Assembly: GCA_005887685.1 (NCBI GenBank)
Contig: VBHJ01000006.1
Coordinates: 1-40,010, forward strand
Source: Chloroflexota bacterium
Lineage (GTDB): Bacteria; Chloroflexota; Dormibacteria; Dormibacterales; Dormibacteraceae
Length of the DNA: 40,010 bases
Reading direction: 5' to 3'
Each line of letters begins with the position of its first letter. Within the stretch, counting starts at the first letter, position 1. This document shows, piece by piece, positions 1-40,010 of the stretch. A program made the translations under genes and the position numbers. The notes below the pieces were generated by a model that searched no databases, was not told where the DNA came from, and saw only the letters and a list, made by a program, of their open reading frames with translations.

Positions 1-4
1 CAGC

Positions 5-1127
5 TTAACCCGGCTTCGGCACGTTGGCGGCGGTCCAGTTCACCCCCCCGTCGGAGGTCATCATCAGCTCGGTCGCGCCATCGCGGCGGTTGGCCGAGGT
101 CATCTGCAGCCAGGCATGGTTTGCGTCGATCACCTGCGCGGGCCCAAAAGTCCAGTCGCCGGAGACGTCTGGCGCAACCGTGCGTATCGGGGTCCAGGTC
201 TGGCCCGCGTCGTTTGTCTTGAAGAGGACGCCCCACCGTGAGGCCCACCAGTGCCGCGAGTCGACGAAGGATATGTCCCCCAATTGGGCCGGCGATGGCA
301 CCGGCGAGATCAACCGCCACGTCTGACCGCGGTCGAACGACGTGAACGTCCATGCAGTCCCGGAGTAGTCCCCGACCTGGGCGATCACGCCATTGCCCGG
401 TATGAGAATCACCGACGTGTTGTAGCCCAGGAATCCCTTGCCAACCGGCGCTCCAGCTCGCTCCGCCGTCCCGGGTGGTGTAAACGGTTGGGCTCGATTC
501 GGAGGCGCCGGTCCAGCCTTCTCCATCCGCCCGGAAGCCAAGGGCCATTGGCAAGCCTTTGCCATACAGAGAAACCCCAGGCGGCGCTGACCAATCCAGC
601 CGCCGCCAGAACAGCCCACCGTCGACCGTCGAATACACGTGGGTGGTCGGTAGCGGGTAAGGCTCGGAGACGACCGCCCAGGCCCGGGTCGCGCTGGCGA
701 AGACAAAGTTCGGAGTGCCTTCCGGCACCGAGATCACGCTCCAGTGCGCGCCGCCGTCGCTGGTTCGATAGAGAACCCCGGCGTAGAAAATTCCGTGATC
801 GCGGTCGAAGAAATGGACCATTGCGGGCTGACCCTGGACGAGGCTTCCCGCAAATCGCTTCGCCCAGGTGCGGGCTCCGTCCGTCGTCGCGTAGACCCAG
901 AACGTCGGCGAGGCCTGACGCTGCACGACAACCGCCCAACCGAGGGATGGGCTTATGAATTCGTAGCTGGCTGCGTACTGCCCGGACAGCATCGGAACCG
1001 GCGGCGCGCTTTTGACCGCAGTCGAAGTCGGGGCGCTCGCACGCAGGTAGAGCAGGCCCGCCACCACGATCACCGTCAGAGCGGCCGCAATCAAGGAAAT
1101 CGCACGCCGGGCGCGGTCGTCCAGCAT
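5..1127 (-). pseudogene. YCF48/BNR-repeat (sialidase-like propeller) protein, frameshifted
   Basis: From ATG 1127 (GAGGAG three bases upstream) the frame encodes a short cytoplasmic N-terminus, one hydrophobic anchor (about residues 10-26) and then repeated Asp-box motifs of the S/T-x-D-x-G-x-x-W type (TTDGARTW, RTSDGGAHW, STVDGGLFW, TTRDGGASW). At about 440-455 the similarity jumps to another frame, which continues with SFDRGQTW, KTNDAGQTW and TSDGGVNW and stops at 5-7. Joining the two frames needs one extra base and would give a membrane-anchored, extracytoplasmic propeller of about 370 residues. Past the break the first frame stays open but loses all repeat character, so the shift looks real. 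It is either a pseudogene or a sequencing/assembly indel. Proteins of this class are usually annotated as YCF48-related or sialidase-like; no catalytic function can be assigned. Confidence 0.65.
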
Positions 1128-1159
1128 CGGCTCCTCGCGCACCTTCACAACCCCCGCGA

Positions 1160-1172
1160 TAATTTTGGATCG
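1160..1172 (+). promoter_or_regulatory. Probable leaderless -10 element of the first GNAT gene
   Basis: TAATTT at 1160-1165 lies exactly seven bases before ATG 1173, and there is no Shine-Dalgarno sequence. A TANNNT box seven bases before a start codon is the usual layout of leaderless promoters in several high-GC phyla. The 45-bp gap to the divergent BNR gene leaves little room for anything else. Confidence 0.4.
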
Positions 1173-1694
1173 ATGGTAGGGCTGGTGCGTCCGGCTGGAG
1201 TCGACGATGCCGCCGCGATCGCGGGTGTGCACGTCGCCACGTGGCGCACGACCTATGGCGGCCTGCTGCCGGATGACTTCCTCGCCTCGCTCGATGCGGC
1301 CGGCTACGAGGAGCGCTGGAGGCGGACGCTTGGCGAACGGTCCGACCGCGTCTACGTGGCCGAGGATCGCGATGGGGTGGTCGGGTTTGCCTCAGGAGGG
1401 CGCGAACGCGCCGGGGAGACCGGATATTCCGGCGAGCTCTACGCGATCTACGTCACTCGCGAGGCGCAGGGACGCGGCCACGGCCGCCGGCTGGTCCAGG
1501 CAGTCGCGGGCGGGCTTCGGGAGATGGGACTGCCGGACATGATCGTGTGGGTCCTGCGAGACAACACCAGCGCCCGGGATTTCTACGAGAAGCTCGGCGG
1601 CGTTTTGGTCAGGACCCAGCCGATCACGATCGGCGCGGCGCTGCTGCAAGAAGTCTCGTACGGCTGGAAGAGCCTGGACGCGATCCGTTACTGA
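1173..1694 (+). CDS. GNAT family N-acetyltransferase
   Basis: A 173-residue protein of the Gcn5-related N-acetyltransferase family, which moves the acetyl group of acetyl-CoA to an amine; the substrate is unknown. The acetyl-CoA binding motif A is QGRGHGRR (residues 99-106), preceded by the beta4 strand ELYAIYV. The C-terminal part has the typical RDNTSARDFYEKLGG motif B. The start at 1173 is chosen because family similarity begins with the following LVRPAG and a TANNNT box sits seven bases upstream; the frame stays open further upstream only as a shadow of the BNR gene. Its last seven bases overlap the convergent phosphoesterase gene. Confidence 0.85.
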   Translation: MVGLVRPAGVDDAAAIAGVHVATWRTTYGGLLPDDFLASLDAAGYEERWRRTLGERSDRVYVAEDRDGVVGFASGGRERAGETGYSGELYAIYVTREAQGRGHGRRLVQAVAGGLREMGLPDMIVWVLRDNTSARDFYEKLGGVLVRTQPITIGAALLQEVSYGWKSLDAIRY

Positions 1695-2668
1695 GGAGGC
1701 GGCAGCGGAGACTGCGTGAAGTCGAAGCAGTCTTCCATCCCGTCCGCCGACTTCGTGCGCGCATTCAGCGATGGGAGACCGAAGTTGCTCTCGCAGAACT
1801 TGACCAGGCTCACGTGCGAGTGCAGCACCCTGGAGATGTATCCCTTGCGCGCGTAAGGGCTGAGCACGAGGCATCCCACGCGCCCGCCGTAGCGGAACTG
1901 GGTGCCGTCCGTCCACTTCTCGACCTCGGGGGGCGTGACGTGGTCCCACCAGCCGCCCCAGTCGTCCCAGGTGATGAAGATCGCGACCTCGGTCCACAGG
2001 CCCGCGGCGACCACCGCCTGGACCTGGCTGACCGTCCACAGGCTGCCCTTGCTCACGTCTCCCTCGTGCGCCGCGCGCTGGGCCGGGGTGTCCGCGGGAT
2101 GCTCGCTCTCGGTTTCATCCGAGTAGAGCCATGAGACCGACGGCAGCTTTTTGGCCTGCGCATCGGCCGCGAACTTCTGCCAGGTCGACTTCTTCCCTGC
2201 GGTGTACTTGATGAACTCGAACGCGTAACCGTTGTAGTTGCCCCAGGTGAGGCCGGCCGCATCGAGCTGCGACGGAAGCGAGGGCTGGTCGTACAGGGGC
2301 GGCCCAGGGTGCTTGCGGTAGTTGGTGGACGGGTTGTCGACGAGCTTCGAGTCGGCGGTGATCAGCATCAGGTGGTTGGGGGTCGAGGGCCCGGCGACGT
2401 CCGTGTAGTAGTTGTCGCACAGGGTGAACTGCTGCGCGTAGCCCCAGTAGTGAGGTATGTCGCTCTGCGGAAAAGCGACGCGCGGGGCGGTGGTGTCGCG
2501 TTTCAGCCAGGCGGCGTGACGGTGGTCAGGGTCCTTCGGCGGGGGGTTGGGGCTTGGCGGAAGCGCGACCCCGTTGCCTCCCGGAAACGTGCCGAAGTAG
2601 TTGTCGTAGCCGTGGTTCTCCTTGACGACGATCACGACGTGCTTGATCGGGCTGGGTTTGGTGGTCAT
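1688..2668 (-). CDS. Phosphoesterase family protein (acid phosphatase / phospholipase C-like)
   Basis: A 326-residue protein of the alkaline-phosphatase-superfamily phosphoesterases that include bacterial phospholipases C and acid phosphatase AcpA, which hydrolyse phosphomonoesters or phosphodiesters with a metal-assisted nucleophile. The family signature ENHGYDNYFGTFPG lies at residues 17-30. GPSTPNH follows near residue 90, and WDDWGGWWDHV, a metal-site segment, lies in the C-terminal half. No signal peptide is visible although many relatives are exported. Its ATG overlaps the stop of the MFS gene as ATGA (2668-2665), which indicates translational coupling. It is shorter than phospholipase C enzymes (over 500 residues) and lacks their C-terminal domains. 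Confidence 0.85.
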   Translation of the reverse strand: MTTKPSPIKHVVIVVKENHGYDNYFGTFPGGNGVALPPSPNPPPKDPDHRHAAWLKRDTTAPRVAFPQSDIPHYWGYAQQFTLCDNYYTDVAGPSTPNHLMLITADSKLVDNPSTNYRKHPGPPLYDQPSLPSQLDAAGLTWGNYNGYAFEFIKYTAGKKSTWQKFAADAQAKKLPSVSWLYSDETESEHPADTPAQRAAHEGDVSKGSLWTVSQVQAVVAAGLWTEVAIFITWDDWGGWWDHVTPPEVEKWTDGTQFRYGGRVGCLVLSPYARKGYISRVLHSHVSLVKFCESNFGLPSLNARTKSADGMEDCFDFTQSPLPPPQ

Positions 2669-3837
2669 CTCTCGCTCATTCTCATTGAGGGCGCCTGGTG
2701 CGCCACTCTTGCAAAAGCCGCGCGCGGGACGAGGGCCGTCGCGGCGCTGAGCACGCAGACCGCAGTGATCGAAAGAATGGTGTAGGTAGGGCTCAGTGTG
2801 AAGAGCGCCCCGCCCGCCAGCGCCCCCGCGATCTGCACGGCGTTCTGCAGCGTCTGGAAGACGGCCTGCGTGTGGGCGTACTGGCCGGGCTCGGACAGCC
2901 GGCTCACCTCGGCCATCATGCTCGGGAGGCCCGAGATCGTGAACATGCCCTCGATCAGCCCGAGGCCGATCAGCCACGGCACCGAGGCGATGAACGGGTA
3001 CAGCGCGGCGAAGAAAGCTGTGCAGATCAGCGCGGCGACGATGAACCGGCGAGGGCCGAAGCGGTCTCCGAGCGATCCCGCGTATCCGCTCAGCAGCATC
3101 GCGGGCAGCGCAAAGGCGACAAAGGAGAGTCCCACCGCGAAGGTGGTGGCTCCGCGATAGGTCAGGTACAGCGACCAGATCGTGTCGAACGCTCCGATCA
3201 TGTACGAGGTCCCGGCTCCGAGCAGGATGAGGGGCAGGAGCGTGCGCGCTATGTGCATCGCGCGAGCCGGAATCTCGACCGTGCCCTGGGCGCGCACGTT
3301 GGGCAGCGTTGCCAGCGCGACCACAGCCAACGCTGAGAGCACAGCTGCTACTTCGAACACCACGCCGAGGTTGAACAGCGCGATGAAACCTCCGATCGCG
3401 GGCCCGATGAGCATCCCGGCCATGTTGGTCGACTGCATGTAGCCGAACGCGCGGCCGCGTTCTCCCGGAGCTGTGGTCTCGGCGAGCAGCCCGTTGGCGG
3501 CGGGCCAGTACGCACCCTGCGCCGCGCCATGCAGGAGGCGCACCACGATGAATGCCGCCACGGGGAGCGGCAGCAGGTAGGCGAGAAAAAGCGCCGCGGT
3601 GGCAAGCATGGCGGCGATCAAAACCATCTTCGTCCCGAACCGGTCCGCGGCCCAACCCGCGGGATAGCGGACCAGCGCGTTGGAAACCAGGCCGGCGGCG
3701 AAGACGACCCCGACCAGCGCCGCCGAACCTCCCTTGCGGCCGAGAAAGATCGGAAGCAGGGGCAGGAAGAACCACATCCCGACCGCGTTCAGGAAGTTGA
3801 TCGCGTACAGCGTCCACAGTCTTCGCCTCTGTTCCAC
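2665..3837 (-). CDS. MFS transporter
   Basis: About 390 residues with roughly 12 hydrophobic segments, typical of single-substrate major facilitator exporters in the cytoplasmic membrane. Between TM2 and TM3 the MFS loop reads GWAADRFGTK, and its counterpart in the second half is GSLGDRFGPRR. The frame is open to 4038, but that part is antisense to the lipoate ligase gene. GTG 3837 gives VEQRRRLWTLYAINFLNAVG, a normal MFS N-terminus just before TM1. The gene is divergent from the lipoate ligase with only 24 bases between starts and is coupled by ATGA to the downstream phosphoesterase. The substrate is unknown; the coupling suggests it may move a phosphorylated compound or the product of the phosphoesterase. 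Confidence 0.85.
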   Translation of the reverse strand: MEQRRRLWTLYAINFLNAVGMWFFLPLLPIFLGRKGGSAALVGVVFAAGLVSNALVRYPAGWAADRFGTKMVLIAAMLATAALFLAYLLPLPVAAFIVVRLLHGAAQGAYWPAANGLLAETTAPGERGRAFGYMQSTNMAGMLIGPAIGGFIALFNLGVVFEVAAVLSALAVVALATLPNVRAQGTVEIPARAMHIARTLLPLILLGAGTSYMIGAFDTIWSLYLTYRGATTFAVGLSFVAFALPAMLLSGYAGSLGDRFGPRRFIVAALICTAFFAALYPFIASVPWLIGLGLIEGMFTISGLPSMMAEVSRLSEPGQYAHTQAVFQTLQNAVQIAGALAGGALFTLSPTYTILSITAVCVLSAATALVPRAAFARVAHQAPSMRMSER

Positions 3838-3861
3838 TTCATCAGGAATACTGGCAGAGCG

Positions 3862-4638
3862 ATGGCGGCGGACAACCTGCACGACGCGGAATGGGACGTG
3901 CTTCCATATTCGCCACATCCCGCTCACATGCACATGGCCCTCGACGAGGTGCTGCTCGACCAGGTCATGCATGGAAGTCGGCGGCCGACGCTGCGATTGT
4001 GGCGGTGGATCGAACCAGCGCTGGTGATTGGATCGCACCAGTCGGTGCGAAACGAGATCGACCTTCAGAACGCTGCAGCGCTCGGTTTCATCGTCACCCG
4101 GCGCATGAGCGGCGGCGGCACAATGCTGTGCGAGCCAGGACGCACGATCACCTACTCGATGTACCTGCCCGAGTCGATGGTCGCGGGAATCAGCTTTCGC
4201 AAGTCATACGCGCTGCTCGACGACTGGGCGGTGCGTGCGTTCAACGGGCTGGGGATTCCCGCGTCTTATCGCGAGATCAACGACATCGTCTCCCCGCGAG
4301 GCAAGATCGGTGGCGCCGCGCAGGCCCGCCGGCGCGGGTTTGTTCTGCACCACACGACGATCGCACACTCGATGGATGTCGAGCTGCTGCCGCGCCTGAT
4401 CAGGATCGGTCGTGACCGCATCGCGGAGCGCGGGGTTCGCAGCGCTGACAAGGCGGTGTCTCCGTTGTCCTGGTTCACGCGGCTCTCATGCGATGAGGTG
4501 GCCGCGCACATGCAGGGATTTTTCATCCGCGAATTTCACGCAGAGGAAAGCACGCTCACGCGCGAGGAGCTCGCAGCAGCGACGCAGCTGGTCGCCTCGA
4601 AATACTCCGAGGCGCCATGGATCAACCGGCTGGCTTAG
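3862..4638 (+). CDS. Lipoate-protein ligase A family protein
   Basis: A 258-residue protein with the BPL/LplA/LipB fold (PF03099). These enzymes attach lipoate or octanoate to the lysine of lipoyl domains, or transfer it between them. Visible motifs are RRMSGGGTMLCEPG (from residue 80), matching the RR-x-SGGG lipoyl/AMP loop, the conserved-lysine segment GKIGGAAQ near residue 150, and HHTTIAHSMD, matching the HGTLL-like motif. The separate LplA C-terminal accessory domain is only partly represented, so it could be an LipM/LipL-type octanoyltransferase rather than a free-lipoate ligase. No lipA or dehydrogenase-complex gene is nearby. The start at ATG 3862 has no strong ribosome site; its 3' end overlaps the convergent DinB-like gene by 17 bases. 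Confidence 0.78.
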   Translation: MAADNLHDAEWDVLPYSPHPAHMHMALDEVLLDQVMHGSRRPTLRLWRWIEPALVIGSHQSVRNEIDLQNAAALGFIVTRRMSGGGTMLCEPGRTITYSMYLPESMVAGISFRKSYALLDDWAVRAFNGLGIPASYREINDIVSPRGKIGGAAQARRRGFVLHHTTIAHSMDVELLPRLIRIGRDRIAERGVRSADKAVSPLSWFTRLSCDEVAAHMQGFFIREFHAEESTLTREELAAATQLVASKYSEAPWINRLA

Positions 4639-5137
4639 TAGACCTCCACTCCGCGACGAGATCGGCGCTCTGCTCGACGTGCTCGCGATAGTGGTCGCGC
4701 AGCCAGCCGAGGATGTCATCGGGACTCGTCGGGTACGGTTCTTGCCCGGCTCCATAGACGACCGGCGCCTTGCGGGCCCAATCCGAATCCGGCAGCTCGA
4801 GTGCCGCCGCGCGCACCGCTCCATGCAGGTGCGCCATCTCATCCAGCGATTTCCGGCGCTCCGCGGTCTTCAGGCCGCGCCTGGCCCCCGCACGAGCCTG
4901 TGCCTCCGCGCCGGTCGGATCCTGCGGGCCGATCCCGTCGAACCCGGCGGCGACGATCCCATCGAGCACGCGTCGGTAATGGACGAGCACCCAGTTGACG
5001 TGGACCTGGAGGCCGCCCAGGGAGTAGTCGTCGCCGGGCTTGAGGTACGTCAGCGCGCCGTCCGGAACGCGCGCGAACGCCTCTTCCCACTCCTTGCGGG
5101 CAGCCTCAAAGTCGGCGAGCGCCGCTTCCCGCTCCAT
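4622..5137 (-). CDS. DinB-like four-helix protein
   Basis: A 171-residue soluble, mostly helical protein. Three histidine-bearing helices (QVHVNWVLVHY about residue 45, AHLHGAV about 105, RDHYREHVEQ about 148) are spaced like the metal triad of the DinB/YfiT (damage-inducible, DUF664-type) superfamily. Members include thiol-dependent transferases that use mycothiol or bacillithiol and many proteins of unknown role. It follows the osmoprotectant binding-protein gene by 14 bases on the same strand, so it may be cotranscribed. The substrate is unknown. Confidence 0.6.
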   Translation of the reverse strand: MEREAALADFEAARKEWEEAFARVPDGALTYLKPGDDYSLGGLQVHVNWVLVHYRRVLDGIVAAGFDGIGPQDPTGAEAQARAGARRGLKTAERRKSLDEMAHLHGAVRAAALELPDSDWARKAPVVYGAGQEPYPTSPDDILGWLRDHYREHVEQSADLVAEWRSTKPAG

Positions 5138-5151
5138 CGAACCGGACGAGA

Positions 5152-6069
5152 TTAGCCGAAGTAGTTGTGCTGCTGGAGGTAGGCCTTGGTGACGACGTCG
5201 GGGTCCATGTGCTGCAGCTCGACCTGGGAGTTCAGGTTGATCAGGTCGGCCGTGCTCAGGCCCGCGCTCACGGCGTTGAGTACCTTCTTGACTTCGGCGC
5301 TCGCCACCGGCGTCCGGACGATGGGCACGACGTTGTCGGCGTTCTGCAGGTGCTTGTCATCCTGCAGCACGACCAGACCCAGAGACTGCAGGTCGGCGTC
5401 GCTGGTGAACACCAGGCCGACCTGGATGTCGTTGCTCTTGAGCGCGGCCCGGGTCAACGGGCCGTCGGTGTCAAGCGCCTTGAAACTCTTGAAGGTGATG
5501 CCATAGGTCTTCTGCAGCCCCGGCGCGCAGAAGGGGCGCGTGGGACATTCCGGCCCCGCGCCGAGCACGAGCTGGCCGCCGATCGAAGCCAGATCGGACA
5601 GCTTGGTTGCGTTGTACTTCGTCGCGTTCGCCTGGGTCATCGCGAACCCGTTCTGGTCCTGAGCTGCGGAGGGCGTGAGCGCCTGCAACCCAAGCGATTG
5701 GAGGTGGCTGTTGAGCTTGGCGGTGGTGGCGGTGACGTCGCCTGTCGCCTCGCCGGCGGCGTTGTCGTAGTACTCGAGGTCGGTCGCGGCGTAGCCGATG
5801 TAGAGATCGATCTGGCTGGACTTGATCGCGGGCGCCACGACCTCGCGCGATCCCAGGTTCAGCTTGAAGTTGACCGTGTAGCCATCGTGCTGCAGGGCCT
5901 GCCCGTAGAGCTCGGCCAGCACGCTGCCCTCCGAGAACTTGAAGCCGGCGACTGTGATCGTGCCTTTCGGCGTGTTCGAGCTGGACGAGGGCGAGCTGCC
6001 ACAGGCCACGGCCGTGAGGGCCAGTCCGATTACGGCAGCCAGCAACGCCGAGCGGGGTTTCCAGTTCAT
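5152..6069 (-). CDS. Osmoprotectant ABC transporter substrate-binding lipoprotein (OpuAC/OpuCC type)
   Basis: A 305-residue secreted lipoprotein: the signal peptide ends in LTAVAC with the lipidated Cys at position 23, followed by a Ser-rich linker. The mature part begins TITVAGFKFSEGSVLAELYGQAL, the standard opening of the OpuAC/ProX/YehZ binding proteins for glycine betaine, choline, carnitine and related quaternary amines. Further family segments are DLYIGYAATDLEYYD and GLVFTSDADL. It is the third gene of a leftward unit after two permeases, with AAGGAG/GAGAGG ribosome-site sequence before ATG 6069. The exact ligand cannot be read from the sequence. Confidence 0.88.
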   Translation of the reverse strand: MNWKPRSALLAAVIGLALTAVACGSSPSSSSNTPKGTITVAGFKFSEGSVLAELYGQALQHDGYTVNFKLNLGSREVVAPAIKSSQIDLYIGYAATDLEYYDNAAGEATGDVTATTAKLNSHLQSLGLQALTPSAAQDQNGFAMTQANATKYNATKLSDLASIGGQLVLGAGPECPTRPFCAPGLQKTYGITFKSFKALDTDGPLTRAALKSNDIQVGLVFTSDADLQSLGLVVLQDDKHLQNADNVVPIVRTPVASAEVKKVLNAVSAGLSTADLINLNSQVELQHMDPDVVTKAYLQQHNYFG

Positions 6070-6134
6070 CTGCCTCTCTCTCCTTGTCCGGGCGGGTCAG
6101 TACTCGAACCGCCAGGGATCTTTCATTCTTCCAC

Positions 6135-6839
6135 CTAAGCGGCTTTGTAGGTCACTCGGCGGGTCGAGGGAGCCCTCAGCAGCCGCATGCCCCTGGGCAC
6201 CAGGAGCCGCTCCACGGAGGCCAGCCCAAGCTCGGTCGCCAGGGCCAGGAGGGCGACCAGGATGGCTCCGGCGACGAGCTTCGTGTAATCCTGCTGGTCC
6301 AGCCCGTCGATGATGTAGCGGCCGAAGCCGCCGCCCGCGATCAGGGCGGCCAGGGTGGCGGTCGCCACGACCTGCACGGCTGAAGTTCGGATTCCGGCCA
6401 TGAGTAGAGGTACCGCGAGAGGCAACTCCACCCGCAGCACCTGGGCCAGCTCGCGGTAGCCCATCCCGCGAGCCGCGTCCTTCACGTCCGGGTCCACCTC
6501 CTGCATGGCGACGTAGCTGTTGGTCACCATCGGCGGGATGGCAAGGGCGGTGAGCGAGATGATGATCGGGGCGTCGCCCAGCCCGAAGACCTGGAACGCA
6601 AGCACGAGGAGCGCGAACGACGGCACCGCTCGCCCCACGTTCGAGATGTTGATGGCGAGGTTGCCAAACCGGCCGTAGTGTCCGAGCGCGATCCCGATCG
6701 GCAGCGCGATCGCAGCTCCGATGAGCACGGATTCCGCCGAGAGCTGGATGTGCTGGATGAGGCGGGTCGGGATCCCGTCGGGGCCGGTCCAGTGCGCGGG
6801 ATCCGTGAACCACTGCACGACGCGGACCAGGATGGCCAT
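6135..6839 (-). CDS. Osmoprotectant ABC transporter permease (OpuCB/OpuCD type), second subunit
   Basis: A 234-residue integral membrane protein with about six membrane segments and the BPD_transp_1 fold. The cytoplasmic coupling loop carries the EAA-like signature DAARGMGYRELAQVLRVELP (about residues 122-141), which docks to the ATPase. The segment GRAVPSFALLVLAF is characteristic of the OpuC/YehW permeases. ATG 6839 follows directly on the TAG stop of the preceding permease (6842-6840), so the pair is translationally linked. It forms the membrane pore with the permease at 6840-7514. Confidence 0.9.
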   Translation of the reverse strand: MAILVRVVQWFTDPAHWTGPDGIPTRLIQHIQLSAESVLIGAAIALPIGIALGHYGRFGNLAINISNVGRAVPSFALLVLAFQVFGLGDAPIIISLTALAIPPMVTNSYVAMQEVDPDVKDAARGMGYRELAQVLRVELPLAVPLLMAGIRTSAVQVVATATLAALIAGGGFGRYIIDGLDQQDYTKLVAGAILVALLALATELGLASVERLLVPRGMRLLRAPSTRRVTYKAA

Positions 6840-7514
6840 CTATGCGCTCCGAGACCAGGGAAGGGCGACCCGCTGCGACCCCGCCAGCGCCAGGTCGGCG
6901 ACCAGGGCCAGGACTATGGAGAGGACCGTGGCCACGATCAACGGGGTGTGGAAGTTCTCGACCAGGCCCTGGAGGATGAGCTGGCCGAGGCCGCCCAGGC
7001 CGATCACCGCGGTGATCGTCACCAGGCCGATGGTCGTGACGGTGGCGATCCGAATGCCGGCGAAGATCGCGGGCAGCGCCAGTGGCAGCTCGACCGTCAG
7101 CAATCGGGCCAGCGGCCGGTACCCCATCCCGTCAGCCGCATCGAGAACGTCCTTGGGGACGGCGTCCAGGCCGACCACGACGTTGCGGGTGAGGATGAGG
7201 ACGGCGTATCCGACCAGACCGATCTCGGCGGTCAGCGTGCTGAGGCCCGTGTAGGGAATGAGCAGCGCGAACAGCGCAATCGACGGAATCGTGTAGAAGA
7301 TGCCGAACACGGTCAAGACGGGGTTCCGCAAGGCCCGCCAGCGATGCGCGACCACTCCCATTGGCAGCGAGATCACCATGCCCACGCCCACGGCGATCGC
7401 CGTCAGGACGAGGTGCTGCTGCAGCGCGTCGAGAAACACGTGGACGTGGGTCGTAAGCCAGTCCCAGTTGATCCATGGGTCGACGTAAACCACCAGGAAT
7501 AGGTGCCCCGGCAT
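6840..7514 (-). CDS. Osmoprotectant ABC transporter permease (OpuCB/OpuCD type), first subunit
   Basis: A 224-residue membrane protein paralogous to its neighbour: about six membrane segments, FGIFYTIPSIALFALLIPY in place of the GRAVPSFALL segment, and the ATPase-docking loop DAADGMGYRPLARLLTVELP. It opens the leftward unit permease-permease-binding protein. ATG 7514 lies six bases after a TACCGT box that is half of the shared palindrome at 7518-7528, and no ribosome site is present, so the transcript may be leaderless. The cognate ATPase is divergent at 7535. Confidence 0.9.
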   Translation of the reverse strand: MPGHLFLVVYVDPWINWDWLTTHVHVFLDALQQHLVLTAIAVGVGMVISLPMGVVAHRWRALRNPVLTVFGIFYTIPSIALFALLIPYTGLSTLTAEIGLVGYAVLILTRNVVVGLDAVPKDVLDAADGMGYRPLARLLTVELPLALPAIFAGIRIATVTTIGLVTITAVIGLGGLGQLILQGLVENFHTPLIVATVLSIVLALVADLALAGSQRVALPWSRSA

Positions 7515-7534
7515 TCAATTACGGTAATCGAGCA
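7515..7534. promoter_or_regulatory. Divergent promoter region with palindrome ATTAC-G-GTAAT
   Basis: Only 20 bases separate the permease start (7514, minus) from the ATPase start (7535, plus). They contain a perfect 5-bp inverted repeat with one central base at 7518-7528. It provides TACGGT (7520-7525) nine bases before GTG 7535, and TACCGT (7526-7521) six bases before ATG 7514. The palindrome could be two overlapping -10 boxes, an operator, or both. Confidence 0.4.
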
Positions 7535-8521
7535 GTGATCCGCCTGGAGAACGTGACCAAGCAGTTTCCCGGCGGCTCCAACGCCGTACGCGACCTCACG
7601 CTCGAGATCGCGGACGCCCAGACCTGCGTCCTGATCGGACCCTCGGGTTGCGGCAAGACGACGACGCTGCGGATGATCAACCGGCTCACCGATCCCGACA
7701 GCGGACGGATCCTCGTCGACGGCGTCGACACGCGAGGGGTCGACCCGGCGGCGCTGCGCCTGAAGATGGGCTACGTCATCCAGCAGACGGGTCTTTTCCC
7801 GCACATGACCGTCGGCGACAACGTCGGCACTGTGCCCCGCCTGTGGAAGTGGGACAAGCGGCGCATCGACAAACGCATCGATGAGCTGCTCGAGCTGGTC
7901 GGGCTCGCCCCGTCCGAGTATCGCGACCGCTACCCGCATCAGCTGTCCGGCGGACAGCGCCAGCGGGTTGGGTTCGCGAGAGCGCTGGCCGCGGACCCGC
8001 CGGTTCTCCTGATGGACGAGCCGTTCGGGGCGGTCGACCGCATCACGCGCGAGCGCCTGCAGCAGGAGTTCATCAGCATCCAGCGCTCCATGCGCAAGAC
8101 CGTGGTCTTCGTCACCCACGACATCGACGAGGCCGTGATGGTGGGCGATCGCATCTGTCTCTTGAAGATGCAGGCGCAGGTCGCGCAGTACGACACGCCG
8201 GAAAAGATCCTCACCCACCCCGCCAGTGAATACGTGGCGGAGTTCCTTGGCCGCGAGCGCCTGGTGCGCCGCATGTCGGTCGTTGTCATCGACCCCTCGA
8301 CGCTCGAGCATCCCCCAGGCGGGCCCGCGACCAGGGAACCTCGGGTGCCACTCTCGAGCTCCTTGATCGACGCCTTCGCGGCGGCTCTGTCGAGCCCGAC
8401 CGAGCGGGCTGCCGTCTTCGAGGGCGACCGCTTTGTCGGCGCCTTCACGGCCACGTCGCTTCTCGAGTCGTTACGGCGGGCCAGCACAGAAGGAGGAGAG
8501 CAGGTTGCCGCAGGAGTTTGA
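7535..8521 (+). CDS. Osmoprotectant ABC transporter ATP-binding protein (OpuCA/ProV type)
   Basis: A 328-residue ATPase that powers the quaternary-amine importer whose permeases are divergent. Walker A is GPSGCGKT (residues 35-42), the Q-loop lies in YVIQQTGLFPHMT, the signature is LSGGQRQRVGFARAL, Walker B is VLLMDEPFGAVD and the switch histidine is in VTHDIDEA. After about residue 240 there is one short CBS-like segment (PLSSSLIDAFAAAL to FVGAFTATSLLESL), where OpuCA proteins normally carry a tandem CBS pair that senses ionic strength. GTG 7535 is chosen because VIRLENVTKQFPGG is the usual family start; the longer frame reads into the divergent gene. The 3' end overlaps the next gene by 17 bases. 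Confidence 0.88.
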   Translation: MIRLENVTKQFPGGSNAVRDLTLEIADAQTCVLIGPSGCGKTTTLRMINRLTDPDSGRILVDGVDTRGVDPAALRLKMGYVIQQTGLFPHMTVGDNVGTVPRLWKWDKRRIDKRIDELLELVGLAPSEYRDRYPHQLSGGQRQRVGFARALAADPPVLLMDEPFGAVDRITRERLQQEFISIQRSMRKTVVFVTHDIDEAVMVGDRICLLKMQAQVAQYDTPEKILTHPASEYVAEFLGRERLVRRMSVVVIDPSTLEHPPGGPATREPRVPLSSSLIDAFAAALSSPTERAAVFEGDRFVGAFTATSLLESLRRASTEGGEQVAAGV

Positions 8522-9869
8522 CGTCGTCTGTCTGGGTGGTGGAGTCGCAGGGGAGGCGATCGCCGGCGGCCTGCAGGGGAGCGGAATCTCGCTCGCGGTC
8601 GTCGAGCGCGAGCTGGTCGGAGGCGAGTGCCCCTACTGGGGGTGCGTTCCGTCGAAGACCCTGCTCCGATCCGGGGAGACTCTGGAGGAAGCGGGCCGAG
8701 CCCGCACCCTCGCCGCCTCCCGCGTGGAGTGGGACGTCGACTTCCCCAAGGTCTCCAAGCGCGTGCTTTGGATGGCGCGCGACCTGGACGACACGCGGCC
8801 CGCGGCGGCGCTCGAGGCAACCGGCGCCAAGCTGATTCGCGGCGAGGGCAAGCTCATCGACCTGAGGACCGTGGAGGTCGCCGGGGATCGGGTGGTGGCC
8901 CGGCGGGCGGTGGTGATCGCCAACGGCGGCACCGCGGCCATACCTCCGATCGAAGGGCTGAACAAGGTTGCGTACTGGACCAACCGCCAGGCGGCGATCC
9001 CGCGCGAGCTGCCCGAGCGGATGGTCGTGCTCGGAGGCGGAGCCGTCGGGATCGAGCTCGCCCAGGCGTTTGCGCGGCTGGGGTCGAAAGTCACGGTGGT
9101 GGAGGCGGGGCCTCGCTTTCTGGCGCTCGAGGAGCCTGAGGCTGGCGCGGCACTGCTGCCTCATCTGACCGCGGACGGGATCCAGGTCATGGTCGGCGAC
9201 CCCTGCGTGGCGGTCGAACAGCAGGCCGCCGACGTCGTGCTGCACCTGAAGTCAGGAGCGGTCGTCTCCGGGGACCGCCTGCTCGTCGCGACCGGGCGCC
9301 GCCCCAACTTCGAGGCCTGGAAGACCGCGGGACTGACCCAGACCGAGCGCGGCTGGCTCAAGGTCGACCCGGAAACGCTCGAGGCGCGCGATGGCATCTA
9401 TGGCGCCGGCGACGTCACGGGCATCGGCGGCTTCACACACCTCGCCTACTACCACGGCCAGGTCGTGGCCCGGCGGCTGCGCGGCAAGGACGCGCGGGCC
9501 GACCACAGCGCCGTCCCTCGCGTCACCTACACCGACCCCGAGGTGGCGTCGGTGGGCTGGTCAGAGCAGACGGCGCGGGAGCGAGGCGGCGACGTCATCG
9601 TCACGACGGTCGACCCGGCTGAGACAGCTCGCGGATACATCCACGACTTTCACGGCGGAACGCTGAAGCTCGTCGCCGACCGCACGCGCGGCGCGCTGGT
9701 CGGGGCGACGCTGGTCACCCCTCGCGCGGGCGAGATCCTGGGCGAGCTGGTGCTCGCGGTCAAGCTCGGCACACCGCTTCGCGAGCTGGCCGACGTGATT
9801 CATCCCTTCCCGGCCTTCAACCGGGTTCTCGGTGCAGCGTTCGAGGAGCTGGCCGGGAAGGTGTCCTGA
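8505..9869 (+). CDS. FAD-dependent pyridine nucleotide-disulfide oxidoreductase (mercuric reductase / lipoamide dehydrogenase-like)
   Basis: A 454-residue flavoprotein of the class I disulfide reductases. FAD-binding GGGVAGE is at residues 11-17, the redox-active pair C42-PYWG-C47 sits in GGECPYWGCVPSK, the NAD(P)H-binding Rossmann motif is VVLGGGAVGIELAQAF, and the second FAD motif is GIYGAGDVTG. The C-terminal active-site stretch reads IHPFPAFNRV: the histidine is kept, but the glutamate of the canonical HP-T-x-SE motif is absent, so substrate chemistry may differ from lipoamide dehydrogenase or glutathione reductase. TTG 8505 is preceded by AGGAGG at a good distance and overlaps the ATPase gene by 17 bases, so the two are probably cotranscribed. 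The substrate is unknown. Confidence 0.85.
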   Translation: MPQEFDVVCLGGGVAGEAIAGGLQGSGISLAVVERELVGGECPYWGCVPSKTLLRSGETLEEAGRARTLAASRVEWDVDFPKVSKRVLWMARDLDDTRPAAALEATGAKLIRGEGKLIDLRTVEVAGDRVVARRAVVIANGGTAAIPPIEGLNKVAYWTNRQAAIPRELPERMVVLGGGAVGIELAQAFARLGSKVTVVEAGPRFLALEEPEAGAALLPHLTADGIQVMVGDPCVAVEQQAADVVLHLKSGAVVSGDRLLVATGRRPNFEAWKTAGLTQTERGWLKVDPETLEARDGIYGAGDVTGIGGFTHLAYYHGQVVARRLRGKDARADHSAVPRVTYTDPEVASVGWSEQTARERGGDVIVTTVDPAETARGYIHDFHGGTLKLVADRTRGALVGATLVTPRAGEILGELVLAVKLGTPLRELADVIHPFPAFNRVLGAAFEELAGKVS

Positions 9870-9924
9870 AGCCCCGGCGCGTTTTAGGTGTGCGCGGTCT
9901 AGTTATGTAAAGGGGGCCTTATAA

Positions 9925-10245
9925 ATGGCTATCACGGTCAACGGTTCGCCGATCAATCTCGACCTGGATTCGATCCTGTTGTGGGTCGTGGTCGGGCTCG
10001 TGGCCGGCTTCCTCGCCAGCCACGTGGCGCTCGGACACGGGCTGGGACTCTTCTGGGACGTGATCGTCGGCATAATCGGCGCGTTCTTTGGCGGAATCGT
10101 GCTGGTGGGCATCTTCCACTTCAGCATCGCGATTGCCGGCCATCCGATCATCAGCGCGATGATCATGGCCTTCATCGGAGCCGCGATCCTCTTGATCATC
10201 TTCAGGCTGGTCTCGGGGCGAGGCTACCGGCGACGCGCGTTCTGA
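9925..10245 (+). CDS. GlsB/YeaQ/YmgE-like small membrane protein
   Basis: A 106-residue protein with three or four hydrophobic segments and Gly-rich helices (VVGLVAGFLASHV, DVIVGIIGAFFGGI, AFIGAAILLIIFRLV), the pattern of the GlsB/YeaQ/YmgE family often annotated as transglycosylase-associated; its biochemical role is unknown and members are often stress-induced. A GGGGG tract lies before ATG 9925. A paralogue is at 30826-31125. Its stop is followed by a strong hairpin and its last 22 bases overlap the convergent YjbR-like gene. Confidence 0.75.
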   Translation: MAITVNGSPINLDLDSILLWVVVGLVAGFLASHVALGHGLGLFWDVIVGIIGAFFGGIVLVGIFHFSIAIAGHPIISAMIMAFIGAAILLIIFRLVSGRGYRRRAF

Positions 10246-10562
10246 GCTAGCAGACGCCTGGGAGCGGTGCGCTCCCAGGCGTTCCTGACCAGGCGCTCCG
10301 CGAGGTCTGGTCCCAGGCTCGGCAGCGTCACTCTGACCCAGCCGAATCGGCCCGTGTAGGCCGAGACGGCAAACGTCTCCGGGTCCATCGCAACGAGCCC
10401 GGCCTGGTCGTCGAGTGAGGCCTTGACCGAGACTGCGGTGCCGTCCTGCGATCCCATGGCGAAGATCCGGCCGCGCACTCGAAACGTGGCCTCGCCCCAC
10501 GTTTCCACCTCCTCGGCCTCGGGCATCGAAAGGCACAGCCGCCGGAACACGCGAAACGTCAC
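10224..10562 (-). CDS. MmcQ/YjbR-like DNA-binding-fold protein
   Basis: A 112-residue protein of the MmcQ/YjbR (DUF419) family: N-terminal FRRLCLSMPEAEEVETWGEATFRVRGRIFAM, then SVKASLDDQAGLVA, then WVRVTL. The family adopts a CyaY-like double-wing fold; its molecular role is unknown. GTG 10562 overlaps the stop of the S-component gene as GTGA, making it the last gene of the riboswitch-controlled cassette. A hairpin is embedded near its 3' end and it overlaps the convergent GlsB-like gene by 22 bases. Involvement in transport is not implied by the family. Confidence 0.75.
   Translation of the reverse strand: MTFRVFRRLCLSMPEAEEVETWGEATFRVRGRIFAMGSQDGTAVSVKASLDDQAGLVAMDPETFAVSAYTGRFGWVRVTLPSLGPDLAERLVRNAWERTAPRRLLAQNARRR
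10254..10282. terminator. Strong hairpin 3' of the GlsB-like gene, inside the YjbR-like coding region
   Basis: A perfect 12-bp inverted repeat (ACGCCTGGGAGC / GCTCCCAGGCGT) with a five-base GGTGC loop begins eight bases after the stop of the rightward GlsB-like gene. There is no T-tract, so termination would be of the GC-hairpin type. The same bases encode part of the C-terminus (around NAWERTAPRR) of the convergent gene. Confidence 0.55.
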
Positions 10563-11311
10563 GTCCTCACCACCTCGAAGGTGAGGCGCGAGCGAAAACG
10601 CGACAGGGCCGCGAGCACGGGGGCCCCCAGGGCAAGCACCATGACCACGTTGCCGGCGGCTCGGAACGAGTCGTAGGCCAGCGACGTGAGGGCGTAGAAA
10701 CGGGCGAAGTGGAGCAGCGCGGTTGCCGGCGTCATCGCCGGCATCCAACCGAGGGTCGGGTTACCGCGAAATGCGGGAACCCAGTCGGTCACGTCCATGA
10801 GCGCGCCGAAGACATAGCCCATGACGCCTCCGACCGCGGCGAGCAGCAGGACATCTCGAAGCCCAGGCGACGGGCTCCGCCAGCGGCCCGCGACGCCGGC
10901 CGCCACGCCGACCCAGCCCAGAGCGAACACCTGGTAGGGAACCCACGGACCGATCCCGCCGCTGATCAAGGCCGAGACCAGGATCGAGAGCGCGCCGGCC
11001 ATGAAGCCAAAGGAGGTACCGAAGACAAACCCCGCGCACAGAACCAGGAAAAAGATCGGGTTGAAACCGCCGATACCGACGATGACGGCGAGACGCGCCG
11101 CCGAGTCGAGGGCGGCGATGGCCGCGAGGAGAGCGATCGCACGCGAGTCAAGCTGCCTGGTGCCCACCTCAACCAGGAAGAGCGCCGCGACGCAGGTGAG
11201 CATCAGCGCCCACGCCGGTGTGCTCGCCGCAAGGTCCGTACCGAGAAACGGCCACGAGAACAGGACAACGCCGGCGAGCGAGACCAGGCCGACCGGGAGG
11301 ACGCGGGTCAT
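10559..11311 (-). CDS. ECF transporter S component (probable corrinoid specificity subunit)
   Basis: A 250-residue integral membrane protein with about seven hydrophobic segments. Segments GFNPIFFLVLCAGFVFGTSF, GALSILVSALISGGIGPWVP and YQVFALGWVGVAAGV match the ECF S-component type in which the membrane subunit itself captures the vitamin; the GPW-x-P-x-Q pattern is common in predicted cobalamin-group (CbrT-like) S components. It follows the double ATPase with an ATGA overlap (11311-11308). Substrate assignment as cobalamin or a precursor rests on the upstream riboswitch and the DUF4430-like lipoprotein, not on a recognised binding residue. Confidence 0.75.
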   Translation of the reverse strand: MTRVLPVGLVSLAGVVLFSWPFLGTDLAASTPAWALMLTCVAALFLVEVGTRQLDSRAIALLAAIAALDSAARLAVIVGIGGFNPIFFLVLCAGFVFGTSFGFMAGALSILVSALISGGIGPWVPYQVFALGWVGVAAGVAGRWRSPSPGLRDVLLLAAVGGVMGYVFGALMDVTDWVPAFRGNPTLGWMPAMTPATALLHFARFYALTSLAYDSFRAAGNVVMVLALGAPVLAALSRFRSRLTFEVVRT

Positions 11312-12657
11312 GTCCGCATGGCGGGCTGCTCGGTGACCATGCCGCCGCAGACCGTGACCACCCTGTCGGCGAGCGCATCGCGCAGCTCAGCGTCGTGCGT
11401 GGCGAGCACGATGGCGGATCCGGCGTCTCGCAGCGCCGCGACCACCTTGATGAGCGCTCCGCGCGCGAAGGGATCCATGCCGCGGGTCGGCTCGTCGAGA
11501 AGCACCAGGTCCGGCCGGCCCGGCAGGACCGCCGCGAGGGCCGCGCGCTGCCGTTCGCCCGATGAAAGGTCGCGCGGATAGCGCTCCGCCATTGCGAGCA
11601 GGCCCAGCGTCGCGAGCATCTGGTCGGGATCGTCCGGCTCGCGGGCACGGTCGAGCGTCAGCCTGACTTCCGAGCGGACGGTCGGGCGATGGAGGAGGGC
11701 GGTCGGGTTCTGCGGCAGGTATGCGATGCGGCCCGGCCTGCGTTCGACTTTCCCCGCCAGCGGCTCCAGGCTGCCGGCGATGACGCGCAGCAACGTGGTC
11801 TTGCCCCCGCCGTTGGGGCCGCTGAGGGCTACCAGCTCACCGCGCCGCCCTGCGAGATTCACATCCTGCAGGACCGGGCGACCCCCGGGCCCGGCGGTGA
11901 CACCGGAGAGCGACCAGGCCTCGGCGCCCGGCGATCTGCCGATGGTCGCGTCCATCGTCAAGCGGATCGGCCGCCAGGCGGATGGCTGACGGACCTCAGC
12001 GGTGCCCCGGTCGACGACCACGACATTTTCGGCCACCTGCGTAAGCCGTTCCAGGCGGTGCTCGGAGATGACAACGGAATGGCCGGCCTGGGCCATGCGG
12101 ATCGCGCTCGAGATGACAAGCGACGCTCCTTCATCGTCGAGCTGGGAGGTGGGCTCGTCGAGCACGACCAGGCGCGGCTGCATGGCGAGCACCGAAGCGA
12201 TCGCGACGCGCTGACGCTCTCCTCCGCTCAGCGTGCGCACACGACGCCGGGCCAGGTGCATGACGCCCGCCTCGCCGAGGGCCTCATCGACCCGGTCTCG
12301 CATCGCCGCGGCGGGAACCCCGATGTTTTCGAGCCCGAAGGCGACCTCGCGCTCGACCACGTCGTACACGGCCTGCAGCTCTGGGTCCTGAAACACAAAG
12401 CCCACGGTGCGTGCGAGGTTTCGGGTCGGTGTCCGGATGATGTCCGCGCCGGCAACATCGGCCCGGCCGCTGATCCGCCCGCCGTGAAAATGAGGTACGA
12501 GGCCGTTCAGCACGCGAAGCAGTGTCGACTTGCCGCCGCCCGAAGGTCCAGCGACCAGCGTGATGCCCTCGCTGAAGTCGAGGCTGACTTCACTCAGCGC
12601 GGGCACGGCGCTGTTTGGATACCAGTACGTGAGTTGGATCAGGCGCGCCGCGGCCAC
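11308..12657 (-). CDS. ECF transporter double ATP-binding protein (fused EcfA-EcfA')
   Basis: About 449 residues with two complete ABC ATPase domains in one chain. Domain 1: Walker A GPSGGGKST (residues 37-45), signature LSGGERQRVAIASVL, Walker B LVVLDEPTSQLDD, switch His in ISEHRLERL. Domain 2: Walker A GPNGGGKTT (about 280), signature LSSGERQRAALAAVL, Walker B LVLLDEPTRGMDP, and ATHDAEL. It energises the ECF importer with EcfT. GTG 12657 gives AAARLIQLTYWYP, a normal EcfA beginning; ATG 12687 is an in-frame alternative and neither has a convincing ribosome site. It overlaps the end of ecfT by 19 bases (49 with the longer start). Confidence 0.88.
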   Translation of the reverse strand: MAAARLIQLTYWYPNSAVPALSEVSLDFSEGITLVAGPSGGGKSTLLRVLNGLVPHFHGGRISGRADVAGADIIRTPTRNLARTVGFVFQDPELQAVYDVVEREVAFGLENIGVPAAAMRDRVDEALGEAGVMHLARRRVRTLSGGERQRVAIASVLAMQPRLVVLDEPTSQLDDEGASLVISSAIRMAQAGHSVVISEHRLERLTQVAENVVVVDRGTAEVRQPSAWRPIRLTMDATIGRSPGAEAWSLSGVTAGPGGRPVLQDVNLAGRRGELVALSGPNGGGKTTLLRVIAGSLEPLAGKVERRPGRIAYLPQNPTALLHRPTVRSEVRLTLDRAREPDDPDQMLATLGLLAMAERYPRDLSSGERQRAALAAVLPGRPDLVLLDEPTRGMDPFARGALIKVVAALRDAGSAIVLATHDAELRDALADRVVTVCGGMVTEQPAMRT

Positions 12658-13466
12658 ATCAGCACCGGTACAAACAAGAGAAGGCATGCTGCGAGCGGAG
12701 CCAGACCAATCCTGGGTGCCGACAAGGAGGGGTACGCATACCAGTCGGACGCCCAGCCCATTGCGCTGGCAGCGACGAAACCAGCAGCGGCAAGGCTGGA
12801 GGCGGCGATGACGAGCCAGTCTCCGTTGCCGAGCTTCGGTCTCTGGAACGTGGTGCGCGTCGCCGAACCGAAGCCCCGCGCCTCCATCGACTCGGCGAGC
12901 TGGATCGAGCCCTCTGCGCTGGTCAGGACGACTGGGACCACGACCTCGGCCCAAGATGCCGGCCCCCGTGGCCGCCAGCCCCGGAGGCGCTGCGCCTCGG
13001 TCACCTCGGTGAACGTCGTCCCCACCATGCTGACCAGATTCATCGACGCGGCGATCGCCGTTCCAGTCCGCGACAGCGCCCTGGGCAGCGCATCCATGAC
13101 GTCATGCGGCTGGAGCATGAGGGAGAACGGTGCGGCGGCGAAGATCGCCGCCGCGATAGTGATTGCGCCGGACAGCCCGGAGGCGAGTGCCTCCAGCGTG
13201 TAGACACCGCCGAGCGCGGGGATGGAATCCGGCAGGGAAAACAGGATCGTGCGGCCCAGATGCGCGGAAACGAAATTGAGAACTACGTCGACGATCCCTA
13301 TGCATGCCACGCCCACGAGGAGGCGACGCATGCGTCGGATCCCCGCGCTGGCCGCGAGTGTGGTGAAGGCGGCCAGCAGGACGATGAGCTTGTACGCCGG
13401 ATTGGTTGTGAAGAGCACGATGAACAAGCACGCGGCCGACCATGCCGCGACCGTCCGTGCGTTCAT
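12639..13466 (-). CDS. ECF transporter transmembrane protein EcfT (CbiQ/CbrV-like)
   Basis: A 275-residue membrane protein of the CbiQ/EcfT family, the scaffold that links the S component to the ATPases. Five to six hydrophobic segments are visible. The cytoplasmic coupling region contains MEARGFGSATRTTF, the family ARG signature of the second coupling helix, and TEAQRLRGWRPRG for the first. ATG 13466 lies five bases after the lipoprotein stop, with AAGGAG and AGAGG in the preceding gene's last codons. Confidence 0.87.
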   Translation of the reverse strand: MNARTVAAWSAACLFIVLFTTNPAYKLIVLLAAFTTLAASAGIRRMRRLLVGVACIGIVDVVLNFVSAHLGRTILFSLPDSIPALGGVYTLEALASGLSGAITIAAAIFAAAPFSLMLQPHDVMDALPRALSRTGTAIAASMNLVSMVGTTFTEVTEAQRLRGWRPRGPASWAEVVVPVVLTSAEGSIQLAESMEARGFGSATRTTFQRPKLGNGDWLVIAASSLAAAGFVAASAMGWASDWYAYPSLSAPRIGLAPLAACLLLFVPVLMWPRRA

Positions 13467-13471
13467 CGCGT

Positions 13472-13960
13472 CTACCTCTGCTCCTTGGGAAGCGGTGGCG
13501 GCGCGGGGGAGGCGTCGGCGGTATACCTCCAGCCAACCGCCTCCTTGTCGTGCAGGGTCACCTGCGTGTACCCGGTTTGTGCCGGGGCCCATGCGCCGTT
13601 GGTCTCGACGAAGAGCGACCAGTTCGGCCCTGTGTCAGCGAAGCACTTGCTGAATTGAGCCGGCTCGTTGTCCACCTGGCACACCGCCTTCCCGAAGCTG
13701 AAGGTCTGCGTCTGGTACTCGACGCCCGACTGGTCCATCAGCGATTGACCGTCGATCGTGTCGCCAGCGAACCCGACACACTTTTGCAACTGCCGGCTTG
13801 CATCGGCGTGCTGCACGACCACGTATGCGCGATGAACGGCGGTTGGGTTGACGCAATTGCTTGCCGGACTCGTGGTGCTGGACGGCGAGCCGCCGCATGC
13901 ACTTACGGCAGTCAGTGTGAAGGCCAGTGTCGCGCTGGCCCATATGAGGTGCTTGCGCAC
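13472..13960 (-). CDS. Secreted lipoprotein with DUF4430 (transcobalamin C-terminal-like) domain
   Basis: A 162-residue lipoprotein: signal peptide ending LTAVSAC with Cys22 lipidated, then a Ser/Thr-rich linker. The mature region carries the pattern of the DUF4430 family, also called transcobalamin-like C-terminal: WSLFVETNGAWAPAQTGYTQ followed by LHDKEAVGWRYT. Four cysteines (in NCVNP, KCVGF, VCQVD, KCFAD) could form two disulfides. GTG 13960 has GGAGGA six bases upstream. It is the first gene below a cobalamin riboswitch and directly precedes the ECF genes, so it may capture or present corrinoids outside the cell. That role is inference; ECF systems normally need no separate binding protein. 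Confidence 0.75.
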   Translation of the reverse strand: MRKHLIWASATLAFTLTAVSACGGSPSSTTSPASNCVNPTAVHRAYVVVQHADASRQLQKCVGFAGDTIDGQSLMDQSGVEYQTQTFSFGKAVCQVDNEPAQFSKCFADTGPNWSLFVETNGAWAPAQTGYTQVTLHDKEAVGWRYTADASPAPPPLPKEQR

Positions 13961-13966
13961 GATTCG

Positions 13967-14015
13967 TCCTCCGGGCGGTCGATCCTTCCGTACGCGCTGC
14001 TGAAAGCCGACCGCC
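13967..14015 (-). promoter_or_regulatory. Possible expression platform of the cobalamin riboswitch
   Basis: On the minus strand GGCGGTC (14015-14009) is repeated inverted as GACCGCC (13980-13974), whose 3' end touches the Shine-Dalgarno GGAGGA (13972-13967). Pairing would form a stem next to the ribosome site of the lipoprotein gene, so ligand binding upstream could control translation. No T-tract terminator is visible. Confidence 0.35.
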
Positions 14016-14057
14016 AGGAGCTTTCCGTGCCGTTGCGCGCGGACGGTTTGCCGTTTC

Positions 14058-14203
14058 GGGCATTCAGGTCTCCTGGCTCGCGGATCGCCGCCCCTATCCG
14101 CCTTCCCGAGGTGTTTGCTACCTCAGTGGCTTGCTTCGGACGGAGGCTCCTCGCTCACAGTTGCGCGACAGCTCCGGTTTCGCACCGGATTCCCTTGGTG
14201 CCC
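14058..14203 (-). promoter_or_regulatory. Cobalamin (AdoCbl) riboswitch aptamer
   Basis: Read 5' to 3' on the minus strand, the element shows the conserved blocks of the cobalamin riboswitch in order: AAGGGAATCCGGTGCGAAAC, CCGGAGCTGTCGCGCAACTG, AAGCCACTGAGGTAG, TCGGGAAGGCGGAT and GCGAGCCAGGAGACCTG. Outer bases GGGCA (14203-14199) and TGCCC (14062-14058) can close P1. It lies between comB (stop at 14214) and the lipoprotein-ECF cassette, all on one strand. Binding of a cobalamin normally switches such genes off, fitting control of corrinoid uptake. Confidence 0.93.
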
Positions 14204-14213
14204 TGTGAAGATC

Positions 14214-14891
14214 TTAGCCAGCACCGCGGACCGCGGTGAGGCGGAGATAGCCGGTCTGCCGGGCGGCGGGCATCGCGAAGTCGAACAAATCGGCCTGCAG
14301 TGCAAGCTCGAGATCGGTGGGAGGGAAGCCGGGCCAAACGCCACTCATCAAGCGGTGGTAGCGCTCGCTCTCGCGGAGCGGAGCGAGGAGCTGTTCCAGG
14401 TCGGGCGGGCTGCCTTCGATGATCGCCTCCATGTACTGCGCGCATGCGTGGTCTTCGGGATAGTCGGCCGAGGCAACGAGGGTCAGGGTCTCCGGCTTCC
14501 TTAACAGGCAGGCTTGAACCGTCGCCCGCGCGACGACCAGACTCGCCGCAAAGATGTCATCGCCCTCGACTGCCGCCACCGCCTGCGTTCCCGCGGTGGA
14601 ACGCTGGATCAAGATCCGGTCCATCAGGTCGGTCGCCCGGATCCTGGTCGGCGAGTTGCTGATCGCTATCCCCTCGACGGGAAGGCCGTCCTCCTCGGCG
14701 CATATCACCGAGCCTGGGGTCTTTTCGGCGAGAGCGCGAGCCTCGGCCACGGTCTGGACGAGGCGGCACTCGCGGGCGCCGCCGGTGAGCGCGTAAGCGC
14801 TGACAGTGAAGGCGCGGAGGACGTCGATCACCACCACGACGCCGCGCGCGTGTCGCGCGCCGTCGATGCCTGTGGCGTGAACGATGTTCAC
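14214..14891 (-). CDS. comB: ComB-like 2-phosphosulfolactate phosphatase family protein
   Basis: A 225-residue protein of the ComB family, Mg2+-dependent phosphatases that convert 2-phosphosulfolactate to sulfolactate in coenzyme M synthesis; homologues are widespread in bacteria that make no coenzyme M. Visible family segments are VVVVIDVLRAFT (residues 18-29), ICAEEDGLPVEG, ISNSPTRI and QRSTAGTQAV. Start GTG 14891 is followed by NIVHATG. No other coenzyme M or sulfolactate genes are nearby, so the physiological substrate is open. It ends ten bases before the riboswitch P1 strand, so read-through from comB would traverse the riboswitch. Confidence 0.8.
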   Translation of the reverse strand: MNIVHATGIDGARHARGVVVVIDVLRAFTVSAYALTGGARECRLVQTVAEARALAEKTPGSVICAEEDGLPVEGIAISNSPTRIRATDLMDRILIQRSTAGTQAVAAVEGDDIFAASLVVARATVQACLLRKPETLTLVASADYPEDHACAQYMEAIIEGSPPDLEQLLAPLRESERYHRLMSGVWPGFPPTDLELALQADLFDFAMPAARQTGYLRLTAVRGAG

Positions 14892-14933
14892 GACTCGACG
14901 CGGAATCGAATCGCGGCGGCATCATTGACGGCG

Positions 14934-15269
14934 ATGCCCGGGCCAGAGCCTGAAGAGGGCCCTCGCGCATTCGGCTTCGAGCAGATCGCGGACTGCGGGT
15001 CGATGCGCGTGGTCGGGTTGCGGCTGAAGCCGGGCCAAACCGTGCCGGAGCATCGCAACGCCATCCCTGTGGCGCTGATCGTCACGGGTGGCCGCCTGCA
15101 ATTCGACGACGGCGCGCAGTCGGGCGAGGTCGGCGTCGGCGAGATGCTCTTGATCAACCCCGGCGAACGCCATACGTATCGCGCCGACGTCGCGACTTCG
15201 GCCTACCTCGTGTTCGCAGGTCTTCCGGGCGTCCGGAGCCGCACGTGGACGCTGCGGCGCAAGAAGTAG
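14934..15269 (+). CDS. Small cupin-domain protein
   Basis: A 111-residue single-domain cupin. The first motif appears as LKPGQTVPEHRNAIPVALIVTG and the second as LLINPGERHTY, so the metal site has histidines at PEH and RHT while the first motif is reduced compared with G(X)5HXH. Such proteins range from small dioxygenases and isomerases to sugar- or ligand-binding sensors; no substrate can be assigned. It is divergent from comB with 42 bases between starts and nearly abuts the convergent histidine phosphatase gene. Confidence 0.7.
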   Translation: MPGPEPEEGPRAFGFEQIADCGSMRVVGLRLKPGQTVPEHRNAIPVALIVTGGRLQFDDGAQSGEVGVGEMLLINPGERHTYRADVATSAYLVFAGLPGVRSRTWTLRRKK

Positions 15270-15275
15270 TAGACG

Positions 15276-15842
15276 TCACGGCGCGTTCCAAAGCGCGATC
15301 ACACGACCGCGATCGGCGTCGCGCAGGATGTTGAGGGTGGCCACATCGAGCTGCAGGCCGGTCGCGACCGTGATGTTGGCCGCGATCCAGGCCACGGCGA
15401 CGGCGCGCAGGATATGGCCGTGCGCGAAGGCGAGGACGCGGCCGTCCTGATGAGCCGTCACCAGGTTTACGAATTGCTGCGCCCTCGCGTATAGCTGTGC
15501 CGGGCTCTCTCCGCCAGGACAGCCGTCCCTGTACAGCTCCCAGTCCGGGTCGGTCTCCTGAATCTGCCGGGTGGTCAGGCCTTCGTATCGACCGTAGTCC
15601 GCCTCGCGAAGGAGATCGGTGATCTCCGGGTGCTCGAACCCCGCGAGCTCGGCGGTGCGCCGAGCGCGCTGCATGGAGCTGGAGTAAACGGCATCGAACT
15701 GGATGCCTCGCAGCCGCGGGGCCAGCGCTCGTGCTTTGCTTTCGCCGCGCGGGGTCAACGGTAGGTCTGTGATGCCGGTATGGCGTCCCGAGAGGCTCCA
15801 CTCGGTCTCGCCGTGACGGGCGAGATAGACCTCTAACGTCAG
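15276..15842 (-). CDS. Histidine phosphatase family protein (phosphoglycerate mutase-like)
   Basis: About 188 residues of the histidine phosphatase superfamily. The catalytic loop is LARHGETEWSLSGRHTGITD (nucleophile His about residue 10), followed by SSSMQRARRTAE, EADYGRYEGLT and FAHGHILRA with the second catalytic histidine. Members dephosphorylate sugar phosphates, nucleotides or cobalamin intermediates such as alpha-ribazole phosphate (CobC); this one cannot be told apart from the sequence alone. No ATG, GTG or TTG precedes the catalytic loop closely. CTG 15842 overlaps the stop of the upstream gene as CTGA, mirroring the ATGA/GTGA couplings elsewhere here, so a CTG start is likely. Confidence 0.83.
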   Translation of the reverse strand: MTLEVYLARHGETEWSLSGRHTGITDLPLTPRGESKARALAPRLRGIQFDAVYSSSMQRARRTAELAGFEHPEITDLLREADYGRYEGLTTRQIQETDPDWELYRDGCPGGESPAQLYARAQQFVNLVTAHQDGRVLAFAHGHILRAVAVAWIAANITVATGLQLDVATLNILRDADRGRVIALWNAP

Positions 15843-16453
15843 GCGGGCTTGCCCATCATCTCGGGCCGGCCCGAGCGCAGGGATCGGCTTGCGCTCTCGA
15901 TGACCGCGCCCGCGCGCACCCGCTGACCAGGCCTGATGCAAACCAGGCCGACCGCCGCGGATGCGCCCTGAGGCTTGAGTGACTCGTTCACGGCGGCGAG
16001 CACGCGGTTGGCGGCGTGCGCGGTGCCGGCGACATCGGTGTCCGGCAGGATCGCCAGGAGCTGGGGCGGCGTGCGGCCGAGCACGCCGGGCGTGTCGACA
16101 TCGCGAACCGTGCTGGCCAGCGCGGCGGCCATCGTCTTCAGCGCCTCGTCGACGGGCATAGATCCGTTGGCTTCGATGAGGAGGACGCCGAGGTTGCGCT
16201 GATAGCGGTGCGCGCGCGCGAGCTCGTCCTCGAGCACAGGGCGCACGAAACGATCGTTGAAGAGGCCAGTCGTGCGGTCGACGATGTGGAGGGGCTCGGC
16301 CTGAGGATCGTCCGTCCGCACTCCGCATGAGGGGCAGAAGACCGCGCCGTGGGGCAGAGGCGAGCCGCAAGCCTGGCAGGTTTGAGCCTCGGGCCGGCGG
16401 CGGAGAAAATCGCCAATCGGCATTCGGTAAAGCCTATCAGTCGTGTTCGCCAT
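15839..16453 (-). CDS. Zinc-ribbon protein with degenerate GGDEF domain
   Basis: A 204-residue protein. An N-terminal zinc ribbon has C26-QA-C29 and C40-PS-C43. From about residue 58 the chain follows the GGDEF diguanylate cyclase layout: DRTTGLFNDRFVRPVLEDEL, then RAHRYQRNLGVLLIEANG, then a long helix with VRDVDTPGVLGRTPPQLLAILPDTD. Where a cyclase has GGDEF the sequence reads RTPPQ, and the metal-binding Asp of the first strand is replaced, so it should not make c-di-GMP. It may be a receptor or scaffold. ATG 16453 is preceded by AAGAGG; its stop is coupled to the phosphatase gene. Confidence 0.7.
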   Translation of the reverse strand: MANTTDRLYRMPIGDFLRRRPEAQTCQACGSPLPHGAVFCPSCGVRTDDPQAEPLHIVDRTTGLFNDRFVRPVLEDELARAHRYQRNLGVLLIEANGSMPVDEALKTMAAALASTVRDVDTPGVLGRTPPQLLAILPDTDVAGTAHAANRVLAAVNESLKPQGASAAVGLVCIRPGQRVRAGAVIESASRSLRSGRPEMMGKPA

Positions 16454-16596
16454 GCCTTTTTGGACCTCTTAACAGGCTGGGTTGTAGACGATTTTTTCGA
16501 ATCCTAAGCTGGATCGAGGTGTGTCGGCGGGGGAGGGACGGCACGGCGGAGGAAGGGAGGGCCCGAGGCGAGGTGTGCGAAATTCGGAGTTCGCGC

Positions 16597-16935
16597 TCAG
16601 CCCACGGCCGCGGCGGGAGTCGCAAGCCAGCTCTCCGCCCAGACCGAAACAGCAGCCAGCACCGGCTCGAGCGCGCGCCCGCGCGAGGTCAATCGATAGC
16701 TCACTCGCACCGGCGGTCCTGGATCGACGAGCCTTTCCACGATGCCCTCAGTCTCCAGCTCTCGAAGGCGTTCGGTCAGGACTCGATCACTTATGCCTGG
16801 AATCCCCGCGAGCAGCTGGTTGAAGCGAGCAGGCGCTGGAATGAGTGCCTTGACCACGGCTCCGGTCCAGCGCTTACCAATCAGCTCGATAGCGCGCTGA
16901 AAGGCCGCGCTGTAGTCGAGGCCCCCTCCGACCAT
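16597..16935 (-). CDS. HxlR family winged-helix transcriptional regulator
   Basis: A 112-residue HxlR-type (MarR-like winged helix) regulator: IGKRWTGAVVKALIPAPARFNQLLAGIPGISDRVLTERLRELE contains helix-turn-helix and recognition helix, followed by the wing VERLVDPGPPVRVSYRLT. The redox cysteine near the N-terminus of some members is missing, so it probably senses a ligand rather than a reactive electrophile. It is divergent from the SDR gene, a common arrangement for regulators of a neighbouring oxidoreductase. Confidence 0.87.
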   Translation of the reverse strand: MVGGGLDYSAAFQRAIELIGKRWTGAVVKALIPAPARFNQLLAGIPGISDRVLTERLRELETEGIVERLVDPGPPVRVSYRLTSRGRALEPVLAAVSVWAESWLATPAAAVG

Positions 16936-16943
16936 GGGGAGTG

Positions 16944-16949
16944 ATTCTA
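16944..16949 (-). promoter_or_regulatory. Probable leaderless -10 box of the HxlR gene
   Basis: TAGAAT on the minus strand lies eight bases before ATG 16935 with no ribosome site between, suggesting a leaderless transcript. The 149-bp gap to the SDR gene also holds an A/T-rich tract near 16998-17007; no convincing operator was seen. Confidence 0.4.
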
Positions 16950-17084
16950 TGCGCTATCGCAACTCTCCGAAAGGACCCGACCGGTGTTTTCCACAAGAAT
17001 TTTTTTCGAGCGACAATCAGCCTTCAGCGGGAACACTCGTGAGGACCTCGAGAATGTTCAGGTGGACGTGTTCGTGAGCTTGCG

Positions 17085-17867
17085 ATGGAGCTGACTGGCA
17101 GGGTCATTGTCGTCACCGGCGCGGCCCGAGGGATCGGCCGAGCGCTGGCGAAGAGGCTTGCCTCAGAGCAGCCAGAGGCCCTGATCGTCGCTGACATCGA
17201 CGGGACGGGCGCCGCGAGTTTGGCCAAGGAAGTCAACGGAACGTCGGTTCAGTGCGACGTGTCTCGTGAGGCTGACATCGAACGCCTCGTGCATGAGGTC
17301 GAGTCGGTGCATGGTCGCATCGACATCTTCTGCTCCAACGCCGGCATCGCGGTCGGCGGTGGTCCCGAAGCGAAAGACGCCGACTGGCAGCGCATTTGGG
17401 AAGTCAATGTGATGTCGCATGTGTACATCGCCCGCCATGTGCTGCCTGGCATGCTGGCGCGACGCGAGGGATACATCGTTGGCACCGTGTCCGCGGCGGG
17501 ACTCTTGAACCATTTCTTTGCCGCGCCATATGGAGTCACCAAGGCTGCGGCGCTCTCGTTTTTCGAATGGCTCGCGATCGTGCACGGTGATGAAGGCATT
17601 CGCGTCTCGTGCCTGTGTCCCCAAGGGGTCAAGACCGACATGCTGGCCAGGGAGGTCAGCCAGCTCGGGATCGAATTCCTGACCACCGGCGCCCTCGAGC
17701 CCGAAGCGGTTGCGGACGCCGTGGTCAAGGGTATGGGGGACGAGCGTTTCCTCATCCTTCCCCACCCCGAGGTGGCCGAGTACTTTCGCCGCAAGGCCGA
17801 CGATTACGACCGCTGGCTGCGCGGCATGCGCCGGCTTCGGACCAGCCTGCTCTCCTCGGCGCGCTGA
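17085..17867 (+). CDS. Short-chain dehydrogenase/reductase
   Basis: A 260-residue classical SDR that oxidises or reduces a hydroxyl/keto substrate with NAD(P)H. The nucleotide motif TGAARGIG is at residues 11-18, VADID follows at the end of beta2 (acidic residue favours NAD), CSNAG is the stabilising motif, and the catalytic Ser136, Tyr149 and Lys153 (YGVTK) are intact. The segment CPQGVKTDML matches many SDRs annotated as acting on fatty-acyl or steroid-like substrates, but the substrate is unknown. It is divergent from the HxlR regulator and its stop is directly followed by the start of the next gene. Confidence 0.88.
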   Translation: MELTGRVIVVTGAARGIGRALAKRLASEQPEALIVADIDGTGAASLAKEVNGTSVQCDVSREADIERLVHEVESVHGRIDIFCSNAGIAVGGGPEAKDADWQRIWEVNVMSHVYIARHVLPGMLARREGYIVGTVSAAGLLNHFFAAPYGVTKAAALSFFEWLAIVHGDEGIRVSCLCPQGVKTDMLAREVSQLGIEFLTTGALEPEAVADAVVKGMGDERFLILPHPEVAEYFRRKADDYDRWLRGMRRLRTSLLSSAR

Positions 17868-18275
17868 GTGCGGTGGTTCTCCCTCGTCGCAGGCGCAGCC
17901 CTCGTAGTGCTCGCCTTCGCCGCTGTGACCCGTGTGTCGGATACAAGAGAGGGACTCATCGCCGAGGTGATCACCCTGCTCGGCGGGCTGGCCGGCATCG
18001 GTTTGCTCGTGTACGGCCTCACGGCGAGGAGGACATCAGCCGGCCGTCCATCGTCGATGCCTCGACCGGAACTCCGAGCGACTCCCCGACCCCGGGCGAC
18101 CAGGGATCTCGTGCTCGGCGCGGGAGGGATCGGGCTGGCGCTCATCCTGCTTGGTGGGCTGGCCATCAGCGGCGGTGCGCTGTGGGCAGGATTTGGACTC
18201 GCCCTGATGCTGCCGATGATCGCGGGCAGCGTCTATCTGTGCGTGCGGTTCCTGCGGTCTAGATCTAGTCCCTGA
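17868..18275 (+). CDS. Small four-segment membrane protein of unknown function
   Basis: A 135-residue protein with two hydrophobic hairpins: FSLVAGAALVVLAFAAV and EVITLLGGLAGIGLLVYGL, then a basic, proline-rich cytoplasmic-like linker (about residues 53-78), then VLGAGGIGLALILLGGLAI and FGLALMLPMIAGSVYLCVRF. GTG 17868 immediately follows the SDR stop (TGA-GTG), so it is probably translated with it. No family is recognised. Its 3' end overlaps the convergent folC by 11 bases. Confidence 0.6.
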   Translation: MRWFSLVAGAALVVLAFAAVTRVSDTREGLIAEVITLLGGLAGIGLLVYGLTARRTSAGRPSSMPRPELRATPRPRATRDLVLGAGGIGLALILLGGLAISGGALWAGFGLALMLPMIAGSVYLCVRFLRSRSSP

Positions 18276-19530
18276 GAGCGAGGATCTCGCCCACCAGGTA
18301 GAGCGAGCCGCAGACCAACACGTTTCCCCCGGCTCCCGCCAGCTGCTTGGCATGCTCAAGGGCCGCGCTCGCCGGCCGCGCAGCCTGGGCGCCTGGTCCA
18401 TAGACGGTGACCAGCTCCTCCGGCGAGATAGCGTGGCCATGGGCGCTGGCCGGCTCCGTGAACACGACGGCATCGGGGCTCAATGTCCGCAGGGCGGCCA
18501 GCAGCTGGACCGGATCCCGCTCGCTGAGCATCGCGAACACCGCGACGAGCCTTTCCGACCCGATCAGCCTTCGCAAAGCGGCGCCGGCGGTGACCATCGC
18601 CGCCGGATTGTGTCCCCCATCGAGGATCACGCGCGGTCCTTCGGCGATGACCTGCAGGCGCCCTGGCCAGACGGTCGCGCCAAGCCCGCCGCGGACCGCC
18701 TCGTCGCGCACGTCATCGATCAGGTGCGCGGCCGCCACGGCCAACGCCGCGTTGTGGGGTTGAAACTCGCCGAGCAGATGCAACCGCAGGTCGCGGTGCT
18801 CAAAACCCGGTCCGCTGACTGTCAGCACGTGCCCGTCCCAGCCCATTGATTCGGCATTCACGCGTATCTCACGACCCAGGCGCCACACTGGCGCAGCTTC
18901 GGCGACGGCGCGCGCTTCGACGATCTGGAGCGCCTCGCCCTCGCAGCCGGTCACCACACGATTGCCTTGCTTGATGATGGCCGCCTTTTCGCGCGCGATC
19001 TCGCCAATCGTGGTGCCCAGATACTTCTGATGATCGAGGTCGACATTGGTGATCAACGCAACGCCGAGGTCGAGGGCGTTCGTCGCATCGAGCCGCCCCC
19101 CCAGCCCCACCTCGCAGACCAGGACGTCAATGCGAGGAGCGAGGTACACGACGGCCATCACGGTCAACATCTCGAACTCGGTTGGAGGCCCGAGCTCAGA
19201 CCCAACTGCCTCGAAGGCAGGCATCAAGTCCTCGAGCGTGGCGACAAAATCCTGCTCGCTGATCGGCGTGCCGTTCACCTCGATCCGCTCCGTGTACGAG
19301 ATCAGATGAGGCTTGGGCATGAAGCCCACGTTGTGGCCCGCTGCCCTAAGGATCGAGCTCAGGCATACCCCGGTCGAGCCCTTGCCGTTGGTGCCCGCGA
19401 TCAGCGCGCCCCTCAGCTGCCTGTCCGGCGCGCCGACATGGTCAAGGAGGGCCCGCGTGCGCTCGGTGCCGAGCTTCATCGCAAAGCGACCCTGGCTGGA
19501 GATGAAGTCGAGCGCTTCCTCGTACGTCAA
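18265..19530 (-). CDS. folC: Bifunctional folylpolyglutamate synthase / dihydrofolate synthase FolC
   Basis: A 421-residue Mur-ligase-family enzyme that adds L-glutamate to dihydropteroate and to reduced folates with ATP. Visible features: TYEEALDFI at the N-terminus, P-loop GTNGKGST (residues 46-53), the omega-loop region SYTERIEVNG, EVGLGGRLDATN, NVDLDHQKYLG with the metal-binding His, the carbamylated-lysine region REKAAIIK, and LDGGHNPAA in the C-terminal domain. TTG 19530 is the start by similarity and overlaps, as TTGA, the stop of an 18-codon ORF that is itself coupled to folD. The length is normal for FolC. Confidence 0.93.
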   Translation of the reverse strand: MTYEEALDFISSQGRFAMKLGTERTRALLDHVGAPDRQLRGALIAGTNGKGSTGVCLSSILRAAGHNVGFMPKPHLISYTERIEVNGTPISEQDFVATLEDLMPAFEAVGSELGPPTEFEMLTVMAVVYLAPRIDVLVCEVGLGGRLDATNALDLGVALITNVDLDHQKYLGTTIGEIAREKAAIIKQGNRVVTGCEGEALQIVEARAVAEAAPVWRLGREIRVNAESMGWDGHVLTVSGPGFEHRDLRLHLLGEFQPHNAALAVAAAHLIDDVRDEAVRGGLGATVWPGRLQVIAEGPRVILDGGHNPAAMVTAGAALRRLIGSERLVAVFAMLSERDPVQLLAALRTLSPDAVVFTEPASAHGHAISPEELVTVYGPGAQAARPASAALEHAKQLAGAGGNVLVCGSLYLVGEILALRD

Positions 19531-19583
19531 CGATTTGCGTTGAGCACGAGGACCGGGTCGGGCCAGGGATCCTTGGCGGTCAT
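19527..19583 (-). CDS. 18-codon ORF bridging folD and folC
   Basis: ATG 19583 overlaps the folD stop as ATGA, and the TGA stop (19529-19527) overlaps the folC TTG start as TTGA. The encoded peptide is MTAKDPWPDPVLVLNANR. Both junctions have the four-base geometry used by other couplings in this window, so the mini-ORF may hand ribosomes from folD to folC across the 49-base gap. It could instead be a chance frame. No homology to a known peptide is recognised. Confidence 0.35.
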   Translation of the reverse strand: MTAKDPWPDPVLVLNANR

Positions 19584-20431
19584 GGGTGCCGCCGGACCTC
19601 GGCCTCGTAGGTGTTCTTAATCAGCATCGCCCGCGTCATCGGGCCGACCCCGCCGGGGTTCGGGGTCAGCCAACCCGCGACCTCCTCCACCCCCGGCCCC
19701 AGATCGCCGACCTGGCGCCCGTCGACCCAGTTCGTGCTCACGTCCACGACCGCGGCGCCCGGCTTGACCATCTCTCGAGTGACCAGGTTGGCGCGGCCCG
19801 CCGCTGCGACGAGGATGTCTGCGGTCCGGGTGTGACCCGCGAGGTCTCGCGTCTTGGTGTGGCAAACGGTCACCGTCGCGTTGCGCTTGAGCAGGAGCAG
19901 CGCGGTCGGCTTGCCGACCAGGTTGCTGCGCCCGACGATCACCGCATTCGCGCTTGCGATGGGAACGCCGAATTTTTCGAGCAGGTAGACGATGCCGGCC
20001 GGCGTGCAGGGCTCCACGCCATCCGACAGCCCGAGCGCGACCTTGCCTGCATTGATGGGGTGAAATCCGTCGACGTCCTTGACCGGGTCCATCTCCATCA
20101 CGATCCGAGACATGTCGATCTGCTTCGGGGTGGGCTGCTGGATGAGAATCGCGCTCACCCGCTCATCCCGATTCAGCTTCTGGACCAGGCCGAGCAGCTC
20201 CTCGGTCGTAGTGCTCGCGGGAAGCCGGTGATCCTCGGAGTCGATGCCGACGCTTCGCGCGTTGCGCTGTTTGAGCTCGACGTACTGAGCCGACGCCGGA
20301 TCGTCGCCGACCAGGACAGTCGCCAGCCGCGGCCGCGAGCCGCCCTTCGCCACCCGCTCGCTCACCGCCTGGCCGACCTCCGCGTAAACCTGCTTTGCGA
20401 CTGCCCTGCCGTCCAGGACGTGCGCCGTCAC
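19580..20431 (-). CDS. folD: Bifunctional methylene-THF dehydrogenase / methenyl-THF cyclohydrolase FolD
   Basis: A 283-residue enzyme interconverting 5,10-methylene-, 5,10-methenyl- and 10-formyl-tetrahydrofolate with NADP(H). The signatures are DPASAQYVELKQRNARSVGI with the catalytic Lys, ILIQQPTPKQID (more often QLPLP; here the substitution QPTP), MDPVKDVDGFHPINAG, PCTPAGIVYLL, IVGRSNLVGKP for the nucleotide site and TPNPGGVGPMT near the C-terminus. GTG 20431 overlaps the larC stop as GTGA. Confidence 0.95.
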   Translation of the reverse strand: MTAHVLDGRAVAKQVYAEVGQAVSERVAKGGSRPRLATVLVGDDPASAQYVELKQRNARSVGIDSEDHRLPASTTTEELLGLVQKLNRDERVSAILIQQPTPKQIDMSRIVMEMDPVKDVDGFHPINAGKVALGLSDGVEPCTPAGIVYLLEKFGVPIASANAVIVGRSNLVGKPTALLLLKRNATVTVCHTKTRDLAGHTRTADILVAAAGRANLVTREMVKPGAAVVDVSTNWVDGRQVGDLGPGVEEVAGWLTPNPGGVGPMTRAMLIKNTYEAEVRRHP

Positions 20432-21582
20432 CCGAGTCCCAGCTCCCGACGGGCCGAATCCGCCACCAATCGCATCACCTCACGGAGGTCTGTGCCGCTC
20501 TCGCGCGAGATCCGGCGGCAATCCTCGTACTCCGGCGCGACGTCGACCGGCTGACCGCCGAGCTCCTTGACCTTGACGCGGGCCGTTCCCAGCGCCGTCT
20601 TGACCTCGATGACCCGTCGCGCCGCGATGACCCGCTGCACCGGGCTAATCCGGACACCGAGCGTGGTGCTGCGTCGCAGCAGCTGGTCAGTCAGCTGAGC
20701 CACCAGCTCGGGCGGCGACATCACGCTGAGCAGGTGCCCCGGCCTTCCTTTTTTCATCAGCGCCGGGACCACCGCCACGTCCAGCGCGCCGGCTGACATC
20801 AGGTCCTCGCAAAGCGCCGCGATGAGGTTGGGTGCCATGTCGTCGAGGTTGGTCTCGACCACGGTGACGCCACTTTCGGAGGCCACCTCTTCACCGATCC
20901 ACACCGCCAGCGAGTTGGCTGGTGATTGGTTGGCGCCGATGCCGTAGCCAACCCGGCGCAGCGCCATCGTCGGGCGGTCAAAAGTCGCCACCGCGGCCAG
21001 GATGGCGGCGCCAGTAGGCGTGACCAGCTCGCGCGGCTCGTCGCTGGGTTGCAGCACGGCACCGGTGCCCTCCAGGACTCGCAGGCTGGCGGGCGCGGGC
21101 AGAGGCAATTCACCCTTGCGCCCGCGCGGCGCGGGAAGCGGAGATGCATAGACGCGGCGGACATCGAGCGCGTGCAGGAGCCAGAACGCTCCCACGAGGT
21201 CGACCAGCGTGTCGGCCCCGCCCAGCTCGTGGAGATGGAGCCCGTCCTCTTCCACGCCATGGACCCGACCCTCGGCTCGAGCGAGCCGGTTGATTGCGTC
21301 CAGCGCCGGCGACTTGACCTCGGCCGGCGCGCCTGACTCCTCGATCACGCTGCGCAGCGCGGGAACGGTCCGCTCGACCCGGTCGTCGACGCTGACGATC
21401 ACGCGTGTCCCGCCGACGTGCCCGCGCGTCTCGTGCCTCACCTCGACCGTGACCTCGTCCCCCAGGCGGAGCGCCTCGACCACCGCGTCGAGCAACGCCG
21501 CATCGGCGCCGCAGTCCACCAAGGCACCGAGCGTCATGTCCCCCGAGATACCCGAGAAACAATCGAAATAGGCAATCGTCAT
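20428..21582 (-). CDS. larC: Nickel-pincer cofactor biosynthesis protein LarC
   Basis: A 384-residue LarC, the CTP-dependent cyclometallase that inserts nickel into the pyridinium-dithiocarboxylate pincer cofactor of lactate racemase and other LarA enzymes. Family features: the start MTIAYFDCFSGISGDMTLGAL, the histidine-rich LHLHELGGADTLVDLVG, TPTGAAILAA, and the C-terminal ETNLDDMAPN and KKGRPGHLLSV. The length matches a complete LarC1-LarC2 chain. ATG 21582 overlaps the folB stop as ATGA and its own stop overlaps folD. No larA, larB or larE is in the window, so its partners must lie elsewhere. Confidence 0.92.
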   Translation of the reverse strand: MTIAYFDCFSGISGDMTLGALVDCGADAALLDAVVEALRLGDEVTVEVRHETRGHVGGTRVIVSVDDRVERTVPALRSVIEESGAPAEVKSPALDAINRLARAEGRVHGVEEDGLHLHELGGADTLVDLVGAFWLLHALDVRRVYASPLPAPRGRKGELPLPAPASLRVLEGTGAVLQPSDEPRELVTPTGAAILAAVATFDRPTMALRRVGYGIGANQSPANSLAVWIGEEVASESGVTVVETNLDDMAPNLIAALCEDLMSAGALDVAVVPALMKKGRPGHLLSVMSPPELVAQLTDQLLRRSTTLGVRISPVQRVIAARRVIEVKTALGTARVKVKELGGQPVDVAPEYEDCRRISRESGTDLREVMRLVADSARRELGLG

Positions 21583-21935
21583 GCGCGCGTCCTTTCTATG
21601 CGCACGGCCGCGGCTTCGATCGGCTGCATGCCGGCCGGGCGCTTGGCGACCCGCACCGACACGGCTTCGACGCGAGGCAGGCTGAGGACGCGCTCGGCGA
21701 TCGCCGCGGCCAGCGACTCCAGCAGGTCCATCGATTTGCCCTCGATCACCTCCTTCGCCGCTGCGCGCGCCCTGGTGTAGTCCACGGTGTCCGCCAGGTT
21801 GTCAGATCGGCCGGCCGGGCCAAGGTCAGCCTCGATGTCGAGGTCGACCTTGAACTCTTGCGCCTGCTCGTGCTCGGCCGGGCGCACACCATGGCGACCC
21901 TGGAACGACATGCCGCGGAGCTCGATCCGGTCCAT
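21579..21935 (-). CDS. folB: Dihydroneopterin aldolase FolB
   Basis: A 118-residue FolB, which cleaves 7,8-dihydroneopterin to 6-hydroxymethyl-dihydropterin and glycolaldehyde in folate synthesis. It has the tunnelling-fold start DRIELRGMSFQGRHGVRPAE (with the conserved GxHG), FKVDLDIEADL, DNLADTVDYT, and LLESLAAAIAERVL with the ligand-binding Glu. ATG 21935 fits the family start, and a GACAAT box lies seven bases upstream; an in-frame extension to 21959 would run into the divergent promoter. First gene of the folB-larC-folD-folC operon. Confidence 0.92.
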   Translation of the reverse strand: MDRIELRGMSFQGRHGVRPAEHEQAQEFKVDLDIEADLGPAGRSDNLADTVDYTRARAAAKEVIEGKSMDLLESLAAAIAERVLSLPRVEAVSVRVAKRPAGMQPIEAAAVRIERTRA

Positions 21936-21942
21936 AGCGCCA

Positions 21943-21967
21943 ATTGTCTGGAAATACACTGGTCACC
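21943..21967. promoter_or_regulatory. Divergent leaderless promoters of folB and the GNAT gene
   Basis: Plus strand: TACACT (21955-21960) exactly seven bases before GTG 21968. Minus strand: GACAAT (21948-21943) exactly seven bases before ATG 21935. Neither start has a ribosome site, and only 32 bases separate the genes. The matching spacing supports two back-to-back leaderless transcripts; no good -35 boxes were seen. Confidence 0.45.
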
Positions 21968-22486
21968 GTGATCCACGCCACGGTCCATGTCCGGCCCGCC
22001 GCTGAAAAAGACCTCGAGGCGATCAACGACATCTACAACCATTACGTCGCCGAGACGCACATAACGTTCGACGACCAGCCCCTGACCATGGAGTTCCGGC
22101 GTGAGTGGTTCAGCCACTACGCGGAGACCGGCCGTCACCGCCTCATGGTCGCCGCCGAGGGCGACAAGGTTGCGGGCTATGTGTCGAGCAGCAGGTTCCG
22201 GCCCAAACCGGGCTACCTGACATCCGTCGAGACGAGCGTCTTCCTGTCGCCGGATGCGGTCGGCAAGGGCGTCGGGACGAAGCTCTACACGGAGCTCTTC
22301 AAGTCGCTCGAGGGCGAAGACGTCCACCGTGCATACGCCGGCATCGCGCTGCCGAATCCAGCCTCGATCGCGCTGCACGAGAAGCTCGGCTTCAAACGCG
22401 TCGCGCTCTTCACGGAGCAGGGGCGCAAGTTCGACCGCTACTGGGACGTCGCCTGGTTCGAGAAACCTCTCGGAGGCGAGACCTAG
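21968..22486 (+). CDS. GNAT acetyltransferase, phosphinothricin/methionine-sulfoximine acetyltransferase-like
   Basis: A 172-residue acetyltransferase of the PAT/MnaT (YncA-like) branch. VRPAAEKDLEAINDIYNHYV followed by THITFD is the characteristic opening, and motif A is the KGVGTKLYTELF segment. The C-terminal NPASIALHEKLGFKRV and WDVAWFEKPL also match. Relatives acetylate phosphinothricin, methionine sulfoximine or other small amines and so detoxify them; the native substrate is unknown. GTG 21968 is chosen for its seven-base distance from TACACT and because similarity starts there. The last four bases overlap the convergent gene. Confidence 0.85.
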   Translation: MIHATVHVRPAAEKDLEAINDIYNHYVAETHITFDDQPLTMEFRREWFSHYAETGRHRLMVAAEGDKVAGYVSSSRFRPKPGYLTSVETSVFLSPDAVGKGVGTKLYTELFKSLEGEDVHRAYAGIALPNPASIALHEKLGFKRVALFTEQGRKFDRYWDVAWFEKPLGGET

Positions 22487-22971
22487 CCTCCACCCGGCGA
22501 AGGCGAGGCGCCACCCCTTGCGCCGACCCTCGCGCCGCCGATCTGGATCGTGGTCGCCTTGATGCTGCCATCCGCCTGGCGCGTTCCGACGATGGTCACC
22601 GTCATGTTGTCCTTGAGGTCGGAGGTCGAGCCGGTGACCGTCTTCGAGACCTGGACGGTGTTGCCGAACACGATCTTCACGTCACAGCCCGCCGCGGTGA
22701 TCGTCAGCGACGTCGACGTCAGGTCCGTCACGGTCCCGCTGGCCACGGCGTTGCTGCCGGGCGAGGGTGATGCGGCGCCTGGGCTGGGGCACGCGGAGCC
22801 GAAGCCTCCGCCGCCGCGACCGCCTGCGAAGGCACCCTGGCCGCCGGTTCGCGAAGCCTGGTTCTGGCTCGCGGTGCTGGCGCTCACGTTGTTCTGGCCC
22901 GTCTTGTAGCCGCCGTAGAAACCACCGAGGATTCCGATGACCAGCAGCAGCGCGACGACGTATGGCTTCAC
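22483..22971 (-). CDS. Membrane-anchored secreted protein with DUF5666-like beta domain
   Basis: A 162-residue protein: one N-terminal membrane segment (PYVVALLLVIGILGGFYGG), a Ser/Asn/Gln linker, a glycine-rich stretch (GRGGGGFG) and Pro/Ser repeats. The C-terminal beta-rich domain (GTVTDLTSTSLTITAAGCDV, VQVSKTVTGSTSDLKDNMTV, GTRQADGSIKATTIQIG) resembles the OB-like DUF5666 repeat of secreted proteins. The tail is again Gly/Ser/Pro-rich. GTG 22971 has AAAGGAG nine bases upstream. Last gene of the sigma-factor/export operon, 13 bases after the permease; possibly the exported or surface partner. Function unknown. Confidence 0.65.
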   Translation of the reverse strand: MKPYVVALLLVIGILGGFYGGYKTGQNNVSASTASQNQASRTGGQGAFAGGRGGGGFGSACPSPGAASPSPGSNAVASGTVTDLTSTSLTITAAGCDVKIVFGNTVQVSKTVTGSTSDLKDNMTVTIVGTRQADGSIKATTIQIGGARVGARGGASPSPGGG

Positions 22972-22984
22972 GATTCCACTCCTT

Positions 22985-24232
22985 TCACTCGTACCTGAGG
23001 GCTTCGATCGGATGCAGACGGGCTGCCCGGTTGGCCGGATAGATGCCGAAGAAAAGTCCAATCGCAACTGAGACGCAGAAGGCGAGAACGACCGACGTCG
23101 GCGATACGACCGGGGTCGGGAAGCTCGAGCTTGCGATCGCCGGGATCTTCGGCGCCTCCATCGCGAGCAACGCTCCGAGCGCAATGCCCAGCGCCCCGCC
23201 GAGGCCGCTGAGCACCATGGCCTCGATGAGGAACTGGACGAGGATGTCACGGCGCCGCGCGCCGATCGCCTTGCGGATGCCGATCTCGCGCGTCCGCTCT
23301 GTGACGGTGACCAGCATGATGTTCATGATTCCGATGCCGCCCACGACGAGCGAGATGCCGGCGATGGCTCCGAGCACGAGGGTCAGCGCGGTGGCGATCG
23401 AGGTGGCCTGGTTCAGGATGTCCTGCTGGCTCTGCAGCTGAAAGTCGGCCTGGGTCGGATCGGAGATCTGGTGCCTGTTCAGCAGGATGGTCGTGATCTC
23501 GGTCTCGGCCTGGGTCACGGTGCCGGCGGATGAGGCCGACGCGACGATCTGGCTGATCACCTTTCCGCGGGCACCTGTTAGATACGCCCAGACCGCGGTG
23601 ATCGGTGCGACGACGACGTTGTCCTGCGAGCCCAGGCCGCTGCCGCCCTTCTGGGCGAACACGCCTATGACGCGAAAGCTCTGGCGGCTGATCTTGATCG
23701 TCTGTCCGATCGGATCCGTGCCGGCGAAGAGGTTATCCACCACGGTCTGGCCGAGCACCACGACCCGATGACGTGCGGTCACGTCGTCGTCGGTGAAGAA
23801 GGAGCCCTCGGCGACCTGGTAGTTGCGCACCTGCGGAAACGCCGGCGTCGTGCCCGTGGTCGGGGCGAAATAGTTCTGGTTGCCGTATGTGATCTGGCCT
23901 CCGGATTGCGCGATGGGGATGGCGGCGACGACGTCGGGATCCTGCTGCCGGGTGTTGAGCGCGTCGACGTCGGCCTGGGTGAGACTCTGTGCCGTGCCGA
24001 AGCCTTGCGACACGCCGCCGGAGCCGCGCGCATTCGCTGGATAGACATAGATCACGTTCGCGCCCAGCGACTGGACCTGGTTGTTGATCTGGACGCTGGC
24101 CCCGTTGCCGACCGCCACCAGAAGGATTACCGCGGTGACTCCGATCAGGATGCCGAGCATGGTCAAGGCGCTTCGCGTTCGGTTGGCGAGCAGGCCGTTG
24201 GCGGCCATGCGCAGCGCCTCGTAGAGGTTCAC
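22985..24232 (-). CDS. MacB-type ABC transporter permease (FtsX-like)
   Basis: A 415-residue membrane protein with the MacB/FtsX layout: an N-terminal membrane helix (LTMLGILIGVTAVILLVAVG), a large extracytoplasmic MacB-PCD domain (about residues 45-270) and three C-terminal helices. The cytoplasmic signature TERTREIGIRKAIGARRRDIL precedes the last helices, and the end PANRAARLHPIEALRYE is typical. These are mechanotransmission exporters that act with an ATPase and an HlyD-type adaptor on the outside. GTG 24232 overlaps the ATPase stop as GTGA. Confidence 0.9.
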   Translation of the reverse strand: MNLYEALRMAANGLLANRTRSALTMLGILIGVTAVILLVAVGNGASVQINNQVQSLGANVIYVYPANARGSGGVSQGFGTAQSLTQADVDALNTRQQDPDVVAAIPIAQSGGQITYGNQNYFAPTTGTTPAFPQVRNYQVAEGSFFTDDDVTARHRVVVLGQTVVDNLFAGTDPIGQTIKISRQSFRVIGVFAQKGGSGLGSQDNVVVAPITAVWAYLTGARGKVISQIVASASSAGTVTQAETEITTILLNRHQISDPTQADFQLQSQQDILNQATSIATALTLVLGAIAGISLVVGGIGIMNIMLVTVTERTREIGIRKAIGARRRDILVQFLIEAMVLSGLGGALGIALGALLAMEAPKIPAIASSSFPTPVVSPTSVVLAFCVSVAIGLFFGIYPANRAARLHPIEALRYE

Positions 24233-24906
24233 GCCGCGCTCCTTTCGTCGCGGACGATGCGACCATCCCGCAGCTCGACCACGCGACTCGCGAAGCGCGC
24301 GATGTCCTGCTCGTGCGTGATGAGCACGATCGTGCGCGACTGCTCGGCATTGAGCCGTGTGAGCAGCCGCATGATCTCGACGCTGGAGTTGGTGTCCAGG
24401 TTTCCCGTTGGCTCGTCGGCGAGCAGGATGGCCGGGTTGGTGACCAGGGCGCGCGCGATGGCGGCTCGCTGCTGCTGGCCGCCCGAGAGCTCAGTGGGTT
24501 GATGGTTGACACGGTCGGCAAGGCCCACCGAAACGAGCGCCTCGCGTGCCCGCGCCGACCGTCCGCCTTCACCCGCGTAGATCAAAGGCATCTCGACGTT
24601 GTGGAGCGCGGTCGTGCGGGGGATGAGGTTGTAGCTCTGGAAGACGAAACCGATCTTCTTGTTGCGGATCCGCGCGAGCTGGTCGTCGGCGAGCCTGGCG
24701 ACGTCGGTGTCATCGAGGATGTAGCGACCGCTCGTCGGCACGTCGAGGCAGCCGATGATGTTCATCAGAGTCGACTTGCCGGAGCCGCTCGCGCCCATGA
24801 TGGCGACAAAGTCGCCGCGCCCGATGTACAGGTCGATGCCCTGTAGGGCGGGCACCTCGATCCTGCCCATGCGGTAGGTCTTGGTGACTCCTTCGAGGGT
24901 GATCAC
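24229..24906 (-). CDS. MacB/LolD-type ABC transporter ATP-binding protein
   Basis: A 225-residue single-domain ATPase. Walker A is GASGSGKS (residues 38-45), the Q-loop is in FVFQSYNLIPRTTALHNVEMP, the signature is LSGGQQQRAAIARAL, Walker B is ILLADEPTGNLDT, and the switch His is in LITHEQDIA. The MacB/LolD family marker TALHNVEMPL is present. It drives the permease encoded next. GTG 24906 overlaps the adaptor stop as GTGA, so adaptor, ATPase and permease are translated as a coupled set. Confidence 0.92.
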   Translation of the reverse strand: MITLEGVTKTYRMGRIEVPALQGIDLYIGRGDFVAIMGASGSGKSTLMNIIGCLDVPTSGRYILDDTDVARLADDQLARIRNKKIGFVFQSYNLIPRTTALHNVEMPLIYAGEGGRSARAREALVSVGLADRVNHQPTELSGGQQQRAAIARALVTNPAILLADEPTGNLDTNSSVEIMRLLTRLNAEQSRTIVLITHEQDIARFASRVVELRDGRIVRDERSAA

Positions 24907-26546
24907 CCGCCGCCGCCGACGCGAACTCCGCCACCGCCGAGCCCGCGGGTGCTACCGCTGCCGGTGCCGCCCGAGACTCGAACGGTGGGGATGACGATCT
25001 GCTCGCCGTCGTTCAGGCCGCCGGTCACCTCGGTGAACTGGTCGCCGACCACGCCGGTGTCGATCGGGGTCTGGACCTGCTGACCGCCGGCGTAGACGAG
25101 GACGAAGGCCTGCCCGGCGGTGTGCGTGACTGCAAGGTTGGGGACCGTCAGCGCATTCGTCGCCTTGCTCACGGTGACCGTCGCGTTCGCGGTCATGCCC
25201 TGCTTCAGCGAAGGGTCGGCCTGGTTGAGGTTGATGGTGGCGTAGTAGTTGACGACTCCGCTCGACACTGTCGCCGCGCTGGCGACCGCGATGATGTGAC
25301 CGCTGATCGTCAGGTTGGGCACGGCGTCAAACGTCACCTGCGCGTCCTGGTTGAAAGCGACCCGCGATGCATCCGATTCGGCGAACGGGACGACCACCTC
25401 GAGGCCGCTGACGTTGCCGATGACCATGAAGGCGTTGGAGGCGGCGCTCGTAGGCAGGGGAGCCTGGCTGCCGGGGGCCTCGGGCGTGGCTCCGCCGCCG
25501 GGTGAGGCGGTTTCCCCGACCACGCCGGTGATGCTGTTCACCTGGCCGTCCATCGGCGAGACGAGCGTCGTGTTGTTGAGGTTCTGCTGCGCCGTGTCGA
25601 CTGACGCCTGGGCGTTCAGGACCTGGGCTTTCGCGGATGCGATCTGGTTGGGTTTGCTCTCGGTCTGCGTGCTGAGCTGGTCCTGCGCGCCCTTCAAGGA
25701 CGCGGCCGCCTGGTTGATGCTGCGCTGGCCGCTGGTCTTGTCGCTTTGCTGCTTGGCCGTGTCCGCGGTGAGCTTGCTCCGGTCCACGGTGACCTGACCA
25801 GCGTCCACGTTCACCTTGCCCTGGTCGACGGTCACGGCGCTCTGTGCGGTGGAAACCGCGGTGAACTCGCTGAGGCATTGGGGCGAGTAGGCGGCGAATG
25901 CGACCCCCTTGCATGTGAGGTCGTTGTTGAAGGTGGCGAGCGCGGTCTGCAGCGTCGCCTTGTCGGTGTTGAGCTGCTGCAGGTCCTGCTGGTAGAGCAG
26001 GCTGTTGCTGAGCACCGCCTGGTCGTTGGTGAGCTGGTTCTGGTCGGCGCTGACCTGCGTTGCGTCCTGGGAGTTGGTCAGGTTGACCTGGGCGACCGCG
26101 TCGTTGTAGCTCTGTTGCGCGGTGCTCACGTTGTCCTGCAGCTGTGCGACCTGGTTTTGCGTCAGCGGCGTCTGCACCGACTGCAGGTTGGACTGCGCGG
26201 TGGCGAGATTGGCCTCGGCCTGGGTGAGTGCGTTTTGCTCGGCCGTGGAGTCGATCGCGGCCAGCTGCTGCCCTGCGGAGACGTGGTCGCCGACGTGGAC
26301 GTCGATCTCGGTCAGCGTGCCCGCGACCTTGAAGTTCACGTTGGACTGCTGCTGCGGCTCGACGTTGCCGGTGCCCGTGATGCTGGCGGTCACGTTGCGC
26401 CGGACGACCGTGTACAGGTTCAGCGAGCTGGCCGCGCTCTTGCTGGGCACGAACATGTCGCGGTAGATCAGGGTGCCCAGGACCAGGGCGATGATCGCCA
26501 GGCCGGCAACCACCAGGCGCGTTCTGCTCAATAATCCAATCAACAC
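24903..26546 (-). CDS. HlyD/MacA-like efflux adaptor with long coiled-coil hairpin
   Basis: About 547 residues: one N-terminal membrane helix (LVVAGLAIIALVLGTLIY), a biotinyl-lipoyl half-motif (GTLTEIDVHVGDHVSAGQQLAAID), then an unusually long Gln/Asn/Ala-rich coiled-coil hairpin (about residues 105-320). The second lipoyl half (TTLVSPMDGQVNSITGVVGE) and beta-barrel and membrane-proximal domains follow, ending in a Gly-rich tail. It links the MacB-type permease to the outside; no TolC-like gene is nearby. The start is set at GTG 26546, eight bases after GGAGG; TTG 26552 is too close to that site. Confidence 0.88.
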   Translation of the reverse strand: MLIGLLSRTRLVVAGLAIIALVLGTLIYRDMFVPSKSAASSLNLYTVVRRNVTASITGTGNVEPQQQSNVNFKVAGTLTEIDVHVGDHVSAGQQLAAIDSTAEQNALTQAEANLATAQSNLQSVQTPLTQNQVAQLQDNVSTAQQSYNDAVAQVNLTNSQDATQVSADQNQLTNDQAVLSNSLLYQQDLQQLNTDKATLQTALATFNNDLTCKGVAFAAYSPQCLSEFTAVSTAQSAVTVDQGKVNVDAGQVTVDRSKLTADTAKQQSDKTSGQRSINQAAASLKGAQDQLSTQTESKPNQIASAKAQVLNAQASVDTAQQNLNNTTLVSPMDGQVNSITGVVGETASPGGGATPEAPGSQAPLPTSAASNAFMVIGNVSGLEVVVPFAESDASRVAFNQDAQVTFDAVPNLTISGHIIAVASAATVSSGVVNYYATINLNQADPSLKQGMTANATVTVSKATNALTVPNLAVTHTAGQAFVLVYAGGQQVQTPIDTGVVGDQFTEVTGGLNDGEQIVIPTVRVSGGTGSGSTRGLGGGGVRVGGGG

Positions 26547-26569
26547 AATCAATTCCTCCGGTCAGCGAT

Positions 26570-27334
26570 TTACCAATCGAGATCGACGAAAGACCAGCTG
26601 CCCGCGGAACCAAAGCGCGTCACGACCGCCAGTCCGATCCCGGCCATCGCGACCGCCGCGAGCGTGAAGACACCTGCGTACGGGATCACGGCCAGGTCGA
26701 AGACGACCAACGCGCCGGCCAGCGCCGCGATGAGCGGGTGGACGTTCGGAAGCTTTAGCCGTCGATGCAGCAGGCGGCCGATCGCAAGCGAGATGCAGGC
26801 GATGCCAAAGAGGCCGGCCACCAGCGCAACGAGCAACACGAGCGGGACCACCGCGAGAAACAGCAGAGTGAAACGCAGCAGCGTGACGGACGCAAGGGTC
26901 AACAGGACCATGACGATTCCTGCGCCAAGCGCTATCTCGGCCCCGCGCCTTGCCTCGAGGCGCTCTACGGCGTTGCGAGCCCGCGTCGGAAATACGACTA
27001 GGGCGGCCAGTGCGAGCAGGACCAGGCCGGCGCCGTTGCTGAGAAAGGCGCGCAGCGCCTGGTAGGGGCTGATCGGGCCCAGGCCCCCAATGGGGAAGTC
27101 GAAGATGAGGCGGTCGCCGACGCGGCTGCGGTCGAAGCGGAATGTCTGCGCCTGGTCGGGCGCCGGCCTGGCCCAGGTGGTGGGTCCGACGATGGCTTGG
27201 GCCAGCGGGTTCGGCCAGCGGTTGCCGGCCGAGATGTCCGCGACCGCCAGCAGGATGCCGGCCACGGCAAGGACACCGATCAGGATGGCCCACCCATAGC
27301 GGCGGACGGATCGGTTCGAGGTGGGATCGCTCAC
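26570..27334 (-). CDS. Multi-pass membrane protein of unknown function
   Basis: A 254-residue membrane protein. The first membrane helix (YGWAILIGVLAVAGILLAVA) is followed by an extracytoplasmic segment of about 80 residues (NRWPNPLAQAIVGPTTWARP to LIFDFPIGGLGPISPYQ). About five or six hydrophobic helices follow, with LLHRRLKLPNVHPLIA between two of them. GTG 27334 overlaps the anti-sigma stop as GTGA. It sits between the sigma/anti-sigma pair and the export genes, 23 bases before the adaptor, so it may belong to the sensing or export machinery. No family is recognised. Confidence 0.65.
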   Translation of the reverse strand: MSDPTSNRSVRRYGWAILIGVLAVAGILLAVADISAGNRWPNPLAQAIVGPTTWARPAPDQAQTFRFDRSRVGDRLIFDFPIGGLGPISPYQALRAFLSNGAGLVLLALAALVVFPTRARNAVERLEARRGAEIALGAGIVMVLLTLASVTLLRFTLLFLAVVPLVLLVALVAGLFGIACISLAIGRLLHRRLKLPNVHPLIAALAGALVVFDLAVIPYAGVFTLAAVAMAGIGLAVVTRFGSAGSWSFVDLDW

Positions 27335-27870
27335 ACCCGGCGGCGAGTCGGCATCGCACCCGGAGCCATCTGGACGAGGATCGAGAGGTGATAGGCGGCG
27401 ATCGCGGTCAGTGCGATGAGCGCGAGCAGCAAGAGGACGTCGACTGGCGGCACGCTGGGCATCGGACCGGCCCCGGAACCCCATCCGGCAAGGCCTTGCA
27501 GATCGCCGAATATCCCGTCTGCGATCGAGCCGAGTCCATCGAGGCCGGACAGGTACCAGAGGATGAACGAGGCGAGGATCGCCTCAGGAGCGAGGAGCGT
27601 CCAGGCCCGGCGATCGCTTGCGCGCGACGGGGCGATCGCCTGCATGACGTCGGCCGTCAGCGACTCACTTGGCGGTGGCGAGGTGAGTGCTTTCAGCCGG
27701 AATGGGACTGAAGCGGCCTGGTGGTGCTGGCGCCTGCAGTCGGCGCAACCGGCCAGGTGGTTTCGCACCTGGTCTGCTCGCATCGCGTCGTCTCGCGCGA
27801 GGTCGCCGTCGACGTAGGACTCGAGTAGGACGCGTACGCGCGCGCACGCGAGGGCGTTGGGTTCGGTCAT
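27331..27870 (-). CDS. Membrane anti-sigma factor with zf-HC2 (ZAS) domain
   Basis: A 179-residue protein. The N-terminal zinc-binding anti-sigma domain has C9 and the H38-LAG-C42-AD-C45 motif (Hx3Cx2C), which holds the cognate sigma factor inactive. Two hydrophobic segments follow (AILASFILWYLSGL about 97-110, VDVLLLLALIALTAIAAYHL about 144-163), separated by a Gly-rich loop. ATG 27870 overlaps the sigma stop as ATGA, the usual sigma/anti-sigma arrangement. Confidence 0.85.
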   Translation of the reverse strand: MTEPNALACARVRVLLESYVDGDLARDDAMRADQVRNHLAGCADCRRQHHQAASVPFRLKALTSPPPSESLTADVMQAIAPSRASDRRAWTLLAPEAILASFILWYLSGLDGLGSIADGIFGDLQGLAGWGSGAGPMPSVPPVDVLLLLALIALTAIAAYHLSILVQMAPGAMPTRRRV

Positions 27871-28451
27871 CTCGATTCCTGGAATTCCTCCGCCTCCGCG
27901 AGCGAGTTGCGCAACTGCGCGCGGGCGCGGTGGAGGCGGGACTTGATTGCCGGGACCGTGAGGTTGAGGGTCTGGCTCACCTGCTCGAGCGAGAGGTCGG
28001 CGTAATAGTGGAGAAGGATGGGCAGGCGGTAGGCGGGGTCGAGCTGCGACAGAGCCTCGACCAGCGCGGGATCGTGGGTTCGAGTGGCGCTGTTCGGATC
28101 GGCTACTTCAGCTGAGGGCTCGGTTGGTATGGGCACGCGCTTGCGGCGGTAGTTGATGGTCGTGTTGGCGGCGAGCTTCCAGAACCAGGGCTCAAACGGC
28201 CGCTCGGAGTCATAGCGCGCGAGGTTGCGGAAGAGCTTGACGAAGATCTCCTGGGCCAGGTCGTGGGCTTCCTCCGTATCTCTCAGGTGTTGGTAGGCGA
28301 AGCCGTAGACGCGGCGCTGGAGGCGGCGGATGAGCTCCTCGAAGGCGCCGAGGTCGCCGCCGGTTGCCTGGCGGATGAGCTGCCCGGCGGCGATGCTCTG
28401 CCCGGCATCGCTGCTCATCGCACGCGGGTCGACGGCGGCCACCGCATTCAT
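27867..28451 (-). CDS. ECF-type RNA polymerase sigma factor
   Basis: A 194-residue extracytoplasmic-function sigma-70 factor. Region 2 (about residues 25-95) contains YQHLRDTEEAHDLAQEIFVKLFRN and RPFEPWFWKLAANTTINYRRK. Region 4 (about 130-185) contains LPILLHYYADLSLEQVSQTL and the helix-turn-helix TVPAIKSRLHRARAQL. ATG 28451 has GAGG at a suitable distance; GTG 28454 is one codon upstream. A GGAACT on the same strand (28514-28509) resembles an ECF -35 box and would allow autoregulation, but the -10 is unclear. It heads the operon with its anti-sigma, a membrane protein and the MacB-type exporter. Confidence 0.88.
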   Translation of the reverse strand: MNAVAAVDPRAMSSDAGQSIAAGQLIRQATGGDLGAFEELIRRLQRRVYGFAYQHLRDTEEAHDLAQEIFVKLFRNLARYDSERPFEPWFWKLAANTTINYRRKRVPIPTEPSAEVADPNSATRTHDPALVEALSQLDPAYRLPILLHYYADLSLEQVSQTLNLTVPAIKSRLHRARAQLRNSLAEAEEFQESR

Positions 28452-28525
28452 CACACCCTCACTACCCAGGCTTGGAATTCCCGGTTTCGAGGCTGTGAAT
28501 TTGCTGGGAGTTCCAGCCGGAGTGT

Positions 28526-28567
28526 TTGTGTTGGTATATCAACATGGTAATATTCCAAATGGAATAT
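28526..28567 (+). promoter_or_regulatory. padR promoter with operator-like palindrome over the start codon
   Basis: TTGTGT (28526-28531), a 16-base spacer and TAATAT (28548-28553) form a good promoter. The perfect inverted repeat ATATTCC-AAAT-GGAATAT (28550-28567, 7-bp arms) overlaps the -10 and runs into ATG 28566. A second short repeat, GTTG-N6-CAAC (28530-28543), lies in the spacer. A PadR dimer bound here would block its own and the exporter's transcription. Confidence 0.6.
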
Positions 28568-29195
28568 GACCGACACGATCTCGGTGGACGTATCTCCTCT
28601 TGCGCTTTCCATCCTCGAGCTGCTGAGCGAGCGGCCGATGCACCCCTATGAGCTCGCCGCCACGATGCGGAGCCGGCATCATGACGAGTTCATCCGGTTG
28701 AACTTCGGATCGCTTTACCACACGGTGGAGGTCCTCGAGCGGAACGGATGGATCGTCTCGGCCGAGCGTGAGAAGGAAGGTGGCCGCCCAGAGCGGACGA
28801 TCTACAGGCTGACCGACTCAGGCCGCAAGGTCTTGCTCCTGACGGTCGGCGAGATCCTCGCCGAACCGCGGCGCGAGTATTTGCATTTCTCTGCCGGCCT
28901 GATGTTCATGCACCATCTCGAGCCAACTGTCGCGGCGGAGAAGCTCGAGCACCGTGCACAAGCTCTACACGCACTCATCACCAAACTTTCACACCTTCTT
29001 GATGAGCTGCTGGCGAGCGGCCACACGCGCCTCACTCTCATCGAGCTGGAGCACAAGATTGCGCTCCTGGAAGGCGAGCGCGGGTGGGTGCGAAAGATCG
29101 CCAAAGGGATCACCGACGGAAAGTTGGAGTGGAGGGCCGGCATTGACGCAGGCGATGAAAGGTTGAGGAGGAAACATGGCAAAAGCGCGCACTAA
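28566..29195 (+). CDS. PadR family transcriptional regulator
   Basis: A 209-residue PadR regulator: N-terminal winged helix (LALSILELLSERPMHPYELAATMRSR, GSLYHTVEVLERNGWIVSAER, RTIYRLTDSGR) and a C-terminal helical dimerisation part (Vir_C-like, about residues 100-195). PadR proteins repress drug-efflux or detoxification genes and are released by the drug. It overlaps the DHA2 exporter gene by 20 bases, so one transcript would carry both. An 18-bp palindrome over its start supports autorepression. Confidence 0.9.
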   Translation: MTDTISVDVSPLALSILELLSERPMHPYELAATMRSRHHDEFIRLNFGSLYHTVEVLERNGWIVSAEREKEGGRPERTIYRLTDSGRKVLLLTVGEILAEPRREYLHFSAGLMFMHHLEPTVAAEKLEHRAQALHALITKLSHLLDELLASGHTRLTLIELEHKIALLEGERGWVRKIAKGITDGKLEWRAGIDAGDERLRRKHGKSAH

Positions 29196-30810
29196 TCCCT
29201 GGCTTGTACTGGTTGTTTTGACGACAGGCTTTTTCATGATCCTGCTCGACACCACGATCGTGAACGTGGCGATCCCGGCGATGAGCAGCAACACCAAGGA
29301 CGGCCTCAACACGACGCTGGATCAGATCCTCTGGGTGCTCAACGCCTACATCCTTGTTTATGCCGTGCTGCTGATCACGGCAGGTCGCCTGGGCGATTTG
29401 TTTGGCCAGCGCAACATCTTCGCGATCGGCCTTTTCGTCTTCACGGCGGCCTCTGCCCTGTGTGGCTTTTCTCAGAATGCCGGTGAGCTGATCGCATTCA
29501 GGATCCTGCAGGGGGTCGGTGGTGCGCTCTTGACTCCGCAGACGCTCGCGATCCTGACCTCGATCTTTCCGCCCGAGCGCCGGGGGGCGGCATTCGGGGT
29601 CTGGGGCGGCGTGGCGGGCCTCGCCACGGTGGCTGGACCCACGGTCGGCGGCGCGATCATCACCTACATCAACTGGCGCTGGATCTTCTTCATCAATGTT
29701 CCGATCGGAATCGCTGCGCTGGTCGCCACCTTCCTGGTCATCCCCGACCTGCGCCCAGGTCGGCATCACGGCTGGGACCTGCCCGGAATTTTCATTGCGA
29801 CGGCCGGGCTCTTTGCGATCGTCTTCGGTCTGATCGAGGGCCAACGCTACAGCTGGGGCCAGATCGAGTCGTACGGCGTGACCATCCCCGAGGTCATCGG
29901 AGCCGGAGTCGTTCTGATCGTCCTGTTCCTCATCTGGGAGCGATTCCAGACCGAACCCCTACTGCCGTTGTCGCTGTTCGCTGACCGGAACTTCGCGGTG
30001 GCCAACTGGATCGCGGCCGCGATCAGCTTCGGCATGCTCAGCATGTTCCTTCCCTTCACCATCTACCTCCAGTCGGTCCGCGGCTTTTCCGCCCTCGTCG
30101 CGGGCCTCACTCTGGCGCCGATGTCGGTCACGTCGATGTTCACCGCTCCGTTCGCCGGCAGGCTGTCGGATCGAATCGGCGGCAAGTACATCCTGATGAC
30201 GGGCATCAGCCTGTTTACCATCGGCATGGCCAGCATCGCGCTGGTCGCTGGGCCAGATTCGACATGGATCAACTTCCTCGCGCCGGCAATCATCGCGGGC
30301 GCGGGAATGGGCATGACCTTCGCCCCGATGACAACTGTCGCAATGCGCAACATCGAGCCGCGCATAGCGGGCTCAGCGTCGGCTGTTCTGAACACCATTC
30401 GCCAGCTTGGTGCGGCGATCGGAAGCGCGGTCGTCGGCGCTCTCCTCCAGAACCAGCTGGCGACCACCCTGCACGACCAGGCGGTGAGCCATGCGGCAGC
30501 GCTTCCGGCGGCGTTTCGCGATCAATTCGTGGCAGCCTTCAGCAACGTTTCCTCCAGGGGCTTCGAGATCGGCTCTGGCGAGAGCGGGGCGAAGTTGCCC
30601 GCCGGCATTCCACCCGCGGTGGCGCAGCAGGTGTCGGCGATCGCCCATGACGTTTTCGTGAGCGCCTACATCGACGCGATGAAGCACACGATGATCGTGC
30701 CGATCGTGTTCCTCGCGTTCACTGCGCTGACCGCGCTGTTGATCAAGCGCCGCGCGCGGCCTGCCGCCGCGGAGCAGCCGCGCGAAGAGTACCGGGCGGC
30801 AGCGAGCTGA
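29176..30810 (+). CDS. DHA2 family (14-TM) multidrug MFS exporter, EmrB/QacA type
   Basis: A 544-residue proton-driven drug exporter. Motif D1 LDTTIVNVAIPAM lies in TM1, motif A GRLGDLFGQRN in loop 2-3, motif C GLATVAGPTVGGAI in TM5 and WRWIFFINVPIG in TM6, all typical of DHA2. About 14 hydrophobic segments are visible. An extracytoplasmic loop before the last helix is longer than usual (about residues 430-490). ATG 29176 has a strong GAGGAGG site inside the padR gene. The substrate range is unknown. Confidence 0.92.
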   Translation: MAKARTNPWLVLVVLTTGFFMILLDTTIVNVAIPAMSSNTKDGLNTTLDQILWVLNAYILVYAVLLITAGRLGDLFGQRNIFAIGLFVFTAASALCGFSQNAGELIAFRILQGVGGALLTPQTLAILTSIFPPERRGAAFGVWGGVAGLATVAGPTVGGAIITYINWRWIFFINVPIGIAALVATFLVIPDLRPGRHHGWDLPGIFIATAGLFAIVFGLIEGQRYSWGQIESYGVTIPEVIGAGVVLIVLFLIWERFQTEPLLPLSLFADRNFAVANWIAAAISFGMLSMFLPFTIYLQSVRGFSALVAGLTLAPMSVTSMFTAPFAGRLSDRIGGKYILMTGISLFTIGMASIALVAGPDSTWINFLAPAIIAGAGMGMTFAPMTTVAMRNIEPRIAGSASAVLNTIRQLGAAIGSAVVGALLQNQLATTLHDQAVSHAAALPAAFRDQFVAAFSNVSSRGFEIGSGESGAKLPAGIPPAVAQQVSAIAHDVFVSAYIDAMKHTMIVPIVFLAFTALTALLIKRRARPAAAEQPREEYRAAAS

Positions 30811-30813
30811 GAC

Positions 30814-30836
30814 GACGCCTCTAGCTCAGAGGCGTC
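30814..30836. terminator. Bidirectional hairpin between DHA2 exporter and second GlsB-like gene
   Basis: A perfect 9-bp inverted repeat GACGCCTCT / AGAGGCGTC with an AGCTC loop begins four bases after the exporter stop and spans the stop codon of the convergent GlsB-like gene. No T-tract follows in either direction. It most likely ends both transcripts. Confidence 0.55.
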
Positions 30837-31125
30837 CGCTCGATACCAGCTTCAAAACCGCGAGCAGAACCGCGGCCCCGATGAACGCAACCACGAGGCT
30901 GCCCCAGAACCCGACTGTGCCGGTCGCCCCAAAGAGCGCGCTGAGGAGGAAGCCGCCGATGATGGCTCCCGCCACTCCAACCACGATGTCGGCGATGCAG
31001 CCGAAACCTCGGCCGGCCACAACGCGCGCCGCGATCGCGCCGGCGATGAGGCCCACCACGATCCAGGCCAGCCATGAACCCGGGTCGAGGTTCAGCCGCC
31101 CCGCCAGGACAACGTCAGCAATCAT
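30826..31125 (-). CDS. GlsB/YeaQ/YmgE-like small membrane protein (second copy)
   Basis: A 99-residue protein with three or four Gly-rich hydrophobic segments (WLAWIVVGLIAGAIAARVV, CIADIVVGVAGAIIGGFLL, SLVVAFIGAAVLLAVLKLV). It aligns over its length with the protein at 9925-10245, including the D-x-x-L-x-W start and the AFIGAA helix. Role unknown; members are often stress-induced. ATG 31125 overlaps the lipase stop as ATGA. A terminator-like hairpin covers its stop codon. Confidence 0.75.
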   Translation of the reverse strand: MIADVVLAGRLNLDPGSWLAWIVVGLIAGAIAARVVAGRGFGCIADIVVGVAGAIIGGFLLSALFGATGTVGFWGSLVVAFIGAAVLLAVLKLVSSGRL

Positions 31126-31976
31126 TTTTTCAGCCAGTCGGCGATCAAATCGAAGACCTCTTCACTCCCCAGGTCGTTGAAAGGTTCATGGTATCGGCCT
31201 TCCAGCAATAGCAGCTCGCTGGCTTGCGGAGCCCTTGCGTGGAGCTCCTTGCTGCCCTCGAAATCGATGAGCCTGTCGGCGGTCCCGGCAAGGATCAGGA
31301 AAGGAATCCTGATGTCGCCAGCGTGCTCCAGATTTTCCGCAGCCGCATGCTGCCACTCGGCGTACAACCGGCTCGAGATCTTGCCGTGAACCAGGGGATC
31401 GGCGCGGTAGGCCGCGACCACCTCCGGGATGCGGGACACGGTTCCGGCATCGACTTCGTTCTCCAGGGTTAGGCGCGGCGCAATGCTGGCCATGACCTTG
31501 CCGAGTGAGGTCTTCCACGCCGGGACCTTGGCTTTTAGCTTGAGCGCGGGGCTGGAGAGCACGAATCGCCTCGCGTGCGCGAGCTTGCTGGATCGAATGG
31601 TGCTGAGCATCACCACGCCGCCGAACGAGTGACCAAGCGGAACAACCTCGCCCGAGGCCTGACTCTCGACGTGGCTGACAAATGCGGTCGCGTCCTCGAT
31701 CCATTGCGACCACGCGTCGACGTGGCCTCGCCGTCCTTCGCTTTCGCCGTGGCCTCGTAGATCAACCGCGTACGTCGCCATGCCGTGGCGAGCCATTCCG
31801 TCAGCGAATCGTTCGTAGCGACCGCTGTGCTCGCCCAAACCATGCACGACCGCAAACGTGATCTTGGCGCCGGAGACGGGCCATGACCGGTACGCCAGCC
31901 TTGTCCCGTCCGCCGAATTGATGAACCCTTTGTTGGCTATCAGCGCCCCGTCAGGCGCCAAGGTGTCCGAACCCAC
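31122..31976 (-). CDS. Alpha/beta hydrolase, monoacylglycerol lipase / lysophospholipase-like
   Basis: A 284-residue serine hydrolase of the monoacylglycerol lipase (Hydrolase_4) family. HGLGEHSGRY provides the oxyanion region, GHSFGG has the nucleophile Ser117, GTADRLID the catalytic Asp and GRYHEPFND the catalytic His. VDLRGHGESEGRRGHV is typical of the family. No signal peptide is seen, so it should act in the cytoplasm or at the inner membrane face. GTG 31976 lies inside the preceding unknown gene (26-base overlap) and its stop is coupled to the GlsB-like gene. Confidence 0.87.
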   Translation of the reverse strand: MGSDTLAPDGALIANKGFINSADGTRLAYRSWPVSGAKITFAVVHGLGEHSGRYERFADGMARHGMATYAVDLRGHGESEGRRGHVDAWSQWIEDATAFVSHVESQASGEVVPLGHSFGGVVMLSTIRSSKLAHARRFVLSSPALKLKAKVPAWKTSLGKVMASIAPRLTLENEVDAGTVSRIPEVVAAYRADPLVHGKISSRLYAEWQHAAAENLEHAGDIRIPFLILAGTADRLIDFEGSKELHARAPQASELLLLEGRYHEPFNDLGSEEVFDLIADWLKK

Positions 31977-32541
31977 GCAGAATCTTGAGCGCCTCCTGCT
32001 CGGCTTCGAGCAGCGTCGGCGCGTACGCGCGGATGCCGCACAGCGCGTAAGCCCACTCCGGGCTGGGCGGGCCCTGGGAATGGAGGCGAAATGTCGGTGG
32101 ATAAAAGAAGATCCGCTCGCCTTCGACCTTCTTGATCACCGGCCGCTTGGCCAGGACGTCTTCGAGCGACTGACCGCTGGGTAAGCGCCCGCGCTCGAAG
32201 TCGAGGCGGCGGAGCTTGGCCAGGGGATGATCCTCGTCGCGAATCGAGGTACGGATCCCGTATTCAGCGCTCAGGTCACGCATGAAGATCGTGATGATCA
32301 GGGCATCGGTTTCGTCGCCGGCCATCTTCACAAAGCCGGCTGCGCTCAGCGTGTTGCCTTCGTCGTTTCTCAAGTGCCGGAAGAATTCCATTTCGAACAA
32401 ACCGCGGGATTGCGAGCTCGCAACCCAGGGTGCGCCACAGCGCCACGTACGCACCTCGGCGAGCACATCGAACTCTTCGTGGAGGCGTTCCAGTCGATGC
32501 TCGGGAAGACCGCGTAATCGGTAGTGGAGGACTCGCGGCAC
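31951..32541 (-). CDS. Conserved-looking soluble protein of unknown function
   Basis: A 196-residue protein with no signal peptide or membrane segment and balanced charged composition. Notable segments are FEMEFFRHLRNDEGNTLSAA, AGDETDALIITIFMRDL, RIFFYPPTFRLHSQGPPSPE and a C-terminal helix ending ALKILRGFG. Coding potential is supported by its place between the VirB4-like ATPase (19-base gap) and the lipase (26-base overlap), all on one strand. GTG 32541 gives PRVLHYRLRGLP. I do not recognise a family. Confidence 0.6.
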   Translation of the reverse strand: MPRVLHYRLRGLPEHRLERLHEEFDVLAEVRTWRCGAPWVASSQSRGLFEMEFFRHLRNDEGNTLSAAGFVKMAGDETDALIITIFMRDLSAEYGIRTSIRDEDHPLAKLRRLDFERGRLPSGQSLEDVLAKRPVIKKVEGERIFFYPPTFRLHSQGPPSPEWAYALCGIRAYAPTLLEAEQEALKILRGFGHLGA

Positions 32542-32560
32542 TTCGATGTAAGCCTACCGG

Positions 32561-34615
32561 TCAGGCTGCCGGCTGCGCCGTTGTTCTGCCCAGTCGCATC
32601 ACCTCCTCCTGCCAGGGCGGCGCCTTGACCCCGATACCGAGCCGGTCCGACCCCGCAGCCAGCAGAAAGTCACCACGATGAGCCCCCTCCAGAAAGGCTC
32701 TTTGCTGCGCGCTGAGATGGAACGCGTCCTGCAGCTTGGCCGCCTCGACCGGGCGCTGCGCACCGAAGAAGACAAGCGCCGGGTTGGTGGCCACCACAGC
32801 GCCCTGGTCTGAGCTCAAGAGGTCGCCGGGATTCTGAGTCGCGAAAACGAGTGAGCCGTCGTACTTGCGGATGCGCCTGGCGAGGCTGACCACGAAACGG
32901 CGGATGGTCGCGTCCTCAAAGAGCAACCCAAGCTCGTCGATCACGAGCATGCGGCGGCGGTCCCTGCGTTTGATACGAGTCCACAAGGCTTCTGCGAGGA
33001 GGAAGTGCACAGGCGCGACCATCTCGTCGCGCAGCTCCCGCATCCCGAACGCGACTATCGGGGCTTCCAGGTCGACGTTCGTCGGTGCGCTGAACATCTG
33101 GCCGAGACTGCCGCGCACCCAACGCTGCAGGATGACGGTGACGCGTGAACCGCGCGGCAGACGCTCGGCAACGTCGCGGAGCACCGGCTGCTGCATCTCC
33201 TCATACGCCAGGCGGACGGCGCCCTCGACCACCGCACGTTCCGATTCGTCGAGCGTGCCGCAAACACATGCGCATAGGTCGACAGCGTCCGCGGCGGCAG
33301 GGCCGAGCCAGGTTTCGTCGCGACGGTCCGAGGGTCTGAGGTCCAGCACGTTCAGTGCGTGACCTGAACCAAGCGCGAGCTGAACGTCTACGCCGCCCAG
33401 TTGCCTGGCGATGCCCCCGTATTCGTGCTCCGGATCGATGATGTAAACGCTCGCGCCGCTGCCCAGCGCGCCCATCACGAGCGTCGAGAGGAGGTAGGTC
33501 TTGCCCGCGCCCGAATGGCCGAAGACCGCGATGTTCGCGTTCGCGTAGCGGCGTTGGTCGAAAGGGTTGACGAGGACCGGTGATCCGGTCGCGGCGTTGC
33601 GACCGACGAACAGCCCGCCGGGCTGCTGCAGGTCCGGCTCGTTCCACGGAAAAAACGTGACCAGGGCAGTGGAGTCGATGACCCGCTTGCGTTGCAGCCT
33701 GTCGCGACCCCCTGCATGAGTGGCGAGGAAACCGTCCCGCATTCGAAACGTGCAGGGCTGGAGGTCGCACAGGATCGCCCGGGCGGCCGCCTCGACGCGG
33801 CGCGAACCGTCGTCCAACGCGCCGGGCGTGGGCGAGGTCAGGGTGAGATAGACCGAGACGTGGAAGGCCTTGTCCTGGCTCGAGGCAAGGCGGCGCTGCA
33901 GGTCCTCGGCGTTGGGCAGCGCGCCGGCGAGGGTTGGATCCGATGATCCTGTGGTCGCGTCCAGGAAGTGAGCTGCCCGCATGTTGATTAGCTGGCGCTG
34001 GAGGTAGTTCACAATCCAGGCCGCTGGCAGCGGGGTGAGATGCCACGAAAGTTGCATCGCAAGGCCTGCCGGCAAGAGGCGGAAGAGCCACCCGGCGTCG
34101 AGCTCGGTACCGGGAAGACGATCGATGCACCAGGTGCGACTGGAGCCCCGGACGTGGAGAAAGCTCGTGACTTGCTGTCGGCCAAAGGGCGGCTCGTGCG
34201 GCGGAGCAATGTCGGCACTGATCCGCATCTCATCCAGAGCAGACGCCACACGTGGTGCTTGTTTCTTGGTGGTGATCAGTGAAGTCGTGACGGTGTGGGA
34301 GGAACTGTTGCGGCGAATCTCGTCAACGAAACACAGATCAGCGCCGCGCAGGTCTTGAAACGTCGCTGCTTCGATGCCGCACGCTTCGCCCGAGTCATCC
34401 TGACCCGGCCGGACCTTGATCACCACTTGCAGTGGGGATTCGAGGCCGTCGACGAGCCGCCGGAAGCTGTTCAGCCAGCGGCGGCGGTCATCTTCGGCTG
34501 CGCCGGCGAATCCGATGGAGCCCGTTTCGATTGTCACCAGCCGCGAATCGGCGGTCCAACACGTTTGAGGCTTGCGCCGCGCGATGCGAATCACGCGACG
34601 CGGCGAAAGCGCCAT
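32561..34615 (-). CDS. VirB4/TraC-like conjugation-type ATPase
   Basis: A 684-residue P-loop ATPase of the HerA/FtsK-VirB4 class. The N-terminal half (about residues 1-330) matches the VirB4 domain that contacts the inner-membrane complex. The C-terminal motor has Walker A GHSGAGKT (about residue 366), IIDPEHEYGGIARQLGG, Walker B RMLVIDELGLLFED (about 552) and the sensor VFATQNPGDLL. VirB4 proteins energise type IV secretion or conjugative pili. It overlaps the PrgI-like gene by 25 bases. No VirB6, VirD4, relaxase or pilin gene lies nearby, so this is an orphan pair and a role other than conjugation is possible. Confidence 0.85.
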   Translation of the reverse strand: MALSPRRVIRIARRKPQTCWTADSRLVTIETGSIGFAGAAEDDRRRWLNSFRRLVDGLESPLQVVIKVRPGQDDSGEACGIEAATFQDLRGADLCFVDEIRRNSSSHTVTTSLITTKKQAPRVASALDEMRISADIAPPHEPPFGRQQVTSFLHVRGSSRTWCIDRLPGTELDAGWLFRLLPAGLAMQLSWHLTPLPAAWIVNYLQRQLINMRAAHFLDATTGSSDPTLAGALPNAEDLQRRLASSQDKAFHVSVYLTLTSPTPGALDDGSRRVEAAARAILCDLQPCTFRMRDGFLATHAGGRDRLQRKRVIDSTALVTFFPWNEPDLQQPGGLFVGRNAATGSPVLVNPFDQRRYANANIAVFGHSGAGKTYLLSTLVMGALGSGASVYIIDPEHEYGGIARQLGGVDVQLALGSGHALNVLDLRPSDRRDETWLGPAAADAVDLCACVCGTLDESERAVVEGAVRLAYEEMQQPVLRDVAERLPRGSRVTVILQRWVRGSLGQMFSAPTNVDLEAPIVAFGMRELRDEMVAPVHFLLAEALWTRIKRRDRRRMLVIDELGLLFEDATIRRFVVSLARRIRKYDGSLVFATQNPGDLLSSDQGAVVATNPALVFFGAQRPVEAAKLQDAFHLSAQQRAFLEGAHRGDFLLAAGSDRLGIGVKAPPWQEEVMRLGRTTAQPAA

Positions 34616-34935
34616 CTGGGAAGTCGCGGCCGCTTCCAGAGGACGCGGTATTCCGAGGTGCAGAAGGCAAACAGGTCCGTCGCCCAGCCATCGATCGGCC
34701 TACCGCGCCAGCGCCCCCAGGCGGCGACGACCCCGACCAGGGCGACCATCAGAGCCACAAAAGCTCGTGCGGGTACTGGCGCCCAATGCGAGGTCCAGGC
34801 TGAGAATCCGGCGAGCAAAGCCACGATCAGGTAAACGAGGCGGGTCGGTGTCAGCCCGTAGAGCAGCTTGTCCTCGAGGTCGACGTCAAGGGGGATGCGG
34901 GCGGGCACGCTGCGAAGGTACGCGGGGGCGGGCAT
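34591..34935 (-). CDS. PrgI family (VirB3-like) membrane protein
   Basis: A 114-residue protein. RIPLDVDLEDKLLYGLTPTRL leads into two adjacent membrane helices (LVYLIVALLAGFSAWTS, ARAFVALMVALVGVVAAWG) and then a short cytoplasmic tail, the layout of PrgI/VirB3 proteins that pair with VirB4 in Gram-positive-type secretion systems. ATG 34935 has no clear ribosome site. It is the first gene of the leftward run that continues with the VirB4-like ATPase; the tRNA-Lys gene starts 65 bases away in the other direction. Confidence 0.8.
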   Translation of the reverse strand: MPAPAYLRSVPARIPLDVDLEDKLLYGLTPTRLVYLIVALLAGFSAWTSHWAPVPARAFVALMVALVGVVAAWGRWRGRPIDGWATDLFAFCTSEYRVLWKRPRLPRWRFRRVA

Positions 34936-35000
34936 GAGGAGAACCCAGGTTGTTAATCACTCTAGGCCCTTAAAATCGACAGGCGGCCCCTTCGTAACGT

Positions 35001-35076
<76 letters not shown>

Positions 35077-35263
35077 ATATGTCTGTGGTAGTTGCGCAGC
35101 CTCGACCAAATCGCTGGAACAGGAGCGCTCAGTCGACAGCAAGTGACTAGGGCGTGCTGCTCGAGCCCCATGACCTGGTACAGCGCCGTGAGATGTCCGA
35201 TGAGCGTCGCGGACGAGCACGCCGTGCGAGACTGCGCTTTCGACAGCCCAGTTGTGCGTGTGA
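35077..35263. other. Gap between tRNA-Lys and the J-domain gene
   Basis: About 190 bases with no supported gene. Short frames on either strand lack family features, and one minus-strand frame is an antisense tRNA artefact. No terminator, repeat or attachment-site-like duplication of the tRNA 3' end was seen. A strong GGAGGT ribosome-site-like sequence lies just beyond at 35270-35275. Confidence 0.5.
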
Positions 35264-35320
35264 GACGAAGGAGGTGCGGCCTCGCCTTACGACCGCCGTC
35301 CATTAGCCGACTACTACTTC

Positions 35321-35893
35321 GTGCTCGGCGTCCCGCCCGACGCAACGGAGACCGAGTTGCACGCCGCCTGGCGTCGGCAGCTCAAGTACTGGCACCCTGA
35401 CCGCGGCAACCATCCAGACGCGCTCGAGCACGCGAAATTGATCAACTTGGCGCACGACGTTCTGACCAACAGCACCAAGCGCGCCGCGTACGACCGACAG
35501 CGGGCAGCCACCGGCTGGCGCCCCTCCGCGTCAGCCCCGTCATACACACGCCAGGTCCAATGGAAGACGGTAAGCCGCGAGGGCCCGCCCCGCGCGCCGA
35601 AGGGCTTCGACCGGCACGGTTTCGTCGCACGCTTGGAGGAGATGATGAACCGGGGTCGGCTGATGATTGAGAAGCGCAAGGACCTCGCGTCGGCGTCGAA
35701 ATGGGAGGCGCAGACTCAGGCCTTGCTTCGAGGCGAGCTCGGCGACCATGCGTACACAAAGCGCTTCGAGGTGGCCCTGAGCCAGCCCCGCCCCGAAGGC
35801 CTGGTGGCGGCGTATGGGGTGCTGTGGGCCGCGTATGAGGATGCGCTGAAGGGCGATCTGAAGCCGGTGGCGGAGGAAACGCGCCGGCCCTGA
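35321..35893 (+). CDS. J-domain (DnaJ-like) co-chaperone protein, start uncertain
   Basis: About 190 residues. The N-terminal J domain stimulates Hsp70 ATPase: LGVPPDATETELHAAWRRQL is helices I-II, the catalytic HPD is in KYWHPDRG (residues 25-27), and KLINLAHDVLTNSTKRAAYD is helix III. The remaining 120 residues are helical and unassigned; no G/F-rich or zinc region is present. GTG 35321 is the first usable start in frame, yet the frame is open back to 35264 and encodes DYYF just before it, the normal J-domain opening. So the true start is probably upstream at a rare codon, or a small indel is present; the strong GGAGGT at 35270-35275 supports that. Confidence 0.7.
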   Translation: MLGVPPDATETELHAAWRRQLKYWHPDRGNHPDALEHAKLINLAHDVLTNSTKRAAYDRQRAATGWRPSASAPSYTRQVQWKTVSREGPPRAPKGFDRHGFVARLEEMMNRGRLMIEKRKDLASASKWEAQTQALLRGELGDHAYTKRFEVALSQPRPEGLVAAYGVLWAAYEDALKGDLKPVAEETRRP

Positions 35894-35972
35894 TCGGAGC
35901 GCCCTACCTCGACGGCGGGGGGCGCCCGTCCCATGCCGCCCCACATCGCCGTCCTGGTCGACTACGCGGCTG

Positions 35973-36347
35973 TCAACGCGGCACCAGCTTGACCGTCGCA
36001 GATCGCGCCTCTGGAGTCAGCACGCTGTTCAGGATGCTGCCTGCGTATCGGCGGTATTTGGCCCGGTAGGCAGCATCGACTTCGATGTCAACCTCGTGAT
36101 CAGCGTCGACGAATGTGATGTCCTGCTGAGCACCGCCGGCCCGAATCCGACCCTGCCGTCTCTCCTGCGAACCGCGGAACCAATGACCACCGCGTCCTCT
36201 CACGGATCGCGCATACAGGTCGTCGCCGTGACGAACGACCCACACAGTCACCGGTTTGCGCAACGTGCCATCGGGCCGGACTGACGCGATCTGCACCTCT
36301 TCCGCTCCTCCGATCTTGTTCAGCTGATCGCTCGTCCACTGTGTCAT
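35973..36347 (-). CDS. DUF2255 family protein
   Basis: A 124-residue protein of the DUF2255 family, which has a split-barrel fold related to F420/FMN-binding pyridoxamine-oxidase-like proteins: WTSDQLNKIGGAEEVQIASV, KPVTVWVVRHGDDLYARSVRG, HWFRG, then DAAYRAKYRRYAGSILNSVL and ATVKLVPR. The activity is unknown. ATG 36347 overlaps the alcohol dehydrogenase stop as ATGA, so the two are translated together and may share a redox pathway. Confidence 0.75.
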   Translation of the reverse strand: MTQWTSDQLNKIGGAEEVQIASVRPDGTLRKPVTVWVVRHGDDLYARSVRGRGGHWFRGSQERRQGRIRAGGAQQDITFVDADHEVDIEVDAAYRAKYRRYAGSILNSVLTPEARSATVKLVPR

Positions 36348-37399
36348 CGGCTCGTCTCCTTCGTCCCGATCCGTATCAGCGCCTTGATCGCGCGGCGCTC
36401 GTCCATGGCGGCATAACCCTCTGCAACGTGGTCGAGATCGGTCTCGAAGTCGAAGACGCGCCCCGGATTGATGCGACCCTCGAGGACGTCCCTCAGCAGC
36501 TCTGGAATGTAAGCGCGCGCCGGCGCAACGCCACCTCGCAGGCCGACGTTGCGGAAAACGATCGTGTCGGCGATCGAGGCGTCGACGCCATGCGGGACAC
36601 CCACAATTCCGACCATCGACCCTGGCCTCGTGATGGCCAACGCCGTGGCGACGGACTGACCCGTGCCGACGCACTCGAGAGCTGCGTCGACGCCGACGCC
36701 GTTCGTGAGCTCCCGGACGGCTTCGATCGCCGCATCGCCGCGCTCGGCGACGATGTCCGTGGCGCCGAACGCGGCAGCGAGCTTCTGGCGCGACGGATTG
36801 CGGCTGAGCGCGATGATGCGTGAAGCGCCGAAGCGCTGCGCGGCAATGACGCCGCAGAGACCGACCGCGCCGTCGCCGACGACTGCGACGACGCCGCCCT
36901 CCGTGACGCCGGCACTCACCGCCGCGTGGTGGCCGGTGCACATCACGTCGGACAGCGCGAGCAGCGAGCGCATCGTCCCTTCCGAGTAACCGGAGCCGGG
37001 TACGGGCACGAGACTGCTGCCCGCGAGGGGCACGCGTACCGCCTCGCCCTGGCCACCATCAATTCCGTGGTTGCCGAACCCGCCACCATTGATGCACTGC
37101 GAGGTGACGCCCGCGCGGCAGTTCGCGCACGTGCCGTCGCAATAGATGAAGGGCGCGATGACGAAGTCGCCCGTCGCAATGCCCCGCACCTCGCGACCGA
37201 CCTCTTCCACCACGCCGATGAATTCGTGCCCTATCGGGCCGAGATCGTGCGGAGACTCCCCCCGGTAGTACCAGAGGTCCGAGCCGCATACACAAGAAAG
37301 AACGACGCGAACGATCGCGTCGGTCGGCGCATCGATCACCGGGTCGGGGCGCTCGCCGACCGTGATCGAGTGGGGGCCGTTGTAGATAGCCGCACGCAT
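36344..37399 (-). CDS. Zinc-dependent alcohol dehydrogenase family protein
   Basis: A 351-residue medium-chain dehydrogenase. The catalytic zinc ligands are Cys38 (CVCGSD) and His58-Glu59 (IGHEFIG); the structural zinc lobe is present as YCDGTCANCRAGVTSQC. The Rossmann motif VVGDGAVGLCGVIAAQRFGA is followed by ALSRNPSRQKLA, whose Ser-Arg after beta2 favours NADP. It oxidises an alcohol or reduces an aldehyde or ketone; the substrate is unknown. ATG 37399 is divergent from a dienelactone-hydrolase remnant 28 bases away. Confidence 0.9.
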   Translation of the reverse strand: MRAAIYNGPHSITVGERPDPVIDAPTDAIVRVVLSCVCGSDLWYYRGESPHDLGPIGHEFIGVVEEVGREVRGIATGDFVIAPFIYCDGTCANCRAGVTSQCINGGGFGNHGIDGGQGEAVRVPLAGSSLVPVPGSGYSEGTMRSLLALSDVMCTGHHAAVSAGVTEGGVVAVVGDGAVGLCGVIAAQRFGASRIIALSRNPSRQKLAAAFGATDIVAERGDAAIEAVRELTNGVGVDAALECVGTGQSVATALAITRPGSMVGIVGVPHGVDASIADTIVFRNVGLRGGVAPARAYIPELLRDVLEGRINPGRVFDFETDLDHVAEGYAAMDERRAIKALIRIGTKETSR

Positions 37400-37427
37400 C
37401 GCTACGTCAGTTCAACTCCAGATCCAC

Positions 37428-37625
37428 ATGATGGAGGAGGACCCATGGAGCGCGGAAGACCTCCCTGCCGCGCGCGAGCTCGTTGCGACGATCGAGGGAG
37501 CGGAATTGTTCCTATACCCCGGCAATCGACACCTGTTCGCCGACAACAGCCTGCCCGACTACGACGAAAGTGCCGCGGCGCTGCTCATGGAGCGCGTGCT
37601 CAACTTCCTCGACACCATCACCTAG
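37428..37625 (+). pseudogene. 3' remnant of a dienelactone hydrolase gene
   Basis: A 65-residue frame whose whole length matches only the C-terminal end of dienelactone hydrolases: LVATIEGAELFLYPGNRHLF with the active-site His, then DYDESAAALLMERVLNFLDT. The nucleophile Cys/Ser region and N-terminal two thirds are absent, and the upstream bases belong to the divergent dehydrogenase promoter. It looks like a deletion remnant; expression as a mini-protein cannot be excluded. Confidence 0.55.
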
Positions 37626-37677
37626 CCGCGCCTCTCAAGCCACGGTAATGACGCTGCATCCGGTTCATGCGGCCGCC

Positions 37678-38073
37678 TCACGCGCGGACCGTCGATCGTG
37701 TGAATCCGCCGAGGTGATGCTGCCTCACGGTGTAGTGAACTTCTCCCCCGGCTGAACGTCTCAGCATTTCGAGGATGGTTTCGTTGGGGGCTCCAAACAC
37801 CTCGATCCCCGTTGTGCCTTCCAGCGTCTCTTCGTACGCTCGAGATGCGCGCTCGCGCACCACTCCCATGTGAAACTCGAACGAGTCCGCGTCGGGATGG
37901 ACCTGCACGACCGCCACCTCGGTTCCTTCCTCGTTGGCGTATTCGTTGAACGCGATGAGACGCGGTTCGTTGGCTTCGATGAACTCGACCAGTCCCGGGA
38001 CGCGCTCTCGCTCAGCGTCGAGCTTTCCCGTCTTCAACCTGTTTGTCGCGATGAAGATGAACGGTCCGGACAT
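37678..38073 (-). CDS. Small protein, possible dimeric alpha-beta barrel fold, function unknown
   Basis: A 131-residue soluble protein. GPFIFIATNRLKTGKLDAER followed by a helix, FNEYANEEGTEVAVVQVHPD and a second helix (SFEFHMGVVRERASRAYEET) resembles the antibiotic-biosynthesis-monooxygenase-like ferredoxin fold, but similarity is weak. ATG 38073 has GGAGGAGG about five bases upstream, and the gene follows recQ by 28 bases on the same strand, so it may be cotranscribed. Function unknown. Confidence 0.6.
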   Translation of the reverse strand: MSGPFIFIATNRLKTGKLDAERERVPGLVEFIEANEPRLIAFNEYANEEGTEVAVVQVHPDADSFEFHMGVVRERASRAYEETLEGTTGIEVFGAPNETILEMLRRSAGGEVHYTVRQHHLGGFTRSTVRA

Positions 38074-38101
38074 CGTGCCTCCTCCTCTTACTCCCAGGAC
38101 T

Positions 38102-39898
38102 TCAAACCGACGTGGCTCGCAACACCCCCAGCACCTCTTCGCCGTACTTGCGCAACTTCGAATCGCCCACGCCCGGCACGCGCAGAAGCTCGGCCAGGCT
38201 GGCCGGTTGCGCTGCGGCGATCGCGTTGAGTGTCGAATCGTGGAAGACCACATACGCGGGGACGCCGGTGGCCCGAGCCGTCTCGAGGCGCCAGCGCTTG
38301 AGACGATCAACCGTCTCGGCCGGGGCATCGGCGTACGACTTGGACCCGCGACCCAGGGTCGGCGCCTCCGCCGGCAGCGTCAGCGCCGGAGGCGCTCCGT
38401 GCGCAATCGCCTCGCGGCCCGGAGCCGTCAGCTCGACCACGGGGTACTCACCCGAGCTCTGGCGGGCGAGCCCCGCCGACACGATCTCGGAGAGCAGCTG
38501 CCGGACCCGCCGGTCGCTCCACGACTTCAGTGATCCGTGGAACGCAAGCTGCTCGACCCACGGCTGGGAAGCCGACCATCGCGTCTGCCTGCCTCCGAGC
38601 ACTGCAGCCACGTTGGCGAGTCCAACCCGTCCGCTGAATCGAGCGACAGCCGCCAGCCCCACCATGACCGCCTCGACCGGCACCGGCTCCTCCGGAGGCC
38701 GTTCGGCGAGGCAGTTGTCGCAGGCGCTGCATCGTCGCGCGACACCCTTCTCGCCGAAGTAATCCGCGATTCGCGCATGCCGGCACTCGCGCATCTCGGC
38801 GTAGGCCATCATCTGCGCCAGCCGCGCATAAGCGTGGTCCTTCAACGGAGATCCGTCCTCGAGGCCGGACTGCTCGATGAAGAAAGCCTGCAGGTCGCGG
38901 TCGGCCGGGCTGTACAGAAGAGTGCACTCCGCCGGCAACCCGTCGCGTCCGGCCCTGCCGGCCTCCTGGTAGTAGGCCTCCAGGCTTCCCGGGAGGTGGT
39001 AGTGGATGACGCGCCGGATGTCTGCGATGTCCACGCCCATCCCAAATGCCGATGTCGCGACCACGACCCTGGTGCGTCCCTGGGTGAAGTCCTCCTGGAT
39101 CCGCCGGCGAAGGGCAGGATCCTGCTGCCCGTGGTAGCAAGCGATGCCCATTTCTGCGGCCAGCTCCTCGGATGCTCTGACGGTGCCCACATAGACGAGG
39201 GCTCGCTCTGCGGGGTTGGCCAGCAACCGGCGCAGCTCATCACGTTTGGCGCGCTCGCCGCGGCACCTGACCACAGCAAGCGTCAGCGTCGGTCGGTTGA
39301 ATCCCGTAACGGAGATGAACGGTTCCTTCAGATCCAGCGATCTCCCGATGTCCGCCAGGACCTGCGGCGTGGCGGTCGCCGTAAACCCCGCCACGGGGGG
39401 CCGGCCGCAGGCTTGGATCGCCGCCGCCAGCAGGCGGTAGTCAGGCCGGAAGTCGTGTCCCCACGTGGAGATGCAGTGCGCCTCGTCGACGACCACCCGG
39501 CTTACTCGCAGCCCGGCCAGCTGATCCATGAACTTTGGCCGCCCAAGCCTTTCGGGTGCCATGAACAACAGCCGGTATTCGCCCGCGATCGCCCCGCGCA
39601 GCCGATCGACCTGCTGGGGCCAGTCGATCGACGAGTTGATGAAGGTCGCGGGCACGTTCAACTCTGTGAGGCGGTCGACCTGGTCCTTCATCAGCGCGAT
39701 GAGTGGCGAGACCACCAGGGTCAAACCGCCGTCGACGACCGCCGGCACCCAGTAACTGATGCTCTTCCCCGAGCCGGTTGGTGCGACCGAAAGAACGTCA
39801 CGACCGGCCAGCATCGCTTCAACCACCTCTGCCTGCCCAAGGCGGAAAGCCTCGAGGCGGAAGACGTCGCGCAGCACGAGCTCGGCTCTAGCGTTCAC
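38102..39898 (-). CDS. recQ: RecQ family ATP-dependent DNA helicase
   Basis: A 598-residue 3'-5' helicase for repair and recombination. Motif I TGSGKS (residues 41-46), motif II DEAH (138-141), FTATATP (motif III), ATSAFGMGVD and YYQEAGRAGRDG (motifs V and VI) are complete. The zinc-binding domain is present (CRHARIADYF to RRCSACDNC), then a winged helix (RQC) and a C-terminal HRDC domain (LKRWRLETARATGVPAYVVF, LLRVPGVGDSKLRKYGEEVL). GTG 39898 is preceded by GAGG. Confidence 0.93.
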   Translation of the reverse strand: MNARAELVLRDVFRLEAFRLGQAEVVEAMLAGRDVLSVAPTGSGKSISYWVPAVVDGGLTLVVSPLIALMKDQVDRLTELNVPATFINSSIDWPQQVDRLRGAIAGEYRLLFMAPERLGRPKFMDQLAGLRVSRVVVDEAHCISTWGHDFRPDYRLLAAAIQACGRPPVAGFTATATPQVLADIGRSLDLKEPFISVTGFNRPTLTLAVVRCRGERAKRDELRRLLANPAERALVYVGTVRASEELAAEMGIACYHGQQDPALRRRIQEDFTQGRTRVVVATSAFGMGVDIADIRRVIHYHLPGSLEAYYQEAGRAGRDGLPAECTLLYSPADRDLQAFFIEQSGLEDGSPLKDHAYARLAQMMAYAEMRECRHARIADYFGEKGVARRCSACDNCLAERPPEEPVPVEAVMVGLAAVARFSGRVGLANVAAVLGGRQTRWSASQPWVEQLAFHGSLKSWSDRRVRQLLSEIVSAGLARQSSGEYPVVELTAPGREAIAHGAPPALTLPAEAPTLGRGSKSYADAPAETVDRLKRWRLETARATGVPAYVVFHDSTLNAIAAAQPASLAELLRVPGVGDSKLRKYGEEVLGVLRATSV

Positions 39899-39950
39899 CC
39901 TCGGAGTCTGACGGAATCGGAAACCCGTGCCAGCGCTCTTTACAACGCGC

Positions 39951-40010
39951 TCAGCTCTCCACCTGGTAGGTCGCGATGATCACGCCCGTCGTGGTCGGCT
40001 TGTTATCGAC
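39951..40010 (-). CDS. 3' end of a leftward gene, truncated by the window
   Basis: The minus strand reads 19 codons (VDNKPTTTGVIIATYQVES) and a TGA at 39953-39951, running off the window edge. The composition is coding-like and it would precede recQ by 52 bases on the same strand. Too short to assign a family. Confidence 0.35.
   Translation of the reverse strand, partial: VDNKPTTTGVIIATYQVES

Follow-up and report, generated by a model that had tools for sequence, protein, structure and literature searches.

Vitamin binding by ECF importers is attributed to the membrane S component alone, and in animals B12 is gripped by transcobalamin, intrinsic factor and haptocorrin between an N-terminal alpha6/alpha6 domain and a C-terminal DUF4430-like beta domain. 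For TCN proteins, a source available in excerpt places the DUF4430 domain in the C-terminal region (PMC4350170). ECF-CbrT of Lactobacillus delbrueckii (structure 6FNP) is a vitamin B12 ECF transporter whose S component, CbrT, needs no lipoprotein to bind cyanocobalamin, at 9.2 nM (PMC5997447), so that a capture subunit is dispensable in principle. The Lactobacillus cluster nrdJ-cbrS-cbrT-pduO belongs to an organism auxotrophic for B12. Moreover, the idea of a lipoprotein in a cobalamin ECF system is already in the literature: in L. rhamnosus, a DUF4430 protein encoded beside rtpR (LRHMDP2_2713 / LGG_02295) carries the annotation 'Additional lipoprotein component of putative cobalamin ECF transporter' in the excerpted source (PMC9963975). 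In Bacteroidetes, BtuG and BtuH are likewise surface B12-binding lipoproteins from B12 transport loci with riboswitches, there accompanied by btuBFCD homologues; their published descriptions, BtuG with a beta-propeller and BtuH with its own conserved C-terminal domain, set them apart from the lipoprotein considered below (PMC8941943).

Here, we analysed a window of 40,010 nucleotides, which is the whole stretch of DNA studied from a Chloroflexota bacterium. A sequence-only reading had described in it an ECF importer under a clear cobalamin aptamer, with a DUF4430-like lipoprotein that it took to be an external corrinoid-capturing subunit. All of the elements that it named were found on the minus strand inside 10224-14203, and the aptamer scored far above the RF00174 gathering score of 31.5 bits:

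14066..14195, minus strand: cobalamin riboswitch aptamer, RF00174 (cmscan, 91.6 bits, E 1.4e-21)
13961..14065, minus strand: probable expression platform, a hairpin (folding of the leader)
13472..13960, minus strand: secreted lipoprotein of 162 aa with a DUF4430-like beta domain, proposed corrinoid-capture subunit (lipobox in the sequence)
12639..13466, minus strand: EcfT (CbiQ family), transmembrane coupling subunit of 275 aa (PF02361, 25.7 bits)
11308..12657, minus strand: EcfA, two ATPase domains fused in one chain of 449 aa (two ABC_tran stretches, E 8e-54)
10559..11311, minus strand: EcfS, substrate-binding S component, CbrT-like, 250 aa (PF12822, E 2.2e-6)
10224..10562, minus strand: YjbR-family small protein, accessory gene (PF04237, E 9e-14)

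The tight arrangement was also borne out by the sequence, with 5 bases between the lipoprotein gene and EcfT and overlaps between the later genes; the start codons of EcfT, EcfA and YjbR were picked by us from the sequence. The match of EcfT is barely above the 25-bit cut-off of its family and that of EcfS (28.2 bits) slightly below the cut-off of 30.7. An EcfT, a pair of ABC ATPase domains and an S component lie close together on one strand. As in ECF-CbrT, a CbrT-related S component occurs together with an EcfT and ATPases. In Lactobacillus, one ECF module serves several S components (group II), whereas here the T component, the fused double ATPase and the S component are encoded in one riboswitch operon that begins with the lipoprotein. 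The L. rhamnosus case resembles ours in tying a DUF4430-type lipoprotein to a B12 ECF importer, its annotation being the same functional guess; it differs in that the protein there is named DUF4430, whereas the window protein scores below that model and belongs to another phylum, and in that no toroid partner is mentioned for it in the excerpted source.

We propose that this locus encodes a B12-repressed ECF-type B12 importer with external corrinoid capture by a putative capture lipoprotein, and give this reading a probability of roughly 0.6. When internal cobalamin is high, the riboswitch would bind it and free an anti-Shine-Dalgarno strand, which would fold over the ribosome site at the first gene and block its translation. 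Low cobalamin would instead allow production of the lipoprotein, EcfT, the fused ATPase and the S component. By homology with CbrT, the S component would then bind cobalamin in the membrane and EcfT/EcfA would energise the transport, while the lipoprotein, outside the membrane, may capture scarce corrinoids and concentrate them or pass them to the S component. With a conserved external partner of this kind, a B12 ECF system would work in two stages, like classical ABC importers.

Of 198 first-look candidates in the genome assembly, 150 were scored, and the riboswitch at 14195-14066 was the sole RF00174 match among them. In the predicted fold of the region behind it, CUCC pairs with GGAG in the Shine-Dalgarno of the lipoprotein gene. 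Moreover, the platform segment CTCCTGGC (14020-14013) is the exact complement of GCCAGGAG (14077-14070) in the 3' part of the aptamer, so that the two pairings could be alternatives; the 8-mer CTCCTGGC occurs 4 times in the window, against 2.5 expected. The fold of 13945-14065 reaches -49.1 kcal/mol (z -1.51, with 18 of 200 shuffles equally stable), and the stability of the whole leader including the aptamer is not above that of shuffles (z -0.85). Across 14 aligned family loci, the outer stem of the platform hairpin is preserved in all 14, with no covariation or compensatory changes in the hairpin. The region 13961..14065 is probably the expression platform, and may switch between the two pairings.

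The S component was compared with solved structures. A profile of 20 EcfS members (A8) gave CbrT as best match (6FNP_A, E 2.2e-12) and FolT at 8e-4; the window EcfS sequence by itself found no S component. By profile comparison, the solved S component closest to the window EcfS is the Lactobacillus B12 protein CbrT. Among the NCBIfam S-component models, the folate family is the one matched by the largest number of the 20 members (9 of 20, best E 0.0017), which counts against our reading. Cobalamin riboswitches in general also control cobalt importers, and the EcfT belongs to the CbiQ 'cobalt transport' Pfam family; both would suit an operon that imports some other cargo that is scarce or useful at low B12, such as cobalt or a lower-ligand precursor. 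This is very improbable in our judgement, because the S-component profile is far closer to CbrT than to any other solved S component, and CbiM appears only once among the 20 members, at E 0.0022. Further points against it are that in one relative (L040) the corrinoid nucleotide-loop assembly genes CobT and CobU come after the lipoprotein and an S component, and that no CbiC or CobS was detected in the window genome, so that cobalt or a base could not be converted to cobalamin by the usual route.

The bacterium itself seems to depend on imported cobalamin. Its genome encodes MetH and two further proteins with B12-binding domains, whereas neither CbiC, CobS nor a BtuCD-type permease was detected in the draft, which is 94% complete, so that undetected genes may lie in gaps. 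MetH without CbiC and CobS is consistent with a need for imported cobalamin. The sole FecCD-family match in the genome is an ABC-3 metal permease.

The lipoprotein gene (13960-13472) has a GTG start and, by sequence, a lipobox VSAC; dN/dS is 0.08-0.17 against four relatives (NG86). Its family is found in 46 of 61 relatives, the window genome included, and in 100 of 400 genomes of the phylum. Among the 61 related genomes, 41 encode the lipoprotein together with EcfS and 14 lack the two, while the lipoprotein occurs alone in 5 and EcfS alone in 1 (Fisher p 7e-9, uncorrected for relatedness), so that the pairing is no matter of chance. An ECF gene lies on the same strand within 5 kb in 68 of 80 fetched loci (66 when only EcfT or EcfS is counted). 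A cobalamin riboswitch lies within 5 kb upstream at 59 of the 68 loci scanned. A cobalamin-controlled ECF importer with a dedicated lipoprotein recurs across the one phylum surveyed. At the other 12 of the 80 loci, no ECF gene was found within 5 kb, in some cases owing to a contig end, in some to a paralogue located away from ECF genes (L044, L045, L049 and L065) and in others without explanation (L110, L123, L125, L126 and L132). Searching genome contigs with a single protein yielded only five loci, and among plasmid records neither the L055 homologue nor the DUF4430 protein of L153 had a relative within the limits applied.

No protein of the window genome, the lipoprotein included, matches Pfam DUF4430 (PF14478) above the gathering cut-off, and among 36 family members a single one touches the model, at E 0.19. 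SCO2322 (NF040672), in contrast, is the only NCBIfam family with matches in a majority of members (at E<=1 in 31 of 36, the best being 2.9e-7), although the window protein reaches 16.6 bits (E 0.0076), below the curated cut-off of 85 bits. The likeness to DUF4430 might then be superficial, the protein being a small SCO2322-type lipoprotein unrelated to the transcobalamin C-domain that may act on the cell wall or on another ligand. A single hhalign comparison of the family profile with a genuine DUF4430 profile gave a probability of 63.4, below 95, but an E of 6.8e-5 across 94 columns, when an unrelated control profile gave 0.1. Moreover, genuine DUF4430 proteins fill the operon slot of the lipoprotein in three small genomes of the phylum (L153-L155), and both kinds of protein are found beside alpha/alpha toroids, which makes a superficial likeness improbable. 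What stands of the DUF4430-like label is a probable distant, profile-level relation and a shared operon slot, and not membership by the Pfam model; a profile search does bring the protein nearer to another family, the uncharacterised SCO2322, yet below the cut-off for both.

It should be noted that no cobalamin riboswitch was found at the true-DUF4430 loci L150-L157. The DUF4430 proteins of two genomes of the same class (G043 and G388; 125-126 aa) were considered as replacements and set aside, since no ECF gene was found in their fetched loci. When solved structures were searched, the profile of the full-length lipoprotein (A1) had three matches at E 0.067 or worse, which were rejected as low-complexity stretches, and the L153 DUF4430 protein gave no match. 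The AlphaFold model of the lipoprotein domain, built with six sequences, has a pLDDT of 44.5, too poor for use as evidence, and Foldseek returned no match for it at E<=0.001.

The principal new finding is a second external protein, encoded outside the window and therefore not visible to the sequence-only reading. In relatives, the gene that adjoins the lipoprotein homologue encodes a secreted alpha/alpha toroid, which is present in all 48 fetched loci that fall outside families f1 and f4, and in none of the 32 loci of those two families. Sister families of the window's family have it, whereas at E<=1e-5 no homologue was found in the window genome or in 36 other searched genomes of its family; the window genome thus lacks the toroid part of the putative two-part carrier. 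The toroid model (pLDDT 75) has alpha/alpha toroids as its fold matches, and neither transcobalamin nor intrinsic factor is among the 50 matches listed out of 116 at E<=0.001. By eye, the 15 aligned toroids have a signal-like start and, with few exceptions, a membrane anchor-like end. These ends, together with the presence of DxDD, which we take to be the terpene cyclase motif, in only 2 of 48 toroid frames, disfavour a terpene cyclase. The toroid and the DUF4430-like domain are usually separate neighbours but share one chain in L113, L115 and L133.

This is the domain plan of the animal carriers, and a domain that adjoins or is fused to a toroid in this way suggests ligand binding. It argues against the lipoprotein being an accessory of the ECF complex that binds no corrinoid, and instead, for example, stabilises the S component or EcfT at the outer face or aids the release cycle. 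Such a role would agree with the nanomolar cobalamin affinity of CbrT alone reported in the excerpted source (PMC5997447), and with the persistence of the lipoprotein beside ECF genes where the toroid is missing, as for a complex subunit; the paralogues away from ECF genes fit it poorly, and we consider it rather unlikely.

Under the capture reading, the window protein may be the beta part of an ancestral carrier whose alpha part, the secreted toroid, many relatives have retained. The domain left behind in families without the toroid is a short lipoprotein, and the toroid gene would have left the operon at least twice, including in the window's family. The absence of the toroid is observed; the window lipoprotein would be a beta remnant in its ancestry and function. 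At slightly less than even odds, we tentatively extend this to a split, membrane-anchored bacterial 'transcobalamin' (alpha toroid plus DUF4430-like beta) that would catch corrinoid outside the cell and feed a CbrT-like ECF importer in Chloroflexota and relatives, usually under a cobalamin riboswitch, and that would have been reduced twice independently, in lineages such as the window's, to the beta lipoprotein. The animal carriers differ in that the window has the beta-like part alone, that the bacterial proteins are mostly membrane anchored, and that Pfam Cobalamin_bind (PF01122) is reached in bacterial toroid fusions only at E 0.027 and 0.15, below the cut-off. No description of a bacterial toroid and DUF4430 pair with an ECF importer was found in titles and abstract openings of the open-licence papers searched.

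If this is true, the domain layout of the animal B12 carriers would go back to an old uptake device of bacteria, and the S component would not in every case suffice for an ECF importer. In the toroid and DUF4430-like pair of the relatives, the animal carriers would have a bacterial equivalent whose operon and regulator are clear, and the two cases in which the toroid is naturally missing would provide a ready test of the role of each part. At the downstream end of the operon, the YjbR gene that follows EcfS was detected in only part of the family loci.

The sequence-only reading had listed a cobalamin riboswitch, lipoprotein, EcfT, double ATPase, S component and YjbR-like gene at 10224-14203, and its coordinates and gene list are correct.

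Features of the operon
14195-14066, minus strand: cobalamin riboswitch, 91.6 bits
Between riboswitch and lipoprotein gene, minus strand: leader of 105 bases, with a Shine-Dalgarno (SD) site at its end
13960-13472, minus strand: lipoprotein, 162 aa, with a clear lipobox
13466-12639, minus strand: EcfT
12657-11308, minus strand: fused double ATPase (EcfA)
11311-10559, minus strand: S component (EcfS)
10562-10224, minus strand: YjbR-family gene

Immediately upstream of the riboswitch lies a PF04029 family phosphatase gene (window 14214-14891, minus strand, E 1.8e-28), which adjoins the operon in many family members.

The lipoprotein family was found in 46/61 relatives and 100/400 phylum genomes. 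We fetched 40 regions from 39 of the 46 relatives and 40 from 39 of the 100 phylum genomes, hand-picked to spread over families and some for long open frames; these 80 loci hold 88 lipoprotein-family genes. A same-strand ECF gene lies within 5 kb in 68/80 loci, or 66/80 if two loci with only an ATPase, possibly another transporter's (L127, L128), are set aside. A cobalamin riboswitch lies within 5 kb upstream in 59 of the 68 Rfam-scanned loci (RF00174; the related RF01482 in L104). Within the phylum, the expected co-occurrence with ECF genes and cobalamin riboswitches is thus borne out. The 12 loci without an ECF gene comprise contig ends (L051, L066), paralogue loci (L044, L045, L049, L065), a split locus (L042), and L110, L123, L125, L126 and L132. 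Over 61 genomes, lipoprotein and EcfS occur together in 41, neither in 14, lipoprotein only in 5 and EcfS only in 1 (Fisher p 7e-9, kinship ignored). A lipoprotein paralogue also occurs upstream of the riboswitch, after a PF04029 (2-phosphosulpholactate phosphatase) gene, at L029:5723-6205 (+) and L030:6237-6719 (+); the PF04029-linked paralogue recurs in the four paralogue loci, in some genomes with no ECF gene nearby.

The description of the lipoprotein as DUF4430-like holds only as a distant relationship. Pfam DUF4430 matches neither the window protein nor anything else in its whole genome, and touches 1/36 family members (E 0.19). Among NCBIfam families, SCO2322 alone is touched by a majority of members (31/36 at E<=1, best 2.9e-7); the window lipoprotein reaches 16.6 bits there, with the cut-off at 85. 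Profile-profile comparison of the 36 members with 8 phylum DUF4430 proteins gave probability 63 and E 6.8e-5, with 94 columns aligned through the domain; a toroid profile used as control gave 0.1. Moreover, among the 6/400 phylum genomes searched that carry true DUF4430, three (G324, G111, G182; 0.9-1.5 Mb; loci L153-L155) have it directly before EcfT-EcfA-EcfS, which is the lipoprotein's slot. Taken together, the profile match and the shared slot make a distant DUF4430 relationship likely. An alpha/alpha-toroid gene precedes DUF4430 in G324 and G111; it adjoins DUF4430 in G390 (L152), where no ECF gene was found at the locus, and is fused to a second DUF4430 copy in G182 (L157). The DUF4430 genes of G043 and G388 showed neither toroid nor ECF neighbour, and no cobalamin riboswitch was found at the true-DUF4430 loci L150-L157.

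A secreted toroid is also the regular partner of the lipoprotein homologues (beta proteins) in relatives. Outside families f1 and f4, which include the window's own, all 48 loci fetched contain its gene, as against 0/32 inside; it usually lies between riboswitch and lipoprotein homologue. The frames measure 337-857 aa, and the Pfam squalene-cyclase C domain scores above cut-off in two of three toroids tested and below it in the third. AlphaFold modelling on six toroid repeats from four loci gave twelve helices (pLDDT 75, pTM 0.79), and Foldseek matches the toroid model to alpha/alpha-toroid enzymes (best E 5.8e-8). Since the DxDD cyclase motif occurs in only 2/48 frames, binding appears a more likely role than catalysis.

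Transcobalamin, intrinsic factor and haptocorrin combine a toroid with DUF4430, a domain plan that the relatives' toroid and beta pair resembles. For TCN proteins, PMC4350170 places a DUF4430 domain in the C-terminal region. None of the three gave a significant match to the toroid, and they are absent from the best 50 of 116 fold matches (E<=0.001). Toroid and beta domain form one chain in L113, L115 and L133, two of which touch the Pfam eukaryotic cobalamin-binding family below cut-off (E 0.027, 0.15). Two tandem beta-domain genes or domains stand beside one toroid gene in L099, L111, L125, L129 and L130.

At E<=1e-5, no toroid homologue was found in the window's genome or in the other 36 searched from its family. 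A weak match lies elsewhere in four f4 genomes (E 1e-9 to 1e-11, frames 678-913 aa); it may be an ordinary cyclase. An EcfA tree of 58 sequences (34 toroid loci and 24 toroid-less, window sequence left out) needs two toroid changes, and its well-supported branches force at least two (f1, f4). At toroid-less loci, 34/34 beta proteins have no C-terminal membrane anchor (L066 being cut by a contig end) and 28/34 show a lipobox by a simple pattern; at toroid loci, 43/49 carry the anchor, chains of at least 700 aa (L113, L115, L133) being left out. Each toroid loss therefore accompanies a short lipoprotein replacing a C-terminally anchored beta protein, although these counts are not independent and reduce to two events. 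Toroid loss is not a precondition for lipid anchoring itself, because the DUF4430 proteins of L153-L155 are lipoprotein-like by sequence and two of them stand beside a toroid.

The importer's substrate is indicated by its S component. The window's S component falls slightly below the Pfam cut-off and, as a single query, matched no S component among solved structures. With a 20-member family profile, the best hit among solved structures was chain A of 6FNP (E 2.2e-12, two stretches), followed by a folate S component (E 8e-4); 6FNP is the structure of ECF-CbrT, which transports B12 in L. delbrueckii (PMC5997447). NCBIfam gave only weak matches over the 20 members, the folate family being commonest (9/20, best E 0.0017). 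The window genome (draft, 94% complete) encodes MetH and two further proteins with a B12-binding domain, yet CbiC and CobS were not found, though genes may fall in gaps, and its single FecCD-family match fits an ABC-3 metal permease better. The organism thus appears to need imported cobalamin, and with the FecCD family searched in this draft, the riboswitch-controlled operon is the sole importer candidate found. In L040 (G025), the order riboswitch, lipoprotein, S component, CobT, CobU ties the lipoprotein/S component pair to corrinoids, not cobalt; EcfT and a second S copy lie on a different contig. The riboswitch-lipoprotein unit is separated from EcfT in this genus, g10 (L040:3885-7666 (+); G025:C8; G034:C55).

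Upstream control is suggested by a leader hairpin in which CUCC pairs with GGAG of the ribosome site. Folding energy is weak evidence for it, as z is -1.51 for the leader (18/200 shuffles equally stable) and -0.85 for leader plus aptamer (47/200). Its outer stem is kept in 14/14 aligned family leaders, with some inner pairs broken in two or three; no compensatory changes were found in these, because the stem is nearly invariant. The hairpin 5' strand CTCCTGGC (14020-14013) exactly complements the aptamer 3' GCCAGGAG (14077-14070), an 8-mer match not rare by itself (4 in the window versus 2.5 expected). This suggests a translational OFF switch, in which ligand binding would lock the aptamer and free the anti-SD strand, which would then block ribosome access to the lipoprotein gene.

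Repression by B12 is the most certain of three proposed steps: the riboswitch is observed, and the operon would be on at low B12 and repressed by B12. Cobalamin import by a CbrT-like ECF transporter comes second, homology making it probable. Least certain is that the lipoprotein captures corrinoid outside the cell and hands it over to the importer, a role suggested by operon context, domain relation and animal analogues. CbrT alone binds cyanocobalamin at 9.2 nM (PMC5997447), which means that a binding site can exist without the lipoprotein; the latter would be of use where corrinoids are extremely dilute or already held by others. The proposal of an external capturing subunit has a precedent and hence is not new: in L. 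rhamnosus, a DUF4430 lipoprotein is already annotated as an extra component of a putative cobalamin ECF importer (PMC9963975). Bacteroidetes are known to have lipoproteins that bind B12 at the cell surface, and one homologue of these is found close to an ECF-like cobamide transporter (PMC8941943). A phylum-wide toroid and beta pair with an ECF importer, reduced to a lone lipoprotein, was not found described in titles and abstract starts of the open-licence literature, and appears to be new.

Elsewhere in the window, a 549-aa frame (24903-26552, minus strand; no Pfam match at E<=1e-8) adjoins a MacB/FtsX permease and an ABC ATPase. A Ni_insertion gene (PF01969; 20428-21582, minus strand; E 4e-112), which we take to be LarC-like, neighbours a folate dehydrogenase/cyclohydrolase gene.
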